From Pseudorhodoferax sp. Leaf274 (GTDB lineage: Bacteria; Pseudomonadota; Gammaproteobacteria; Burkholderiales; Burkholderiaceae_C): a stretch of 64,000 bases of DNA. The first letter of the stretch is position 1. Each line of letters starts with the position of its first letter. Positions 1-64,000 of this stretch are shown one piece after another. The notes beneath the pieces were generated by a model. It was not told where the DNA came from and made no database searches. It was given only the letters and a program-made list of their open reading frames with translations. Where the stretch lies: positions 724,946-788,945 of the forward strand of contig NZ_LMNA01000030.1 in the NCBI RefSeq assembly GCF_001422445.1, read 5' to 3'. The translations under genes were made by a program, and so were the position numbers.

Positions 1-984
1 CCAGCGCCGCCCAGCCCCGTTCGCCAGCGCCGCGCCGTGCTGTCCGCCCTGGCCGCATCGCTGGCCTGGCCGCTGGCCGGACCGGCGCAGGCCCAGGCGG
101 CCTACCCCGCCAAGCTCGTCACGCTGGTCATCCCCTACTCGCCCGGCGGCGGCACCGACATCGTCGGCCGCATGGTGGCCCAGCGCCTCAGCGAGCTGTG
201 GGGCCAGTCCGTGGTGGTCGACAACCGTCCGGGCGCCAACGGCGTGATCGGCACCCACCACGTGGCCAAGGCCGCGCCCGACGGCTCGACGCTGCTGCTG
301 GTGGTCGGCTCGCACGCCATCAACCCGGTGCTGATGAAGTCCATTCCCTACGACACGGCCAAGGCCTTCACGCCGATCACCGTGCTGGCCCGCTCGCCGA
401 TGGTGGTGGTCGCGTCCACCAAGGGGCCCTACAAGGACCTGCCAGGCGTGCTGGCCGCCGCGCGCAAGGAAGAAGTGGCCTACGGCTACTCGGAAGGGCA
501 GACGCGCCTGACCGGCGAGATGCTGCGCCAGGCCGGCAACCTCAAGCTCACGGGCGTGCCGTACAAGGGTGGCGCGCCCATCATGGTGGACGTGATCGGC
601 GGCCACCTGCCGCTGGGCGTGACCAGCGTGCTGACCGCGTTGCCGCACGTGAACGCCGGCACGCTGCGCGTGGTGGCCACGGTCGCCGACCAGCGCCTGC
701 CGCTGTTCCCGGACGCCATGACGCCCAGGGAGGCAGGGCTGCAAGGCGTGGAGTCGTTCAGCTGGTATGGCCTGTTCGGCCCCGCCGGCATGCCGCCTGC
801 CATCGTCGAGCAGATCATCCGCGACCTGCGCAAGGTCACGGCCGAGCCCGCCGTGGCCAAGCAGATCCAGGACCAGGGCGCGGCCGTCGTGCTGAGCCCG
901 CCGGACGAGTTCCGCCGCTTCCTGGACAGCGAACTCGCCAAGTGGGCGCAGGTCGCCCAGCGCGGCGGCATCCAGCCCGAATGA
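1..984 (+). CDS. Bug/TctC-family periplasmic binding protein (5' partial)
   Basis: This is a tripartite-tricarboxylate-transporter type substrate-binding protein of the Bordetella uptake gene family. The reading frame is open to the left edge, so the true start lies outside; 327 codons are visible. An Arg-Arg pair followed by a hydrophobic Ala/Leu stretch ending in AQAQA looks like an export signal, possibly Tat-type. The mature part begins with the family hallmark YPAKLVTLVIPYSPGGGTD and continues with VVVDNRPGANG. Such proteins bind carboxylates or related small acids in the periplasm. No TctA or TctB membrane subunit is visible, which is normal for the many orphan Bug proteins of Burkholderiales. 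A second family member follows 28 bp downstream. The ligand cannot be deduced. Confidence 0.85.
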   Translation, partial: PAPPSPVRQRRAVLSALAASLAWPLAGPAQAQAAYPAKLVTLVIPYSPGGGTDIVGRMVAQRLSELWGQSVVVDNRPGANGVIGTHHVAKAAPDGSTLLLVVGSHAINPVLMKSIPYDTAKAFTPITVLARSPMVVVASTKGPYKDLPGVLAAARKEEVAYGYSEGQTRLTGEMLRQAGNLKLTGVPYKGGAPIMVDVIGGHLPLGVTSVLTALPHVNAGTLRVVATVADQRLPLFPDAMTPREAGLQGVESFSWYGLFGPAGMPPAIVEQIIRDLRKVTAEPAVAKQIQDQGAAVVLSPPDEFRRFLDSELAKWAQVAQRGGIQPE

Positions 985-1012
985 ACGAACACCCCCAAGG
1001 AGGAGACATCCC

Positions 1013-1996
1013 ATGCAACGACGCACCGCCCTGGCTGCCGGCATCGCCGGCGCCGCACTGCTGACCCAGGGCCCGGCCCTGCGCCTGGCCCAGGCCCAGG
1101 GCTATCCCGCCAAGCCGATCCGGCTGGTGGTGCCCTTCTCCCCGGGCGGCGTCTCGGACACCGCCGCGCGCGTGGTGGCCGAGAAGCTCGGCCAGCAACT
1201 GGGCCAGCAGGTCATCGTCGACAACAAGCCCGGCGCCTCCGGCAACATCGGCACGCAGCAGGTGGCGCAGGCCGAGCCCGACGGCTACAACATCGTGCTG
1301 GGCTACGACGGCACGCTGGTCATCAACCCCCACCTGCAGCGCGTGCCCTTCGACACGGTCAAGGACTTCGCCCCGGTCGGCAAGATCGGCGACGCCGTGC
1401 TGATCATCGTCGTCAACCCCAAGCTGCCGGTGCGCACCTTCGCCGAGCTCGTGGCCTACGCCAAGGCGCAGCCGGGCGGCCTGTCGTACGGCAGCGCGGG
1501 CACCGGCAGCACGCCGCACCTGGCCGGCGAGCTGCTCAAGCAGCGCACCGGCATTGCGCTGACGCACATTCCCTACAAGGGCGGTGGCCAGGCCATGGGC
1601 GATGTCGTCGGCGGCACGCTGCCCATGCTCTACACCGCAGTGGCCGGCGCGCTGCCGTTCGTGAAGAACCAGCAGCTGCGCGCCATCGCCGTCTCCAGCG
1701 CGGCGCGCGTGCCCTCCATGCCCGACGTGCCCACGCTGATCGAGTCCGGCGTGAAGGACTTCGTGTTCGACTCCTGGGTCGGCCTGATGGCACCGGCCCG
1801 CACGCCGCGGCCCGTCATCGACCGGCTCAACCAGGCCCTGCAGGCCGTGCTGCGTGCGCCCGACACGCGCGACCGGCTGCAGACCATGGGTGTCATCCCC
1901 ACACCCGGCACGCCCGAGGCGTTCGGCCAGCAGATCGCCGCCGACCTCGAGAAGAACCGCGCCGTGGTCCAGGGCGCGCAGATCAAGATCGAGTGA
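1013..1996 (+). CDS. Bug/TctC-family periplasmic binding protein
   Basis: A complete 327-residue Bug-family binding protein. It begins MQRRTALAAGIAG, a twin-arginine-like export signal cleaved near AQAQG, followed by the typical YPAKPIRLVVPFSPGG and VIVDNKPGASGNIGT segments and the downstream LTHIPYKGGGQA motif that lines the ligand pocket. An AAGGAGGAG ribosome site lies just before the ATG. It is a paralogue of the upstream gene. Its stop codon nearly touches the LeuC-like gene that follows, so it is probably cotranscribed with the hydro-lyase and lyase genes. Its ligand may be the substrate of that module (inference). Confidence 0.9.
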   Translation: MQRRTALAAGIAGAALLTQGPALRLAQAQGYPAKPIRLVVPFSPGGVSDTAARVVAEKLGQQLGQQVIVDNKPGASGNIGTQQVAQAEPDGYNIVLGYDGTLVINPHLQRVPFDTVKDFAPVGKIGDAVLIIVVNPKLPVRTFAELVAYAKAQPGGLSYGSAGTGSTPHLAGELLKQRTGIALTHIPYKGGGQAMGDVVGGTLPMLYTAVAGALPFVKNQQLRAIAVSSAARVPSMPDVPTLIESGVKDFVFDSWVGLMAPARTPRPVIDRLNQALQAVLRAPDTRDRLQTMGVIPTPGTPEAFGQQIAADLEKNRAVVQGAQIKIE

Positions 1997-2007
1997 CCGG
2001 AACCCCC

Positions 2008-3411
2008 ATGCCCACCTTGTTCGATGCGATCTGGGCCGCCCACGTGGTGGCCCGCAACGACGCCGGCGAAGACCTGGTCTACATCGACCGCCACCTCGTG
2101 CACGAGGTGTCCAGCCCGCAGGCCTTCGCCGGCCTGGCCGCGGCCGGCCGCCCGCTGCGCTCGGCACAACGCCACCTGGCGGTGCAGGACCACAACGTGC
2201 CCACCACGCCGGACCGCCTGCAGGCCATCCCCAACGCCGAGAGCGCCGCGCAGATCGCATTGCTGCGCAGCAACGCGCGGCAGTTCGGCGTGCCGCTGCT
2301 GGACCTGGACGACCCACGCCAGGGCATCGTGCACGTGGTGGCGCCCGAGCTCGGCCAGGTGCTGCCGGGCAGCACCGTGGTCTGCGGCGACTCGCACACC
2401 GCCACGCTGGGCGCCTTCGGCGCCATCGCCTGGGGCATCGGCACCTCGGAGGCCGAGCATGTGATGAGCACCCAGTCCCTGTGGCTGCGCAAGCCCGGCA
2501 CGCTGGGCATCCGCGTGGACGGGGCGCTGCCCGCCGGCGTCTGTGCCAAGGACCTGGCGCTGGCCATCATCCACCGCATCGGCACCAGCGGCGGTGTCGG
2601 CCAGGCCATCGAGTACACCGGCGCGGCCGTGCGTGCGCTGTCCATGGAAGGCCGCATGACCCTGTGCAACATGACGATCGAGGCCGGTTCGCGCTTCGGC
2701 ATGGTGGCCCCGGACGCGACCACCATCGACTACCTGCGCACCCGCGTACAGGGGCCCGCGCGACAGCACTTCGACACCGCCGCCCAAGCCTGGCTGGCGG
2801 CAGCCCATGCCGCCGGCGGCGGGCATGCACGCACGGTGCAGGTGGACGCCGGCGCCATCGGCCCGCGCGTGACCTGGGGCACCACGCCCGCCGACAGCGC
2901 GGGCTTCGACGGCCACGTGGCCGACCCGTCCAGCGTGGCCGACGCGGCCGAGCGCACGCGGCTGGCCGGCGCCCTCGCCTACATGGGCCTGGTGCCGGGC
3001 CAGGCGATCGCCAGCATTCCCGTGGACGTGGCCTTCATCGGCTCGTGCACCAACGGGCGCATCGAAGACCTGCGCGCGGCCGCCGCCGTGCTGCAGGGCC
3101 GCCGCATCGCGGCCGGGGTGCGCGGCCTGGTCGTGCCCGGTTCGAGCAGCGTCAAGCGCCAGGCCGAGGACGAAGGCCTGGCCCAGCGCTTCGTCGACGC
3201 CGGCTTCGAGTGGCGCGCCTCCGGCTGCTCCATGTGCGTGGGCATGAACGGCGACAACCTGGCGCCGGGGCAGCGCTGCGCCTCCACCTCCAACCGCAAC
3301 TTCGAGAACCGCCAGGGCCCGGGTGGCCGCACCCACCTGATGAGCCCGGCGGCCGTCGTGGCATCGGCGCTGCGCGGGCGGCTGACCGACCCGCGGGAGG
3401 TGCAGCCATGA
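2008..3411 (+). CDS. LeuC-like hydro-lyase large subunit (aconitase superfamily), probably catabolic
   Basis: A 467-residue homologue of the 3-isopropylmalate dehydratase large subunit. The 4Fe-4S ligand motifs are intact: GSCTNGR in the middle and GCSMCVGMN near the C-terminus. [16 protein letters not shown] and the C-terminal [20 protein letters not shown] are family signatures. An in-frame GTG at 1993 exists, but the ATG at 2008 gives the usual short N-terminus and is preferred. A canonical leuC lies at 36.8 kb beside leuD and leuB, so this copy is a paralogue. It is coupled by ATGA overlap to a LeuD-like subunit and followed by an isocitrate-lyase family gene. This suggests (de)hydration of a substituted malate, citramalate or dimethylmaleate-type acid; the exact substrate is unknown. 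Confidence 0.8.
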   Translation: MPTLFDAIWAAHVVARNDAGEDLVYIDRHLVHEVSSPQAFAGLAAAGRPLRSAQRHLAVQDHNVPTTPDRLQAIPNAESAAQIALLRSNARQFGVPLLDLDDPRQGIVHVVAPELGQVLPGSTVVCGDSHTATLGAFGAIAWGIGTSEAEHVMSTQSLWLRKPGTLGIRVDGALPAGVCAKDLALAIIHRIGTSGGVGQAIEYTGAAVRALSMEGRMTLCNMTIEAGSRFGMVAPDATTIDYLRTRVQGPARQHFDTAAQAWLAAAHAAGGGHARTVQVDAGAIGPRVTWGTTPADSAGFDGHVADPSSVADAAERTRLAGALAYMGLVPGQAIASIPVDVAFIGSCTNGRIEDLRAAAAVLQGRRIAAGVRGLVVPGSSSVKRQAEDEGLAQRFVDAGFEWRASGCSMCVGMNGDNLAPGQRCASTSNRNFENRQGPGGRTHLMSPAAVVASALRGRLTDPREVQP

Positions 3412-4016
3412 AGAAGGCCGTCCACGCCGTCGCCGGCCCCACCGCCGTCCTGCTGCGCGACGACATCGACACCGACGCGCTGCTGCCCGCCGAGTTCCTG
3501 AAAGTGACCACGCGCACCGGCCTGGGCCGCTGCCTGTTCGCCGACTGGGTGCGCGCGGGCCATCCGGAGGTGGCCTTCGTCGCCGCCGGGCGGCCCGTGC
3601 GGGTGCTGGTCGCCACGCGCAACTTCGGCTGCGGCTCCTCGCGCGAGCACGCGGTCTGGGCGCTGGCCGACTACGGCGTCGAGGCCATCGTCGCGCTGTC
3701 GTTCGGCGACATCTTCCGCAACAACTGCGCCAAGAACGACGTGGTCGCCGCCACCGTGTCGCCGCAGGTGCATGCCCGCCTGCTGGAGAGCCTGGCCGCG
3801 GCCGGCACCGCCGCGCAGTTGTCGCTGACGCTGGCCGACCTGACCTTGCACCTGCCCGACGGCCAGGCGCTGCCCTTTGCGCTGGCGCCCGGCCACGCCG
3901 AGCAGCTCACCTCGGCCGAGGACGACATCGCGCGCACGCTGCGGCTGGACGACGCGCTGCGCGCCCACGAAGCCCGCGTGGCATGCGACACCCCCTGGCT
4001 GCTGCCGCAGTCCTGA
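3408..4016 (+). CDS. LeuD-like hydro-lyase small subunit
   Basis: A 202-residue small subunit of an isopropylmalate/dimethylmaleate-type hydro-lyase. It shows the DDIDTDALLPAEF segment and the [15 protein letters not shown] swivel-domain motif typical of LeuD and DmdB proteins. It starts on an ATG overlapping the stop of the large subunit by four bases, the usual arrangement for stoichiometric partners. It differs clearly from the leuD copy at 38.3 kb in length and sequence (for example AVWAL instead of APWAL). Both partners are therefore a dedicated second hydro-lyase rather than a recent duplication. Confidence 0.8.
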   Translation: MKKAVHAVAGPTAVLLRDDIDTDALLPAEFLKVTTRTGLGRCLFADWVRAGHPEVAFVAAGRPVRVLVATRNFGCGSSREHAVWALADYGVEAIVALSFGDIFRNNCAKNDVVAATVSPQVHARLLESLAAAGTAAQLSLTLADLTLHLPDGQALPFALAPGHAEQLTSAEDDIARTLRLDDALRAHEARVACDTPWLLPQS

Positions 4017-4044
4017 TCCATCCACTGAACCAACGGACACCCGA

Positions 4045-4908
4045 ATGGCCAACCCCATCCTTCGCCAGAAGCTCGACGCCGGCAACTACTTCACCGTTCC
4101 CGGCGTGCAGGACATGATCGCCGCCGTGGTGGCCGACAAGGTCGGCTTCGACATCGTCTACGGCTCGGGCTACTGGCTCACGGCCTCCAGCCTGGGCTTG
4201 CCGGACGCCGGCATCGCCACCTACACCGAGATGGTGGACCGCATGCGCACGCTGGTGCGCACCAGCAAGGCGGCCGTGATCGCGGATGCCGACACCGGCT
4301 ACGGCGGCCTGCTCAACGTGCACCACACCGTGCGCGGCTACGAGGCGGCCGGCGTCACCGCCATCCAGCTGGAAGACCAGGAATTCCCCAAGAAGTGCGG
4401 ACACACGCCCTTCAAGCGCTGCATCCCGACCGAGGACATGGTGCAGAAGATCCAGGTGGCGGCCGAGGCGCGCGAGGACAAGAAGAACTTCCTCATCATC
4501 GCGCGCACCGACGCGCGCGCAGGCGATGGTGTGGATGCCGCGCTGCGCCGGCTCGAAGCCTACGCGCGCGCAGGTGCCGACGTGCTGTTCTTCGAGGCGC
4601 CGCAATCCGAGGAGGAGATGCGCCGCGCCTGCGAGGCCTTCGACCTGCCGATGATGGCCAACCTCTCCAACGGCGGCAAGACGCCCATGCTGCCGGCGCA
4701 GACGCTGGCCGAGATCGGCTACGCCTTCGGCATCTACCCGGCGCTGACCAGCCTGTCGGCCGCCGCGGCCATGGAGCAGGCACTGCGCACGCTGAAGGAC
4801 ACCGGCAACGGCGACGCCCCGGGCCAGCCGCTGTTCGGCTTCCAGGACTTCTGCGAGCGCATCGGCTTCGAGGAGGTCTGGGCGTTCGAGCGGCGCTGGG
4901 CGCGCTGA
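4045..4908 (+). CDS. isocitrate lyase/PEP mutase family C-C lyase
   Basis: A 287-residue single-domain TIM-barrel enzyme of the ICL/PEPM superfamily. Metal-binding DADTGYG is at residues 81-87, and the catalytic loop KKCGH at residues 116-120 is the form seen in isocitrate, 2-methylisocitrate and 2,3-dimethylmalate lyases rather than in PEP mutase. SARTDAR-like and EAPQSEEEM segments also fit. It lies 28 bp after the LeuD-like gene. A LeuCD-type hydratase followed by such a lyase is the logic of the 2-methylcitrate cycle and of the dimethylmaleate hydratase/dimethylmalate lyase pair of nicotinate fermentation. Retro-aldol cleavage of a hydrated diacid to pyruvate plus a second acid is the most likely role. 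The actual substrate is inference. Confidence 0.8.
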   Translation: MANPILRQKLDAGNYFTVPGVQDMIAAVVADKVGFDIVYGSGYWLTASSLGLPDAGIATYTEMVDRMRTLVRTSKAAVIADADTGYGGLLNVHHTVRGYEAAGVTAIQLEDQEFPKKCGHTPFKRCIPTEDMVQKIQVAAEAREDKKNFLIIARTDARAGDGVDAALRRLEAYARAGADVLFFEAPQSEEEMRRACEAFDLPMMANLSNGGKTPMLPAQTLAEIGYAFGIYPALTSLSAAAAMEQALRTLKDTGNGDAPGQPLFGFQDFCERIGFEEVWAFERRWAR

Positions 4909-4932
4909 GCCCCCGCAGGCGCGTGCCCCTGC

Positions 4933-4973
4933 GTCGCACGGGCGTTGCATGCGACAGCAGCGCACGTCGCATG
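4933..4973. promoter_or_regulatory. dyad half-sites, candidate sigma-54 activator binding site
   Basis: CATGCGAC (4948-4955) and GTCGCATG (4966-4973) form a perfect 8-bp inverted repeat with a 10-bp spacer. A third related half-site, GTCGCACG, lies at 4933-4940. The dyad centre is about 160 bp upstream of the -12 element of the sigma-54 promoter at 5108, the typical distance for an enhancer-binding protein. The cognate activator is not encoded in this window. Confidence 0.5.
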
Positions 4974-5107
4974 GAAACAGCCGGCCGCACCTCCGCGCCC
5001 GCGCAAGCGCCGCAAGCTACAAAAACCGGAGCGGCATAGCGAGTCCACACAGGCTTTCCAGGCGCTCGCGCGCCAGGCAACAGCGGCCTACACCCCGCGT
5101 GTGAAGC

Positions 5108-5123
5108 TGGCATGGCACTTGCG
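5108..5123 (+). promoter_or_regulatory. sigma-54 (-24/-12) promoter for the amidase-ABC operon
   Basis: TGGCATG-GCAC-TTGCG matches the RpoN consensus TGGCACG-N4-TTGCW almost perfectly. The essential GG (5109-5110) and GC (5121-5122) are separated by exactly ten bases. Predicted initiation near 5134 gives a leader of about 36 nt before the amidase ATG at 5170. Together with the upstream dyad this suggests regulation by nitrogen status or a substrate-specific enhancer-binding protein. Confidence 0.65.
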
Positions 5124-5169
5124 CTGTGTCCTGCGCCATGCAGTTCACGCCAGTTGCTGTTCGACGCAC

Positions 5170-6870
5170 ATGACCAAGGGATACCACGTGGGGCCATCCA
5201 GGGATCTTCCTTCCGCTCCGCTGTGGTCGCTCTCGATCGGCGAGGCGCTGGCCGCTCTGCGCAGCGGCGCGCTCACCGCGTCGCAACTGGTCGAAGCCTG
5301 CATCGCCCGCGCCGCCGCGGTCGAACCCTGCATCCATTCCTACATCCATCTCGCCGCCGACGAGGCACGCCGGCACGCACAGGCGCTGGACGGCCGGCCC
5401 GCGGCTGAACGCGGGCTGTTCGGCGGCATCCCGTTCGCGGTGAAGGCCACGTACGACGTGGCCGGCATGCCGTCGAACGCCGGCTCGCGGCTGCGCAGCG
5501 CACGCGTGCCCGATGCCGATGCGGCACTGGTCGCGCAGCTGCGCGCGCTGGGCGCGGTCTGCCTGGGCCAGCTCAACACCTGGGAGTTCGGCACCGGCAA
5601 CGGCGGCGAGTACTTCGACCTGCCGTACCCGCCGGCGCGCAACCCCTGGGACACGGCACGCTTCACGGGCGGATCGAGCTCCGGCTGCGGCACCTCGGTG
5701 GCCGCGGGCACCGCGCTGTTCGCGCTCGGCTCGGACACCACGGGCTCGGTGCGGCTGCCCGCGTCGGCCACCGGCGTGGTGGGCCTGATCCCCACACCCG
5801 GGCGCTTCAGCCTCGCGGGCATCCTGCCGAACTGCCATTCGCTGGACATCCCCGGCAGCTTCACGCGCACCGCGCACGACGCGGCCACGCTGTTCGCGGC
5901 ACTGACGCTGCCCGATGCGGGCGCGGCCGAGCCATTCGCCGCGGGCCTGGCGGCGCAGGGCCTGCGCGGCATGCGGATCGCCGTGCTGCGCGATCCGGGG
6001 CCGGGCTTTCCGCAGGCCGACGCCGCGCTGGCCACCGGCTTCGACGCGGCGCTGCGCACCATCGAGGCGCTTGGCGCGCACTGCACCGCCGTGCGGCTGC
6101 CCGTGGCGGCCGCGGAATGCTTCGCCGTGACCCGGCTGATCGGCCCGGTCGAATCGGCCGCCATCCACGAGACGGAGTTGCGGACCCAAGCCGCGCAGAT
6201 GGGCTTCGCGCTGCGCGACAAGCTGCTGGCCGGCTCGCTCGTCCGCGCGGTCGACTACCTCGCTGCGCAGCGGCGGCGCGCCGAGATCGGCGAGCAGATC
6301 CGCGCGCTGCTGGACGGCTACGACGCACTGGTGACCTTCGGCTCCCTGCACCTGCCGCCCTTGCTGGGCGTGGAGCCGGCGATGACGGCCTTCACGGTGG
6401 AGACGCTGCTGACACCGTTCAACCTGTCGGCCTCGCCCGCACTGGTGCAGTGCACTGGGTATTCGGAGACGGGCCTGCCCCTGCACTGGCAGATCGTCGG
6501 CCGCCAGCACCGCGAGGCCGACATCCTGCGCCTGGCCATCGCCTACGAGCGGGCCACCGGCTGGCACACCCGGCTGCCGGAACCCCAGCCGCATCCGCCG
6601 GCCCCGGTGGCCCTGGTGGCCCCGGTCGCCGATCCATTGCCGCCCGGCGCGCCCGCCCTGGACGAGGTGGCGGCCTTCGCCGCGCGCCATGGCCTGGCCC
6701 GGCTGGCGCCGGAACACCTGCACCGCCTGCAGCAGCAGGTGCCCGCGGTGGCCGGCTTCGGCAGCAGCCTGCAGCGTGTCACCGACAAACACCGCGCGCC
6801 GCTGGCCGGCCCGCCCACCGCATCCCCCGTCCCACCGCAGCGCCCAGAGGCTGCGGACTTTCCAACCTAG
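5170..6870 (+). CDS. amidase-signature family amidase with C-terminal extension
   Basis: A 566-residue amidase-signature hydrolase that cleaves a carboxamide, ureide or related amide. The Ser-cisSer-Lys triad is visible: Lys92 in GIPFAVKATYDV, the cis-Ser in GGSSSG (168-172) and nucleophile Ser193 in GSDTTGSVR. The frame is open further upstream, but the ATG at 5170 sits just downstream of the sigma-54 promoter, so it is chosen. The AS domain ends near residue 460. A Pro/Ala-rich linker leads to a short helical tail (EVAAFAARHGLARLAPEHLHR), perhaps an AtzG-like subunit fused in, and then a Pro-rich end. It is the first gene of an operon with a peptide-type ABC importer and a second amidohydrolase, so it probably releases ammonia from an imported compound. 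Confidence 0.85.
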   Translation: MTKGYHVGPSRDLPSAPLWSLSIGEALAALRSGALTASQLVEACIARAAAVEPCIHSYIHLAADEARRHAQALDGRPAAERGLFGGIPFAVKATYDVAGMPSNAGSRLRSARVPDADAALVAQLRALGAVCLGQLNTWEFGTGNGGEYFDLPYPPARNPWDTARFTGGSSSGCGTSVAAGTALFALGSDTTGSVRLPASATGVVGLIPTPGRFSLAGILPNCHSLDIPGSFTRTAHDAATLFAALTLPDAGAAEPFAAGLAAQGLRGMRIAVLRDPGPGFPQADAALATGFDAALRTIEALGAHCTAVRLPVAAAECFAVTRLIGPVESAAIHETELRTQAAQMGFALRDKLLAGSLVRAVDYLAAQRRRAEIGEQIRALLDGYDALVTFGSLHLPPLLGVEPAMTAFTVETLLTPFNLSASPALVQCTGYSETGLPLHWQIVGRQHREADILRLAIAYERATGWHTRLPEPQPHPPAPVALVAPVADPLPPGAPALDEVAAFAARHGLARLAPEHLHRLQQQVPAVAGFGSSLQRVTDKHRAPLAGPPTASPVPPQRPEAADFPT

Positions 6871-6885
6871 AAAGAAAGCGCCCCC

Positions 6886-8460
6886 ATGTCGCGACGACTC
6901 GAACAACCCGACGACGCAGGCCGTCGTCATGTGCTCGCCCTGCTCGGCGCCATCGGCGCGGTGTCGGCGGCCGGCGGCTGGGCCGGCAGCGCGGCCGCGC
7001 AGACGGCGGCCAGGCAGCTGCGCATCCGCATCGGTGCCGACATCTCCGGCCTGGACCCGGCCAAGATCTTCCAGATCGAGAACCAGTCGGTCGCGACCAA
7101 CGTCTACAACGGCCTGGTCAAGTACGACCCGGCGACCAACAACATCGTGCCCGACCTGGCCGCCAGCTGGACCGTGTCGCCCGACGCCAAGGTCTACACC
7201 TTCAAGCTGCGCAGCAACGTGAAGTGGCACAAGAACTACGGCGCGTTCAGCTCGGACGACGTGAAGTTCTCGTTCGAGCGCGTGATCAACCCGGCCACCG
7301 GCAGCGCCTACCGCGGCCAGATCGCCGACGTGATCCAGTCCATCGAGACGCCGGACGCCACCACCGTGCGCTTCACGCTGGCCGCGCCCAATGCCGAGTT
7401 CCTGCACAAGGTCACCGCGTTCAACCAGGGGTGGATCGTGTCGCGCAAGGCGGTGACCGAGCTGGCCGAGAAGTACACGATGAACCCGGTCGGCACCGGC
7501 CCGTTCGTGTTCAACCGCTGGGTGGCGGGCAGCGAGGTGCGCCTGTCCGCCAACCCCGAGTACTTCGACGGTGCGCCCAAGGTCGACGAGATCGTGCTGC
7601 GCGTGATCCGCGACGAGGCCGTGGCCGCCATCGCGCTGGAGAAGCGCGAGATCGACATCTTCTTCGCGCTGCAGCAGCCCGAGGTGATCGAGCGCCTGCG
7701 CCGCACCGCCGGCGTGAAGGTGGTCGACCGCGCCGCCAGCAACACCGTCAACCTGGTTCTCAACACCGCGATCAAGCCGCTGGACGATGTACGCGTGCGC
7801 CGCGCCATCTACCACGCGATCAACCGCAAGGCGCTGATCGAGGGCTTCTTCCGCAGCACCAAGTACGAAGCCGGCACGGTGCTGACCAGCGCCTTCCCCG
7901 AGAACACGACGGACGTGCCGGCCTACGCCTACGACCCCGACCGCGCCCGCGCGCTGCTGAAGGAAGCCGGCGTCTCCAACATGAAGTTGGAGATCACCAC
8001 GCCGGGCCTGAACCCCTACGACAAGTTCGTGGTGCCGATCGCCAACGACCTGACGCAGGTGGGCATCCAGGGCACGGTGCGCGTGCTCGAGCGCGGCGCC
8101 TACGGCCAGGCGCGCGCGGCCGGCACCGTGCAGAGCTGCATCACCGCGGTGGTGGGCCCGCCGGACCCGGGCGCCCCGCTGGTGACGCTGTACGCGAAGA
8201 AGTCGTTCCCGCCGGGCCTGAACACCGCGCGCTACGAGGGCGTGGAAGACCTGCTGGGCAGCGTCACCAGCGAGCTGGACGCCGCCAAGCGCAAGGCGGC
8301 CTATGCGGCCATCCTGCGCAAGACCATGACGGACCTGCCGGTGATCCCGCTGTTCGCGGACCGCCTGTTCCTGGCCTATTCCGACGCGGTCGAGGGGCTG
8401 GCGCAGAACTCGATGTTCACGGTGCAGGTCTCCAACGGCGTCACGCTGAAGAGCGCCTGA
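6886..8460 (+). CDS. ABC importer substrate-binding protein (SBP_bac_5, Dpp/Opp type)
   Basis: A 524-residue extracellular solute-binding protein of family 5. The N-terminus carries GRRHVLALLGAIG, a twin-arginine-like signal, with cleavage near AAAQT. Typical family segments follow: LDPAKIFQIEN, NPVGTGPFVF, LNTAIKPLDDVRVRRAIYHAINR and the C-terminal LPVIPLF. It delivers an oligopeptide, opine or amide-like ligand to the permease pair encoded immediately downstream. An AAAGAAAG ribosome site precedes the ATG. Confidence 0.9.
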   Translation: MSRRLEQPDDAGRRHVLALLGAIGAVSAAGGWAGSAAAQTAARQLRIRIGADISGLDPAKIFQIENQSVATNVYNGLVKYDPATNNIVPDLAASWTVSPDAKVYTFKLRSNVKWHKNYGAFSSDDVKFSFERVINPATGSAYRGQIADVIQSIETPDATTVRFTLAAPNAEFLHKVTAFNQGWIVSRKAVTELAEKYTMNPVGTGPFVFNRWVAGSEVRLSANPEYFDGAPKVDEIVLRVIRDEAVAAIALEKREIDIFFALQQPEVIERLRRTAGVKVVDRAASNTVNLVLNTAIKPLDDVRVRRAIYHAINRKALIEGFFRSTKYEAGTVLTSAFPENTTDVPAYAYDPDRARALLKEAGVSNMKLEITTPGLNPYDKFVVPIANDLTQVGIQGTVRVLERGAYGQARAAGTVQSCITAVVGPPDPGAPLVTLYAKKSFPPGLNTARYEGVEDLLGSVTSELDAAKRKAAYAAILRKTMTDLPVIPLFADRLFLAYSDAVEGLAQNSMFTVQVSNGVTLKSA

Positions 8461-8463
8461 GCC

Positions 8464-9402
8464 GTGCAGTACCTGTCGCGCTGGGTCCTCCAGCTGATCG
8501 TGACGGTGGTCGGCGTGGTCACCGTCACCTTCTTCCTGATGCGCGCGATTCCGGGCGACCCGGCGCTGTACATGCTCGGCGACTACGCCACCGCCGATGC
8601 GGTGGCCAGCCTGCGCGCCAAGCTGGGCCTGGACCTGCCGGTGGCCGAGCAGTACCTGCGCTTCATGGGGCGCGCGCTGAGCGGCGACCTGGGCGCATCC
8701 GTGGTCACCGGCCAGAGCGCGCTCAAGGAAGTCATGGACAGCGTGCCCTGGTCCATCGCGCTGACGGGCTGGGGCATGGCGATCGCGGTGGCGCTCGGCG
8801 TGCCGCTGGGCGTGGTGTCGGCCAGCAGGCAAGGCACCTGGGTCGACACCACGGTGATGGTGGTGGCACTGGGCGGCATCTCCTTCCCGGTGTTCTGGAT
8901 CGGGCTGGTGGCCATCCTCGGGCTGTCGCACTGGGCCGGGCTGTTCCCCACGCTGGGCGCCTCCAGCGGCGGCGGCTTCTGGACGGCCATGCACCACCTG
9001 GCCCTGCCGGCGCTGGTGCTGGGCGTCTCCGTCGCGGCCTACATCGCCCGGCTCACGCGTTCGGCCATGCTGGAAGTGCTGGGCCAGGACTACATCCGCG
9101 TGGCGCGCGCGCTGGGCGTGCCGAAGCGGCGCGTGCTCTACCGGCTGGCGCTGCGCAACGCGGCCGTGCCCATCCTGGCGGTGATCAGCGTGACCTTCGC
9201 CTGGTCGCTGGGCAACGCCATCCTGGTCGAGATGGTGTTCAGCCGGCCCGGCCTGGGCTCCACCATCATGAAGGCCGTGCTGGCACGCGACTACCAGCTC
9301 GTGCAGGCCGGCCTGCTGGTGCTGGCCGCAGCCGTGGTGCTGGTGAACGCCACCTGCGACCTCCTTTACGTGGCCATCGATCCGCGCCTGAAGTCACGAT
9401 GA
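8464..9402 (+). CDS. ABC importer permease, DppB type
   Basis: A 312-residue inner-membrane permease with an N-terminal helix, a periplasmic segment containing DLPVAEQYLRF, and five further helices. The EAA-loop region (DYIRVARALGVPKRRVLYRLALRNA) is the contact site for the ATPase. The start is GTG, three bases after the binding-protein stop. It overlaps the DppC-type permease by ATGA and forms a heterodimer with it. Confidence 0.92.
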   Translation: MQYLSRWVLQLIVTVVGVVTVTFFLMRAIPGDPALYMLGDYATADAVASLRAKLGLDLPVAEQYLRFMGRALSGDLGASVVTGQSALKEVMDSVPWSIALTGWGMAIAVALGVPLGVVSASRQGTWVDTTVMVVALGGISFPVFWIGLVAILGLSHWAGLFPTLGASSGGGFWTAMHHLALPALVLGVSVAAYIARLTRSAMLEVLGQDYIRVARALGVPKRRVLYRLALRNAAVPILAVISVTFAWSLGNAILVEMVFSRPGLGSTIMKAVLARDYQLVQAGLLVLAAAVVLVNATCDLLYVAIDPRLKSR

Positions 9403-10331
9403 AACAAGACACTCTGCTCCCCCCGGGCGGCGCGCACGCGCAGGCCGCCGCGCCGCTGGAAACGCCGACCCTGGCACGCCGGCCGCCGCGCTGGAAGACC
9501 ATGCTGTCGCATCCGGGCCTGGCGATCGGCGCGGCCATCATCGCGGCGATGTTCGTCGTCGCGCTGGGCGCGCCCTGGCTGGCACCGCATTCGCCGACGG
9601 CGACCGACCTGATGGCCACGCTGGCACCGCCCTCGCTGGCCTACCCGCTGGGCACCGACCAGTTCGGCCGCTGCATCCTGTCGCGCCTGATCTGGGGCTC
9701 GCGGGTGTCGCTGCAGGTGGCGATGTCGGTGGTGCTGCTGTCGCTGTCGATCGGCACGCTGGTCGGCGCCATCGCCGGCTACGCGGGCGGCTGGGTGGAA
9801 CGCGTATTCACCACGCTGACCGACGTGCTGCTGGCCTTCCCGGGCTTTTTGCTGGCGCTGGCCATCGTCGCGGCGCGCGGCTCCTCGCTGGAATCCATCA
9901 TCATCGCCGTGTCGGTGGCCTACATCCCGCGCGTGGCGGTGGTCATGCGCTCGGTGGTGCTGACCATCAAGCCGCGGCCCTTCGTCGAGGCATCGCACGC
10001 GATCGGCATGTCGCACCTGCGCATCCTGTTCAAGCACATCGTGCCGAACGCGATGCCGCCGGTGATCGTGGTGGCCACCGTCAGCGCGGCCACGGCGATC
10101 CTGGCCGAGGCCGGGCTGAGCTACCTGGGGCTGGGCGTGCAACCGCCCACGCCGACCTGGGGCAACATCATTTCCGACGGGCAGGGCCTGATCGCGGACC
10201 ACCCGCTGATCTCGCTGTCGGCCGGGCTGTGCATCGCCGTCACCGTGGTGGCGTTCAACCTGATGGGCGACGGCCTGCGCGACACGCTGGACCCGCAGAT
10301 GCGCAAACAGACCGGGGCCTCGCTGCTATGA
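9399..10331 (+). CDS. ABC importer permease, DppC type
   Basis: A 310-residue permease with the N-terminal OppC-type region (first helix GLAIGAAIIAAMFVVALGAP), the LGTDQFGRCILSRLIWGSR motif characteristic of DppC/OppC, and an EAA loop around FVEASHAIGMSHLRILFKHIVPN. The start ATG overlaps the DppB stop by four bases, and its own stop overlaps the next ATPase gene, so translation is tightly coupled. Confidence 0.92.
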   Translation: MKQDTLLPPGGAHAQAAAPLETPTLARRPPRWKTMLSHPGLAIGAAIIAAMFVVALGAPWLAPHSPTATDLMATLAPPSLAYPLGTDQFGRCILSRLIWGSRVSLQVAMSVVLLSLSIGTLVGAIAGYAGGWVERVFTTLTDVLLAFPGFLLALAIVAARGSSLESIIIAVSVAYIPRVAVVMRSVVLTIKPRPFVEASHAIGMSHLRILFKHIVPNAMPPVIVVATVSAATAILAEAGLSYLGLGVQPPTPTWGNIISDGQGLIADHPLISLSAGLCIAVTVVAFNLMGDGLRDTLDPQMRKQTGASLL

Positions 10332-11365
10332 ACCAGGTGACCCCCCTTCCTGCCGCGGCCGATGGCGCCTACGCGCTGGACATCCGCAACCTGCGCACCA
10401 CCTTTCCGGGCGCGTACGGCCGCGCGGCCATCGTCGACGACGTGTCCCTGCGCCTGCACCCCGGCGAGATGCTGGCCGTGGTGGGCGAATCGGGCTCGGG
10501 CAAGAGCATGAGCTTCATGTCGGCCCTGGGCCTGGTGGCGCCGCCCGGCCGGGTGGAATCGGGCCAGGTGCTGGTCAACGGCACGGACCTGCTCAAGCTG
10601 TCGCCGCAGGCGCTGCGCCTGCAGCGCGGCAAGGCCATCTCGATGATCTTCCAGGACCCGCTGAGCGGGCTCAACCCTGTGTTCACCGTCGGCCAGCAGA
10701 TCGTCGAGGTGCTGCAGGCGCACCTGCCGCTCGGCGCCGCGCAGGCCAAGGCCCGCGCCATCGGGCTGCTGGAGAAGGTGCAGATCCCGGATGCCGCGCG
10801 CCGCTTCGACCACTACCCGCACCAGTTCTCCGGCGGCATGCGACAGCGTGTGCTGACGGCGATGGCGATCGCGCTCGACCCCCAGGTGCTGATCGCCGAC
10901 GAGCCCACCACCGCGCTGGACGTGACGGTGCAGGCGCAGGTGCTGGACCTGATCGACGGCCTGCGCCGCGACACCGGCATGGCGGTGGTGCTGATCACGC
11001 ACGACCTGGGCATCGTGGCGCGCCATGCGGACCGCATGGCCGTGATGTACGCCGGCCGCTTGGTGGAGCAGGGCACGGTGCCCGAGGTGTTCGCCAGGCC
11101 GAGCCACCCCTACACCGTCTCGCTGCTGCGCAGCGTGCCCAACCTGGACGAGCCAGCCGGCCAGGAATTGATGTCCATCAGCGGCACGCCGCCGCTGCCC
11201 GGCAGCGTGCGCCAGGGCTGCGCGTTCGAGGCCCGGTGCTACCTGGGCAAGGGCCGCGAGGCCTGCCGGTCTGCCCGGCCGGCGCTGCAGGCCGTCGACG
11301 GCGGCGAACACCTCAGCGCCTGCCATTTCTCGGAAACAGTCACCCTGGAGGCGCGCGCAGCATGA
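10328..11365 (+). CDS. ABC importer ATPase, DppD type
   Basis: A 345-residue ATPase with Walker A GESGSGKS, signature FSGGMRQRV and Walker [13 protein letters not shown]. The C-terminal oligopeptide-transporter domain contains several Cys ([16 protein letters not shown]), as in DppD-type subunits that carry an Fe-S or Cys cluster. It pairs with the next ATPase to energise uptake. Confidence 0.92.
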
Positions 11366-12468
11366 CGGCACCCGATCCGGCAGCCGCCCCGCTGCTGCAG
11401 GTCACCGACCTGGCCAAGACCTTCGGCGCCACCGGCGCGCTGCTCAGCAAGGGCGTGCAGGTGCGCGCGGTGGACGGTGTCTCGTTCTCCATCCGCGCCG
11501 GCGAAACGCTGGGCCTGGTCGGCGAGACCGGCAGCGGCAAGAGCACGCTGGGCCGCCTGGTGCTCAAGCTGATCGAGCCCAGCGCGGGCCGCATCGTGTT
11601 CGACGGGGCCGACGTGACGGCGCTGCAGGGCGCAGCGGCCCGGCAGTTGCGCGGGCGCATGCAGATGGTGTTCCAGGACCCCTACGGCTCGCTGAACCCG
11701 CGCATGACGGTGGGCGAACTGGTGCGCGAACCCATGGTCGTGCACGGCTACGGTGGCGACCTCATGCGCACGCGGCTGGAATCGACGCTGCGCGAGGTGG
11801 GCATCGATCCGCGCATGGCGGCGCGCTACCCGCACGAGTTCTCCGGCGGCCAGCGCCAGCGCATCGCGATCGCGCGCGCGCTGGTGCTGGACCCCAAACT
11901 GCTGATCCTGGACGAGCCGGTGTCTGCGCTGGACGTGTCGATCCAGGCCCAGATCCTGAACCTGCTGCAGGGCATCCAGCGCCGCACCGGCATCGCCTAC
12001 CTGTTCATCGCGCACGACCTGGCGGTGGTGCGGCACATCAGCCACCGCGTGGCCGTGATGTACCTGGGCAAGATCGTCGAGAGCGCGCCGCGCGACCAGC
12101 TCTACAGCGCGCCCCACCATCCCTATACCAAGGCCCTGCTGTCGGCCGTGCCGGTGCCCGACCCGGTGCTGGAGCGCGGCAAGACGCGCATCGCGCTGCA
12201 TGGCGAGATCGGCTCGGCCGCCTCCATGCCCGACGGCTGCCGCTTCCACCCGCGCTGCTTCCGCGCCCGCCAGGCCGGTGCGGAGCCTGGCACGCAGGCC
12301 GCATCGTGGCGTGGCCTGGCCATGCCGACGGCCTGCCTGCAGCAGCTGCCGCCGTTCGAAACCGTGGGCGCCGGGCACCAGGCCGCCTGCCACTTCGCCC
12401 GGCTGGAAGACCGCTTCGCGGCACCCCACGCCGTGCAGCAGCCGCCGGCCCTGGCCGGCGCCGCCTGA
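11362..12468 (+). CDS. ABC importer ATPase, DppF type
   Basis: A 368-residue ATPase with Walker A GETGSGKST, Q-loop FQDPYGSLNPRM, signature FSGGQRQRI and Walker B LLILDEPVSALD. The C-terminal domain has GCRFHPRCFRARQAG but lacks the usual full Cys series; its last 60 residues are unusually long and less conserved. It is the last transporter gene, 27 bp before the isochorismatase-fold hydrolase. Confidence 0.9.
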   Translation: MTAPDPAAAPLLQVTDLAKTFGATGALLSKGVQVRAVDGVSFSIRAGETLGLVGETGSGKSTLGRLVLKLIEPSAGRIVFDGADVTALQGAAARQLRGRMQMVFQDPYGSLNPRMTVGELVREPMVVHGYGGDLMRTRLESTLREVGIDPRMAARYPHEFSGGQRQRIAIARALVLDPKLLILDEPVSALDVSIQAQILNLLQGIQRRTGIAYLFIAHDLAVVRHISHRVAVMYLGKIVESAPRDQLYSAPHHPYTKALLSAVPVPDPVLERGKTRIALHGEIGSAASMPDGCRFHPRCFRARQAGAEPGTQAASWRGLAMPTACLQQLPPFETVGAGHQAACHFARLEDRFAAPHAVQQPPALAGAA

Positions 12469-12495
12469 GCCCTGACACTTCGAGAGGAAAACGAC

Positions 12496-13131
12496 ATGGA
12501 ATCGCGCGAGAACAACTATGCCGGCGTGTTCGCCACGCCGCTGGGCTTCGGCAAGCGGCCGGCGGTGGTGGTGATCGACTTCATCCTGGCCTACACCACC
12601 CCTGGCGAACCGCTGTTCGCGCAGGGCGTGGTCGAGGCCGTGCAGGCCAGCGTCCCGCTGCTGGCGGCCGCGCGCGCCGCGCAGGTGCCCATCATCTACA
12701 CCAAGGTGCTCTACCACCCCTCCGGCCACGATGGCGGCCTGTTCGTGCGCAAGGTGCCGGTGCTGCGCACCATGGTCGAGGGCGAGCCCATGACCGAGAT
12801 CGTGCCCGAGCTGCCGCCGCAACCCGACGACCTGGTGATCGTGAAGAACTACCCCAGCGCGTTCTTCGGCACGTCACTGGCGTCGACCCTGCATGCGCGC
12901 GGCATCGACACGCTGGTGCTGATCGGCTGCTCCACCAGCGGCTGCGTGCGCGCCACGGCGGTGGACAGCATCCAGCACGGCTACAACGTCGTGGTGCCGC
13001 GCGAATGCGTGGGCGACCGCCACGACGGCCCGCACGATGCGAACCTGTTCGACATCAACGCCAAGTACGGCGACGTGCTGGGCCGCGCCGAGGTCGAGGC
13101 CTACTTCGCGGGCCTGGACCCGCAGCGCTGA
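12496..13131 (+). CDS. isochorismatase-fold cysteine amidohydrolase (N-carbamoylsarcosine amidase-like)
   Basis: A 211-residue cysteine hydrolase. The triad is visible as Asp28 (VVIDF), Lys117 (VIVKNYPSAFFGT) and Cys150 (STSGCVRATAVDS). The TSGCVRA context is that of N-carbamoylsarcosine, maleamate and biuret-type amidases rather than true isochorismatase. A GAGAGGAAAACGAC ribosome site precedes the ATG. As the last gene of the amidase-ABC operon it probably performs a second deamidation or decarbamoylation of the imported compound. The substrate is not determinable from sequence. Confidence 0.85.
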   Translation: MESRENNYAGVFATPLGFGKRPAVVVIDFILAYTTPGEPLFAQGVVEAVQASVPLLAAARAAQVPIIYTKVLYHPSGHDGGLFVRKVPVLRTMVEGEPMTEIVPELPPQPDDLVIVKNYPSAFFGTSLASTLHARGIDTLVLIGCSTSGCVRATAVDSIQHGYNVVVPRECVGDRHDGPHDANLFDINAKYGDVLGRAEVEAYFAGLDPQR

Positions 13132-13157
13132 AGCGCCTGCGCGGCCCCCGACAACAG

Positions 13158-13182
13158 AAAAACCCGCCGAGGCGGGTTTTTT
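13158..13182. terminator. bidirectional rho-independent terminator
   Basis: An A-rich run, CCCGC stem, CGAG loop, GCGGG stem and a run of six T. The symmetry serves both the rightward amidohydrolase operon and the leftward acnB operon that converge here. Confidence 0.9.
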
Positions 13183-13219
13183 CTTTGGGGGAGCGGCGGC
13201 GCCGATGCCGCCGCGGCGA

Positions 13220-15811
13220 TCAGGCCGTGGCCTTGTCGGCCACGTCCGTGTAGTCGTCGATCTTGTCGAAGTTCAGGTACTGGTAGATCTGGCTGCTGGC
13301 CGCGGTCAGCACGCCCATGTCGGCCATGTACTCTTCCTTGGTCGGGATGCGGCCCAGCTTGGAGCAGATCGAGGCCAGCTCGGCAGAACCCAGGTAGACG
13401 TTGGTGTTCTTGCCCAGCCGGTTCGGGAAGTTGCGGGTGCTGGTGGACATCACCGTCGCGCCTTCGCGCACCTGCGCCTGGTTGCCCATGCACAGCGAGC
13501 AGCCCGGCATCTCGGTGCGCGCACCGGCATTGCCGAACACGCCGTAATGGCCTTCCTCGGTCAACTGCTGCGCGTCCATCTTGGTCGGCGGTGCGATCCA
13601 CAGCTTGACCGGGATGTCGCGCTTGCCTTCGAGCAGCTTGGAAGCCGCGCGGAAGTGGCCGATGTTGGTCATGCACGAGCCGATGAAGACTTCGTCGATC
13701 TTGGCGCCTGCCACGTCGGACAGCGTCTTCACGTCGTCCGGGTCGTTCGGGCAGGCCACGATGGGTTCGTGGATGTCCGCGAGGTCGATCTCGATGACGG
13801 CGGCGTATTCGGCGTCAGCATCGCCCTTGAGCAGTTGCTGGTCCTTGAGCCAGGCTTCCTGCGCGGCGATGCGGCGCTGCAGCGTGCGCGCGTCGGCATA
13901 GCCCTCGGCGATCATCCACTTCATCAGCGTGATGTTGCTGTTGATGTACTCGGCGATGGGCTCCTTGTTCAGGTGCACCGTGCAGCCGGCGGCGGAGCGC
14001 TCGGCGGACGCGTCCGACAGCTCGAAGGCTTGCTCGACCTTCAGGTCCGGCAGGCCTTCGATCTCGAGGATGCGGCCCGAGAAGATGTTCTTCTTGCCCT
14101 TCTTCTCGACCGTCAGCAGGCCCGCCTTGATCGCGTACAGCGGGATCGCATTGACCAGGTCGCGCAGCGTCACGCCGGGCTGCATCTTGCCCTTGAACTT
14201 CACGAGCACGGACTCGGGCATGTCCAGCGGCATCACGCCCGTGGCGGCCGCGAAGGCCACCAGGCCGGAACCGGCCGGGAAGCTGATGCCGATCGGGAAA
14301 CGCGTGTGCGAGTCGCCGCCGGTGCCCACGGTGTCGGGCGTCAGCAGGCGGTTCAGCCAGCTGTGGATCACGCCGTCGCCCGGGCGCAGCGAGATGCCGC
14401 CGCGCGTGCTGATGAAGTCGGGCAGCTCGTGGTGCATCTTCACGTCCACCTTCTTCGGGTAGGCGGCCGTGTGGCAGAACGATTGCATGACGAGGTCGGC
14501 CGAGAAGCCCAGGCAGGCCAGGTCCTTGAGCTCGTCGCGCGTCATCGGGCCGGTGGTGTCCTGCGAGCCGACCGAGGTCATCTTGGGCTCGCAGTACGTG
14601 CCGGGACGCACGCCCTGGCCTTCCGGCAGGCCGCAGGCGCGGCCCACCATCTTCTGGGCCAGCGAGAAACCCTTGCCGCTGTCCACGGGGGCCTGCGGCA
14701 GGCGGAACAGGGTGGATGCAGGCAGGCCCAGGGCCTCGCGCGCCTTGGTCGTCAGGCCGCGGCCGACGATCAGCGGAATGCGGCCGCCGGCACGCACTTC
14801 GTCGAACAGCACGTCGCTCTTGACCTTGAACTCGGCGATGACCTGGCCATCCTTGAGCGCCTTGCCGTCGTAGGGGCGCAGCTCGATGGTGTCGCCCATG
14901 TTCATCTGGTCGACGTTCAGCTCGATCGGCAGCGAGCCGGCGTCTTCCATGGTGTTGTAGAAGATCGGCGCGATCTTGGTGCCCAGGCAGATGCCGCCGA
15001 ACTTCTTGTTCGGGATGAAGGGGATGTCTTCGCCGGTGAACCACAGCACGGAGTTGGTGGCCGACTTGCGCGAGGAACCGGTGCCCACCACGTCGCCGAC
15101 ATACGCCACGGGCAGGCCGCGCTTGACCAGGTCCTCGATGTACTTGATCGGGCCGCGCTTGCCGTCTTCCTCGGGCACGAAGGCGGCGCCGTCGCGCTTG
15201 TTCTTGAGCATGGCCAACGCGTGCATCGGGATGTCCGGGCGCGTGGTGGCGTCGGGCGCGGGCGACAGGTCGTCGGTGTTGGTTTCGCCTGGCACCTTGA
15301 ACACCGTGAAGGTGATGCTCTGCGGCACCTCGGGGCGGCTCGTGAACCACTCGGCGTCGGCCCAGCTCTGCAGCACGGCCTTGGCGTTGGCATTGCCGGC
15401 ATCGGCCAGTTCCTTGACGTCGTGGAATTGGTCGAACATCAGCAGCGTCTTCTTCAGGCCTTCGGCCGCCACGGTGCCGACTTCGGCATCCTTGAGCAGA
15501 TCGACCATGGGGCCGATGTTGTAGCCGCCCAGCATGGTGCCCAGCAGTTCGGTGGCCTTGGCGCGCGAGATCAGCGGGCTCTTCTCGGTGCCGTGCGCCA
15601 CGGCGGCCAAATAGCTGGCCTTGACCTTGGCGGCATCGTCCACACCAGCCGGCACGCGGTGGGTGATCAGGTTCAGCAGGAACGCTTCCTCGCCCGCCGG
15701 CGGCGCCTTCAGCAGCTCGATGAGCTCGGCCGTCTGTTTCGCCGACAAGGGCAGCGGCGGGATGCCGAGCGCGGCGCGCTCGGCAACATGGTCACGGTAG
15801 GCTTGCAACAT
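13220..15811 (-). CDS. acnB: aconitate hydratase B
   Basis: An 863-residue AcnB, which interconverts citrate and isocitrate (and 2-methylaconitate/2-methylisocitrate) in the cytoplasm. The domain order is the B type: N-terminal HEAT-like domain, then swivel domain, then the Fe-S catalytic domains. Cluster ligands appear in [10 protein letters not shown] and [12 protein letters not shown]. The start [16 protein letters not shown] is the conserved AcnB N-terminus. It is the last gene of a leftward TCA operon headed by mdh, and it ends at the shared terminator. Confidence 0.97.
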
Positions 15812-15859
15812 TGCGTTCTTCTCCGGTTCTGGGATGTGGGGAAAGGGGTGCGTCCGCCG

Positions 15860-16546
15860 TCAACGGTTGGCCGCGGGCTGGGCAGCAACCGCCGTGCCAG
15901 CGGGGATCTGTGCCGGCGCCGGGGCCGCGTCGAGCACGCTGGGCGGCGGCGTCAGCTTGAACTGCTCTGCCACGGCCACCTGTTGCGGGCTCTTGCATTC
16001 GTCGGCCATGCGCTGGCCGAGCTTGTGGTTCATCAGCATGGACTTGTTGGCCAGTTGCAGCCACACGGCACCGGAGTGCGCATCTTCCAGGCGGATGGCG
16101 CCGGTGGTCGTGGCGACCGGCACCAGCCGGTAGCGCGCCTTGGCGATCTGCAGGTCGAAATATCCGGGCTTTGCGGCATCGGCCGTCAGCTGCACCGTGT
16201 TGCCGAGCTCGCACGGCATGGAGCCGACGTGCACGCGTTCGGCAATCGCCAGTTCGGCAGCGCCCAGCACGGCTTCGGTGGCGGGCGCATGCGCCGCGAG
16301 TTGCTCCACGTCCAGCTTGCCTTTGGCGGGGGCCGCCTTCTTCGCCGTGGTGGTGGTCTTGGCTGGGGCGGTCTTGGCCGTGGCCGCCTTGGCGTTGGCC
16401 GCGGGCGCCTTGGCCGTTGTGGCGTTGCTCTTCGCGGCGGGCTTGGCCGTAGCGGCCTTCGCAGGCTCCTTGGCGGCGTCGTTCTGGGCCATTGCGAAAC
16501 CGGCCGAGGTGGCCAGAACCAGGGTCAACAGCGTGGACTTCATCAT
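15860..16546 (-). CDS. exported Lys/Ala/Thr-rich protein of unknown function
   Basis: A 228-residue protein with a clear signal peptide (MMKSTLLTLVLATSAGFAMA-Q). A low-complexity stretch of about 60 residues made of A, K, T and P follows, resembling a histone-H1 or cell-wall-spanning linker. A folded domain of about 110 residues then has two Cys (SMPCELG and DECKSP) that could form a disulfide. Two starts compete: the ATG at 16552 overlaps the upstream stop, but AAGGAGG sits one base from it and seven bases from the ATG at 16546, so 16546 is preferred. It lies between the CitE-like gene and acnB. The function is not recognised. Confidence 0.75.
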   Translation of the reverse strand: MMKSTLLTLVLATSAGFAMAQNDAAKEPAKAATAKPAAKSNATTAKAPAANAKAATAKTAPAKTTTTAKKAAPAKGKLDVEQLAAHAPATEAVLGAAELAIAERVHVGSMPCELGNTVQLTADAAKPGYFDLQIAKARYRLVPVATTTGAIRLEDAHSGAVWLQLANKSMLMNHKLGQRMADECKSPQQVAVAEQFKLTPPPSVLDAAPAPAQIPAGTAVAAQPAANR

Positions 16547-16548
16547 GC

Positions 16549-17577
16549 TCATGCCTCCTTGGCCGGCGCGGTCGTGGCCGGATGGTCGAGAAAATACGCT
16601 TGCATTTCGGCAGGCAGGGGCCGGCCGGTCTGGTGTGCACGCTCCAGCACCTGCCAGAAGTAGCGGTAGCTGGCACGGTCGTGCAACTGCTTTTCGAACG
16701 CGACAGGCGCCCAGTCGGCCGACACCGCCGCCTGGATCAGGCGGCCGGCGGTGTCGATCTCCTCGGCGCTGGGCGCCATGGCTTCGACGATGGGGCGGAT
16801 CTGCGCCGGGTGGATGCTCCACATGCGGGTGTAGCCGAACTCGCGCGCCGCACGGCGTGCAGCTGCGCGCATGGCCTCGTGGTCGCTGAACTCGGTGACC
16901 ACGCAATGCGAGGGCACCTTGCCGTGTGCGTGGCAGGCCGAGGCGATCTCGAGCTTGGCCCGCACCACCAGCGGATGCGTGAACTGGCCCTGGGCACTCA
17001 TGCCATCAGCCGGAATCGCGCCCGCATGGGCAGAAACGAAGTCCATGAGCCCGAAGCTGATGGACTGCACGCGTGGATGTGCCGCGATGTCGAAGGCGCG
17101 GTGCACCGCTGCGGGCGACTCCACCAAGACATGCAGGGGCAGGTCGGGGGCGCCAGCGGCGAGCAGTGCGCGTTCGGCGCGCTCGACGTCCTGCACGCTC
17201 TCGACCTTGGGCACCATGATGTGGGCCAGGCGAGCACCGGCCTGGCCGGCGATGGTGGCCATGTCGGCCTCGAACGCGGGATGGTCCACCGGGTGCACGC
17301 GCACGGCCACGCGGGCGCGCGGGTCGGCCGCCTGCGCCAGCGCGACGACCAGCGCAGCGTGGTCGGCTTCGCCGCCGACGGGCGCGCCGTCCTCGCAGTC
17401 CAGCGTCACGTCGAACACGCAGGCGCCGAACTCTTCGAGCATCTCGGCCTGCAGTGCCAGGCTCTTGCGCATGCGCAGCTCGACGCCGCTGTAGTGGTCG
17501 CACACCGGCAGCACGATCTGGCCGGCATGTGCGCCCAGCAGCACGTCGCGCGGGTGGGCAGGGTTCGGACGGTTCAT
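16549..17577 (-). CDS. HpcH/HpaI aldolase, CitE-like (malyl-CoA/citryl-CoA lyase family)
   Basis: A 342-residue TIM-barrel lyase. Metal and substrate motifs of the CitE family are present: [34 protein letters not shown] and GLMDF. No citrate lyase alpha or gamma subunit is nearby, so it is a stand-alone CitE-like protein, of which some are malyl-CoA, citramalyl-CoA or malyl-CoA thioester hydrolases. It is coupled to tam by an ATGA overlap and sits in an operon with mdh and acnB. Confidence 0.85.
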
Positions 17578-18380
17578 GGCGCGGAGTCTTGGGCCTTGCG
17601 GGCCACGAGAAAGAAGCGCGGGAACGCCAGCAGGCGCTGGCCATCGGCGCGCGGCGGATAGGCTGCGTCGATGCGCCGCCCATACTCCGCCAGGAAGCCT
17701 GCCCGCTGGGCGTCGGACAGGGGATCGACAAAAGGCCGCAGCCCGGTGCTGCTCAGCCATTGGACGATGGCGCCGGCATCGGCCATGCGGTGCTGGTAGA
17801 TGGTGTGCCAGACATCGACCTCGGCGGCCAGCGGCGCCAGCACGTCGTAGTAGCGCGCGATGCCCAGCAGCGGCGTGCGCAGCCGCTCTGCATCGCCGAT
17901 CTGCGCGGCCCAAGCGGGATCGCGTGCGACCTCGCGCATCAGGCGGTGCGACGGCTCCTGCCAGTTGTCGGGCATCTGCACGGCCAGCACGCCGCCGGGC
18001 GCCAACAGGCCGAACAGGCGCGGCAGCAGCTCGGCGTGGTCGGGCACCCACTGCAGCGAGGCATTGGCGAACAGCAGGTCGGGCGCCTCGCCTGGTGCGG
18101 GCGACCAGTCGGCGATGTCGGATTCGACGAATTCGGCGCCGGGCAGCCGCTCGCGCGCGCTGGCCAGCATGGACGCGGAGTTGTCGACACCGACAACGCG
18201 CGCCTGCGGGAACCGCTTGACCAGCAATTCGGTGGAGTTGCCCGGGCCGCAGCCCAGGTCCACCGCGAAGATCGCGCGCGCGCTCCCGCCCACCAGGGGC
18301 ACGCGGGCCAGCAACTCGGCCGCCGGACGCGTACGCTCATCCTCGAAGCGCCGGTACAGCGCAGGGTTCCAGTCGGCCAT
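17574..18380 (-). CDS. tam: trans-aconitate 2-methyltransferase
   Basis: A 268-residue SAM-dependent methyltransferase starting [20 protein letters not shown], the characteristic Tam N-terminus. SAM-binding [14 protein letters not shown] and [12 protein letters not shown] are present. Tam methylates trans-aconitate, the spontaneous and inhibitory isomer of the aconitase intermediate. Its place in one operon with acnB and mdh supports this detoxifying role. The reading frame is open beyond the chosen start, but the ATG at 18380 fits the family length. Confidence 0.92.
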
Positions 18381-18403
18381 GGGTGCGCGCGAGCGTCCGT
18401 GGA

Positions 18404-19390
<987 letters not shown>

Positions 19391-19510
19391 GAGGAAGGCT
19401 CCGGAAAGGAAGGAGGGAGGAACACCCCCGCCCAGGCGACGGAACAGTGAGCGCACAGGCCCGGGGGACAGCCCTAGAGTTTACCCGTGTTCCATGAAAG
19501 CGGTCAATTT

Positions 19511-19536
19511 GTCTTATGTCTTATATAAGATAAGAT
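19511..19536. promoter_or_regulatory. palindromic operator between mdh and gntR
   Basis: TCTTATATAAGA at 19519-19530 is a perfect 12-bp palindrome in GC-rich DNA. It is flanked by a direct copy of GTCTTAT on the left (19511-19517) and AAGAT on the right. AT-rich TAT-centred palindromes are typical targets of GntR-family regulators, and one is encoded just downstream. It probably controls both the mdh operon and the regulator, and possibly sdh. Confidence 0.6.
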
Positions 19537-19663
19537 TGCCCGTCCCTCAGCACCCCTGCGGGGCACCGTGTGCGCGGGCATGGAAGGTTGGCGGAACGCC
19601 GGCCGTCCGCGCGTCTTCCAACCCTGCCGGGCGTTCCGACTCCCGGCACCATGCCCAAGTTCC

Positions 19664-20464
19664 ATGCCCGCACCCGCCCCTGGCAACGCCACCGAGCCGC
19701 CCCTGGACACCGGCCCGAACGCCACCCCGGCCTTCAGCCCGCTGTACCAGCAGATCAAGGGGCTGATCCTGCAGAGCCTGCAGGCCGGCGAATGGAAGCC
19801 GGGCGAGCTGATCCCGAGCGAGATCGAACTGGCCAGCCGCTTTCGCGTGAGCCAGGGCACGGTGCGCAAGGCGGTCGACGAATTGGCCGGCGACAACCTG
19901 CTGGTGCGGCGCCAGGGCAAGGGCACCTTCGTCGCGACCCACAGCGAACAGCACGTGCGCTACCGCTTCCTGAAGCTGGTGCCCGACGACGGCGACCTGA
20001 ACCGCGAGGGCCCGGCGCAGCGCAGCTTCCTCGAATGCCGGCGCGCACGCGCTGGCGCCGAGATCGCACGCGCGCTGGGCCTGCGCAGCGGCGATGCAGT
20101 GATGCAGGTGCGCCGCGTGCTGTCCTTCGCCGCGGACGGCGGCGCGCAGACACCCACCATCCTCGAAGACCTCTGGCTGCCGGGCGGGCCGTTCAAGGGC
20201 CTGACCGCCGAGCGCATGGCGGCCTTCCGCGGGCCGACCTACGCGCTGTTCGAAACCGAATTCGGCGTGCGCATGGTGCGCGCCGAAGAGAAGATCCGCG
20301 CCGTGCTGCCCGATGCGGACCAAGCCGGCATCCTGCAGGTGGCGCCTGCCACGCCCCTCCTGAGCGTGGAGCGCGTGGCCTACACCTACAACGACACGCC
20401 CATGGAGCTGCGGCGCGGCCTGTACCGCACCGACACGCACCACTATCGCAACGATCTGAACTGA
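19664..20464 (+). CDS. GntR-family (HutC subfamily) transcriptional regulator
   Basis: A 266-residue regulator. The winged-helix domain spans about residues 25-90, with the classical LIPSEIELASRFRVSQGTVRKAVDEL and LVRRQGKGTFV segments. A UTRA effector domain follows (residues about 115-260). The ATG at 19664 is preferred over in-frame codons further left because the upstream stretch is non-conserved. It is divergent from mdh and directly upstream of sdhCDAB, so it probably senses a TCA-related acid and controls these operons. The ligand is unknown. Confidence 0.88.
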   Translation: MPAPAPGNATEPPLDTGPNATPAFSPLYQQIKGLILQSLQAGEWKPGELIPSEIELASRFRVSQGTVRKAVDELAGDNLLVRRQGKGTFVATHSEQHVRYRFLKLVPDDGDLNREGPAQRSFLECRRARAGAEIARALGLRSGDAVMQVRRVLSFAADGGAQTPTILEDLWLPGGPFKGLTAERMAAFRGPTYALFETEFGVRMVRAEEKIRAVLPDADQAGILQVAPATPLLSVERVAYTYNDTPMELRRGLYRTDTHHYRNDLN

Positions 20465-20537
20465 TCCGAACTGCCATTCGCGCATCGCCCAGACACCTGT
20501 GCGACTGCCGCTGCAACGCTTCGTCGCGTTTGCCCTG

Positions 20538-20548
20538 TTGCATTGCAA
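20538..20548. promoter_or_regulatory. inverted repeat in the sdhC leader region
   Basis: TTGCA-T-TGCAA lies 63 bp upstream of sdhC, next to TAGAAT, which could serve as a -10 element. It is a possible operator for the sdh operon; no close copy of the mdh-gntR palindrome is visible here. Confidence 0.3.
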
Positions 20549-20611
20549 TAGAATTTTGGGCTAACCGCCGCGACAGAATTACAAGGCAGTTACATCCACG
20601 AAAGCGCATTC

Positions 20612-21058
20612 ATGACAGAAGCCGCCTCCTCAGCACGACCCAAACGCCCCGAGTTCCGCAACATCAACGCCCTCACCGACCTGCCGAGCTACAGGCTGCC
20701 GGCAGCGGGCTGGGTGTCCATCCTGCACCGCGCCAGCGGCGTGCTGATGTTCCTGTTGATGCCCTTCATCATCTGGATGTTCGACACCTCGGTCACGTCC
20801 GAGCTGTCGTTCGCACGCTTCAAGGCCGCGTTCAACACGGGCCTGGGCTTCGCGCCGGGCTGGTTCCTCAAGCTCGTGGTGCTGGCCCTGATGTGGGCCT
20901 ACCTGCACCACTTCATCGCCGGCCTACGCCACCTGTACATGGACGTGAGCCATGACGCAGTGAACAAGCAGTTCGGCAAGACCTCGGCCGTCACCGTGCT
21001 GGTGCTGAGCCTGGGCCTCACGCTGGTGCTGGGCCTGAAGCTGTTCGGCGTGTACTGA
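20612..21058 (+). CDS. sdhC: succinate dehydrogenase cytochrome b556 subunit
   Basis: A 148-residue membrane anchor with three transmembrane helices. RNINALTDLPSYRLPAAGWVSILHR near the N-terminus holds the SdhC signature (Ser and Arg near the quinone site). HHFIAGLRHLYMD carries the haem-b ligand His. It is the first gene of the sdhCDAB operon. Confidence 0.95.
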   Translation: MTEAASSARPKRPEFRNINALTDLPSYRLPAAGWVSILHRASGVLMFLLMPFIIWMFDTSVTSELSFARFKAAFNTGLGFAPGWFLKLVVLALMWAYLHHFIAGLRHLYMDVSHDAVNKQFGKTSAVTVLVLSLGLTLVLGLKLFGVY

Positions 21059-21081
21059 TCACAACAAGGAAAAGTCTCCCC

Positions 21082-21450
21082 ATGGCTGTCAATTACGGAT
21101 CCAAGCGCGTCGTCGTCGGCGCGCACTACGGCCTGCGCGACTGGCTGGCGCAGCGCGTCACCGGCCTGCTCATGGCGCTGTTCACGTTCATCGTGCTGGC
21201 GCAATTGCTGCTGGCCAAAGGCCCGATCGGCTACGACCTGTGGGCCGGCATCTTCGCGGCCCAATGGATGAAGGTGCTGACCTTCTCCGTGATCATCGCC
21301 CTGCTCTACCACGTCTGGGTGGGCATGCGCGATGTGCTGATGGACTACATCACCGCAGCAGTCTGGCTCCGTCTCGCGCTCCAGATTTTCACCATCGTCT
21401 GGCTGGTCGGCTGTGCCGGCTGGGCCATCCAAGTCCTCTGGAGACTGTGA
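21082..21450 (+). CDS. sdhD: succinate dehydrogenase hydrophobic membrane anchor
   Basis: A 122-residue protein with three helices. It begins with GAHYGLRDWLAQRVTGLLMALF, and a conserved His/Asp region YHVWVGMRDVLMDY supplies the second haem ligand and the quinone-site Tyr/Asp. It follows sdhC by 23 bp. Confidence 0.95.
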   Translation: MAVNYGSKRVVVGAHYGLRDWLAQRVTGLLMALFTFIVLAQLLLAKGPIGYDLWAGIFAAQWMKVLTFSVIIALLYHVWVGMRDVLMDYITAAVWLRLALQIFTIVWLVGCAGWAIQVLWRL

Positions 21451-21452
21451 GC

Positions 21453-23258
21453 ATGAGCTACACCAAGCAGAACATCAACAAGCGCAAGTTCGACGTCGTC
21501 ATCGTCGGCGCCGGCGGCTCCGGCATGCGCGCCGCACTCGAACTGTCGCGCGCCGGCCTGTCCGTCGCATCGCTGTCCAAGGTCTTCCCGACGCGCTCGC
21601 ACACGGTGGCGGCGCAGGGCGGCGTGTCGGCCTCGCTGGGCAATATGTCGGAGGACAACTGGCACTACCACTTCTACGACACCATCAAGGGCTCGGACTG
21701 GCTGGGCGACCAGGACGCCATCGAGTTCATGTGCCGTGAAGCCCCCAAGGTCGTGATCGAGCTCGAGCACTTCGGCATGCCGTTCGACCGCAACCCCGAC
21801 GGCACGATCTACCAGCGCCCCTTCGGCGGCCACACCGCCAACTACGGCGAAAAGCCCGTGCAACGCGCCTGCGCCGCGGCAGACCGCACCGGCCACGCCA
21901 TGCTGCACACGCTGTACCAGCAGAACGTCAAGGCCAAGACAAACTTCTTCGTCGAGTGGATGGCGCTCGACCTGATCCGCGACGCCGACGGCGACGTGGT
22001 CGGCGTCACCGCATTGGAGCTGGAAACCGGCGAGCTGTACGCCCTGCAGGCCAAGGCCGTGCTGCTGGCCACCGGCGGTGCCGGCCGCATCTTCGCGGCG
22101 TCGACCAACGCCTTCATCAACACCGGCGACGGCCTGGGCATGGCGGCGCGCGCCGGCATCCCGCTGCAGGACATGGAGTTCTGGCAGTTCCACCCGACCG
22201 GCGTGGCCGGCGCGGGCGTGCTGCTGACCGAAGGCTGCCGCGGCGAAGGCGCCATCCTGCTCAACAGCAACGGCGAACGCTTCATGGAGCGCTACGCGCC
22301 CACGCTGAAGGACCTGGCGCCGCGCGACTTCGTTTCGCGCTCCATGGACCAGGAGATCAAGGAAGGTCGTGGCTGCGGTCCCAACAAGGACTACATCCTC
22401 ATGAAGCTGGACCACCTGGGCGCCGACACCATCCGCAAGCGCCTGCCCTCGGTGGAAGAGATCGGCCACAACTTCGCCAACGTCGACATCACCAAGGAAC
22501 CGATCCCCGTGGTGCCGACCATCCATTACCAGATGGGTGGCATCCCGACCAACATCAACGGCCAGGTCGTCACGCACGACGGCCAGCAGAACAATATCGT
22601 GGGCGGCCTGTACGCCGTCGGCGAATGCTCCTGCGTGTCGGTGCACGGCGCCAACCGCCTGGGCACGAACTCGCTGCTCGACCTGCTGGTGTTCGGCAAG
22701 TCCGCCGGCAAGCACATCGTCGAATTCGTCAAGGGCAGCGGCGAGCACAAAGCGCTGCCGGCCGATGCCGGCGACAAGACGCTGGCACGCCTGAACCAGC
22801 TGCAGGAGTCCACCGACGGCGCCTACGCGCAAGACGTGGCCAACGACATCCGCGCCACCATGCAGCAGCACGCCGGCGTGTTCCGCACGCAGGCCAGCAT
22901 GGACGAGGGCGTGACCAAGGTCAATGCGATCCGCGACCGCGTCTCGGGCGTCACGCTCAAGGACAAGTCCATGGTCTGGAACACGGCCCGCATGGAAGCG
23001 CTCGAAGTCGACAACCTGATCGAAGTCGCCCAGGCCACCATGACCTCGGCCGCCGCACGCAAGGAATGCCGCGGCGCCCACACGGTCTACGACTACGAGC
23101 ACCCGGCCGACCACGCCGAGTTCCCGCTGGGCCGCAACGACAAGGAATGGATGAAGCACACGCTGTGGCACAGCGCGGGCAACAACCTGACCTACAAGCC
23201 CGTCAACCTCAAGCCGCTGACGGTTGACTCCATTCCGCCCAAGGTCCGCACGTTCTAA
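21453..23258 (+). CDS. sdhA: succinate dehydrogenase flavoprotein subunit
   Basis: A 601-residue flavoprotein that oxidises succinate to fumarate. It shows the dinucleotide-binding [17 protein letters not shown], the FAD-attachment segment SHTVAAQGG with the covalent His, the catalytic [11 protein letters not shown] and R-rich TEGCRGEGA, and the C-terminal WMKHTLWH. It starts two bases after sdhD. Confidence 0.97.
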
Positions 23259-23271
23259 CAAGGTCACCACG

Positions 23272-23973
23272 ATGAAGCGCACATTCCAGATCTACCGCTA
23301 CGACCCGGACAAGGACGCCAAGCCCTACATGCAGACCGTCGAGATCGAGCTCGACGGCAGCGAGCGCATGCTGCTGGATGCCCTGGTCAAGCTCAAGCAG
23401 CAAGACCCGACGATCTCGTTCCGCCGCTCCTGCCGCGAAGGCGTCTGCGGCTCGGACGCGATGAACATCAACGGCAAGAACGGCCTGGCCTGCCTGACCA
23501 ACATGAACACGCTGAAGGACCCCGTGGTCCTGAAGCCGCTGCCCGGCCTGCCCGTGATCCGCGACCTGATCGTGGACATGACGCAGTTCTTCAAGCAGTA
23601 CCACTCGATCAAGCCCTACCTCATCACCGAGAGCCTGGCACCCGACAAGGAACGCCTGCAATCGCCCGAGGAGCGCGAGGAGCTGAACGGCCTGTACGAG
23701 TGCATCCTGTGCGCGAGCTGCTCCACCAGCTGCCCCAGCTTCTGGTGGAACCCGGACAAGTTCGTCGGCCCCGCCGGCCTGCTGCAGGCCTACCGCTTCA
23801 TCGCCGACAGCCGCGACGAGGCCACGGCCGAGCGCCTGGACAACCTGGAAGACCCGTACCGCCTGTTCCGCTGCCACACGATCATGAATTGCGTGGACGT
23901 GTGTCCCAAGCACCTGAACCCGACCAAGGCCATCGGGAAAATCAAGGAGATGATGGTGCTTCGCACCGTCTGA
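23272..23973 (+). CDS. sdhB: succinate dehydrogenase iron-sulfur subunit
   Basis: A 233-residue electron-transfer subunit. The 2Fe-2S motif [16 protein letters not shown], the 4Fe-4S motif [16 protein letters not shown] and the 3Fe-4S/4Fe-4S motif [17 protein letters not shown] are all intact. It passes electrons from SdhA to quinone at SdhCD. Confidence 0.97.
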
Positions 23974-23977
23974 TACC

Positions 23978-24262
23978 GTGGCACAGGCGCAGGAAACCCT
24001 CGACGAACGCGCGCTGGCGATGCTGCGCTGGCGTTGCCGGCGTGGCTTGCTGGAAAACGATCTGTTCCTGGAACGTTTCTTCGAGCGCCACGGCCCACGC
24101 GTCAACGCGGCCCAGGCCCAGGCCCTGTCGCAATTGATGGAATTGGGAGACCACGATCTGCTCGACCTGCAACTGGCACGCAAGACGCTGGCCCAGGTCA
24201 ATCCTGCGCTGGACAACGCGGACACCCGCGAAGTCCTGAGTCTTTTGAGAGAAAACCGCTGA
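23978..24262 (+). CDS. sdhE: SdhA flavinylation factor
   Basis: A 94-residue SdhE/YgfY protein. [14 protein letters not shown] contains the RGxxE motif required for covalent FAD attachment to SdhA. It begins with GTG four bases after sdhB, and the operon position supports the assignment. Confidence 0.92.
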
Positions 24263-24272
24263 AAGGGTGAAC

Positions 24273-25583
24273 ATGAAACTAGCCGAAAACAAAGCCACGC
24301 TGTCGTTCAGCAATGGCAGTCCCAGCGTCGAGTTGCCGGTGTACCAGGGCAGCGTGGGCCCGGATGTCGTGGACATCCGCAAGCTGTACGCCCAGACCGG
24401 CATGTTCACGTACGACCCGGGTTTCCTCTCGACGGCTGCCTGCCAGTCCGCCATCACCTACATCGATGGCGACAAGGGCGAACTGCTGTACCGCGGCTAC
24501 CCGATCGAGCAGCTGGCCACCAACTGCGACTTCCTGGAAACCTGCCACCTGCTGCTGTACGGCGAGCTGCCGAACACGGAAGACAAGGGCAAGTTCACCA
24601 AGCTCGTGACCAACCACACGATGGTCAACGAGCAGATGCAGTTCTTCCTGCGTGGCTTCCGCCGCGATGCGCACCCGATGGCCATCATGACCGGCCTGGT
24701 CGGCGCGTTGTCGGCCTTCTACCACGACAGCACGGACATCAACAATCCGGAGCACCGCAACATCTCCGCGATCCGCCTGATCGCCAAGATGCCGACGCTG
24801 GTGGCGATGGCCTACAAGTACACCATCGGCCAGCCGTACATGTACCCGCGCAACGACCTCAGCTATGCAGGCAACTTCCTGCACATGATGTTCGCCACGC
24901 CCTGCGAGGAGTACAAGGTCAGCCCGGTGCTCGAACGCGCGCTGGACCGCATCTTCATCCTGCACGCCGACCACGAGCAGAACGCCTCCACCTCCACCGT
25001 GCGCCTGTGCGGCTCCTCGGGCACGAACCCGTTCGCCGCCATCGCGGCCGGCGTGGCCTGCCTGTGGGGCCCGGCCCACGGCGGCGCCAACGAGGCGGCG
25101 CTGAACATGCTCTACGACATCCAGAAGGAAGGTGGCGTCGAGAAGATCGGCGAGTTCATCAAGAAGGTCAAGGACAAGAACTCCAGCGTCAAGCTGATGG
25201 GCTTCGGCCACCGGGTCTACAAGAACTACGACCCGCGCGCCAAGCTCATGCAGGAAACCTGCAACGAGGTGCTGACCGAGCTGGGCCTGGAAAAGGACCC
25301 GCTGTTCAAGCTGGCCAAGGAACTGGAGAAGATCGCGCTGGAAGACGAGTACTTCGTCTCGCGCAAGCTGTACCCGAACGTGGACTTCTACTCGGGCATC
25401 GTGCAGCGCGCCATCGGCATCCCGGTGCCGCTGTTCACGGCCATCTTCGCGCTGGCCCGCACGGTGGGCTGGATTGCCCAGCTGAACGAGATGATCGGCG
25501 ATCCCGAGTACAAGATCGGCCGCCCGCGCCAGCTGTTCACGGGTTCCGTCAAGCGCGACGTGCAGCCGCTCGCCAAGCGCTAA
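24273..25583 (+). CDS. gltA: citrate synthase
   Basis: A 436-residue type II (hexameric, NADH-sensitive type) citrate synthase that condenses acetyl-CoA with oxaloacetate. Catalytic residues lie in [28 protein letters not shown] and NVDFYSGIV. An in-frame GTG six bases upstream exists, but the ATG at 24273 matches the family start. It ends the sdhCDAB-sdhE-gltA unit and is followed by a strong terminator. Confidence 0.97.
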
Positions 25584-25605
25584 GCTCTGCTCGGCCTTCA
25601 CACAC

Positions 25606-25637
25606 ATGCCGCCTGGTGCAAGCCAGGCGGCATTTTT
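25606..25637 (+). terminator. rho-independent terminator after gltA
   Basis: A perfect 11-bp stem (ATGCCGCCTGG with CCAGGCGGCAT), a six-base loop and five T residues. It closes the sdh-gltA operon and separates it from the lyase gene. Confidence 0.92.
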
Positions 25638-25677
25638 CATGGCGGTGCCACTGCTGCTGAGCCGCTGCCCTTAGCGC

Positions 25678-25691
25678 GATGTTATGAATCG
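25678..25691 (+). promoter_or_regulatory. TGTTATG motif upstream of the ammonia-lyase homologue
   Basis: GATGTTATGAATCG on the coding strand, about 155 bp before the ATG at 25846. The same TGTTATG core, with a GTGA or AATCG continuation, occurs upstream of the DUF917 operon and of the hydantoinase gene. It is a candidate binding site for the LysR protein encoded within the locus. Confidence 0.45.
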
Positions 25692-25845
25692 CTGACAAAA
25701 AAGCAGTAGGCAGCATGTTCGATGGCTTCCTAGAATTTTTCGCCCGTATGCACCATCCGCGGTGTGCAAGGGCGTCATTCAACGTATACGCAGCCAATTT
25801 TCCACCGCCGGTGGTCGTTGGCCGCATCCGCCTAGGAAGCCTTTC

Positions 25846-27489
25846 ATGTTTCGATTTTCCCGGTACGCGCTGGTCTTTGTCGCCTTGCAGCAAGCCGCCT
25901 GCCTGTCCCATGCCGACGTGGTGTTGGACGGCCGATCCGCCACCCCAGAGAGCATCGCCCGCATCGCCGATGGCGAAAAGGTGCGCATCGATCCCGCCGC
26001 GCTGCGGCGCGTCGCCCAGGCACATCGCGTACTGCTGGAGGCCGCGCAGGCGGGCCAGCAGATCTATGGCTTGACGACCGGCGTCGGCCTGAACAAAGAC
26101 CGTGCCATGGTCGACGCCCGCGGCAAGCTCTCGCAGGACATCATCGACGCGTCCAGCCGCTTCAACATCGGCCTGTTGAAGGCACACGGCGGCGGCACCG
26201 GTCCCGACATGGCCCTGCGCACCGCGCGCGCCACCATGGCCGCCCGGCTCAACGCGATGCTCGACGGTGGCGCGGGCGTGCAAAGCGGCATCGTCGACAC
26301 CTACGTGCAGTTCCTGAACCGCGGCATCACGCCCGTCATGCCGTCGGCCGGCTCGATGGGCGAGGCCGACATCACCATCCTCGGCCACGTCGGCCTGGCC
26401 ATGCTCGGCGACGGAGAGGTGTATTTCCAGGGCCGCAAGCTGCCGGCCGCGGAAGCATTGCGCCAGACCGGCGTGGCGCCGATCAAGCCCTTCGGCAAGG
26501 ATGCACTGGCCATCCTCAGTTCGAACGCCTACGCAAGCGCCATGGCTGCGCTGGCCCTGGACGACATGGCGCGCCTGCGCACGGTGTCGAAACTGGTCTA
26601 CGCGCTGAGCCTGCAGGCGCTCAACGGCAATGTGTCACCGTTCCTGCAGGACACGCTGGCACTGCGGCCCTTTCCCTACACGGCCCAGGCGGGCAGCCAG
26701 TTGCGCGGCCTGTTGGCGGGCAGCAGCATCTGGGACCGCGACGACAAACGCGCGCTGCAAGATCCCTTGAGCTTCCGCTCCGGCGTCTACCTGCTGGGCG
26801 AGGAGGACCGCACCTTCGATGCCACGCGCGCCTTGCTCAACATCCAGCTCAATTCTTCGGACGACAATCCCGGCGTCGCGGTGGACGTGACGCCGCACTC
26901 GAACCGCGCACAGGAGAGCCGCGGCTACGTGAAGGCCGCCGACATCCAGGGCGCCGTCTTGCCGAGCGCGAACTTCGACCCCCTGCCATGGGTCGTGGCC
27001 TTCCAGGAAATGGGACTTGCACTGGCCCACAGCTCGATGGCTTCGGCACAGCGCATCGTCAAGCTCAACGACCCCCATTTCACCGGCCTGCCGCGCTTCC
27101 TCGGCGGCGAAGGCACCGTACATGCGTTCGGTGCAATGGAAAAGCCGGTCATGGCCCTGGCCTCGGAAAACCGCGAGCTGGCGCTGCCAGTGTCCCTGGA
27201 TTACCTGCCCGTGGCCGGCGGCGTCGAAGACATTGCGACGAACGCACCCAGGGTCGTCGAACGCGTGCAGCGCCAAATCGACAACAGCTTCGCACTGCTC
27301 GGCATCGAACTGATCCACGCAGCACAGGCCATCGATCTACGCAAGCAGCAGCAGCCCGGATTCACGCTCTCCCCGCCGACTGCCGAGCTGTACGGAGCAC
27401 TGCGCAAACAGGTGGCTTTCCTGGACACCGACCGACCGATGACGCCGGATTTCCGCGCGGCAGCAGCCCTGCTGGCCAGCTACCGCTGA
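25846..27489 (+). CDS. exported HAL/PAL-family lyase lacking the MIO triad (ergothionase-like candidate)
   Basis: A 547-residue homologue of histidine/aromatic ammonia-lyases. A signal peptide (cleavage likely after CLSHA, residue 23) predicts periplasmic location, unusual for the family. The fold signatures are kept: Tyr74 in IYGLTTGVGLN, NSSDDNPG at 336-343, and Arg311. However, the Ala-Ser-Gly that cyclises to the MIO cofactor is replaced by Glu173-Ala174-Asp175 (GSMGEADITILGH), and the Tyr of QDPYSLR is Leu308. It cannot form MIO, so a different elimination chemistry is expected, as described for ergothionase, which removes trimethylamine from ergothioneine by acid/base catalysis. TAGGAAG is the ribosome site. 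The ergothionase role is inferred from the missing MIO and the neighbours. Confidence 0.75.
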   Translation: MFRFSRYALVFVALQQAACLSHADVVLDGRSATPESIARIADGEKVRIDPAALRRVAQAHRVLLEAAQAGQQIYGLTTGVGLNKDRAMVDARGKLSQDIIDASSRFNIGLLKAHGGGTGPDMALRTARATMAARLNAMLDGGAGVQSGIVDTYVQFLNRGITPVMPSAGSMGEADITILGHVGLAMLGDGEVYFQGRKLPAAEALRQTGVAPIKPFGKDALAILSSNAYASAMAALALDDMARLRTVSKLVYALSLQALNGNVSPFLQDTLALRPFPYTAQAGSQLRGLLAGSSIWDRDDKRALQDPLSFRSGVYLLGEEDRTFDATRALLNIQLNSSDDNPGVAVDVTPHSNRAQESRGYVKAADIQGAVLPSANFDPLPWVVAFQEMGLALAHSSMASAQRIVKLNDPHFTGLPRFLGGEGTVHAFGAMEKPVMALASENRELALPVSLDYLPVAGGVEDIATNAPRVVERVQRQIDNSFALLGIELIHAAQAIDLRKQQQPGFTLSPPTAELYGALRKQVAFLDTDRPMTPDFRAAAALLASYR

Positions 27490-27504
27490 CGCCCCAGGGG
27501 GATC

Positions 27505-27524
27505 GGCCCCGCCGTGGCGGGGCC
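27505..27524. terminator. hairpin between convergent lyase and transporter genes
   Basis: GGCCCCGCC and GGCGGGGCC form a perfect 9-bp inverted repeat with a two-base centre just after the lyase stop. No T-run follows on either strand, so it may be a weak terminator or an RNA-stabilising stem. The remaining roughly 95 bp up to the transporter gene hold nothing else recognisable. Confidence 0.4.
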
Positions 27525-27619
27525 ATCAGGCCCAGCGTCGCGGTCTTCGTCGCGCTTGTGTCGTTTCGGGCCGACCGGTTGTTGCGGTCGGCGCCCGCGG
27601 TCTGGACTGGCGATGCGCG

Positions 27620-28948
27620 TCAGCCCGGCTTGCGGCCCATGCAGGCCAGCGCGACCAGCGCCACGACGCAGGCGGCCATGACATAGAAGGCCGGCGCGAA
27701 CGCCACCTGGGTGGTGTAGTTGATCCAGGTCAGGATCGCCGGGGCAAAGCCGCCCAGCACCGTGACCGCGGTGTTGTAGGAGATCGACATGCCCGACGAG
27801 CGCACGGCCGTCGGGAAAATCTCCGACAGCGCGGCCGGCGCCACGCCCACGAACAGCGCCACCAGCAGGCAGAACGTCGACTGCGCCACGATCAGCGCCG
27901 CCGTCGTGTGGTGGGTCTGCAGCCAGGCCATCAGCGGGTACACGGAGCACAGCAACAGCAACGCGCCCAGCGTCAGCATGGTGCGCCGGCCGATCCGGTC
28001 CGACAGGCGGCCCGCCACCAGACATCCAGCCACCAGGAACACGTTGCCCACCAGCGCGGCCGTGAAGGCCTGCGAGCTGCTGAAGCCCATGCTCTTCTGC
28101 ACGTAGATCGGCATGTAGATGATCAGTGCGTAAGGCCCCACCGCCCACAGCACCGACAGGCCGAATCCCTTGAGCAGCAGGCCGGGATGGCGCCGCACCA
28201 CGTCGAGCAACGGGGCCTTGGGTCGTTCGCCGTGCTGCGTCCATTGGCGCTGCTGCTCCTTGAACTCGGGCGTCTCATCGAGCGCGCGGCGCATCCACAG
28301 GCCCACCGGCGCGATCGCCAGGCCGATGATGAACGGCACGCGCCAGCCCCAGCTGCCGACCTGTTCCGCGGTGAGCAACGTCGTCACCAGCGTGGCCACG
28401 GCCGCGGCCAGCAGGTTGGAGATGCCCATGCTGGCCTGCAGCCAGGACGCGTACTCGCCGCGCCTGCCCGGCGGCGCATGCTCGACCAGGAAGGCGGTGG
28501 CGCCACCGACCTCCCCGCCGGCGGAAAAGCCCTGCAGCACCCGGCCGAGCACGATCAACAGCGGCGCGCCGATGCCGATGGCCGCGTACGGCGGCGCAAT
28601 GGCGATGAGCAGCGTGCCCAGAGCCATGAGCATGATGGTCAGCGTCAGCGCCGCCTTGCGGCCGGCACGGTCGCCATAGGAGCCGATCAGCAGTGCACCG
28701 AGCGGCCGCGCCACGAAGCCCAGGCCGAAGGCCAGGAACGAGGCCATGAGCTGCACCGTGGGGTCGTCGTTCTTGAAGAAGTTCTGTCCGATGTAGACCG
28801 CGAACAGTGCGTAGACGGTGAAGTCGTACCACTCGAGCGCATTGCCGGCCGAGGCCGCGATGATGGCCCGGCGTCCGGCGGCTTCGCGCGTCGATGGGAC
28901 GGGCGGCGCGGGCCCGCGGCCAACGGCATTGAGCGTGGTGTCGTTCAT
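27620..28948 (-). CDS. MHS-family (ProP-like) MFS transporter
   Basis: A 442-residue, 12-helix major-facilitator protein of the metabolite:H+ symporter family. GNALEWYDFTVYALFAVYIGQ and GSYGDRAGRKAALT are family hallmarks, followed by RVLQGFSAGGEVGGA and GRLSDRIGRRTML. Members import betaines, dicarboxylates or aromatic acids with protons. The start is preceded by AGGAG at good distance and overlaps the stop of the urocanase homologue (ATGA). In this locus it may import a betaine such as ergothioneine or, if the lyase is periplasmic, the thio-urocanate it produces (inference). Confidence 0.88.
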   Translation of the reverse strand: MNDTTLNAVGRGPAPPVPSTREAAGRRAIIAASAGNALEWYDFTVYALFAVYIGQNFFKNDDPTVQLMASFLAFGLGFVARPLGALLIGSYGDRAGRKAALTLTIMLMALGTLLIAIAPPYAAIGIGAPLLIVLGRVLQGFSAGGEVGGATAFLVEHAPPGRRGEYASWLQASMGISNLLAAAVATLVTTLLTAEQVGSWGWRVPFIIGLAIAPVGLWMRRALDETPEFKEQQRQWTQHGERPKAPLLDVVRRHPGLLLKGFGLSVLWAVGPYALIIYMPIYVQKSMGFSSSQAFTAALVGNVFLVAGCLVAGRLSDRIGRRTMLTLGALLLLCSVYPLMAWLQTHHTTAALIVAQSTFCLLVALFVGVAPAALSEIFPTAVRSSGMSISYNTAVTVLGGFAPAILTWINYTTQVAFAPAFYVMAACVVALVALACMGRKPG

Positions 28949-30630
28949 GGGAACTCCTGCGGGTTGCATGCTGCGGCAGCGGCGAACTCGGCCGTGTCGA
29001 CGCGGTGGATGGATTTCTTGCGGACTTCGTCCAGCGCTTCTTCGTAGCCGGCATCGGCGTAGCGCAGCACGCCGCTGGCGGTGTCGTTGGTGATGGACAG
29101 GCGCAGCCGCTCGTCGGCCTCGGGCGTGCCGTCGGCGACGACGGTGACGCCGGCGCTGGTCATGTAGCCGCTGTAGCCGCCCCCGCCGGAATGGATGGCC
29201 ACCAGGTCGGCCATCGACGAGCAACTGAGCATGGCGTTGAGCAAGGGCCAGTCGGCGATGGCATCGGAGCCGTCGCGCATGCGCTCGGTCATGATGTTCG
29301 GATGGGCCATGCCGCCGGCATCGAGGTGGTCACGCGTGAACGCGACGGGCCCCTTGAGCCGGCCATCGCGCACCATGGCGTTCACCGCCAGCGCCAGTTC
29401 GGTGCGTTCTCCGTGGCCGAGCCAGGCGATGCGCGCGGGCAGGCCCTCGAACGGAACGTGTTCACGCGCGAGCCGGATCCAGTTCGTGACGATGCGGTTG
29501 TCGGCGAAACGCTGGAGCAGGTAGTCGTCGATGCGGCCGATGTCGGCCGCGTCGTTGGACAGCGCGATCCAGCGGAACGGCCCGATGGCGCGGCAGAACA
29601 GCGGCCGCAGGAAGGCCTCGGTGAAGATCGGGATCTCGAAGGCACGCTCCACGCCGCCATCCCTGGCATGCGTGCGGATCAGGTTGCCGTTGTCGAACAC
29701 CACCGCGCCGCGGTCCTTGAAACCCAGCATGGCCTGGACATGGCGCACGATGGACGTGCGGCTGGCATCCATCAGTGCCGGGATGTCGGTCTGGCGCATG
29801 GCCTTGACCTGCTCCAGCGTGTAGCCGGAGGGCACATAGCCGTAGACCAGGTCGTGCGCCGCGGTCTGGTCGGTCACCACGTCGGGCACGATGCCGCGCG
29901 CGAGGATCTCCGGAAACACGTCGGCCGCATTGCCCAGCAAGCCGACCGACAACGGTACGCGCCGCTGCTGCGCATCCTGGATCAGCGCCAGCGCTTCGTC
30001 CAGGTCGCGCGCCTGCCGCTCGAGGAAACCGATCTTCAGGCGTTTGGCGATGCTGTCCTGGCTCACGTCCACGGCCAGGATGGCGGCATGCGCCATGCGG
30101 CCCGCCAGCGGCTGCGCGCCCCCCATGCCGCCGAGCCCGGCGGTGAGGATGAAACGCCCGCGCAGGTCGCCGTCGAAATGCCGCTCGGCGATGCGCGAGA
30201 AGATTTCGTAGGTGCCCTGGATCACGCCCTGCGAGCCGATGTACTGCCAATCGCCGGCGGTGAGTCCACCCCAGCAGATCAGGTTCTGCTGTTCCCAAGC
30301 GTAGAAGTTCTCGGCCTTGGCCCACTGGCCGACGATGTTGCAGTTGGCCATGATCACCAGCGGCGCACGTGCATGCGTCTTCAGCACGCCGATGGGTTTG
30401 CCCGACTGCACCAGCAGGGTCTCGTCCTCGCCCATGGTTTTCAGCGCCTGCACGATGGCGTCATGGGAAGGCCAGTCGCGCGCGGCCTTGCCGAGCGCCG
30501 CGTAGACGACCAGGCTGGCCGGATCCTCACCCACGGCCAGCACGTTCTCCAGCAGCCGCAGCAAGCCCTCCTGTCGCCAGCCCTTGCAGCGCAGCGTGGT
30601 GCCCCCGGTCACGTCGAATGCGCGCTTCAT
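28945..30630 (-). CDS. urocanase-family hydratase with altered active site (thio-urocanate hydratase candidate)
   Basis: A 561-residue urocanase homologue with the NAD-binding framework intact: LLVQSGKPIGVLKTHARAP, TAGLGGMGGAQPLA and VTDQTAAHDLVYGYVPSG. Residues specific to true urocanase differ. The active-site Cys of LPARICW is Ala402 (LPARIAWLGHG), YGNNIR is NGNLIR, and the HHGGGVGMG loop is HSGGGGYSGYM (480-490). It is overlapped on both sides by its operon partners (ATGA at each end). No hutH with MIO, hutI or hutG is nearby. It most likely hydrates a 2-thio or S-methyl-thio urocanate and is not hutU of histidine utilisation; this is inference from context and residue changes. Confidence 0.78.
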   Translation of the reverse strand: MKRAFDVTGGTTLRCKGWRQEGLLRLLENVLAVGEDPASLVVYAALGKAARDWPSHDAIVQALKTMGEDETLLVQSGKPIGVLKTHARAPLVIMANCNIVGQWAKAENFYAWEQQNLICWGGLTAGDWQYIGSQGVIQGTYEIFSRIAERHFDGDLRGRFILTAGLGGMGGAQPLAGRMAHAAILAVDVSQDSIAKRLKIGFLERQARDLDEALALIQDAQQRRVPLSVGLLGNAADVFPEILARGIVPDVVTDQTAAHDLVYGYVPSGYTLEQVKAMRQTDIPALMDASRTSIVRHVQAMLGFKDRGAVVFDNGNLIRTHARDGGVERAFEIPIFTEAFLRPLFCRAIGPFRWIALSNDAADIGRIDDYLLQRFADNRIVTNWIRLAREHVPFEGLPARIAWLGHGERTELALAVNAMVRDGRLKGPVAFTRDHLDAGGMAHPNIMTERMRDGSDAIADWPLLNAMLSCSSMADLVAIHSGGGGYSGYMTSAGVTVVADGTPEADERLRLSITNDTASGVLRYADAGYEEALDEVRKKSIHRVDTAEFAAAAACNPQEFP

Positions 30631-31727
30631 GCGGCCACCCCGCCGAGCGCATAGGACGCGATCGCGATGCCCATGGCCTTCTCGACCGGCGGATACACGG
30701 CCGGGTCCTTGACCGACGAAGACAGCGGAATCCTGGCCTTGTCCACGTGCAGGATGTGCACCTCCATGCCCTCGCGCAGCTGGCCGGCGCTCACGGGCTG
30801 GCCTTGCGCGTCCAGCGTGGTGATCACGTCGGGATAGGTCGCCAGGCGGCGGCCTTCGCCGTCGTCCACCGCCATGTGTTCGTTCATCACATGGACCACG
30901 CGCCGGCCCGCGCCGGTGCCGATCTCGACCACACCGATGTCGAAAGCCTCCTCGGTGTAGCGCAGCGTGTTGCGCACCACCTTGCCGCTGCCCAGGATGT
31001 GGCCGCCGGTCGCCTTGCAGATGGCGTCGATCACCGCAGCCGCGCCACGCGGCTCGGCCGCCAGGATGGCCTCACCCAGCGCCAGCGCGCGGCTGATGCC
31101 GCCCAGCGCGGCATGCTGGCGGACGTAGGCGCCACGCAGGGGGTTGCGGCAACTCGCGATGAAGCCGCCCGACATGTCCGAAGCCTTGCGCAGGATGGGC
31201 GAGACCTTGGCCGTGGCGCCGCGCACCACGAGTTCGATGTAGGCGTTCCTGGCCCGGTTGCCGCCTGCGGCGGCCTGGATGACCTGGTCGGGGCTGGAGG
31301 CCATGCCGAGCGAGCCCATGTCGCCCGTGGGATGGGCGCGCAGGTCGCCGACCGCATCGACCACCTTGGTGCCCAGCACGGCCGAGGGCAGCCAGCCGTT
31401 GAGCGTGCTGGACATGCCGTTCTGGCCGATGATCAGGCCGTGGATCGGCGCGCCCAGCTCCTGCTGCACGAGCTGCACCGCGCGCACATAGTCCACGCCC
31501 AGCATTTCCCAGTCGGTCAGGCCGCCCGGCGCGCCGATGGCCGCCGCGGTGGCGATCCAGGCATCGTCGGGCACCTCGGCCATCGCCACCAGTTCCGGCC
31601 GGCCGATGGTCACGGCCAAGGTTCCCAACTGTCGGCCGTGCTCGACCCAGCCACCCCCGCCACAGGCGAACACCGAGCCGCCCTTGACCGCCGCCTCGAC
31701 GTCCCCGATCGTCAGAATTCTCCCCAT
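30627..31727 (-). CDS. DUF917 family protein (thiohydantoin desulfurase candidate)
   Basis: A 366-residue DUF917 protein, beginning MGRILTIGDVEAAVKGGSVFACGGGG, with the family's Gly-rich N-terminal motif and ASDMSGGFIASCRNPL in the middle. From memory, this Pfam family has been renamed after an S-methyl thiohydantoin desulfurase activity, and a related enzyme removes sulfur from 3-(5-oxo-2-thioxoimidazolidin-4-yl)propionate in ergothioneine degradation. The ATG at 31727 has GAGGAG eight bases upstream and is preferred over an in-frame codon at 31790. It is the first gene of the leftward operon desulfurase-hydratase-transporter, with four-base overlaps. Confidence 0.78.
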   Translation of the reverse strand: MGRILTIGDVEAAVKGGSVFACGGGGWVEHGRQLGTLAVTIGRPELVAMAEVPDDAWIATAAAIGAPGGLTDWEMLGVDYVRAVQLVQQELGAPIHGLIIGQNGMSSTLNGWLPSAVLGTKVVDAVGDLRAHPTGDMGSLGMASSPDQVIQAAAGGNRARNAYIELVVRGATAKVSPILRKASDMSGGFIASCRNPLRGAYVRQHAALGGISRALALGEAILAAEPRGAAAVIDAICKATGGHILGSGKVVRNTLRYTEEAFDIGVVEIGTGAGRRVVHVMNEHMAVDDGEGRRLATYPDVITTLDAQGQPVSAGQLREGMEVHILHVDKARIPLSSSVKDPAVYPPVEKAMGIAIASYALGGVAA

Positions 31728-31879
31728 CTGTCTCGCTCCTCGCCGCCCAGCCAGCGGCCCCGCATCGTCCGTCGCGGCTTGCGCCGCCATGCACCCGGAC
31801 GAACATTGACCGCGCTTGGAACGGTGCGCGGCTTACCGTTCGCGAGAAATTGTGGAGTTGAAGAGGGCTGCGCCCCAAA

Positions 31880-31907
31880 TCACATTTTGTGAGGGTCACA
31901 TAACATC
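31880..31907 (-). promoter_or_regulatory. LysR-type box plus TGTTATGTGA motif upstream of the DUF917 operon
   Basis: TCACATTTTGTGA (31880-31892) is an inverted repeat of the T-N11-A form. Next to it, read on the minus strand, is GATGTTATGTGA (31896-31907), the motif shared with the other two promoter regions of the locus. It lies about 170 bp upstream of the DUF917 start and 13 bp from the end of the LysR gene. Confidence 0.5.
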
Positions 31908-31920
31908 AAGGCATGGATTT

Positions 31921-32829
31921 TCAGTCGACGGAATGGCCTGACCAGTCGGCTTTCATGGCTTCCAGCGTTTCCACGAAGGCATGTCCCAGGCGCGACAAGG
32001 GCTCGAACGCCGGATGGACGATGAGCACCGGCGCCTTCACCGTGACATTCAGTGGCCGCATGACCACACGCGTCCAGACCGGCCCGGTGGCGGTGATCTC
32101 GTCGATCAGCGCCACACCGACACCGGCCTGCACCAGCGCACAGGCGACATGCACTTGCTGCGCCTCGACCTTGGGCCGCACCTCGAGCCCCGCCTCGGCG
32201 AACAGTTGGCGCACCACCTGCCCGATCGGCACGTCGGCGCCATAGCCGATGAAGTTTTCGCCCGCCAGTTCCTCCAGTGCCACGCTGTTGCGCGCCGTGA
32301 GCGGGTGGTTGGCGGGCAGCGCCACCACCAGGCGGTTGCCATACAGCTGGCGCGACTGCAGGTTGGGATGCGAATCGGCGAGGAACACCACGCCGAGATC
32401 AGCCTGCTGCGACAGCAGCGCCTGGGTCAGCACCTGCGGGATCAACGTGAACAGGCTGACCCGGGCCTCGGGATAGCCGCGCAGGAAGTTGGCGATGGCG
32501 CGCGGGATCAAGCCTTGCCCCAGGCTCGGGCTGCAGGCCACCCGCAGGTGGCCGATGCGGTGCTCGATCAGGTCCTCGGCCACTTCATTGACGCGCTGCA
32601 CGCCCTGGTAGACCGCGTTCACCTCGGTCAGCAGGCGCTTGGCCTCGGGCGTGGGGTACAGCCGGCCCTTGATGCGCTCGAACAGCAGCAGGCCGAGCCG
32701 CTGCTCGGTGTACGACAGCAGGCGCGAGACGGCCGGCTGGGACACGTTGAGCAGCTTGGCCGCGCGGCTGATCGAGCCGGTCAGCATGATCGAGCGAAAG
32801 ACCTCGATCTGGCGGAGGTTGAAACGCAT
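31921..32829 (-). CDS. LysR-family regulator of the thio-imidazole locus
   Basis: A 302-residue LysR-type regulator. The N-terminal helix-turn-helix is FRSIMLTGSISRAAKLLNVSQ-PAVSRLL, followed by the linker helix and a periplasmic-binding-protein-like effector domain (DLGVVFLADSHPN and PANHPLTARNSVALEELAGE). It sits between the leftward desulfurase operon and the rightward hydantoinase genes, the usual place for a local LysR activator. The motif at 32843 lies just upstream of its own start. The inducer is probably a pathway intermediate (inference). Confidence 0.88.
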   Translation of the reverse strand: MRFNLRQIEVFRSIMLTGSISRAAKLLNVSQPAVSRLLSYTEQRLGLLLFERIKGRLYPTPEAKRLLTEVNAVYQGVQRVNEVAEDLIEHRIGHLRVACSPSLGQGLIPRAIANFLRGYPEARVSLFTLIPQVLTQALLSQQADLGVVFLADSHPNLQSRQLYGNRLVVALPANHPLTARNSVALEELAGENFIGYGADVPIGQVVRQLFAEAGLEVRPKVEAQQVHVACALVQAGVGVALIDEITATGPVWTRVVMRPLNVTVKAPVLIVHPAFEPLSRLGHAFVETLEAMKADWSGHSVD

Positions 32830-32842
32830 GGCATTAACTTGC

Positions 32843-32859
32843 TGTTATGTGAATCGAAT
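32843..32859 (+). promoter_or_regulatory. TGTTATGTGAATCG motif in the lysR-hydantoinase intergenic region
   Basis: TGTTATGTGAATCGAAT on the plus strand, about 120 bp upstream of the hydantoinase gene and 14 bp upstream of the LysR start. The core equals the minus-strand motif in front of the DUF917 gene, and its AATCG tail equals that of the lyase site. TTAT-N9-ATAA within and just after it is a weak dyad. Confidence 0.5.
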
Positions 32860-32974
32860 AAACAAGCATAAGACGGACGACCTGCAAGCTCGCAGAATTT
32901 GGCGGTCAGGCAACGCACCGACGTCCACCGGACGCTCGCAGCGCGGCCTCATCCACCGAAAAAAGGACAACCGA

Positions 32975-34342
32975 ATGAGCGACTTCGACCTGGTCATCGT
33001 GGGCGATTGCGTGGACGAACACCGGGTGACACCCGACGGCTGGCTCGGCGTGCGCGATGGGCGCATCGCCGCGCGCGGCACCGGCACGCCGCCAATGGCC
33101 CGCGAACGCGTGGACGCCACCGGCCAGTGGGTGATGCCCGGCGTCATCGATGGCCAGGTGCACGCCGGCAGCCAGGCCAACCAGGAAGGACTGGGCTGGG
33201 CCTCGCGCGCGGCGGCGGCCGGCGGCGTCACGGTGATGGTCGACATGCCCTACGACGACCCCGAACCGGTGGCCTCGCGTGCCCAGCTCGATGCCAAGAT
33301 CGCCGAGGTCGAACGCGATTGCCACGTGGACGTGGGGTTGTTCGGCACCCTCAACGAACGGCATGGCCTGCAGGCCGCGGCCGGGCTGATCGAAGGCGGC
33401 GTCTGCGCCTTCAAGTTCTCCACCTTCGAGGCCACGCCTGGCCGCTTCCCGCGCGTCGACGAAGACGACCTCTACGAGGCCTTCCGCCTGATCGCGCCTT
33501 CCGGCCTGGTCTGCGGCGTGCACAACCAGATGCAGGAACTCACGCGCAAGCACATCGGCCGGCTCGTCGAGGCCGGCGACACCGGCTGGGACGCTTTCCT
33601 GCGCGCGCATCCGCCCTTGATCGAAAACCTGGCCACCGCGCTGATCTACGAGATCGGCGCGGAAACCGGCGCCCGCGCGCATGCGGTGCACGTGTCCACC
33701 TCGCGCGGCTTCGAGCTGTGCAACATGTACCGCCGCGCCGGACACCAGGCCAGCATCGAGACCTGCATCCAGTACCTCATGCTCAACCATGAGGAACACA
33801 CCAGGAAATTCGGGGCGAAGACCAAGCACTACCCACCGATCCGGCCACGCGCCGAGATGGAGCGGCTGTGGACCCACATCGCCAACGGCGAATGCACCTT
33901 CGTCTCATCGGACCACGTGAGCTGGGGCCTGGAACGCAAGGGCAACCCCAACGTGTTCAAGAACGCCTCGGGCGGCCCGGGCCTGGAGACGCTGCTGCCC
34001 GCGTTCTGGACCGGCTGCGAGGAGCGCGGCATTTCGCCGACCATGGTGGTGCGGCAGTTGTGCGCCAACCCGGCCCAACATTTCCTGCTCGACGACCGCA
34101 AGGGATCGCTGGCCGTGGGCAAGGACGCGGACATCGTGATCGTGCGCCCGGAGCGCCATGCGTTCGATCCGTCGAACAGCCTGGCCGCCGTCAACTGGAG
34201 TTCGTTCGAAGGCCGACAGTTCAACGTGAAGGTGGCCGCCACCTATTGCCGCGGCGTGCTCGCCTTCGACGGCCACGCCGTACGCAACAAAAAGGGCTTC
34301 GGCCAGTTCCTGCGGCCCCGGGCCGCCGCGGCCACGGCATGA
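32975..34342 (+). CDS. hydantoinase/dihydropyrimidinase-like amidohydrolase
   Basis: A 455-residue cyclic amidohydrolase. The family's metal-site landmarks are Lys147 (AFKFS, the carbamylated Lys), His183, His239 (AVHVST) and Asp313 (SSDHVSW). The first metal motif is odd: D-G-Q-V-H (59-63) replaces the usual D-x-H-x-H, so one zinc-ligand His is Gln61. Either one metal is lost or another ligand substitutes. AAAAGGAC precedes the ATG. Next to an N-carbamoylase and a desulfurase, ring opening of hydantoin-5-propionate to N-carbamoyl-glutamate is the most probable reaction. Allantoinase-type activity is the alternative. Confidence 0.82.
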   Translation: MSDFDLVIVGDCVDEHRVTPDGWLGVRDGRIAARGTGTPPMARERVDATGQWVMPGVIDGQVHAGSQANQEGLGWASRAAAAGGVTVMVDMPYDDPEPVASRAQLDAKIAEVERDCHVDVGLFGTLNERHGLQAAAGLIEGGVCAFKFSTFEATPGRFPRVDEDDLYEAFRLIAPSGLVCGVHNQMQELTRKHIGRLVEAGDTGWDAFLRAHPPLIENLATALIYEIGAETGARAHAVHVSTSRGFELCNMYRRAGHQASIETCIQYLMLNHEEHTRKFGAKTKHYPPIRPRAEMERLWTHIANGECTFVSSDHVSWGLERKGNPNVFKNASGGPGLETLLPAFWTGCEERGISPTMVVRQLCANPAQHFLLDDRKGSLAVGKDADIVIVRPERHAFDPSNSLAAVNWSSFEGRQFNVKVAATYCRGVLAFDGHAVRNKKGFGQFLRPRAAAATA

Positions 34343-35700
34343 GCGCCGCCCGGCCGCCCGAAGGCGCTCGCTCCGCAGCCGCAGGCGAAGGTGCCCGAGT
34401 GAACCACCCATCTGCCTTTTCCACGCCCATGCGCACTCCCCAACCCCCACTGAACGCCGAACGCCTGTGGGCGCGCGTCGAGGCGCTGTCGAAGATGACG
34501 ATGCCCGACATCCCGTGGACACGCCGCGCGTTCTCGCCCTTGTTCCTGCAGTCGCGCGACTGGCTGCGCCAGCAGTTCCTTGACGCCGGCATGGCCGTGC
34601 ACCTGGACGCCGGCGGCAATCTCGTCGGCCGGCTGGCCGCACGGCGCGAAGGCGCCCAGGCCAAGCCCATCGCCACGGGCTCGCATTGCGACACGGTGAT
34701 GATGGGCGGGCGCTTCGACGGCATCATCGGCGTGCTGGCCGGCATCGAGGTGGCGCACACGCTGCACGAGTACGGCATTGCGCTGGCCCACCCCTTCGAG
34801 GTCATCGACTTCCTGTCGGAAGAGCCGAGCGACTACGGCATCTCCTGCATCGGCAGCCGGGCGCTGTCGGGCCAGTTGCCGAGCGACATGTTGCGGGCCA
34901 CCAACCCGGACGGCGAAACCCTGGCGCAAGGCCTGCGCCGCATCGGCGGCAACCCCGACGCGCTGGGCCAGGCCTTGCGCGCCCCGGACAGCACGGCCGC
35001 CTTCGTCGAGTTGCACATCGAACAGGGACCTGTACTGGAGACACGCGGGCTGCCCATCGGCGTGGTGACCAACATCGTCGGCATCCAGCGCGTGTCCATC
35101 GTCGTCGAAGGCCAGCCCGACCACGCCGGCACCACGCCGATGGACATCCGCCGCGACGCGCTGGTGGGCGCTGCCGGCGTGATCGAAGCCGTGCACCAGC
35201 GCGCCTCGGCGCTCACGGGCCGGCCGCACTATGTGGTCGCCACCATCGGCCGGCTGACGCTCACACCCAACGCCTCCAACGCCGTGCCAGGCCGTGTCGA
35301 GATGATGATGGAGGTGCGCAGCGAGAGCGCCGAGGTGCTGGACAGCTTCGCCCGCGAGGTCATGGCCGCGGTCGAGGCGCCGTTGCGCGAGCTGCGCGTC
35401 GCAGCCCACGTCACGCCGGTGAGCCGTTCCAAGCCGACCGACTGCGCGCCCTGGGTCATGGACACCATCGAACGTGCGGCAGGCACGCTGGGCTACCGGT
35501 CGATGCGCCTGCCCAGCGGAGCCGGCCACGACGCGGTGTACATGGCGCCGACCGGCCCGATCGGCATGATCTTCATTCCCTGCCTGGGCGGGCGCAGCCA
35601 TTGCCCGCAAGAATGGATCGAGCCCGCACAGTTGCTGGACGGCACGCGCGTGCTGTACCAGACCGTGCTCGACCTCGACCGCAAGCTGGCGGCCGGCTGA
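34339..35700 (+). CDS. M20-family N-carbamoyl amino acid amidohydrolase
   Basis: A 453-residue (from the overlapping ATG) Zn-dependent hydantoinase/carbamoylase-type enzyme of family M20. Metal and catalytic residues are visible: ATGSHCDTVMMGGRFDG (His116, Asp118, Asp127), FLSEEPSDYG (Glu161-Glu162), VELHIEQGP and SGAGHDAVYM. The first 30 residues are non-conserved, so the GTG at 34399 or the ATG at 34429 could be the real start; the ATGA overlap with the hydantoinase gene favours 34339. It would split N-carbamoyl-glutamate to glutamate, CO2 and ammonia. Allantoate or other ureido acids are alternatives. Confidence 0.85.
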   Translation: MSAARPPEGARSAAAGEGARVNHPSAFSTPMRTPQPPLNAERLWARVEALSKMTMPDIPWTRRAFSPLFLQSRDWLRQQFLDAGMAVHLDAGGNLVGRLAARREGAQAKPIATGSHCDTVMMGGRFDGIIGVLAGIEVAHTLHEYGIALAHPFEVIDFLSEEPSDYGISCIGSRALSGQLPSDMLRATNPDGETLAQGLRRIGGNPDALGQALRAPDSTAAFVELHIEQGPVLETRGLPIGVVTNIVGIQRVSIVVEGQPDHAGTTPMDIRRDALVGAAGVIEAVHQRASALTGRPHYVVATIGRLTLTPNASNAVPGRVEMMMEVRSESAEVLDSFAREVMAAVEAPLRELRVAAHVTPVSRSKPTDCAPWVMDTIERAAGTLGYRSMRLPSGAGHDAVYMAPTGPIGMIFIPCLGGRSHCPQEWIEPAQLLDGTRVLYQTVLDLDRKLAAG

Positions 35701-35733
35701 ACCTGGGCGATCGCTGGTTTCCGGCAACAGGGT

Positions 35734-35750
35734 CATCGCCAATGGCGATG
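35734..35750 (+). terminator. weak hairpin after the carbamoylase gene
   Basis: CATCGCC-AAT-GGCGATG is a perfect 7-bp stem 33 bp after the stop, followed only by GCTTTG. It may end or attenuate the hydantoinase-carbamoylase transcript before the next LysR gene. Confidence 0.35.
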
Positions 35751-35775
35751 GCTTTGCGAAAAATCATGGAGGAAA

Positions 35776-36795
35776 ATGGCTGCCCTCGTCGTCACTGACG
35801 ATGACTGCACCACGATGAAACCCTCCGAACGCAACTTCGCCCGTCGCATCGACCTCACGTCGTTGCAATTGTTCGTGGCCGTCTACGAACTGGGCAGCAT
35901 CGGCAAGGCGGCGGAGCGCGAATTCATCGCCGCCTCGGCCGTCAGCAAGCGCCTGTCGGATCTGGAAACCCTGCTGCAGACCACGCTGCTGTACCGCCAT
36001 GCGCGCGGCGTCGACCTGACGCCCGCTGGCGAGAGCCTGCTGCACCACGCGCGGTCGGTGCTGTTCAGCCTGGACCGGATGCAGGGCGAGCTCAGCGAGT
36101 ACGCCGACGGCGTGCGCGGCCACGTGCGCGTGCATGCCAGCATCTCGGCCATCGTGCAGTTCCTGCCGGAGGACCTGGGCGCCTTCGTGCGCGCCCATGG
36201 CGGCATCAAGATCGACCTGGAGGAGCACCTGTCCAGCGAGATCGTGCGCGCCGTCCAGGAAGGCGCTGCCGACCTGGGGATCTGCAATGCCGCAGCGGCG
36301 GAGTCGGCCGGCGAGACGCTGAAGACGCGCGCCTACCGCCGCGACCGGCTCGTGCTGATCGTGCCGCGCGGCCATCCCCTCGCCAGCCGGGGTGCCGTGC
36401 GCTACGAAGACTCGCTGGCCTTCGACCAGGTCGGCCTGCCCAGCAACAGCTCCATCCACCTGGCCACCCGCAGCGCTGCCGCGCAGCTGGGCCATGCGAT
36501 CAAGCTGCGCATCCAGGTCACGGGCCTGGACGCCATGTGCCGCATGATCCACAACGGCCTGGGCATCGGCGTGATGCCGCAGCGCGCGTTCGAGCTCATG
36601 CACGGCGTGGGCGACCTCGAACACGTGCCGCTCAGCGACGCCTGGGCCGAACGCCAGATCCGCATGGTGGCGCGCGACTTCTCCACGCTGCCGGTCACGG
36701 CGCGGCTGCTCGTCGAGCACCTGGCGCCGCCCACCGAATCGCTCGAGTCCCCCACCGAGCCTGCGCCTGCCGAGCGGCAGGCCCTGGCCATCTGA
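35776..36795 (+). CDS. LysR-family transcriptional regulator upstream of leuCDB
   Basis: A 339-residue LysR regulator with HTH LGSIGKAAEREFIAASAVSKRLSDLE and effector domain (DLGICNAAAAES, PRGHPLASRG). GGAGGA sits only two bases before the ATG at 35776; the internal ATG at 35815 lacks a ribosome site. It lies 27 bp upstream of leuC in the same direction and has no divergent partner. It may regulate leucine synthesis or the preceding catabolic genes; the sequence does not decide. Confidence 0.85.
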   Translation: MAALVVTDDDCTTMKPSERNFARRIDLTSLQLFVAVYELGSIGKAAEREFIAASAVSKRLSDLETLLQTTLLYRHARGVDLTPAGESLLHHARSVLFSLDRMQGELSEYADGVRGHVRVHASISAIVQFLPEDLGAFVRAHGGIKIDLEEHLSSEIVRAVQEGAADLGICNAAAAESAGETLKTRAYRRDRLVLIVPRGHPLASRGAVRYEDSLAFDQVGLPSNSSIHLATRSAAAQLGHAIKLRIQVTGLDAMCRMIHNGLGIGVMPQRAFELMHGVGDLEHVPLSDAWAERQIRMVARDFSTLPVTARLLVEHLAPPTESLESPTEPAPAERQALAI

Positions 36796-36822
36796 GAAAC
36801 CAGTCCCCCACGAAGGAAGCCC

Positions 36823-38268
36823 ATGAGCCTCACCACCAGCCCCACGGGTGCGCGCACCCTGTACGACAAGATCTTCGACGAGCACACCGTCCACACCGAG
36901 GAGGACGGCACGACGGTGCTCTACATCGACCGGCACCTGGTGCACGAGGTCACGAGCCCGCAGGCCTTCGAGGGCATCCGCCAGGCCGGCCGCAAGGTCT
37001 GGCGCGTGAGCTCCATCGTCGCCACCGCCGACCACAACACGCCCACGACCGGCTGGGAGCAGGGCTACGACGGCATCGCCGACCCGATCAGCAAGGAACA
37101 GATCACCACGCTGGACAGCAACATCAAGGAGTTCGGCGCCGCCGCGTTCTTCCCCTTCATGCACAAGCGCCAGGGCATCGTGCACGTGATCGGCCCGGAG
37201 AACGGCGCCACGCTGCCGGGCATGACGGTGGTGTGCGGCGACAGCCACACCAGCACGCACGGCGCCTTCGGTGCGCTGGCGCACGGCATCGGCACCAGCG
37301 AGGTCGAGCACGTGATGGCCACGCAGACGCTGCTGGCCAAGAAGGCCAAGAACATGCTGGTCAAGGTCGATGGGGCGCTGGCCAAGGGCGTGACCGCCAA
37401 GGACATCGTGCTGGCCATCATCGGCAGGATCGGCACGGCCGGCGGTACGGGCTACACCATCGAGTTCGCCGGCTCGGCCATCCGCGGCCTCAGCATGGAA
37501 GGCCGCATGACGGTCTGCAACATGGCCATCGAAGGCGGCGCACGCGCCGGCCTGGTGGCGGTGGACGACAAGACGATCGAGTACGTCAAGGGCCGCCCGC
37601 TCGCGCCCACCGGCGTGGCCTGGGACCAGGCCGTGGCCTACTGGAAGACGCTGCACTCCGACCCCGGCGCGAAGTTCGACACCGTGGTCGAGCTCGATGC
37701 CGCGCAGATCGTGCCGCAGGTGACATGGGGCACCTCGCCCGAAATGGTGCTCGGCATCGACGGCCGCGTGCCCGACCCGGACAAGGAAAAGGACGCCAAC
37801 AAGCGCGGCGCCATCGAGCGCGCGCTGACCTACATGAACCTGGAGCCGGGCAAGGCGCTCGACGACATCTTCGTCGACAAGGTGTTCATCGGCAGCTGCA
37901 CCAACAGCCGCATCGAGGACATGCGCGAGGCCGCGGCCGTGGTCAAGAAGCTGGGCCAGAAGGTGGCCAAGAACGTGAAGCTGGCCATGGTGGTGCCAGG
38001 CTCGGGCCTCGTGAAGGAACAGGCCGAGCGCGAAGGCCTGCACGAGATCTTCAAGGCCGCCGGCTTCGAGTGGCGCGAGCCAGGCTGTTCCATGTGCCTG
38101 GCCATGAACGCCGACCGGCTGGAACCCGGCGAGCGTTGCGCCTCCACCAGCAACCGCAACTTCGAAGGCCGCCAGGGCGCCGGCGGCCGCACCCACCTGG
38201 TCAGCCCGGCCATGGCCGCTGCGGCCGCCGTGCATGGCCACTTCGTCGACATCCGCCAATTCGCCTGA
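36823..38268 (+). CDS. leuC: 3-isopropylmalate dehydratase large subunit
   Basis: A 481-residue LeuC isomerising 2- to 3-isopropylmalate. Cluster ligands are in [11 protein letters not shown] and [31 protein letters not shown] and [19 protein letters not shown] are canonical. GAAGGA is the ribosome site. Together with leuD and leuB directly downstream this is the biosynthetic copy, distinct from the paralogue at 2.0 kb. Confidence 0.96.
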
Positions 38269-38277
38269 GGACGCACC

Positions 38278-38931
38278 ATGCAGAAATTCACCATCCACAA
38301 GGGCCTCGTGGCGCCGATGGACCGCGAGAACGTCGACACCGACGCCATCATCCCCAAGCAGTTCCTGAAGTCGATCAAGAAGACCGGCTTCGGCACCAAC
38401 CTGTTCGACGAGTGGCGCTACCTGGACAAGGGCGAGCCCGGCGTGCCCGAGTCGCAGCGCAAACCCAACCCGGATTTCGTGCTGAACCAGCCGCGCTACG
38501 CAGGCGCCTCCGTGCTGCTGGCGCGCAAGAACTTCGGCTGCGGCTCCTCGCGCGAGCACGCGCCCTGGGCGCTGGACCAGTACGGCTTCCGCGCCATCCT
38601 GGCGCCGAGCTTTGCCGACATCTTCTTCAACAACAGCTTCAAGAACGGCCTCTTGCCCATCGTGCTGCCCGAGGCCACCGTGGCCCAGCTGTTCGACGAG
38701 TGCTTCGCCTTCCCGGGCTACCAGCTGACGGTCGACCTGGAGCGCCAGGTCATCGTGCGTCCGCAGGGCGAGGAGATCGCGTTCGACGTGCAGCCCTTCC
38801 GCAAGTACTGCCTGCTCAACGGCTTCGACGACATCGGCCTGACGCTGCGCCACGCCGACAAGATCCGCGCCTACGAGGCCGAGCGCCTGGCGGCCAAGCC
38901 CTGGCTGGCCAACACCATGCTGTCTGCCTGA
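38278..38931 (+). CDS. leuD: 3-isopropylmalate dehydratase small subunit
   Basis: A 217-residue LeuD with [29 protein letters not shown] and [17 protein letters not shown], all canonical for the biosynthetic type. It starts nine bases after leuC. Confidence 0.96.
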
Positions 38932-38958
38932 TTCCGTTCCAACCTACCTTCATCGCTT

Positions 38959-40029
<1,071 letters not shown>

Positions 40030-40040
40030 AATCGCGCGCC

Positions 40041-40139
40041 ATGTCCGCCGCCGCCTGCTCCGCAATCCTGTCCATGCCGTTCGGCACGGCTGCGGCGGCC
40101 GACATCTCCACCAAAACCACGACGACCATTAAGGGCTGA
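40041..40139 (+). CDS. candidate leader peptide of the asd attenuator
   Basis: A 32-codon ORF beginning with ATG (or a 21-codon form from the ATG at 40074), ending ISTKTTTTIKG. Five of its last nine residues are Thr, with one Ile and two Lys; all three amino acids derive from the aspartate pathway whose second enzyme, Asd, is encoded 102 bp downstream. The Thr run (codons 24 and 26-29, 40110-40127) resembles the thr leader of enterobacteria in logic. It is too short for certainty as a protein; the placement and the following hairpins are the main support. Confidence 0.5.
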   Translation: MSAAACSAILSMPFGTAAAADISTKTTTTIKG

Positions 40140-40144
40140 TCCAG

Positions 40145-40221
40145 CCTGGTTCGTCGTGCGCCCCTTCCTGGCCTCCGACGAGCCAGGCGAGCAGTCCGCG
40201 AGGCGCTGTTTGTTTGTTTTT
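40145..40221 (+). promoter_or_regulatory. candidate transcription attenuator upstream of asd
   Basis: Two exclusive foldings are visible. CCTGGTTCGTCG (40145-40156) pairs over 12 positions (one G-U) with CGACGAGCCAGG (40176-40187). Alternatively CCTGGC (40167-40172) pairs with GCCAGG (40182-40187) inside an outer GCGCC/GGCGC stem (40158-40162 with 40202-40206), directly followed by a T-rich run with 13 T among 15 bases (40207-40221). A ribosome stalled on the Thr codons would leave 40145-40156 free and favour the first folding. One that reaches the stop at 40139 would cover it and favour the terminator. This is inference from base pairing. Confidence 0.5.
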
Positions 40222-40240
40222 CAACTGAAAGGGCAATGTG

Positions 40241-41404
40241 ATGAAGGTAGGTAATCTGGTCGGCCTCGTCGGCTGGCGCGGCATGGTCGGCTCGGTCCTG
40301 ATCGACCGCATGCAGGCCGAGGGCGATTTCGCACTCATCGAGCCGGTGTTCTTCTCGACCTCCAATGCGGGCGGCAAGGCCCCCGCGCAGGCCAAGAACG
40401 AGACCACGCTGCAGGACGCCTACGACATCGCCGCGCTCAAGCGCTGCGACATCATCATCACGGCCCAGGGCGGCGACTACACCTCTGAAGTCTTCCCCAA
40501 GCTGCGCGCCGCCGGCTGGAACGGCCACTGGATCGACGCGGCTTCCACGCTGCGCATGAAGGACGACGCCGTCATCGTGCTCGACCCGGTCAACCTGCCC
40601 GTGATGCAGCGCGCACTGGCCAAGGGCGGCAAGAACTGGATCGGCGGCAACTGCACGGTCAGCTGCATGCTGATGGGCGTGGGTGCGCTCTACAAGGCCG
40701 GACTGGTCGAATGGATGAGCACCATGACCTACCAGGCCGCATCCGGTGGCGGCGCCCAGCACATGCGCGAGCTGCTGACGCAGTTCGGCAGCATCCACAA
40801 CGAGGTGCGCGACCTGCTCAACGACCCCAAGTCCGCCATCCTGGAAATCGACCGCAAGGTGCTGGCCAAGCAGAAGGCCCTGACGGCCGATGAGACGGCC
40901 AACTTCGGCGTGCCGCTGGGCGGCAGCCTGATCCCCTGGATCGACAAGGACCTGGGACTGGGCAAGTCGCAGGACGACGCGGAATGGGGCATGTCCAAGG
41001 AAGAGTGGAAGGGCGGCGCCGAGACCAACAAGATCCTGGGCCAGGGCCCGTCCTTCGGCACCGGCATCACGCCGGTCGACGGTTTCTGCGTGCGCGTCGG
41101 CGCCATGCGCTGCCACAGCCAGGCCTTGACCTTCAAGCTCAAGAAGAACGTGCCGCTGGCCGACATCGAGGCCATGATCGCGCAGGACAACGACTGGGTG
41201 CGCGTGGTGCCGAACACGCGCGAGGACACGCTCAAGGGCCTGACGCCCGTCGTCACCACCGGCACCTTGAACATCCCGGTCGGCCGCATCCGCAAGCTGG
41301 CCATGGGGCCGGAATACGTGGGCGCCTTCACGATCGGCGACCAGTTGCTGTGGGGCGCGGCCGAGCCGCTGCGCCGCACGCTGCGCGTGCTGCTGCAGGC
41401 CTGA
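40241..41404 (+). CDS. asd: aspartate-semialdehyde dehydrogenase
   Basis: A 387-residue Asd of the proteobacterial type, reducing aspartyl phosphate to the semialdehyde for Lys, Thr, Met and Ile synthesis. It shows [14 protein letters not shown] (NADP fold), the catalytic Cys in [27 protein letters not shown] and [17 protein letters not shown] three bases upstream is in frame, but the ATG at 40241 gives the normal MKVGNLVG start. Confidence 0.96.
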
Positions 41405-41423
41405 AGCCCGCGGCCCCTTGGCA

Positions 41424-41444
41424 CGGCCCGCCCATGGCGGGCCG
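41424..41444 (+). terminator. hairpin after asd
   Basis: CGGCCCGCC-CAT-GGCGGGCCG is a perfect 9-bp stem 20 bp after the asd stop, with a weak TTGTCGT tail. It probably terminates the asd transcript. Confidence 0.6.
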
Positions 41445-41479
41445 TTGTCGTCTGGCAACATTGCAGTGCAGCGAGAATG

Positions 41480-41499
41480 TGGCGCTGGAAGCAGCGCCA
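41480..41499 (+). other. hairpin in the fimV upstream region
   Basis: TGGCGCTG-GAAG-CAGCGCCA, a perfect 8-bp stem with a GNAG loop, is followed immediately by the palindrome GGTTCGAACC. There is no T-run, so it is not a terminator. It may be a 5' leader structure or an operator for fimV. Confidence 0.3.
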
Positions 41500-41581
41500 G
41501 GTTCGAACCCGTCTCAGCTTGTCAGCCTAAAGCATTGCTGCTACCGTTCTTTTTAGTAACCAAGTCGGCCCGTCCATTTGC

Positions 41582-44158
41582 ATGATCAAACGTTCCAATG
41601 CTGCTGAACAGGCTGATGACAAACCAAAGGTGAGGCCGGCTCTGCAGGGTTGGAAGCGCGGCATGGTGGCCGCGACCGCGACCGCTGCGCTGTGGGCACC
41701 GCTGCAGCATGCGCATGCGCTGACGCTGGGCCGGGCCACCGTGCAGTCGGCCCTCGGCGAACCGCTGCGTGCCGAGATCGAGCTGCCGGACATCACGGAA
41801 GAAGAAGCCCGCACGTTGCAGGCCGCGATCGCCACGCCTCAGGCGTTCCGCGCGGCCGGCCTCGAATACAACGCCGCCTTGGGCACCGTGCGCATCGAGC
41901 GGACACGCAGGGCAGACGGCCGCACCGTGCTGCGGCTGAGCAGCGACCAGCCGGTCAGCGAGCCTTTCATCGACCTGATCCTGCAGGCCAACTGGGCCTC
42001 GGGCCGGGCCGTGCGCGACTACACCCTGCTGCTGGACCCGCCGCAGCAGCGCCAGGCCCAGTCCGCCGTGCCGACCGCGCCGCAGCTGGCGCCCAACGCC
42101 GCCCCGGCACCGGGGGCCGCGGCATCGCCACCCGCCCGCGCGCCGGCCCCGCCAGTCGCTGCGGCCCCACCGGCATCTGCTCCTGCTCCTGCTCCGGCAC
42201 CTGCACCAGCCCCGGCGCCTGCGCCCGCCCAGCCGCCGGCTCCCGCTGCGCCACGGGCGCCGGCAGCGCGTGCCGCCGCTCCCGCGCCTGCACCGGCACC
42301 TGCGGCCGCAGCGGCAACCACCACCGTGCGTCGCGGCGACACCGCCAGCCGCATCGCGGCCGCCAACCGGCCACCCAGTGTCTCGCTCGACCAGATGCTG
42401 GTCGCCATGCTGCGCAGCAACCCCGGCGCGTTCGCCGATGGCAACGTCAACCGCCTGCGCGCCGGCGCGGTGCTGGACCTGCCCAGCGCGAGCCAGGCCG
42501 CCGCCATCCCGCCGGACGAGGCCACGCGCACCATTGCGGCGCAGTCGCGCGACTTCAACGCCTACCGCAGCCAGATGGCGGGCCAGGTGCCCGCCGTCCC
42601 GGGCGGGGCGCAGCGCTCGGCCAGCGGGCGGGTGCAGGGCAAGGTCGACGACACCCGCCCGGCGGCCACGGCACCGGACCGGCTCACGCTCTCCAAGGGC
42701 GGCGTCCAGAATCGCGCGCAGGAAGAAAAGATCGCGCGCGACAAGGCCGGCAAGGAAGCGGCCGAACGCGTTGCTGAACTGTCGCGCAACATCGATGCGC
42801 TCAACAAGCTGGGCGCCAGCGGCGCCGGTCCGGCTGCATCCGCACCTTCATCCGCCCCCACACCTGTACCGGCGCCGGCGCCCTCTCCTGCACCAGCACC
42901 GGCCCCAGCAGCAGCACCCGCGGCATCCGCGCCTGTGCCCGCGCCGGTACCGGCGCCATCCGCGCCAGCGGTGGAGCCGCCCGCTGCGACGACCGTGCCC
43001 GCCCCCGTGCCGCTGCCCACGGCCCAGGAAGATGGCAGCCTGCTCGACAGGCTGCGCCACAACCCGCTGCTGTTGGCCGTCGCGGCAGCGCTGATCGCCT
43101 TGCTCGCCGCACTGGGCATTTACCGCGCGCGCCAGCGCCGGCAGGCGGCCGAAGAGGAAGGCCGCCTGCAGGAGCCGGTGGAGTCGTTCTTCGCCAGCAG
43201 CGGCGGCCAGCACGTGGACACCACTGCCGAGAGCGAAGCAGCGGCCACGGCGGTCTATTCGCCCAGCCAGTTCGACACCAGCAGCGAGGTCGATCCGGTG
43301 GCCGAGGCCGAGGTCTACCTGGCCTACGGCCGCGACCTGCAGGCCGAGGAGATCCTCAAGGAAGCGCTGCGCACCACGCCCGAGCGCGTGGCCATCCACG
43401 CCAAGCTGGCCGAGATCTACGCCAAGCGCCGCGACGCGATCGCCCTGCAGGCGACCGCCGAGAAGGCGCATGCGCTGACCGGCGGCACCGGACCGGAGTG
43501 GGAAGCCATCGCCGCGCTGGGCCGCGAACTGCAACCGTCCTACCCGCTCTGGCGCGACGCCGCCGTCGGCGCGGCCGCCGCGGGCCTGGCGGCGGCAACG
43601 CCTGCGCCGGAAGCGGCCGACGACGACGGCGAATCGCTGTGGCCCGACTCCTTGCTGACGCCGCCAGCGCCGCCGCAGGCGCCGGCACCGGCGCTGCAGC
43701 CGATGCCGGACATCAGCCTGGACCTCGGCGAAGACGACACCTCGGCCCCACCGGCCCCGCCCGCCTCCCCGGCAGCTCCGGCCAAGCCCGCCCCCGACGC
43801 GGAGCCGCCCACCCCGCCGATGGCCGAGGCCATGGACCTCGACTTCGACGTGCAGAGCACCTACACGGCGCCGCTGGCGGCCCCCACACCGGCGCCGGCC
43901 GCAGATTCCGACCCGCTGCCGTTCGACCTGGGCTCGCTGTCGCTGGACCTCGGCGAGCCGCCCAGCAAGGCACCCGCCGCCGAGCCCCTGCCGGAACCCG
44001 ATGCCGACGACCCGCTGGCCACCAAGCTGGCCCTGGCCGAGGAATTCCAGGCCATCGGCGACGACGACGGTGCGCGTGCGCTGGCCGAGGAGGTGCTGGC
44101 CGAGGCCACCGGGCCGCTCAAGGCCCGGGCCCAGCGCTTCCTGGCCGACCTCGGCTGA
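41582..44158 (+). CDS. fimV: FimV/HubP-family polar landmark protein
   Basis: An 858-residue FimV homologue needed for type IV pilus assembly, twitching and cell-pole organisation in relatives. Order: signal/anchor (to about residue 48, ALTLGRATVQSALGEPL marks the mature start), FimV N-terminal domain, Ala/Pro-rich linker, a LysM-like segment (TTTVRRGDTASRIAAANRP), a coiled region, a second Pro/Ala linker, one transmembrane helix (NPLLLAVAAALIALLAALGI), a TPR-like region (DPVAEAEVYLAYGRDLQAEEILKEAL), an acidic Pro-rich linker and the conserved C-terminal motif DDPLATKLALAEEF. The asd-fimV-truA order is typical of Burkholderiales. Confidence 0.92.
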   Translation: MIKRSNAAEQADDKPKVRPALQGWKRGMVAATATAALWAPLQHAHALTLGRATVQSALGEPLRAEIELPDITEEEARTLQAAIATPQAFRAAGLEYNAALGTVRIERTRRADGRTVLRLSSDQPVSEPFIDLILQANWASGRAVRDYTLLLDPPQQRQAQSAVPTAPQLAPNAAPAPGAAASPPARAPAPPVAAAPPASAPAPAPAPAPAPAPAPAQPPAPAAPRAPAARAAAPAPAPAPAAAAATTTVRRGDTASRIAAANRPPSVSLDQMLVAMLRSNPGAFADGNVNRLRAGAVLDLPSASQAAAIPPDEATRTIAAQSRDFNAYRSQMAGQVPAVPGGAQRSASGRVQGKVDDTRPAATAPDRLTLSKGGVQNRAQEEKIARDKAGKEAAERVAELSRNIDALNKLGASGAGPAASAPSSAPTPVPAPAPSPAPAPAPAAAPAASAPVPAPVPAPSAPAVEPPAATTVPAPVPLPTAQEDGSLLDRLRHNPLLLAVAAALIALLAALGIYRARQRRQAAEEEGRLQEPVESFFASSGGQHVDTTAESEAAATAVYSPSQFDTSSEVDPVAEAEVYLAYGRDLQAEEILKEALRTTPERVAIHAKLAEIYAKRRDAIALQATAEKAHALTGGTGPEWEAIAALGRELQPSYPLWRDAAVGAAAAGLAAATPAPEAADDDGESLWPDSLLTPPAPPQAPAPALQPMPDISLDLGEDDTSAPPAPPASPAAPAKPAPDAEPPTPPMAEAMDLDFDVQSTYTAPLAAPTPAPAADSDPLPFDLGSLSLDLGEPPSKAPAAEPLPEPDADDPLATKLALAEEFQAIGDDDGARALAEEVLAEATGPLKARAQRFLADLG

Positions 44159-44183
44159 GAAGCCCGCGGCGAGGGGATCGACG

Positions 44184-44966
44184 GTGCGTCTGGCACTCGG
44201 GGTCAGCTATGCGGGCCAGGCCTATGACGGTTGGCAGAGCCAGCCTTCGGGCAACACCGTGCAGGACAAGCTCGAGCACGCGCTGCGCACCTTCGCGCAG
44301 CATGACATCGGCACCATCTGCGCCGGCCGCACCGACGCCGGCGTGCACGGGCTCATGCAGGTCGTGCATTTCGACACCACGGCCGCGCGCGAGACCCATG
44401 CCTGGGTGCGCGGCACCAACAGCTACCTGCCTGGCGACATCGCCGTGCAATGGGCGCGCCCGGTGACGGAGCAGTTCCACGCCCGCGCCAGCGCCATCGG
44501 CCGGCGCTACGCCTACGTGCTGATGGAATCGCCCGTGCGGCCCAGCGTGGAGCGGGGCCGCATCGGCTGGGTGCACCGCCCGCTCGAGCAGGCCGCCATG
44601 CAGGCCGCAGCCGCGCTGCTGCTGGGCGAGCACGACTTCACATCCTTCCGCGCCTCGCAGTGCCAGGCGCGCACGCCGGTCAAGACCATGCGCCGCATCG
44701 ACATCACGCGGCGCGGCGCCTACTGGCGCTTCGAATTCGAGGCCGATGCCTTCCTGCACCACATGATCCGCAACCTCATGGGCTGCCTGCTGGTCATCGG
44801 CAAGGGCGACCGGCCCGTGGCGTGGATGGCCGAGGTGCTGGCCGCGCGCAACCGCCAGGTCGCCGCCCCCACTTTTTCGCCGGACGGCCTGTACTTCCTG
44901 GGCCCGCGCTACGAAGACCATTGGGGCCTGCCGGAACGCACGGCTGCCTATGATTGGCTTCCTTGA
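44184..44966 (+). CDS. truA: tRNA pseudouridine(38-40) synthase
   Basis: A 260-residue TruA. The catalytic Asp lies in CAGRTDAGVHGLMQVVHFDT; YDGWQSQPSGNTVQ and FLHHMIRNLMGCLL are family motifs. The frame is open upstream into fimV; the GTG at 44184, with GAGGGG nine bases before it, gives the conserved VRLALGVSYAGQAYDGW start. Confidence 0.93.
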   Translation: MRLALGVSYAGQAYDGWQSQPSGNTVQDKLEHALRTFAQHDIGTICAGRTDAGVHGLMQVVHFDTTAARETHAWVRGTNSYLPGDIAVQWARPVTEQFHARASAIGRRYAYVLMESPVRPSVERGRIGWVHRPLEQAAMQAAAALLLGEHDFTSFRASQCQARTPVKTMRRIDITRRGAYWRFEFEADAFLHHMIRNLMGCLLVIGKGDRPVAWMAEVLAARNRQVAAPTFSPDGLYFLGPRYEDHWGLPERTAAYDWLP

Positions 44967-45042
44967 GAACGTGCCGACGTTCCAGCGCCACCCCGCCTGA
45001 GAGCACCCCCACCGCAGCCCCGCCCCGGGGCAGAGGTTTTCC

Positions 45043-45747
45043 ATGACCAGAACCCGCATCAAGATCTGCGGCATCACGCGCGAGCAGGACCTGGAGGCCG
45101 CCGTCGCGGCCGGTGCCGACGCCGTCGGCTTCGTGCTCTATGCCAAGAGCCCGCGTTACGTCACCGCGCAGCGCGCGGCCGAACTCGCGCGCCGGTTGCC
45201 GCCCTTCGTCACGCCCGTGCTGCTGTTCGTCAACACGCCGGCCCAGGACGTGGCCGCCGCCTGCGACCAGGTGCCAGGCGCCATGGTGCAGTTCCACGGC
45301 GACGAGACCCTCGCCGAGTGCCTGGCCGCCACTGCGCGCCCGGCCCGCCCCTTCCTGCGTGCCGCCCGCATTCCGCTGGATGGAAACGCAGCCCCGTTCG
45401 ACTTGGTAAGATTCGCGGCCGAATTCTCTCCAGCCCAGGCCATCCTGCTCGACGCCCATGTCGAGGGATACGGCGGCGGCGGCAAGGCATTCAATTGGTC
45501 ACTCCTGCCAACAAGCGTCGACTCTCACCTCGTCTTGAGTGGTGGACTCACGCCTGCAAACGTGACCGATGGCATCTTGCAGGTGCGGCCACGCGCGCTG
45601 TCGCTGGCCGTTGATGTGAGTTCCGGCGTCGAGGCCTCCAAGGGCATCAAGGACGCCGACAAGATCAACCGCTTCGTCGCGGCCGTTCGCGCCGCCGACG
45701 CGCACTTTGCAAAGATTCAACATGTCGACCCCTTATCAACAGCCTGA
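45043..45747 (+). CDS. trpF: phosphoribosylanthranilate isomerase
   Basis: A 234-residue TIM-barrel enzyme of tryptophan synthesis. [10 protein letters not shown] carries the catalytic Cys, [18 protein letters not shown] the catalytic Asp and phosphate loop, and [11 protein letters not shown] and [16 protein letters not shown] complete the signatures. The 3' end overlaps trpB by 26 bp. Confidence 0.95.
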
Positions 45748-46990
45748 TGCCTCGGGCCATTTCGGCATCTACGGCGGCAGCTTCATCTCCGAGACGCTGA
45801 CCCACGCCATCGCCGAACTCCGCGAGGCCTACGCCCGCTACCAGAACGACCCGGAATTCATCGCCGAATTCAAGAGCGAACTGGCGCACTTCGTGGGCCG
45901 TCCCTCGCCCGTCTACCACGCCGCGCGCAGCAGCCGCGAGCATGGCGGCGCGCAGATCTTCTTGAAGCGCGAGGACCTCAACCACACCGGTGCGCACAAG
46001 ATCAACAACGTGATCGGCCAGGCGATGCTGGCCAAGCGCATGGGCAAGCCGCGCGTGATCGCCGAGACCGGCGCCGGCCAGCACGGCGTGGCCACGGCCA
46101 CGATCTGCGCGCGCTACGGCCTGGAGTGCGTGGTCTACATGGGCAGCGAGGACGTCAAGCGCCAGAGCCCCAACGTGTTCCGCATGAAGCTGCTGGGCGC
46201 CACCGTGGTGCCCGTGGACAGCGGCAGCAAGACGCTCAAGGACTCGCTCAACGAGGCCATGCGCGACTGGGTCGCCAATGTGGACAACACCTTCTACATC
46301 ATCGGCACCGTAGCCGGCCCGCACCCCTATCCGATGATGGTGCGCGACTTCCAGAGCGTCATCGGCAACGAATGCCTGGTGCAGATGCCCGAGATGCTGC
46401 GGGCTGCCGGCTGCCAGGGCGAGCAGCCCGACGCCGTGCTGGCCTGCGTGGGCGGCGGCAGCAACGCCATCGGCATCTTCCATCCCTACATCGGACACGA
46501 GGGCACGCGCCTGATCGGCGTGGAAGCCACCGGCCAGGGGCTGGACAGCGGCAAGCACGCGGCCTCGCTGCAACGCGGCAGCCCCGGCGTGCTGCACGGC
46601 AACCGCACCTACCTGCTGCAGGACGAGAACGGCCAGGTGACCGAGACGCACAGCATCAGCGCCGGCCTGGACTACCCCGGCGTGGGCCCCGAGCACGCCT
46701 TCCTGAAGGACATCGGCCGCGCCGAGTACGTCGGCGCCACCGACACCGAGGCGCTGGACGCCTTCCACTACCTGTGCCGCACCGAGGGCATCATCCCGGC
46801 GCTGGAATCGGCCCATGCCTTCGCCTACGCCCGCAAGCTGGCGCCGACCATGCGGCCCGACCAGAGCATCCTCGTGAACCTGTCCGGCCGTGGCGACAAG
46901 GACATCGGCACCGTGGCCGACCTGTCGGGCGCGGACTTCTACGACCGCCCCTCGATGCGCGGCCACGCCGTGAAGGGAGGTGCGCTGTGA
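45722..46990 (+). CDS. trpB: tryptophan synthase beta chain
   Basis: A 422-residue PLP enzyme joining indole and serine. The PLP lysine is in [22 protein letters not shown] and [10 protein letters not shown] bind cofactor phosphate and substrate. The start ATG at 45722 lies inside the trpF 3' end, suggesting translational coupling. Confidence 0.97.
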
Positions 46991-47796
46991 GCCGCATCCA
47001 ATCCACCTTCGCCAAGCTCAAGGCGGACGGCCGCAAGGCCCTGATCCCCTACGTCACGGCCGGCTTCCCCTATGCCGATGTCACGCCCGAACTCATGCAC
47101 GCCATGGTTGCCGCCGGCGCCGACGTGATCGAACTCGGCGTGCCGTTCAGCGACCCGATGGCCGACGGCCCCGTGATCCAGCAGGCCGGCGAGAAGGCCC
47201 TGGCGCTGGGCATCGGCATGGCCCAGGTGCTGGACATGGTGAAGGCCTTCCGCGCCCAGGACGCGCTGACGCCCGTGGTGCTGATGGGCTACGCCAACCC
47301 GGTCGAGCGCTACGAGCAGCGCCACGGCGAAGACAGCTTCCCGCGCGACGCCGCCGCCGCCGGCGTGGACGGCGTGCTGGTCGTCGACTACCCGCCCGAG
47401 GAATGCGTGGACTTCGCCGCCCGCCTGCGCGCCAAGGAGATCGACCTGATCTTCCTGCTGGCGCCCACCTCGACCGACGAGCGCATGCGCCAGGTGGCCG
47501 ATGTCGCCAGCGGCTACGTCTACTACGTCTCGCTCAAGGGCGTCACCGGCGCCGGCACGCTGGACACGGCGGCCGTCGAGGCCATGCTGCCGCGCATCCG
47601 GCGCCATGTGCAATTGCCCGTGGGCGTCGGCTTCGGCATCCGCGATGCGGCCTCGGCCCAGGCCGTGGGCCGCGTGGCCGACGCCGTGGTCATCGGCAGC
47701 AAGATCATCCAGCTGCTCGACGACCAGCCGCGCGACCGGGTCGCCAGCACGGCCGCCGGGTTCCTGCGCGGCATCCGTTCGGCGCTCGACGCATAA
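46987..47796 (+). CDS. trpA: tryptophan synthase alpha chain
   Basis: A 269-residue TIM-barrel subunit releasing indole from indole-glycerol phosphate. Catalytic Glu is in [18 protein letters not shown] and Asp in [10 protein letters not shown]. The GTG start overlaps the trpB stop (GTGA), so the pair is translationally coupled. Confidence 0.97.
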
Positions 47797-47833
47797 TCCC
47801 CTCCCCGTTCGTCCCACCGGAGTAGCCAATCCC

Positions 47834-48712
47834 ATGTCCTGGCTCGAAAAACTGCTTCCCGCCAAGATCCAGCCCAGCGACCCCGCCGAGCGCCGCCAGG
47901 TGCCCGAGGGCCTGTGGATCAAGTGCCCGAGCTGCGAGAGCGTGCTCTACAAGACGGATCTGGAGAAAAACCTGAACGTCTGCCCGACCTGCGGGCACCA
48001 CCTGCGCATCACGGCCCGCGCGCGGCTGGACAGCTTCCTGGACCATGAAGGCCGCTACGAGATCGGCCACGAGGTCCTGCCCATGGACCCGCTCAAGTTC
48101 AAGGACAGCCGCAAGTATCCCGAGCGGCTCAAGGAAGCGCTGGACAACACCGAGGAAACGGATGCGCTGGTCGTCATGGGCGGCGCACTCCATGGGCTGA
48201 ACGTGGTGGTCGCCTGCTTCGAGTTCGAATTCATGGGCGGCAGCATGGGCAGCGTGGTGGGCGAGCGCTTCGTGCGCGGCGTGCATGCGGCCATCGACCA
48301 GAAGGTGCCCTTCATCTGCTTCACCGCCACCGGTGGCGCGCGCATGCAGGAAGGCCTGCTGTCGCTGATGCAGATGGCCAAGACCAATGCCTCGCTCACG
48401 CGCCTGGCCAAGAAGGGCCTGCCCTACATCAGCGTGCTGACCGACCCGACCATGGGTGGCGTGAGCGCCGGCTTCGCCTTCGTCGGCGACCTGGTGATTG
48501 CCGAACCCAAGGCGTTGATCGGTTTTGCCGGCCCGCGCGTGATCGAGTCCACCGTGCGCGTGACGCTGCCCGAAGGCTTCCAGCGCGCCGAGTTCCTGCA
48601 GCAAAAGGGGGCGGTCGACCTGATCTGCAACCGCAAGGACCTGCGCCGCACCATCGCCAGCACGCTGGCCATGCTGCAGCGCCAGCCGGCCGACGCCGTC
48701 AGCGCCAGCTGA
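47834..48712 (+). CDS. accD: acetyl-CoA carboxylase carboxyltransferase beta subunit
   Basis: A 292-residue AccD. The zinc ribbon (CPSC then CPTC, 19 residues apart) is at the N-terminus, followed by the crotonase-like domain with [14 protein letters not shown] and [10 protein letters not shown]. The stop codon abuts the convergent yggT stop without spacing. Confidence 0.96.
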
Positions 48713-49267
48713 TCAGAAGCTCATCGCGCCCAGCACGCCGCGCAAGGCGTGCTGGAGCACGATGGACGCCACCTGCAGCAGCACCAGCAGGATCAAGGGC
48801 GTGAGGTCCATGCCCCCCACCAGCGGCACCATGCGCCGCAGGGGCCGCAGCGGCGGTGCCACCAGCCGCGCGACCACGTCGTACAGCGGCGACTGCGCCT
48901 GCACCCAGGACAGGACGGCGTACACGATCAACAGGCCGGTGAGGCCGTAGATCACCAGGCCGATCACGCCGAACACCGCCATCACCGGCACCACCACCAG
49001 CGCCCCGCCGGTCAGCAGCCACAGCAGGAAATACTGCGCCAGCTTGAGCAGGAAGGCGCCGGCCAGGCTGGCCAGGTCCCAGCGCGCCACGGGCCGCAAG
49101 ACCTTGCGCAGCGGCAGCACCAGCCAATCGGTCAGCGCGAACACCAGGTTGCCGATGGGGTTGCCGAAGGGAATGCGCTGGTGCTGCATGTACAGCCGCA
49201 GCAGGCAGGCGCTGCCCAGCAGGCCAGCGGCCACCTCGAGCAGAAAGGCGAAGATTTGATACAGCAT
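48713..49267 (-). CDS. YggT-family membrane protein
   Basis: A 184-residue integral membrane protein with two YGGT repeats: an N-terminal helix pair (FLLEVAAGLLGSACLLRLYMQ, then NLVFALTDWLVLPLR) and a C-terminal copy (IVYAVLSWVQAQSPLYDVVARLVAPPLRPLRR). Members are linked to osmotic tolerance or to cell-division and photosystem factors, but no biochemical role is established. It is convergent with accD. Confidence 0.88.
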   Translation of the reverse strand: MLYQIFAFLLEVAAGLLGSACLLRLYMQHQRIPFGNPIGNLVFALTDWLVLPLRKVLRPVARWDLASLAGAFLLKLAQYFLLWLLTGGALVVVPVMAVFGVIGLVIYGLTGLLIVYAVLSWVQAQSPLYDVVARLVAPPLRPLRRMVPLVGGMDLTPLILLVLLQVASIVLQHALRGVLGAMSF

Positions 49268-49275
49268 GCGGCCCT

Positions 49276-49944
49276 ATGAAAAGCGCATGGGATGATAGCG
49301 GCTGCAACAATCCTGCCGGCCCCTTGATCCCCTCGCCCCTGCCCCTGTTTCCGCTGTCCTCCGTGCTGTTCCCGGGCGGCCTGCTGCCGCTGCGCATCTT
49401 CGAGGTGCGCTACCTCGACCTGATCGGGCAGTGCCAGCGCGAAGGCAAGCCCTTCGGCGTGGTGGCCCTGCACCAGGGCAGCGAGGTGCGCCGTGCCGGC
49501 GCGCCGGCAGAAGAGTTCCTTCAAGTCGGCACGCTGGCCCATCTGCGCACGGTCGAACGGCCGCAACCGGGGCTTATGCACATCGTCAGCGAAGGCGGTA
49601 CGCGCTTTCGCATCCAGTCCGCGCGCCAGCTGCCGCATGGCCTGTGGACCGCCGACGTGCAGGCGCTGCCCGACGACGCGCCCGTGCCCGTGCCCGACGA
49701 CCTGCGCCAGGTGGCCACGGCGCTCGAACAACTGCTGGACAGCTGGCGCGCGCGCGCCATCCCCGAGGACCAATGGCCGCTGCGCGCGCCCTGGCGCTGG
49801 GACGACTGCAGCTGGCTGTCCAACCGCTGGTGCGAGCTGCTGCCTCTGCCGCCCACGGTCAAGCAGCAATTGATGGAACTGGACAACCCGCTGGTGCGGC
49901 TGGAGCTGGTGGGCGATCTGCTGGCGCGGCACGACAAAGCCTGA
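49276..49944 (+). CDS. LON substrate-binding domain protein
   Basis: A 222-residue protein consisting of the N-terminal substrate-recognition (PUA-like) domain of Lon protease only: LPLFPLSSVLFPGGLLPLRIFEVRYLDL and VSEGGTRFRI are the signatures. No ATPase or protease domain is present. Its role is unproven. It is divergent from yggT by eight bases, and its stop overlaps the next start (TGATG). Confidence 0.85.
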   Translation: MKSAWDDSGCNNPAGPLIPSPLPLFPLSSVLFPGGLLPLRIFEVRYLDLIGQCQREGKPFGVVALHQGSEVRRAGAPAEEFLQVGTLAHLRTVERPQPGLMHIVSEGGTRFRIQSARQLPHGLWTADVQALPDDAPVPVPDDLRQVATALEQLLDSWRARAIPEDQWPLRAPWRWDDCSWLSNRWCELLPLPPTVKQQLMELDNPLVRLELVGDLLARHDKA

Positions 49945-51905
49945 TGCCGGCGGCGCGCGCTTCTTCCGCCGTGCTTGGCTGGCCCCGCGCCGTCAAGCGC
50001 GCCGTGGTCGTGGCCACGGACGTGCTGCTCTCGCTGGCGGCGACCTGGCTGGCCTTCACGCTGCGCCTGGACACGCTGCACTGGCCCGAGCAGGACCAGT
50101 GGGCCGTGTACACGGTGGCGCCGCTGCTGTCGGTGCCCGTGTTCGTGCGCTTCGGGCTGTACCGCGCCATCTTCCGCTACACGGGCGTGGCCACGCTGCT
50201 CGCCACCGCCAAGGCCATCGCGCTGTACGCGCTCATGCTGCTGGCCGCGCTGGCCGTGATGCAAAACGCCGGCCTGTCGGTCGTGCCGCGCAGCCTGGGC
50301 ATCCTGCAGCCGTTGATCTTCCTGCTGCTGGTGCTGGCCAGCCGCACGCTCGCGCGCGCATGGCTGGATGGGCAGGCGCGGCGCGGCCTGCGCGCGCCCC
50401 GGCGGCTCATGGTCTACGGTGCCGGCCAGGCCGGCGCGGAGGCCGCTGCCGCGCTGCTGAACGGCCAGCAGCCGTACCGGCTGCTCGGCTTCATCGACGA
50501 CGATGCAGCCAAGGTCGGCCGCAGCATCCACGGCGTGCGCGTGTTCGCGCCGCGCGAATTGCCCACGCTGGTGGCGCGCCTGCACGTGCAGGACATTCTG
50601 CTGGCCATTCCGAGCGCGGCCCGCGAACGGCGCAACCAGATCCTCAACAGCCTGCAGCCCTTACCCGTGCATGTGCGCACGCTGCCCAGCCTGGCCGACC
50701 TGGCCAGCGGCCGCGTGAGCGTTCAGGACATCCACGAACTCGACATCGAAGACCTGCTGGGCCGCGAACCCGTGCCGCCGCGGCCCGAACTGCTCGCGCG
50801 CAACCTGGCCGGCCGCACGGTGCTGATCACCGGGGCAGGCGGCAGCATCGGCGGCGAGCTGTGCAGGCAGATCCTGCGCGAACGGCCTGCACGCCTGGTG
50901 CTGCTGGACCACAGCGAGTTCGCGCTGTACAGCATCCACGAGGAACTGCAGGGGCTGGCAGCGCGGTTGGGCAGCAGCGTGGAACTGGTGCCTGTGCTCG
51001 GCAGCGTGGTGCACTACGCCCGGCTGGCGGCGCTGTTCCAGCGCTGGCAGCCCACCACGGTCTACCACGCCGCGGCCTATAAGCATGTGCCGCTGGTCGA
51101 AGTCAATGCCGCCGAAGGCGTCATGAACAACGTGCTGGGCACCTTGAACCTCGCACGCGCGGCCATCGCCGGTGGCGCGGAGCACTTCGTGCTGATCTCC
51201 ACCGACAAGGCGGTGCGGCCCACGAACGTGATGGGCGCCAGCAAGCGGGTGGCCGAGTTGATACTGCAGGCCCTGGCGGCTGAAACGCAGGTCGACTTCG
51301 AAGCGCTTGCCGATGCCGGCGCCGAGACGCGTACCAACCACACCCGGTTCTCGATGGTGCGCTTTGGCAACGTGCTGGGCTCCAGTGGCAGCGTGGTGCC
51401 GCTGTTCCGACGCCAGTTGGCCGCCGGCGGGCCGCTGACCGTCACGCATGCGGAGGTCACGCGCTATTTCATGACCATCGCCGAAGCGGCGCAGCTGGTG
51501 CTGCAGGCCGGCGCGATGGCGCAAGGCGGCGACGTGTTCGTGCTCGACATGGGACAGCCTGTGAAGATCTTGGACTTGGCGATGCGCATGATCGACCTCT
51601 CGGGATTGCGGGTGCGCGATGCGGGGCATCCGGAAGGAGACATCGCCGTAACGGTCACCGGCCTGCGGCCAGGCGAGAAGCTGTACGAAGAATTGCTGAT
51701 TGGCAACGACCCAGAGCCCACTGAGCATCCGCGCATTCTGCGAGCGCAAGAGGAACATTTGACTTGGGCTGCATTGGCCCCCCCCCTGCGAGAGTTGACC
51801 ACTGCGGCGCGCCACGGAGAAAGCGGCCGCATGCTCAACTTGCTGCAGCAGCTGGTCCCTGGCTTTAAAACCGATGGCGTCCTCTGTGCTTCGGCGATGC
51901 CCTGA
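49944..51905 (+). CDS. membrane nucleotide-sugar 4,6-dehydratase (PglF/WbpM/CapD family)
   Basis: A 653-residue protein with four N-terminal transmembrane helices, a CoA-binding-like Rossmann region (LMVYGAGQAGAEAA) and a C-terminal SDR domain (VLITGAGGSIGGELCRQ, YHAAAYKHVPLVE, STDKAVRPTNVMGASKR). The family converts UDP-GlcNAc to UDP-4-keto-6-deoxy-HexNAc, the first step to QuiNAc, FucNAc or bacillosamine. It begins the surface-polysaccharide cluster. Base composition shifts to lower GC in about the last 350 bp, and a run of nine C lies at 51778-51786 inside the frame. Confidence 0.9.
   Translation: MPAARASSAVLGWPRAVKRAVVVATDVLLSLAATWLAFTLRLDTLHWPEQDQWAVYTVAPLLSVPVFVRFGLYRAIFRYTGVATLLATAKAIALYALMLLAALAVMQNAGLSVVPRSLGILQPLIFLLLVLASRTLARAWLDGQARRGLRAPRRLMVYGAGQAGAEAAAALLNGQQPYRLLGFIDDDAAKVGRSIHGVRVFAPRELPTLVARLHVQDILLAIPSAARERRNQILNSLQPLPVHVRTLPSLADLASGRVSVQDIHELDIEDLLGREPVPPRPELLARNLAGRTVLITGAGGSIGGELCRQILRERPARLVLLDHSEFALYSIHEELQGLAARLGSSVELVPVLGSVVHYARLAALFQRWQPTTVYHAAAYKHVPLVEVNAAEGVMNNVLGTLNLARAAIAGGAEHFVLISTDKAVRPTNVMGASKRVAELILQALAAETQVDFEALADAGAETRTNHTRFSMVRFGNVLGSSGSVVPLFRRQLAAGGPLTVTHAEVTRYFMTIAEAAQLVLQAGAMAQGGDVFVLDMGQPVKILDLAMRMIDLSGLRVRDAGHPEGDIAVTVTGLRPGEKLYEELLIGNDPEPTEHPRILRAQEEHLTWAALAPPLRELTTAARHGESGRMLNLLQQLVPGFKTDGVLCASAMP
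51778..51786. repeat. C9 homopolymer tract in the dehydratase gene
   Basis: Nine consecutive C within the codons for Ala-Pro-Pro-Leu, near the 3' end. Slippage would change only about the last 40 residues of the dehydratase. It is one of two long poly-C tracts in this polysaccharide cluster. Confidence 0.8.
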
Positions 51906-52030
51906 GGTCGAAGGGATGCAGCGCATCAGCCAGTGGTACACCCCACATGCGCCAAGGCAGGCCGCCATCGCCGCCGGAAAATGCATTGTGCTTCCAAGCA
52001 TGTCGATGGCCAGGCGGCGCTGAGCAGGCC

Positions 52031-53317
52031 ATGGGACTGAAAGCCAACATTCTTGCCAACTACCTGGGAATGGCGACGGTGGCGGTCGCTCCGCTGCTAG
52101 CCCTCCCCTGGTATTGGACTGCCTTGGGCCCACAGCAGTTCGGCTTGGTTGGTTTCATCACCATGCTGCAGGGCTTGATGGGCATTGTGGATGCTGGTAC
52201 CAGCCAGGCGCTGGTGCGTGAATTCTCCGGACGTTTCCATGTGCACGGCGGTCAGCGCGACACCGCCCTGATGCTTTTGGGCTTCGAGCGCCTGTACTGG
52301 TTGTTTGGCGCAACCATGGCCTTGGTCGTCGTGCTTCTGAGCAAGCCCATTGCCAGCCACTGGCTTGTTCTGGAAGATCTCCCACTGTCCACGGGCATCC
52401 ATGCCATTTGCGGCGCAGGCGCATTGTTTGCCGCCCAGTTTCCAGGCTCTGTCTATCGCAGTCTGCTGGTGGGCGCCCAGGCTCAGATCCAGCTGAATGG
52501 GGTCATGCTGACCGGTGCTTTACTGCGCCATGGCGGTGGTGTGCTTGCTGTGCACATTTGGCCAAGCATTCCCGCTTATCTCACCTGGCACGTCGGCATC
52601 GGGCTTTTGGAGACTCTGGCACGCAGGCAACTGGCGTGGCGCACCACAGGAATCGACAGAAGCACCCTGCAATGGGAGTTCGTGCGCCTGCGCCCTCTCT
52701 GGAAGACGGTTGCCAGCTTGACCGGAGCCGCCTGGTTGGGAGCATTGACCGTACAGATGGACAAGGTCATCCTGAGCAAGATGGTCAGCGTGCAACAGTT
52801 CGGCTACTACACCATCGCCGCAAGCCTTGCCATCGGCGCTTTGCAGTTGGTCTATCCGCTGATCCAGGCTGTCATGCCCCAAGCCATTCAATTGCGGGAC
52901 GATCCCAAGGGCTTGCGCAAATTCAGCATCAGGTTGCTTGGGCTGTTCGCACTGTGCGTCACGATGGGTGCACTGCTGTTCGCCACTCTCGGGGAGCGGT
53001 TGCTAACCTTCTGGGTCCGGGATGCTGCGGCCGTCGCCGTGATTTATCCGGTGCTGTCGGTTCTGCTCGTGGGCACGGCCTTAAATGCCCTTTACAACGT
53101 GGGCTATATCTATTGGCTGGTTGTTGAAAAGGTGGATCGCATGCTCAAGGTCAATTTGGCTGCGCTGTTGCTGTCGATTGCGCTCATCCCGCCGCTCGTC
53201 CTGCGCTTTGGCATCGTAGGGGCCGCCTTTGGCTGGTTGACGCTCAACGTGATCGGCTTCATCGTCAGCCTGGAATGGCTGAGGCATGGACGCAGCGGAC
53301 ACCAGCCCCCACCTTGA
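52031..53317 (+). CDS. polysaccharide flippase (Wzx-like, MATE/MOP superfamily)
   Basis: A 428-residue, 12-helix membrane protein starting MGLKANILANYLGMATVAVAPL. It carries the FGLVGFITMLQGLMGIVDAGTSQALVREFS region typical of O-antigen/teichoic flippases and ends GAAFGWLTLNVIGF. The frame extends further left, but the ATG at 52031 is the natural start. It flips lipid-linked sugars to the periplasmic face. GC is visibly lower than in the flanking housekeeping genes, as usual for O-antigen DNA. About 214 bp after it hold no recognisable gene. Confidence 0.85.
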   Translation: MGLKANILANYLGMATVAVAPLLALPWYWTALGPQQFGLVGFITMLQGLMGIVDAGTSQALVREFSGRFHVHGGQRDTALMLLGFERLYWLFGATMALVVVLLSKPIASHWLVLEDLPLSTGIHAICGAGALFAAQFPGSVYRSLLVGAQAQIQLNGVMLTGALLRHGGGVLAVHIWPSIPAYLTWHVGIGLLETLARRQLAWRTTGIDRSTLQWEFVRLRPLWKTVASLTGAAWLGALTVQMDKVILSKMVSVQQFGYYTIAASLAIGALQLVYPLIQAVMPQAIQLRDDPKGLRKFSIRLLGLFALCVTMGALLFATLGERLLTFWVRDAAAVAVIYPVLSVLLVGTALNALYNVGYIYWLVVEKVDRMLKVNLAALLLSIALIPPLVLRFGIVGAAFGWLTLNVIGFIVSLEWLRHGRSGHQPPP

Positions 53318-53531
53318 CCCCATACGCCAAAGCAAACAATGACAGCCGTCAAACATTTCGCCTTTGGCGCAGCCTGAAAAATCGCGCGAGAAGGCCAAGA
53401 TCTCCGCAAATCCAATTCCACGACTTCATATCCGACGCCATACCGATGCGTAAGTCCACCCTAAGACGGCTTTTGCTCACATACAAGGAGCAGTGGGATG
53501 ACCCGTTCATCCGGGCATCGTGGGCGAGAAC

Positions 53532-54431
53532 ATGAACCCAATCCACAGATCGACCCCCGTGATCATCTGCCATATCTTGGGAGGCCTTGGCAATCAGATG
53601 TTCCAGTTCGCCGCAGGCCGGGCTCTGGCGCTGGACCGGGAAGCCCAACTCCAATTGGACACTTCGGGCTTTAAAGGCTACCGGTTGCACGAAGGCTTCC
53701 AATTGGAACAAGCCTTTGCCGGCTCGTTCCATCTCGCAAATGAATTGGACATTCAAGCCGTCCTGGGTTGGCAAAGAACGCGGTGGGCACAGAACATCGT
53801 CGCCCGCCCGGCCATGGCGCCGATGCGGAAAGACAGCCTTGTGATCGAGCCCCATTTTCAGTATTGGCAAGGCATTCACAACACACCGGCGCGCTGCTAC
53901 CTGAAGGGCTATTGGCAATCCGAAAAGTACTTTAAAAAGCATGTGAAGACACTTCGCTCAGATTTTGGCTTCCGATTGCCGCTATCGGGGAGGAATGCCG
54001 TTCTTGCCACCAGGATCCGTCAATGCAACGCAGTGAGCGTGCATGTTCGGCGCGGTGACTACGTGCAGAACCACGTCACAGCGGCCACCCATGGGTTGTG
54101 CCCGCCAGACTATTACCAGGCTGCTGCGCACCATGTCGCCAGCCGTGTGGACAACCCTGTCTTTTTCATCTTTTCAGACGACATGTCATGGGCAAGACAA
54201 CATCTGCCCCTGCCTGCTCCCGTGGAATACGTCGACCACAACCAACATGCCTACGACGACATGCATTTGATGAGCCTGTGCAAGCACCACGTGATCGCCA
54301 ACAGTTCATTCAGTTGGTGGGGGGCATGGCTCAATGCCAACCTGCATAAGATCGTCGTGGCCCCGAGACAATGGTTTGCGGTGGCACGGAATACGCAAGA
54401 CCTGTTGCCCGCGGACTGGGTCGCCTTATGA
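53532..54431 (+). CDS. GT11-family (alpha-1,2-fucosyltransferase-like) glycosyltransferase
   Basis: A 299-residue GT11 enzyme. ILGGLGNQMFQFAAGRALAL at the N-terminus, the GDP-fucose contact motif VHVRRGDYV and the C-terminal NSSFSWWGAWLN are characteristic. A GTG at 53520 is in frame, but the ATG at 53532 fits better. It probably adds a fucose or related deoxyhexose to the surface polysaccharide. No GDP-fucose synthesis genes are in the window. GC is reduced in this gene. Confidence 0.88.
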   Translation: MNPIHRSTPVIICHILGGLGNQMFQFAAGRALALDREAQLQLDTSGFKGYRLHEGFQLEQAFAGSFHLANELDIQAVLGWQRTRWAQNIVARPAMAPMRKDSLVIEPHFQYWQGIHNTPARCYLKGYWQSEKYFKKHVKTLRSDFGFRLPLSGRNAVLATRIRQCNAVSVHVRRGDYVQNHVTAATHGLCPPDYYQAAAHHVASRVDNPVFFIFSDDMSWARQHLPLPAPVEYVDHNQHAYDDMHLMSLCKHHVIANSSFSWWGAWLNANLHKIVVAPRQWFAVARNTQDLLPADWVAL

Positions 54432-55333
54432 CGGCTGCAGCGCCGCGTTCGTCGCCCACGGTGACAGTCGGAATGCCCGTTCACAACGCCGGCCGCCATC
54501 TGCGTGCGGCAGTGGCCTCCATCGTGCAGCAGACTTTCACCGACTGGGAATTGCTGCTCATGGACGATGGTTCCGACGATGGCGCTCTGGACAGCGTGGA
54601 AAACTTGGCCGATCCGCGCATACGCATCCTGCGCGATGGAAAGAAGCGGGGCATTGCAGTCCGGTTGAACCAGGCCTTGGACCTAGCATGCGGACAGTAT
54701 TTCGCCCGGATGGACGCCGACGATGTCTCGTTTCCCGACCGGTTTGCCAAGCAGGTGGAGGTGCTGCAGGCCGATGGTGCCCTGGATCTGGTGGCCACGC
54801 GCGCGATCGTCATCGACGAGGAACATCGGATCACCGGCACTTGTCAGTCCGCCATTTCCCATGAAGCGATCTGCGCCCGCCCGTGGCTCGGATTCCCTCT
54901 CCCGCACCCGACCTGGATGGGAAGGACGGCATGGTTCCGCGCCCACCGGTACGCCACGCCTGCGCCCTATCTGTGCGAAGACCAGGAGCTGCTGCTTCGG
55001 ACCCATGCTCACAGCAAGTTCGGGACGGTTGACGAGCTTCTGTTCGCTTACCGCATCCAAACCACGAAAGACCGGCGGATTCTTCCAAAGATCCGCCGGG
55101 CAACAGCCCAATACCAGCTGCGCTACTTCCTGGGTCGCGAGCAGTGGTATTGCGCGGCCTTGGCACTGTTGGCTTGGCCGGCGAACAACGCCAACGACTG
55201 GCGAAAGACAATGTCCCGGCGGTCGCCGTTCGTCAACACGTATGATGTTGCTCCCCGCGTGCGGCAACAGTGGGCCGACATTCTCGACGCCGTGACCGGC
55301 TCAGCGCCGCCCAGGTCCGTATCTGACGGATGA
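54428..55333 (+). CDS. family 2 glycosyltransferase
   Basis: A 301-residue GT-A fold enzyme: VTVGMPVHNAGRHLRAAVASIVQQ, ELLLMDDGSDDG and the metal-binding ARMDADD. The C-terminal region (FGTVDELLFAYRIQ) suits a rhamnosyl- or hexosyl-transferase-like protein, but donor and acceptor are unknown. Both gene ends overlap neighbours by ATGA. Confidence 0.88.
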   Translation: MTAAAPRSSPTVTVGMPVHNAGRHLRAAVASIVQQTFTDWELLLMDDGSDDGALDSVENLADPRIRILRDGKKRGIAVRLNQALDLACGQYFARMDADDVSFPDRFAKQVEVLQADGALDLVATRAIVIDEEHRITGTCQSAISHEAICARPWLGFPLPHPTWMGRTAWFRAHRYATPAPYLCEDQELLLRTHAHSKFGTVDELLFAYRIQTTKDRRILPKIRRATAQYQLRYFLGREQWYCAALALLAWPANNANDWRKTMSRRSPFVNTYDVAPRVRQQWADILDAVTGSAPPRSVSDG

Positions 55334-56148
55334 CGAAATGCGCCACCGCCAAGGGTACCGCTCCTGTCTCGGTCGTGGTCCCGATCTACAACGCCGAGGC
55401 CACGTTGGCTCGGGCGCTTGCATCCGTCTATAGCCAGACCCTGCTGCCGAGCGAAGTGCTGTGCATCGACGACGGGTCCCGCGATCGCTCCGAGCATGTC
55501 GCCGCTGCATTCGAGCATGTGGGTGGGCCGCCCCTGCGCTGGTTGCGCATGGCGTCCAATCGGGGCCCTGCGGCCGCTCGCAACCACGGCATCGATGCGG
55601 CGTCGCAAGCCTACATTGCGTTTCTGGATGCGGACGATGCATGGCATCCGCAGAAGCTGCAACTGCAACTGCATGCCATGCAGGCGCAGCAGTTGGATCT
55701 GCTGGGCAGCCATCTTTGCGTCAGCCGGACCGCCACTTGGTCCCCCCCCCCGCTGCCGGCCGAACTGCCGATCCGCACCGTGGGACTGTGGCGCGCCATG
55801 TTGTCCAACCCCTATCACACGTCGGCGGTCGTCATGCGTCGCGATCCCGCCTTCCGCTTTCCGGAAACCGGGGCGCTCGGTGAAGATTTCGCGCTCTGGC
55901 TGCACTGCATCGCAGCCGGCTGGCGCAGTGCCCACCACCCCGCAACGCTTTCAGCCATGTTCAAGGAGTCGTTCGGCGATGCGGGATTGAGCCGGCATCT
56001 GATGCGCATGCAACGCGGGGAGTTGGCCGCACTGATCGACATCGGCAAACATGGCCATCCACTGGCCGCCGCCTTGACCATCCCATGGTCATGCGGCAAG
56101 TTCGTCCGGCGGCTGCTGCTCACCTGGCTGAGAAAGAGGCCCTTATAG
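55330..56148 (+). CDS. family 2 glycosyltransferase containing a poly-C tract
   Basis: A 272-residue GT-A enzyme with VSVVVPIYNAEATLARALASVYSQ, CIDDGSRD, RGPAAARNHGID and the metal motif FLDADDAWH. A C10 run at 55742-55751 encodes Ser-Pro-Pro-Pro near residue 139; loss or gain of one C would truncate the enzyme in mid-domain. It is the last rightward gene before a convergent GT4 gene. Confidence 0.87.
   Translation: MTKCATAKGTAPVSVVVPIYNAEATLARALASVYSQTLLPSEVLCIDDGSRDRSEHVAAAFEHVGGPPLRWLRMASNRGPAAARNHGIDAASQAYIAFLDADDAWHPQKLQLQLHAMQAQQLDLLGSHLCVSRTATWSPPPLPAELPIRTVGLWRAMLSNPYHTSAVVMRRDPAFRFPETGALGEDFALWLHCIAAGWRSAHHPATLSAMFKESFGDAGLSRHLMRMQRGELAALIDIGKHGHPLAAALTIPWSCGKFVRRLLLTWLRKRPL
55742..55751. 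repeat. C10 homopolymer tract in a glycosyltransferase gene
   Basis: Ten consecutive C in the middle of the GT2 frame. In surface-sugar genes such tracts are classic sites of slipped-strand mispairing and phase variation. In the present sequence the gene is in frame. Confidence 0.85.
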
Positions 56149-56161
56149 CGCCACAGAGGCG

Positions 56162-57298
56162 TCAAATTTCCGTCGCAGGAGCCAAGCGCTCGTACTCGGC
56201 CAAGGTCTTACGCGCAATGATCCGTCCGTCGAACTCTCTCAGCGCCCGCTTGCGCCCCTCGGCCCCCATGCGCAAGCGCTCGGCCTCGTCGTCGACAAGG
56301 CGCTGCAGTGCCCCAACCAGCGCTGACACGTCGCGCGTCGGGACAAGCAGCCCGGTAACGTCAGCTTCGACCGCCTGCCTGCAGCCAGTTGCATCAGTAG
56401 TGACGATGGGCAAGCCGCAGGCCATGGCCTCCAACAGGAACTTGGGCAAACCCTCCCTGTAGTAGGACGGCAGGCACGCGATGTGGCATTGCTGCAGCAC
56501 GGCGGCCATGTCGTCGCGGTGGCCGAGCCACTCGACAACACCTTCGGCATGCCAGCGCTCCAGCTGCTCGCGGGGCACGCACGAGGGGTTCTCCGGATCG
56601 GGTGCGCCTGCCAGCACGCAGCGCACCCGCACACCGCGTGCGGCCAGCATCCGCGCAGCCTCGACAAACTCGAAAACCCCTTTCTCACGCAGCATGCGCG
56701 ACCCCATGACCACCCGCAGCGGCCCAGCGGGTGGTGGCCCAGGACGGAACAGGTCGGTATCGACGCCCGCCCCCGGAATCAACACGCTATCGGACGCACG
56801 CACGCTGCGGCCGCGCACGCACAATGTCAGGTCTTCCTCGTTCTCGAACACGACCTTGCTGCCAGCCGGGTTCATCAGCCAGCGCAGCAGCGTGCCGACG
56901 AGCGCGCGCAGAACGCGTCCTTTGGCGCCGCCCACCGTGAACGCATAGCCCATGCCCACGGGCGCGTTCAACACAGCGCGGATGCCCAGACATTGGGCGA
57001 TGAGGCTCCCGTAGACAATGGGCTTGAGCGCCACCTGGTGCACCAGGTTCGGCCGCTCGGCCCGATACGCGCGCCAGACCTGGCGCAGCACGCCGAACTC
57101 GCGCAGCACGTTGACGCCGCTGCGGTCCATCTGCAGCGCGATCAGCCGAAAGCCCGCGGCCCGCAGTTCCGGCCCGTGGCGCCCCACGCGTGTCAGCACA
57201 ACGACCTCATAGCCTGCGTCGCGCGCGGCCGCCGCGCGGTCGAAAAAGTGGGAACGGAAGAACCAGTCTTCCGAGATGAAAAAAAGCAGCTTTGCCAT
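56162..57298 (-). CDS. family 4 glycosyltransferase (PglA-like)
   Basis: A 378-residue GT-B enzyme starting MAKLLFFISEDWFFRSHF. The C-terminal nucleotide-sugar site is visible in SYYREGLPKFLLEAMACGLPIVTTD, with GSRMLREKGVFEFVEAARML before it. Homologues such as PglA add the second sugar onto an undecaprenyl-linked HexNAc. A longer in-frame start to 57433 would overlap the divergent epimerase gene and is unlikely. Confidence 0.88.
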   Translation of the reverse strand: MAKLLFFISEDWFFRSHFFDRAAAARDAGYEVVVLTRVGRHGPELRAAGFRLIALQMDRSGVNVLREFGVLRQVWRAYRAERPNLVHQVALKPIVYGSLIAQCLGIRAVLNAPVGMGYAFTVGGAKGRVLRALVGTLLRWLMNPAGSKVVFENEEDLTLCVRGRSVRASDSVLIPGAGVDTDLFRPGPPPAGPLRVVMGSRMLREKGVFEFVEAARMLAARGVRVRCVLAGAPDPENPSCVPREQLERWHAEGVVEWLGHRDDMAAVLQQCHIACLPSYYREGLPKFLLEAMACGLPIVTTDATGCRQAVEADVTGLLVPTRDVSALVGALQRLVDDEAERLRMGAEGRKRALREFDGRIIARKTLAEYERLAPATEI

Positions 57299-57371
57299 CG
57301 AGCCAGTGGGTTCGGTCGAGCGCGTCCCGCAGCGGACGGCCAAGCGCGCATGTGTACCATACGCAGCCCCC

Positions 57372-58292
57372 ATGGCCGCCCCCCCTATCCCGTCGGACCG
57401 CACTGTGCTGGTAACCGGTAGCAGCGGCTTCATCGGTCAGCATCTGGTGCGTGCGTTGGCCCTTCGCGGCCGCAGTGTCCAGCGCGCGCAGCGACCGACA
57501 GGAGACGGCGGGATCGACCGGTTGCACGGCATCCAGAGCATCATCCATCTGGCTGCCCGCGCCCATGTCCTGGACGACACTGCCGCCGCCCCTCTGGCGG
57601 CCTACCGAGCAGCTAACACCGTCGCCACCTTGGCCCTGGCCGAGCAGGCCGCAGCAGCCGGCGTGCGCCGTTTCATCTTCATCAGCTCCGTCAAGGTGCA
57701 CGGCGAATCGACGCCCCCTGGACGCCCATTCGACGAAAACATCACCGCAACGCCGCACGACCCGTACGCCCTGAGCAAATGGGAAGCCGAACAAGGCCTG
57801 GCGGCCATCGCCGCGCGCGGCGCGATGGAGGTAGTCGTCGTGCGGCCGCCCCTGGTCTATGGGCCCGGCGTCAAAGCCAACTTCGCCGCCCTGCTGCGCG
57901 CCGTCGCACGCGGATGGCCGCTGCCGCTGGCCGCCATCGACAACCGGCGCAGCCTGGTCGGCATCGACAACCTCGTGGACTTCCTGCTGCTGTGCCTGGA
58001 CCATCCCGCGGCCGCCAACGAGACCTTCCTCGTCAGCGACGGCGAGGACTTGTCCACACCCGAGCTGCTGCGCCGCCTGGGCAATGCCATGAGCCGGCCC
58101 GCCCGGCTCTGGCCCATTCCCCCCGAGCTGCTGACAGCCGGTGCTGCATTGCTAGGCCGCCGCGCGGCGGCAGAGCGCCTGTGCGGCAACCTGCAGGTCG
58201 ACATCACCAAAGCCCGCACGCTGCTGAACTGGTCGCCACCGGTCAGCGTCGACGAAGGCCTGCGCCGCGCGGCTGCAGGGCGTGCACCATGA
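57372..58292 (+). CDS. NAD-dependent sugar epimerase/reductase (WbpV/WbpK-like SDR)
   Basis: A 306-residue extended SDR with VLVTGSSGFIGQHL, HLAARAHV, FISSVKVHGE and the YALSKWEAE catalytic Tyr-Lys. In O-antigen clusters this class reduces UDP-4-keto-6-deoxy-GlcNAc to UDP-QuiNAc or UDP-FucNAc, which fits the WbpM-type dehydratase at 49.9 kb and the adjacent sugar transferase. It overlaps the latter by ATGA. The ATG at 57372 is preferred over 57276, which would overlap the GT4 start. Confidence 0.85.
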   Translation: MAAPPIPSDRTVLVTGSSGFIGQHLVRALALRGRSVQRAQRPTGDGGIDRLHGIQSIIHLAARAHVLDDTAAAPLAAYRAANTVATLALAEQAAAAGVRRFIFISSVKVHGESTPPGRPFDENITATPHDPYALSKWEAEQGLAAIAARGAMEVVVVRPPLVYGPGVKANFAALLRAVARGWPLPLAAIDNRRSLVGIDNLVDFLLLCLDHPAAANETFLVSDGEDLSTPELLRRLGNAMSRPARLWPIPPELLTAGAALLGRRAAAERLCGNLQVDITKARTLLNWSPPVSVDEGLRRAAAGRAP

Positions 58293-58849
58293 AACGCCTG
58301 CTCGACTTCCTGCTGGCCCTGGCCCTGCTGCCCCTGCTCGCGCTCCCCCTGCTCTCCGTCGCCCTGGCCGTCCGCCTCACCTCCCCCGGCCCCGCCCTCT
58401 ACTGGTCCGACCGCGTCGGCCGCCACAACCGCCTCTTCCGCATGCCCAAGTTCCGCAGCATGCGCACCGACACGCCGGCCGTGGCCACGCACCTGCTCGA
58501 ACGTCCCGAGCAGTACCTGACCCCCATCGGCAGCTTCCTGCGCCAAAGCAGCCTGGACGAGCTGCCGCAACTCTGGAGCATCCTCCGTGGCGACATGAGC
58601 TTCGTCGGCCCACGCCCGGCCCTGTTCAACCAGCACGACCTCATCGCCCTGCGCACCGAGCGTGGCGTCGACGCGCTGGCCCCGGGCCTCACGGGCTGGG
58701 CCCAGATCAACGGGCGCGACGAGCTGCCGATCCCGGTCAAGGTCGACTTCGACCACTGGTACCTGGAGCACCGCAGTCTGCGCCTGGACCTCCAGATCCT
58801 GTGGCGCACGGCACGCAAGGTGCTGGCCCGCGACGGTGTGTCGCACTGA
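58289..58849 (+). CDS. initiating sugar-phosphate transferase (PglC/WcaJ C-domain type)
   Basis: A 186-residue monotopic phosphoglycosyl transferase. An N-terminal hydrophobic re-entrant helix ([20 protein letters not shown]) precedes the catalytic [34 protein letters not shown] and [12 protein letters not shown] motifs. It loads the first sugar phosphate, plausibly QuiNAc or FucNAc made by the neighbouring SDRs, onto undecaprenyl phosphate. It is the last gene of the polysaccharide cluster. Confidence 0.92.
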
Positions 58850-58913
58850 CCCTTCTAAAATGGCGGGTTCGCCGCAGGCAGCCCGCCCGCGCGCCACCCG
58901 TTCTTTTCCAGCC

Positions 58914-60443
58914 ATGTCCGAACCCACCAGCACGCCCACCGCCACCGACGACAACCAGCTCATCGCCGAGCGGCGCGAGAAACTCAAGGCCTTGCGCACG
59001 CTGCAGGCCCAGGGCGGCGGCGTGGCGTTCCCGAACGACTTCAAGCCGCAGGACAAGGCTGCCGCACTGCAGGCCGCGCACGACGGCGTGGCCAACGATG
59101 CGCTCGAGCCCCAGGCCGTGCGCGCCGTGGTGGCCGGCCGCATGATGCTCAAGCGCGTGATGGGCAAGGCCTGCTTCGCCACGTTGCAGGACGCCACCGG
59201 CCGCATCCAGCTCTACATCACGCAGGACCTGGTGGGCCCCGAGACGCTGGCCGCCTTCAAGCACTGGGACCTGGGCGACATCGTCGGCTGCGAGGGCACG
59301 CTGTTCCGCACCAAGACCGGTGAACTCTCGGTCAAGGCCACCAGCGTGCGCCTGCTCACCAAGTCGCTGCGGCCGCTGCCCGACAAGTTCCACGGCATGC
59401 AGGACCAGGAGCAGAAGTACCGCCAGCGCTATGTGGACCTGATCACCGACGCCGACGCACGCGCGCGCTTCACGGCGCGCAGCCAGGCCGTCTCGGCGAT
59501 CCGCGGCTTCATGGTCGACAACGGCTTCTTGGAGGTGGAGACCCCCATGCTCCACCCGATCCCGGGCGGCGCCAACGCCAAGCCCTTCGCCACGCACCAC
59601 AACGCGCTCGACCAGGAGATGTTCCTGCGCATCGCGCCCGAGCTGTACCTGAAGCGCCTGATCGTCGGCGGCTTCGAGCGCGTGTTCGAGATCAACCGCA
59701 ACTTCCGCAACGAAGGCATCTCGGTCCGGCACAACCCCGAGTTCACGATGATGGAGTTCTACGCGGCCTACTGGAACTACCGCGACCTCATGGACTTCAC
59801 CGAGGCGCTGATCCGCCACGCGGCCGAGTCGGCCTGCGGCACGCTGCAGTTGGCCTATGGCGGCAAGCCGGTCGACCTGTCGCAACCGTTCGCGCGGCTG
59901 ACGATCCGCGAGGCCATCGTGGCCCACACCGAGGCCGGCGACAACGTCGACAGCGCCGAATGGCTCATCGCCGCCTTGCGCAAGCTCGGCATGACGGAGG
60001 AGAAGGACCGCCTGTCCAAGCGCAGCCTGGCCAGCCTGCAGGTGCTCTATTTCGAGGAGACGGTGGAAGAAAAGCTCTGGCAGCCCACCTTCATCATGGA
60101 GCACCCCACCGAGATCTCGCCGCTGGCCCGCGCCAACGACGACCGGCCCGAGGTGACGGAGCGCTTCGAGCTCTACATCACGGGCCGCGAGTTCGGCAAC
60201 GGCTTCTCCGAGCTCAACGATGCCGAGGACCAGGCAGCCCGTTTCCAGGCCCAGGTGGCCGCCAAGGACAGCGGCGACGACGAGGCCATGTACTTCGACC
60301 ACGACTTCGTGCGCGCGCTGGAATACGGCATGCCGCCCACGGGGGGCTGCGGCATCGGCATCGACCGCCTCATGATGCTGCTGACGGACTCTCCCAGCAT
60401 CCGCGACGTGATCCTGTTCCCGGCGCTGCGCCGCGAATCCTGA
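58914..60443 (+). CDS. lysS: lysyl-tRNA synthetase, class II
   Basis: A 509-residue LysRS: N-terminal OB fold ([19 protein letters not shown]), motif 1 [16 protein letters not shown], motif 2 [20 protein letters not shown] and motif 3 [20 protein letters not shown] at 58856-58861 could be a -10 element, but no good -35 is seen. It starts 64 bp after the polysaccharide cluster. Confidence 0.97.
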
Positions 60444-60455
60444 TCTGCGGAGCGC

Positions 60456-61028
60456 ATGCAACTCAGGACCTACCTGCCCGCCTGGGCGCACGAATGGATC
60501 GAGCTGATCGTGCCCGGCCTGCAGATCATCGGCATCCTGCTGGTGGCCTGGCTGCTGCAGTACCTGCTGCGCCGGCTCATCAACCGCGTGGGCCAGCGCT
60601 ACCAGCTGCCCAGCGACCTGGTATCGCCAGCGCGCAACGTGCTGCGCTACCTGATCTACGCGGCGGCGTTCCTGCTCGTGATGGAGCGGCTCGGCGTGTC
60701 GGCCACCGTGCTGTGGACCGGGTTCACCGGCTTCGTGACGGTTGCGGCCGTCGCTTTCTTCGCGGCCTGGAGCGTGCTGTCCAACCTGTTCTGCGCGGTG
60801 CTGATCTTCAGCACGCGGCCGTTCCGGCTGGGCGATGTGGTGGAGCTGATCGACGCGGGTGACAAGCCCGGCATCAAGGGACGCGTGGTCGACATCCAGC
60901 TGGTCTACACCACGCTGGAAGACGTGACACCCGAGCATGCCGGCGCGCTGCTGCAGGTGCCCAACGCGCTGTTCTTCCAGAAGTCGTTGCGGCGCTGGCG
61001 CAGCGATCCGGGCACGCTGTCGCTGTGA
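60456..61028 (+). CDS. small mechanosensitive channel (MscS family)
   Basis: A 190-residue MscS-type protein with two to three helices. The pore-lining region is VAAVAFFAAWSVLSNLFCAVLIFSTRPFRLGD, followed by a beta domain GIKGRVVDIQLVYTTLED and VPNALFF. It is shorter than MscS (286) because the C-terminal vestibule is truncated. The stop overlaps the next GTG start, so it is coupled to the Hsp70-like gene. Confidence 0.87.
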   Translation: MQLRTYLPAWAHEWIELIVPGLQIIGILLVAWLLQYLLRRLINRVGQRYQLPSDLVSPARNVLRYLIYAAAFLLVMERLGVSATVLWTGFTGFVTVAAVAFFAAWSVLSNLFCAVLIFSTRPFRLGDVVELIDAGDKPGIKGRVVDIQLVYTTLEDVTPEHAGALLQVPNALFFQKSLRRWRSDPGTLSL

Positions 61029-62293
61029 GCAGTCCGGCGCCAGCACTCGGCATCGACTTCGGCACCTCGAATTCGGCCGTGGCCTGGGTCGGCACCGATG
61101 GGCTGGCCCGGGCCCTCGCGGTGGAAGGCCCCGCCACCACGCTGCCCACGGCCGTCTTCTACAACACCGAGGAAGGGCTGCGCCACTTCGGCCGCGACGC
61201 CATGGAGCAGTACCTGGCCGGCCTGGAAGGCCGGCTCATGCGCTCGCTCAAGAGCGTGCTGGGCAGCGCACTGATGCAGGAGACCACGGCCATCGGCGAC
61301 CAGCTCGTGCGCTTTTCGGATGTGGTGGCGCTGTTCCTGTCCGAGCTGGCCACGCGCGCCGAGCGGCAACTGGGCTCCAGGCCGCGCCGCGTGGTGCTGG
61401 GCCGGCCCGTGCACTTCGTCGACGACGACGCCGCGCGCGATCGCCAGGCCGAAGACAGCCTGCGCGCCGCGGCGGCCAGCGCCGGCTTCGAGGAGATCGC
61501 GTTCCAGTTCGAACCGATCGCAGCGGCCCTGGACTACGAGCGCCGCATCACCGGCGAGTCGCTGGTGCTGGTGGCCGACATCGGCGGCGGCACCTCTGAC
61601 TTCACCGTCGTACGGCTGGCCCCCGGCCGCGCCCAGACGACGGACCGGGCAGGCGATGTGCTGGCCACGCGCGGCGTGCACATCGGCGGCACCGACTTCG
61701 ACCAGCGCCTCAACCTCGCGCGCGTGATGCCCGCGCTGGGCTTCGGCCACCAAGGGCCGGGCGGGCGCGAGGTGCCCAGCGCGATGTTCTTCGAGCTGTC
61801 GTCCTGGCACCTGATCCACTGGGTGTCGGGCCCGCGCGCGTTGCGCGAGGCGCGCGCGCTGCGCGTGAACTACAGCGACCTGCGCCTGCACGACCGGCTG
61901 CTGCACGTGGTCGGCGACGGCCAGGGCCACCGCATCGCGGAGACCGTGGAGCGGGCCAAGATCGCGGCCTCGCAGCGCAACGCCGAAGCCGGCATGGCGC
62001 TGGACTGCATCGAGCCCGGCCTGGCCATCGCACTGACGCCTGCCCAACTGGCCGAAGAGCTGCAGGCACAGCTCGCGCGCGTGGTCGCTTGCGCGCAGGA
62101 CTGCGTGCGTGCCGCCGGCATCGCGCCAGGCGACCTGCAGGCCGTGTACCTCACCGGTGGCTCGTCGGCGCTGCGGCCGTTCCAGGCAGCGCTGCAGGCC
62201 GGCTTCGCGGGGGTGCCGCTGGTCGAGGGCGATCTGTTCGGCGGCGTCGCGGCTGGCCTGGCCTACCAGGCCCGCACGCTGTACGGCGCATAA
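61025..62293 (+). CDS. Hsp70-family ATPase (YegD-like)
   Basis: A 422-residue actin/Hsp70-fold protein with only the nucleotide-binding domain: GIDFGTSNSAVAW (phosphate 1), VLVADIGGGTSDFTVV (phosphate 2) and AVYLTGGSSALRPFQ (adenosine). There is no substrate-binding lid, as in YegD-type chaperone paralogues. The start is GTG, overlapping the channel gene. It is convergent with nagZ, four bases between stops. Confidence 0.88.
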   Translation: MSSPAPALGIDFGTSNSAVAWVGTDGLARALAVEGPATTLPTAVFYNTEEGLRHFGRDAMEQYLAGLEGRLMRSLKSVLGSALMQETTAIGDQLVRFSDVVALFLSELATRAERQLGSRPRRVVLGRPVHFVDDDAARDRQAEDSLRAAAASAGFEEIAFQFEPIAAALDYERRITGESLVLVADIGGGTSDFTVVRLAPGRAQTTDRAGDVLATRGVHIGGTDFDQRLNLARVMPALGFGHQGPGGREVPSAMFFELSSWHLIHWVSGPRALREARALRVNYSDLRLHDRLLHVVGDGQGHRIAETVERAKIAASQRNAEAGMALDCIEPGLAIALTPAQLAEELQAQLARVVACAQDCVRAAGIAPGDLQAVYLTGGSSALRPFQAALQAGFAGVPLVEGDLFGGVAAGLAYQARTLYGA

Positions 62294-62297
62294 AGCC

Positions 62298-63377
62298 TCA
62301 GGGCAGCTTCCAGAGCGCCTGCATGTAGGTCGGCTGCGTCATGAGCACATCCCAGTCCGTGGCGGGCGTGCGCGGCAGCAGGGCCAGGCGGCGCTGTTCC
62401 GACGCTTCGGACGGCTGCCAGTGGCCCTCGACCTGCGCGCGGGCCAGCCCGTCGATGAGTTCGTCCAGCGCAGCGCCCTCGCCCAGCGACTGGTTGCACA
62501 GCAGCGCCAGGTCGCAGCCTGCCTGCAACGCAGCCAGCGCCGCCTCGGTGTAGGAGAGCGTGCGGCCCTCCAGCTGCCGCGCGCCGGCCATGCTGAGGTC
62601 GTCGCTGAACACCGCGCCGTCGAAGCCCAGCCGGCCGCGCAGGATGTCCTCCAGCCAGCGCGGCGAGAAGCCCGCCGGCCGCGCATCGACCTTCGGGTAG
62701 ACCACATGCGCAGGCATGACCGCGGTGAGCACGCCGTCCAGCCAGCGGTACGGTTGGGCATCGTCGGCCAGGATGGCCTTGAGGCTGCGACGGTCGACCG
62801 GTGTGTCGGTGTGCGAATCGGCGCGCACGAAACCGTGGCCGGGGAAGTGCTTGCCGCAGTTGGCCATGCCCGCCTGCAACAGGCCCTGGGCAACGGCACG
62901 CGCCAGCATCGCGACCACACGTGGGTCGCGCGCGAAGGCCCGGTCGCCGATCACGCCGCTGCCGCCATGGTCCAGGTCCAGCACGGGCGTGAAGCTGAAG
63001 TCCACGCCGCAGGCCCGCAGTTCGGCACCCAGCACGTAGCCGCAGGCGGTGGCCGCGGCCATGGCGGCCATCGCGCCCTCGCCGGGCTGCTTCTCGTCGG
63101 CGCGCAGCCACAGTTCGCCCAGCGCGCGCATCGGCGGCAGGTGGGTGAAGCCGTCGCTCTTGAAGCGCTGCACGCGGCCGCCTTCGTGGTCCACGCAGAT
63201 GAGCAGGTCGGGGCGCAGCGCGTGGATCTCGGCGCACAGGGCCGTGAGCTCGGCGCGGCCCTGCCAGTTGCGCGCGAACAGGATCATGCCGCCCACCAGC
63301 GGATGGCTCAGGCGGCGGCGGTCGTCGTCGGTCAGCGCGGTGCCGGCGATGTCGAGGATCAGGGGGGCGTGTTGCAT
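62298..63377 (-). CDS. nagZ: beta-N-acetylhexosaminidase
   Basis: A 359-residue GH3 enzyme of cytoplasmic muropeptide recycling, releasing GlcNAc from GlcNAc-anhydroMurNAc peptides. It has [13 protein letters not shown], the [18 protein letters not shown] loop with the acid/base His, and the nucleophile Asp in [11 protein letters not shown]. It follows acpS by two bases in the pdxJ-acpS-nagZ operon. Confidence 0.95.
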
Positions 63378-63379
63378 CT

Positions 63380-63772
63380 TCAGTTTTTTTCCACGACGAC
63401 GAAGCTCGCCGCGTAGTCGGTCTCGTCGGTCAGCGTGACGTGCGCGGTCAGGCCCTGCGCCTCGAACCAGGTCTTGAGCGCACCGTGCAGCACGATGACG
63501 GGCTGGCCACTGGGCAGGTTGGCGATCTCGCAGGTGCGCCAGGTCATGGGCATGCGCATGCCCAGGCCGATGGCCTTGCTGAACGCTTCCTTGGCCGAGA
63601 AGCGCGTGGCCAGGTAGCGCAGGCCGCGGTCGGGCCAGCGTTCGCTGCGGCGGCGGTAGACGGCCAGTTCGGCCTCGCTGAGCACCTTCTCGGCGAAGCG
63701 CTCGCCATGGCGCTCCACGCTCTCGCGGATGCGCCGCACATCGCAGATGTCGGTGCCCAGGCCGTGGATCAT
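63380..63772 (-). CDS. acpS: holo-[acyl-carrier-protein] synthase
   Basis: A 130-residue AcpS that transfers 4'-phosphopantetheine to ACP. It begins [15 protein letters not shown] (Mg ligand Asp) and has [16 protein letters not shown]. The start overlaps the pdxJ stop by ATGA. Confidence 0.96.
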
Positions 63773-64000
63773 GCGGCTTCGATACAGGCGAGGTAGGCGC
63801 GCACGGTCTCGCTGTAGCCGAGCTCCAGCGCGTCGGCGACCAGCGCATGGCCGATCGAGACCTCCTGCACGGCCGGGCAGGCCGCCAGGAAGGGCGTGAG
63901 GTTGTCGCGGTTGAGGTCGTGGCCTGCGTTGACGCCGAGGCCGGCAGCGGCCGCCGCCTGCGCGGACTGTGCGAAGGCCTGCAGCACCTGGGCCTGGCGC
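63769..64000 (-). CDS. pdxJ: pyridoxine 5'-phosphate synthase (5' end outside window)
   Basis: The C-terminal 76 residues of PdxJ, running off the right edge. [15 protein letters not shown] and [16 protein letters not shown], the phosphate-binding end of the barrel, identify it. It is upstream of acpS and nagZ, the standard order in beta- and gammaproteobacteria. Confidence 0.93.

Follow-up and report, generated by a model that had tools for sequence, protein, structure and literature searches.

Seven genes in Pseudorhodoferax sp. Leaf274 raise two questions: which compound they break down, and on which side of the inner membrane the breakdown starts. Within the window (the whole stretch of DNA analysed, 64,000 nucleotides), all seven lie between 25846 and 35700, exactly where the original prediction had placed them (Table 1). 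Judged from sequence, their most probable role is to break the antioxidant ergothioneine down to glutamate. We favour, with a probability of about three in four, an acquired, LysR-regulated unit for ergothioneine use, in which an exported lyase would cleave ergothioneine in the periplasm, an MHS transporter would import thiourocanate, and ErtB–ErtE would act in the cytoplasm.

Table 1. Features of the ergothioneine block, in window coordinates.
Feature	Coordinates	Strand	Remarks
Acquired block	25582..35718	.	between gltA and lysR-leuC; edges approximate
Putative LysR site 5' of lyase	25672..25686	+	1 mismatch to TAACN5GTTATG
MIO-less lyase, ErtA-like (candidate ergothionase)	25846..27489	+	best PDB match 6s7j; MIO triad lost
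Predicted signal peptide MFRFSRYALVFVALQQAACLSHA	25846..25914	+	cut about after residue 23, site placed by eye
MHS-family transporter, proposed thiourocanate/H+ importer	27620..28948	-	substrate putative
ErtB, thiourocanate hydratase	28945..30630	-	NF058530 1038.7 bits, cut-off 930
ErtC, thiohydantoin desulfurase (DUF917)	30627..31727	-	NF058529 606.2 bits, cut-off 440
Putative LysR site 5' of ertC	31899..31913	-	2 mismatches to TAACN5GTTATG
LysR regulator of block	31921..32829	-	PF03466/PF00126
Putative LysR site between lysR and ertD	32835..32849	+	exact TAACN5GTTATG
ErtD, hydantoin-5-propionate amidohydrolase	32975..34342	+	NF058538 694.4 bits, cut-off 600
ErtE, N-carbamyl-L-glutamate amidohydrolase (M20)	34339..35700	+	NF058540 653.6 bits, cut-off 520

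The four downstream enzymes point to the substrate. Each scores above its NCBI curated cut-off, in line with the earlier claim of a complete ergothioneine breakdown set; the start of ErtE may be ATG 34339 or GTG 34399, and its scan with NF058540 began at 34396. S-methyl-ergothioneine had been named as an alternative substrate, and the hydratase and the DUF917 protein do match both kinds of model, the S-methyl models (NF058531 and NF058532) covering them almost fully. Yet these models give 760.9 and 267.7 bits, below their curated cut-offs of 880 and 450, whereas the thiourocanate and thiohydantoin models are passed, which makes S-methyl-ergothioneine a very improbable substrate. With four curated cut-offs passed and the S-methyl models failed, we therefore assign the block to the known five-step ergothioneine route.

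The first enzyme is an ammonia-lyase homologue without MIO, as originally described: the Ala-Ser-Gly of HAL is missing from its alignment. Its MIO site reads GSMGEA-DITIL, one residue shorter than in HAL and like that of the T. denticola ergothionase (SSIGEG-DITTL); the genome's own HAL, with Ala-Ser-Gly, reads GSVGASGDLAPL. That ergothionase (PDB 6s7j) is the top PDB match of the lyase both by sequence (E 5e-80) and by fold (Foldseek E 3.6e-33), and profile searches, which had been suggested as a check, placed ErtB and ErtC above the thiourocanate and thiohydantoin cut-offs. In the lyase tree, 6s7j sits on a long branch just outside the exported clade, with support of 91/69 (not starred). Neither an ergothionase model nor one for an ergothioneine sulfonate pathway was among the NCBIfam matches of the window proteins, and no second ergothionase was found in the genome, whose sole other lyase match (E ≤1e-5) has an intact MIO motif. 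We infer that the lyase is a candidate ergothionase, which would release trimethylamine (TMA) from ergothioneine. Ordinary histidine utilisation (hut) can be set aside almost with certainty. The hydratase does exceed the broad hutU cut-off (698.9 versus 375 bits), but the lyase has lost MIO and reaches only 270.9 bits on the hutH profile (cut-off 539), and the 30 kb around the lyase contain no hutI, hutG or hutF match, bearing out the predicted absence of hutI and hutG. A distinct hut locus lies on another contig of the genome and includes HAL, a HutU 50% identical to the window hydratase, and HutI (472 bits, cut-off 298). Both the hut and the S-methyl-ergothioneine readings were dropped on the curated cut-offs.

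Where the first step takes place depends on the N-terminus of the lyase. It carries a predicted Sec-type signal peptide and is apparently exported from the cytoplasm, in agreement with the ‘exported’ first enzyme of the original prediction. The start ATG at 25846 is preceded by an SD-like AGGAAG, residues 1–21 of the predicted lyase model have pLDDT below 50, and homologous lyases of Burkholderiales, Paracoccus, Campylobacterota and a Holophagaceae MAG have a signal peptide at about the same place. With AGGAAG before the ATG and the extension retained in relatives, a start-codon artefact was rejected as the origin of the signal. Signal peptides were called by a rule of our own with controls, not by SignalP. 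In its strict form, this rule is passed by 32 of 34 lyases of the clade, including the window lyase (hydrophobicity 1.96, near the strict threshold of 1.9), by 4 of 8 exported and 0 of 52 cytosolic controls, and by 0 of 6 signal-less ErtA/HAL rows; the 34 rows contain two near-duplicates, most of their start codons were chosen by script, and the controls are annotated CDSs labelled by the analyst. The strict form was fixed after a looser one, which was dropped because it had flagged 8 of the 52 cytosolic controls and the signal-less lyase L077. The two failures within the clade are L027 of S. meliloti pSymA, whose n-region contains an Asp, and L028 of Polaromonas, for which the start is uncertain.

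These data bear on an ordinary cytosolic Ert pathway, in which the N-terminal extension would be no working signal and MHS would import ergothioneine. The rest of the block fits such a layout, as none of ErtB–ErtE, MHS and LysR passes the strict rule; nor do the lyases of four other ert clusters (L033, L035, L036 and, with the caveat that it passed the looser rule, L077), and the MHS relatives include betaine carriers (a match to ProP, which carries betaines). Conservation of the signal across these lyases, the AGGAAG at the lyase ATG, and periplasmic-type reductases that adjoin the lyase in related loci speak against it, and we consider a cytosolic first step unlikely.

The transporter follows the exported lyase. 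Within the stretches fetched, each of the three ert clusters that have an exported lyase (the window, L025 and L029) contains an MHS gene, and none of nine other ert clusters does; this co-occurrence holds although the L029 lyase branches elsewhere in the lyase tree. The MHS genes adjoining exported lyases (window, L009, L025 and L029) are mutually 62–70% identical; the nearest paralogue in the window's own genome is 41% identical. MHS does not reach the curated cut-off of TIGR00883, TcuC or ProP, and both thiourocanate as its substrate and the inward direction of transport are putative.

Gene order indicates that the block was gained horizontally, as one insertion. In five of five other same-genus genomes gltA and lysR-leuC-leuD are neighbours, with a gap of about 160–165 bp between them, and it is because gltA directly adjoins lysR-leuCD there that we read the block as a single arrival. 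No lyase or ertC match occurs in the 6 kb taken from each of these genomes. Homology to the best-matching relatives stops at ~25581 and restarts at ~35719–35721, with no convincing flanking repeat at the block edges. Of the three transcription units proposed earlier, all (lyase, ertC-ertB-MHS and ertD-ertE) stand, but LysR forms a fourth that had gone uncounted. Overlaps, said to occur inside each unit, are found as 4-base overlaps at ertC/ertB, at ertB/MHS and, if ertE starts at ATG 34339, at ertD/ertE; the statement fails for the lyase because it is a single-gene unit.

The regulator may link the parts of the block. The window LysR shares 60% identity with its counterpart adjoining the MHS and lyase genes of L009, and 63% with that of the L025 ert cluster. 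TGTTATG has only three copies in the 64 kb, one in each promoter gap of the block including that of the lyase, and it is because of this placing that we propose a LysR motif. GTTATG occurs in the window no more often than expected (3 versus 5.6), its placing alone being odd; TAACN5GTTATG with two mismatches allowed has 12 matches (5.9 expected), and in L009 this longer site is matched with two mismatches at best and not near the lyase. Two other motifs were discarded: ATGTTATGNNAATCG was nothing special (7 matches versus 3.4 expected), and the two exact copies of TGTTATGTGA were equalled by 9 of 100 shuffles with one mismatch allowed.

Membership of the lyase clade does not imply ergothioneine as substrate, because close kin (L026 and L014, 61–65% identical to the window lyase) adjoin HutU proteins that fail the thiourocanate cut-off: those of L014 and L026 score 940 and 965 bits with hutU and 671 and 688 with the thiourocanate model, under 930. 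Moreover, the L029 lyase, which is linked to ert, and the L030 lyase, which is linked to hut, are sisters (100/100). Both observations would suit a lyase mainly for hercynine (histidine betaine), with the other genes serving thiourocanate, or one that takes both betaines. We find this quite doubtful for the window, where the lyase was inserted together with ertBCDE and has a promoter motif in common with them.

Elsewhere, 20 of 21 exported lyases examined, all of one family, lie beside hut genes or UrdA-like reductases, as do 4 of 4 in Campylobacterota; for L027, L090 and L091 the stretches examined contain no ert, hut or reductase partner. Of nine loci, L013 (incomplete) and L016 and L017 (25–29% identical) were excluded; a DUF917 match was present in 19 plasmid records, of which the 11 with at least 47.9% identity were taken. 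UrdA is the urocanate reductase of S. oneidensis (PMC7921117). Two reductase types adjoin the lyases: true UrdA, with the urocanate pocket intact, and a second type in which Gly stands in the place of UrdA Tyr373 and Ile in that of Asp388. Near the window lyase (30 kb) the only UrdA-type match is a weak one (27.6%, 21216–22712), read as sdhA. We lean somewhat towards a joint reading, partner assignments included, in which exported histidine-betaine lyases without MIO form a so far unrecognised family, the window lyase among them, and serve as an interchangeable front end in the periplasm. With some partners the cell would take up and assimilate the product (ert with MHS in the window; hut with TRAP in other loci); with others the product would act as a respiratory electron acceptor and be reduced where it is formed. 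A lyase that neighbours true UrdA would use hercynine, and one that neighbours the second type ergothioneine, the thiourocanate then being reduced; both betaines would be respiratory substrates, giving TMA and (thio)imidazole propionate. No paper bringing a urocanate reductase together with ergothioneine was found in the literature searched.

For the window, the favoured periplasmic route would run as follows. Sec would export the lyase to the periplasm, where it would eliminate trimethylamine from ergothioneine; MIO would not be needed because the trimethylammonium group leaves easily. MHS would bring the thiourocanate anion into the cell with protons. In the cytoplasm, ErtB would hydrate thiourocanate to thiohydantoin-propionate, ErtC would take the sulfur off, ErtD would open the hydantoin ring and ErtE would yield L-glutamate. 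Periplasmic TMA release with thiourocanate import had been put forward in the original prediction, and the clade-wide signal peptides, the co-conserved MHS, the common promoter motif and the single insertion, sequence features all, argue for it.

Should ergothioneine first be cleaved in the periplasm, the cell would be spared its import, and TMA and thiourocanate may leak to neighbours, so that cross-feeding would be expected. This idea fits the 5 of 12 ert clusters examined that have no lyase match within ~9 kb, two of which (L032 and L034) have TRAP transporter genes alongside. The lyase-reductase family elsewhere, if real, would be an added source of TMA and (thio)imidazole propionate. Definitive identifications of ergothionase are limited to a few microorganisms, according to a 2026 paper (PMC13405746). 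The newness of the locus lies in the lyase, which is apparently exported and a member of a little-noticed exported family; the downstream route is already known. This novelty partly falls if the ergothionase of Burkholderia sp. HME13 (BAM63550) has a signal peptide. In one group of papers searched, the only one to name ergothionase uses ‘periplasm’ in another sense.

Beliaeva, Leisinger and Seebeck reportedly described a five-step bacterial ergothioneine catabolism in ACS Chem Biol in 2021, and all four downstream steps of the window match this Ert pathway (NF058529, NF058530, NF058538 and NF058540). Unlike the signal-less lyases of four other Ert clusters (Shinella, Ochrobactrum, Deinococcus and Rhizobium SL42), to which it is 30–31% identical, the window lyase is predicted to be exported. 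The window has MHS, which the nine other ert clusters lack; most of these carry ABC or TRAP genes within the part examined. UrdA-family reductases adjoin relatives of the window lyase, whereas none is near it in the window. The T. denticola ergothionase, PDB 6s7j, is said to come from work by Maurer in 2019. The window lyase resembles it in the HAL fold without MIO, the same deletion, and common Y, H, N, K and E positions, but is 34% identical to it over the fold alignment; the 6s7j chain as aligned begins at the domain.

The seven genes named in the original prediction all lie between gltA (end 25583) and a lysR-leuCD segment: an ErtA-like lyase, an MHS transporter, ErtB, ErtC (the DUF917 protein), a LysR regulator, ErtD and ErtE. 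In the five other genomes of the genus, gltA adjoins lysR-leuC-leuD with a gap of ~160-165 bp, and neither the lyase nor ertC is present in the 6 kb fetched at this site. Aligned to the empty site of the relatives that match best, the window loses homology at ~25581 and regains it at ~35719-35721, directly past ertE, which argues that the lyase arrived together with the ert genes; this comparison indicates that they are one acquired unit. Counting the window's own genome each time, the lyase was found in 1/6 genomes of the genus, 1/299 of the family, 5/399 of the order, 3/369 of the class and 1/398 of the phylum (threshold E 1e-100 for the family and E 1e-75 at other ranks; the large surveys scored the first few candidates per genome).

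Positions of block genes in the window and of related features in comparison loci (L-numbers)
Feature	Location	Strand	Remark
Lyase start	25846	+	ATG; AGGAAG upstream
DUF917 protein start	31727	-	ATG
ErtD	32975-34342	+	ATG start at 32975
ErtE start	34339 or 34399	+	ATG (overlaps ertD stop) or alternatively GTG
UrdA-type reductase loci	L018, L019, L061-L066
Second-type reductase loci	L010-L012, L015, L020-L022, L062, L067-L071
Exported lyase with hutU and further hut genes nearby	L014:2977-8471, L026:5926-8661, L030:1069-9608
Flavocytochrome gene in two ORFs	L011:12824-14538		Campylobacter MAG
Lyase of S. meliloti 1021 pSymA	L027:8965-10605		56% identical, signal-like N-terminus

Profile searches bore out the predicted downstream ergothioneine steps: the hydratase (1038.7 bits, cut-off 930), the DUF917 protein (606.2, cut-off 440), the hydantoinase-like protein (694.4, cut-off 600) and the M20 protein (653.6, cut-off 520) pass the NCBIfam models for thiourocanate hydratase, thiohydantoin desulfurase, ErtD and ErtE, respectively. 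The S-methyl-ergothioneine alternative is not supported, as the NCBIfam S-methyl models score under cut-off (760.9 against 880 and 267.7 against 450). The ergothioneine pathway itself is known, also by the NCBIfam models, and was reportedly described in bacteria by Beliaeva in 2021. All 11 aligned ErtD proteins (the window's and those of ten other loci, with Deinococcus L036 excluded) read DGQVH or DAQVH, with Gln for the first His of the HxH usual in amidohydrolases; their Lys motif, both further His motifs and the Asp motif are retained. The metal site of ErtD is possibly altered.

TGTTATG, first spotted by eye in the promoter gaps, has three copies in 64 kb, one in each of the block's three gaps. 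None of 5000 random equal-length triples, chiefly of coding stretches, had a 6-mer present in each and confined to all three; GTTATG is not over-represented (3 observed, 5.6 expected). The longer form TAACN5GTTATG, which follows the T-N11-A pattern of LysR sites, is exact at 32835 and deviates by one base near the lyase and by two near ertC. B. arboris (L025) carries two exact copies and Microvirga (L031) three; the LysR proteins of these two loci are 63% and 42% identical to the window's. No similar site was found near the lyase of a Holophagaceae MAG (L009). The block genes form a putative regulon.

Sequence also backs the proposal that the first enzyme is exported. Start-codon candidates near the domain were tabulated for 19 loci (ambiguous for L028), and across the exported clade a signal-like stretch lies in frame upstream of the domain with a similar end point, as in B. 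arboris MQRFLMRSAVALALFAAVPAFA-DVTLDGRS. A strict rule, applied to script-selected starts, demanded a hydrophobic stretch with a mean Kyte-Doolittle value of 1.9 or more and no acidic residue up to its end, preceded by a basic residue or His and followed by a small-x-small site. It replaced a looser version that flagged 8/52 cytosolic controls, and is passed by 32/34 clade rows, 0/6 signal-less ErtA/HAL rows, 0/52 cytosolic controls and 4/8 exported controls. The window lyase, at 1.96 close to the threshold, is thus predicted to be exported; residues 1-21 of its AlphaFold model have pLDDT below 50.

In a tree of 38 rows (N-termini trimmed ahead of alignment; near-duplicates L040 and L053 excluded), 31 exported-group lyases, L027 included, form one clade (99/97), within which the window and B. 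arboris lyases are sisters (99/95). We compared 12 ert clusters, namely the window and 11 of 19 plasmid records matching DUF917 (L025, L029, L031-L036, L075-L077). An MHS gene is present in all three clusters with an exported lyase and, within the fetched stretch, in none of the remaining nine: the lyase is signal-less in four (L033, L035, L036, L077), and the other five (L031, L032, L034, L075, L076) show no match to it within ~9 kb. Arithmetically this split is 1 in 220, with only two independent cases because the window and L025 are sisters. The L029 lyase, 41.6% identical to the window's, sits on a separate branch as sister of a hut-linked lyase (100/100), and its MHS protein is 64% identical to the window's, so that the two loci look like two assemblies of one lyase-MHS pairing; the nearest MHS paralogue in the window's genome reaches 41%. 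L009 has LysR, MHS and lyase genes and no ert matches in its 21.6 kb. An exported lyase with MHS was not found in the literature searched, several primary papers being beyond reach. Two of the plasmid clusters without a lyase match in ~9 kb, L032 and L034, have TRAP transporter genes alongside and may take up thiourocanate that other organisms produce.

Other exported lyases stand beside flavin reductases. In all four Campylobacterota loci (L010, L011, L012, L015), the lyase neighbours a flavocytochrome c subunit and two tetraheme cytochromes; the split L011 gene may reflect a frameshift or assembly fault. One family of the order has the lyase in 13/67 genomes, at 24 places, three of which were partial or stop-bearing (L047-L049, excluded). 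A flavin reductase adjoins 20 of the 21 examined with flanks, L074 being the exception and two L072 lyases sharing a single reductase. Aligned to the urocanate reductase UrdA (reference residues from PMC7921117; the two L011 pieces aligned separately), eight reductases retain Glu177, Phe243, Tyr373, Asp388, Arg390, Phe391 and Arg411, 13 retain Arg411, His520 and Arg560, their residues 373 and 388 being Gly and Ile, and two are of a third kind. Lyase clade and reductase kind agree within the family: in the tree, its lyases linked to UrdA-type reductases (seven) group in a single clade (98/98) and those linked to the second type (eight) in a separate one (96/96). We infer that the two reductase types, and their lyases, may differ in substrate, and that exported MIO-less lyase plus periplasmic-type flavin reductase is a candidate module for hercynine/ergothioneine respiration. 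A third lyase group (L057-L060, in L072-L074; 29-32% identical) retains the signal peptide; its MIO site reads GSEGAN or GSQGVN, and Gln replaces His114.

The L014 and L026 lyases adjoin HutU-type hydratases, which score 940.5 and 964.8 on the hutU model; their thiourocanate-model scores, 671.5 and 688, stay under the cut-off of 930. The L030 lyase lies within a hut cluster with TRAP genes. L014 has hutU, hutI and hutF and no hutH match in the stretch. These associations possibly mark a hercynine-to-urocanate route. An ornithine-cyclodeaminase-like gene is nearby in L014, L026 and L028, in the last together with a tricarboxylate-type SBP. The lyases of L027, L028, L090 and L091 showed no partner of the ert, hut or reductase kind (L091, with runs of N, and L023, with an internal stop, are incomplete). 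The L027 lyase is called hutH (histidine ammonia-lyase) in certain other strains' records.

The window lyase scores 270.9 bits on the hutH model, far under the cut-off of 539. Its top PDB relative is the T. denticola ergothionase (6s7j; E 5e-80), which attaches just outside the exported clade (91/69) on a long branch; the root region of the tree likewise has long branches. A Foldseek search with the AlphaFold model (13 sequences, mean pLDDT 84) also places this enzyme first (E 3.6e-33), the runner-up being a HAL (2.1e-27). According to PMC13405746, ergothionase has no MIO. Its absence would fit a trimethylammonium leaving group. The MIO site reads GSMGEA-DITIL in the window lyase, SSIGEG-DITTL in T. 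denticola and GSVGASGDLAPL in the HAL of the window's own genome, and Tyr74, His114, Asn227, Lys406 and Glu461 of the window lyase match identical residues in the T. denticola enzyme.
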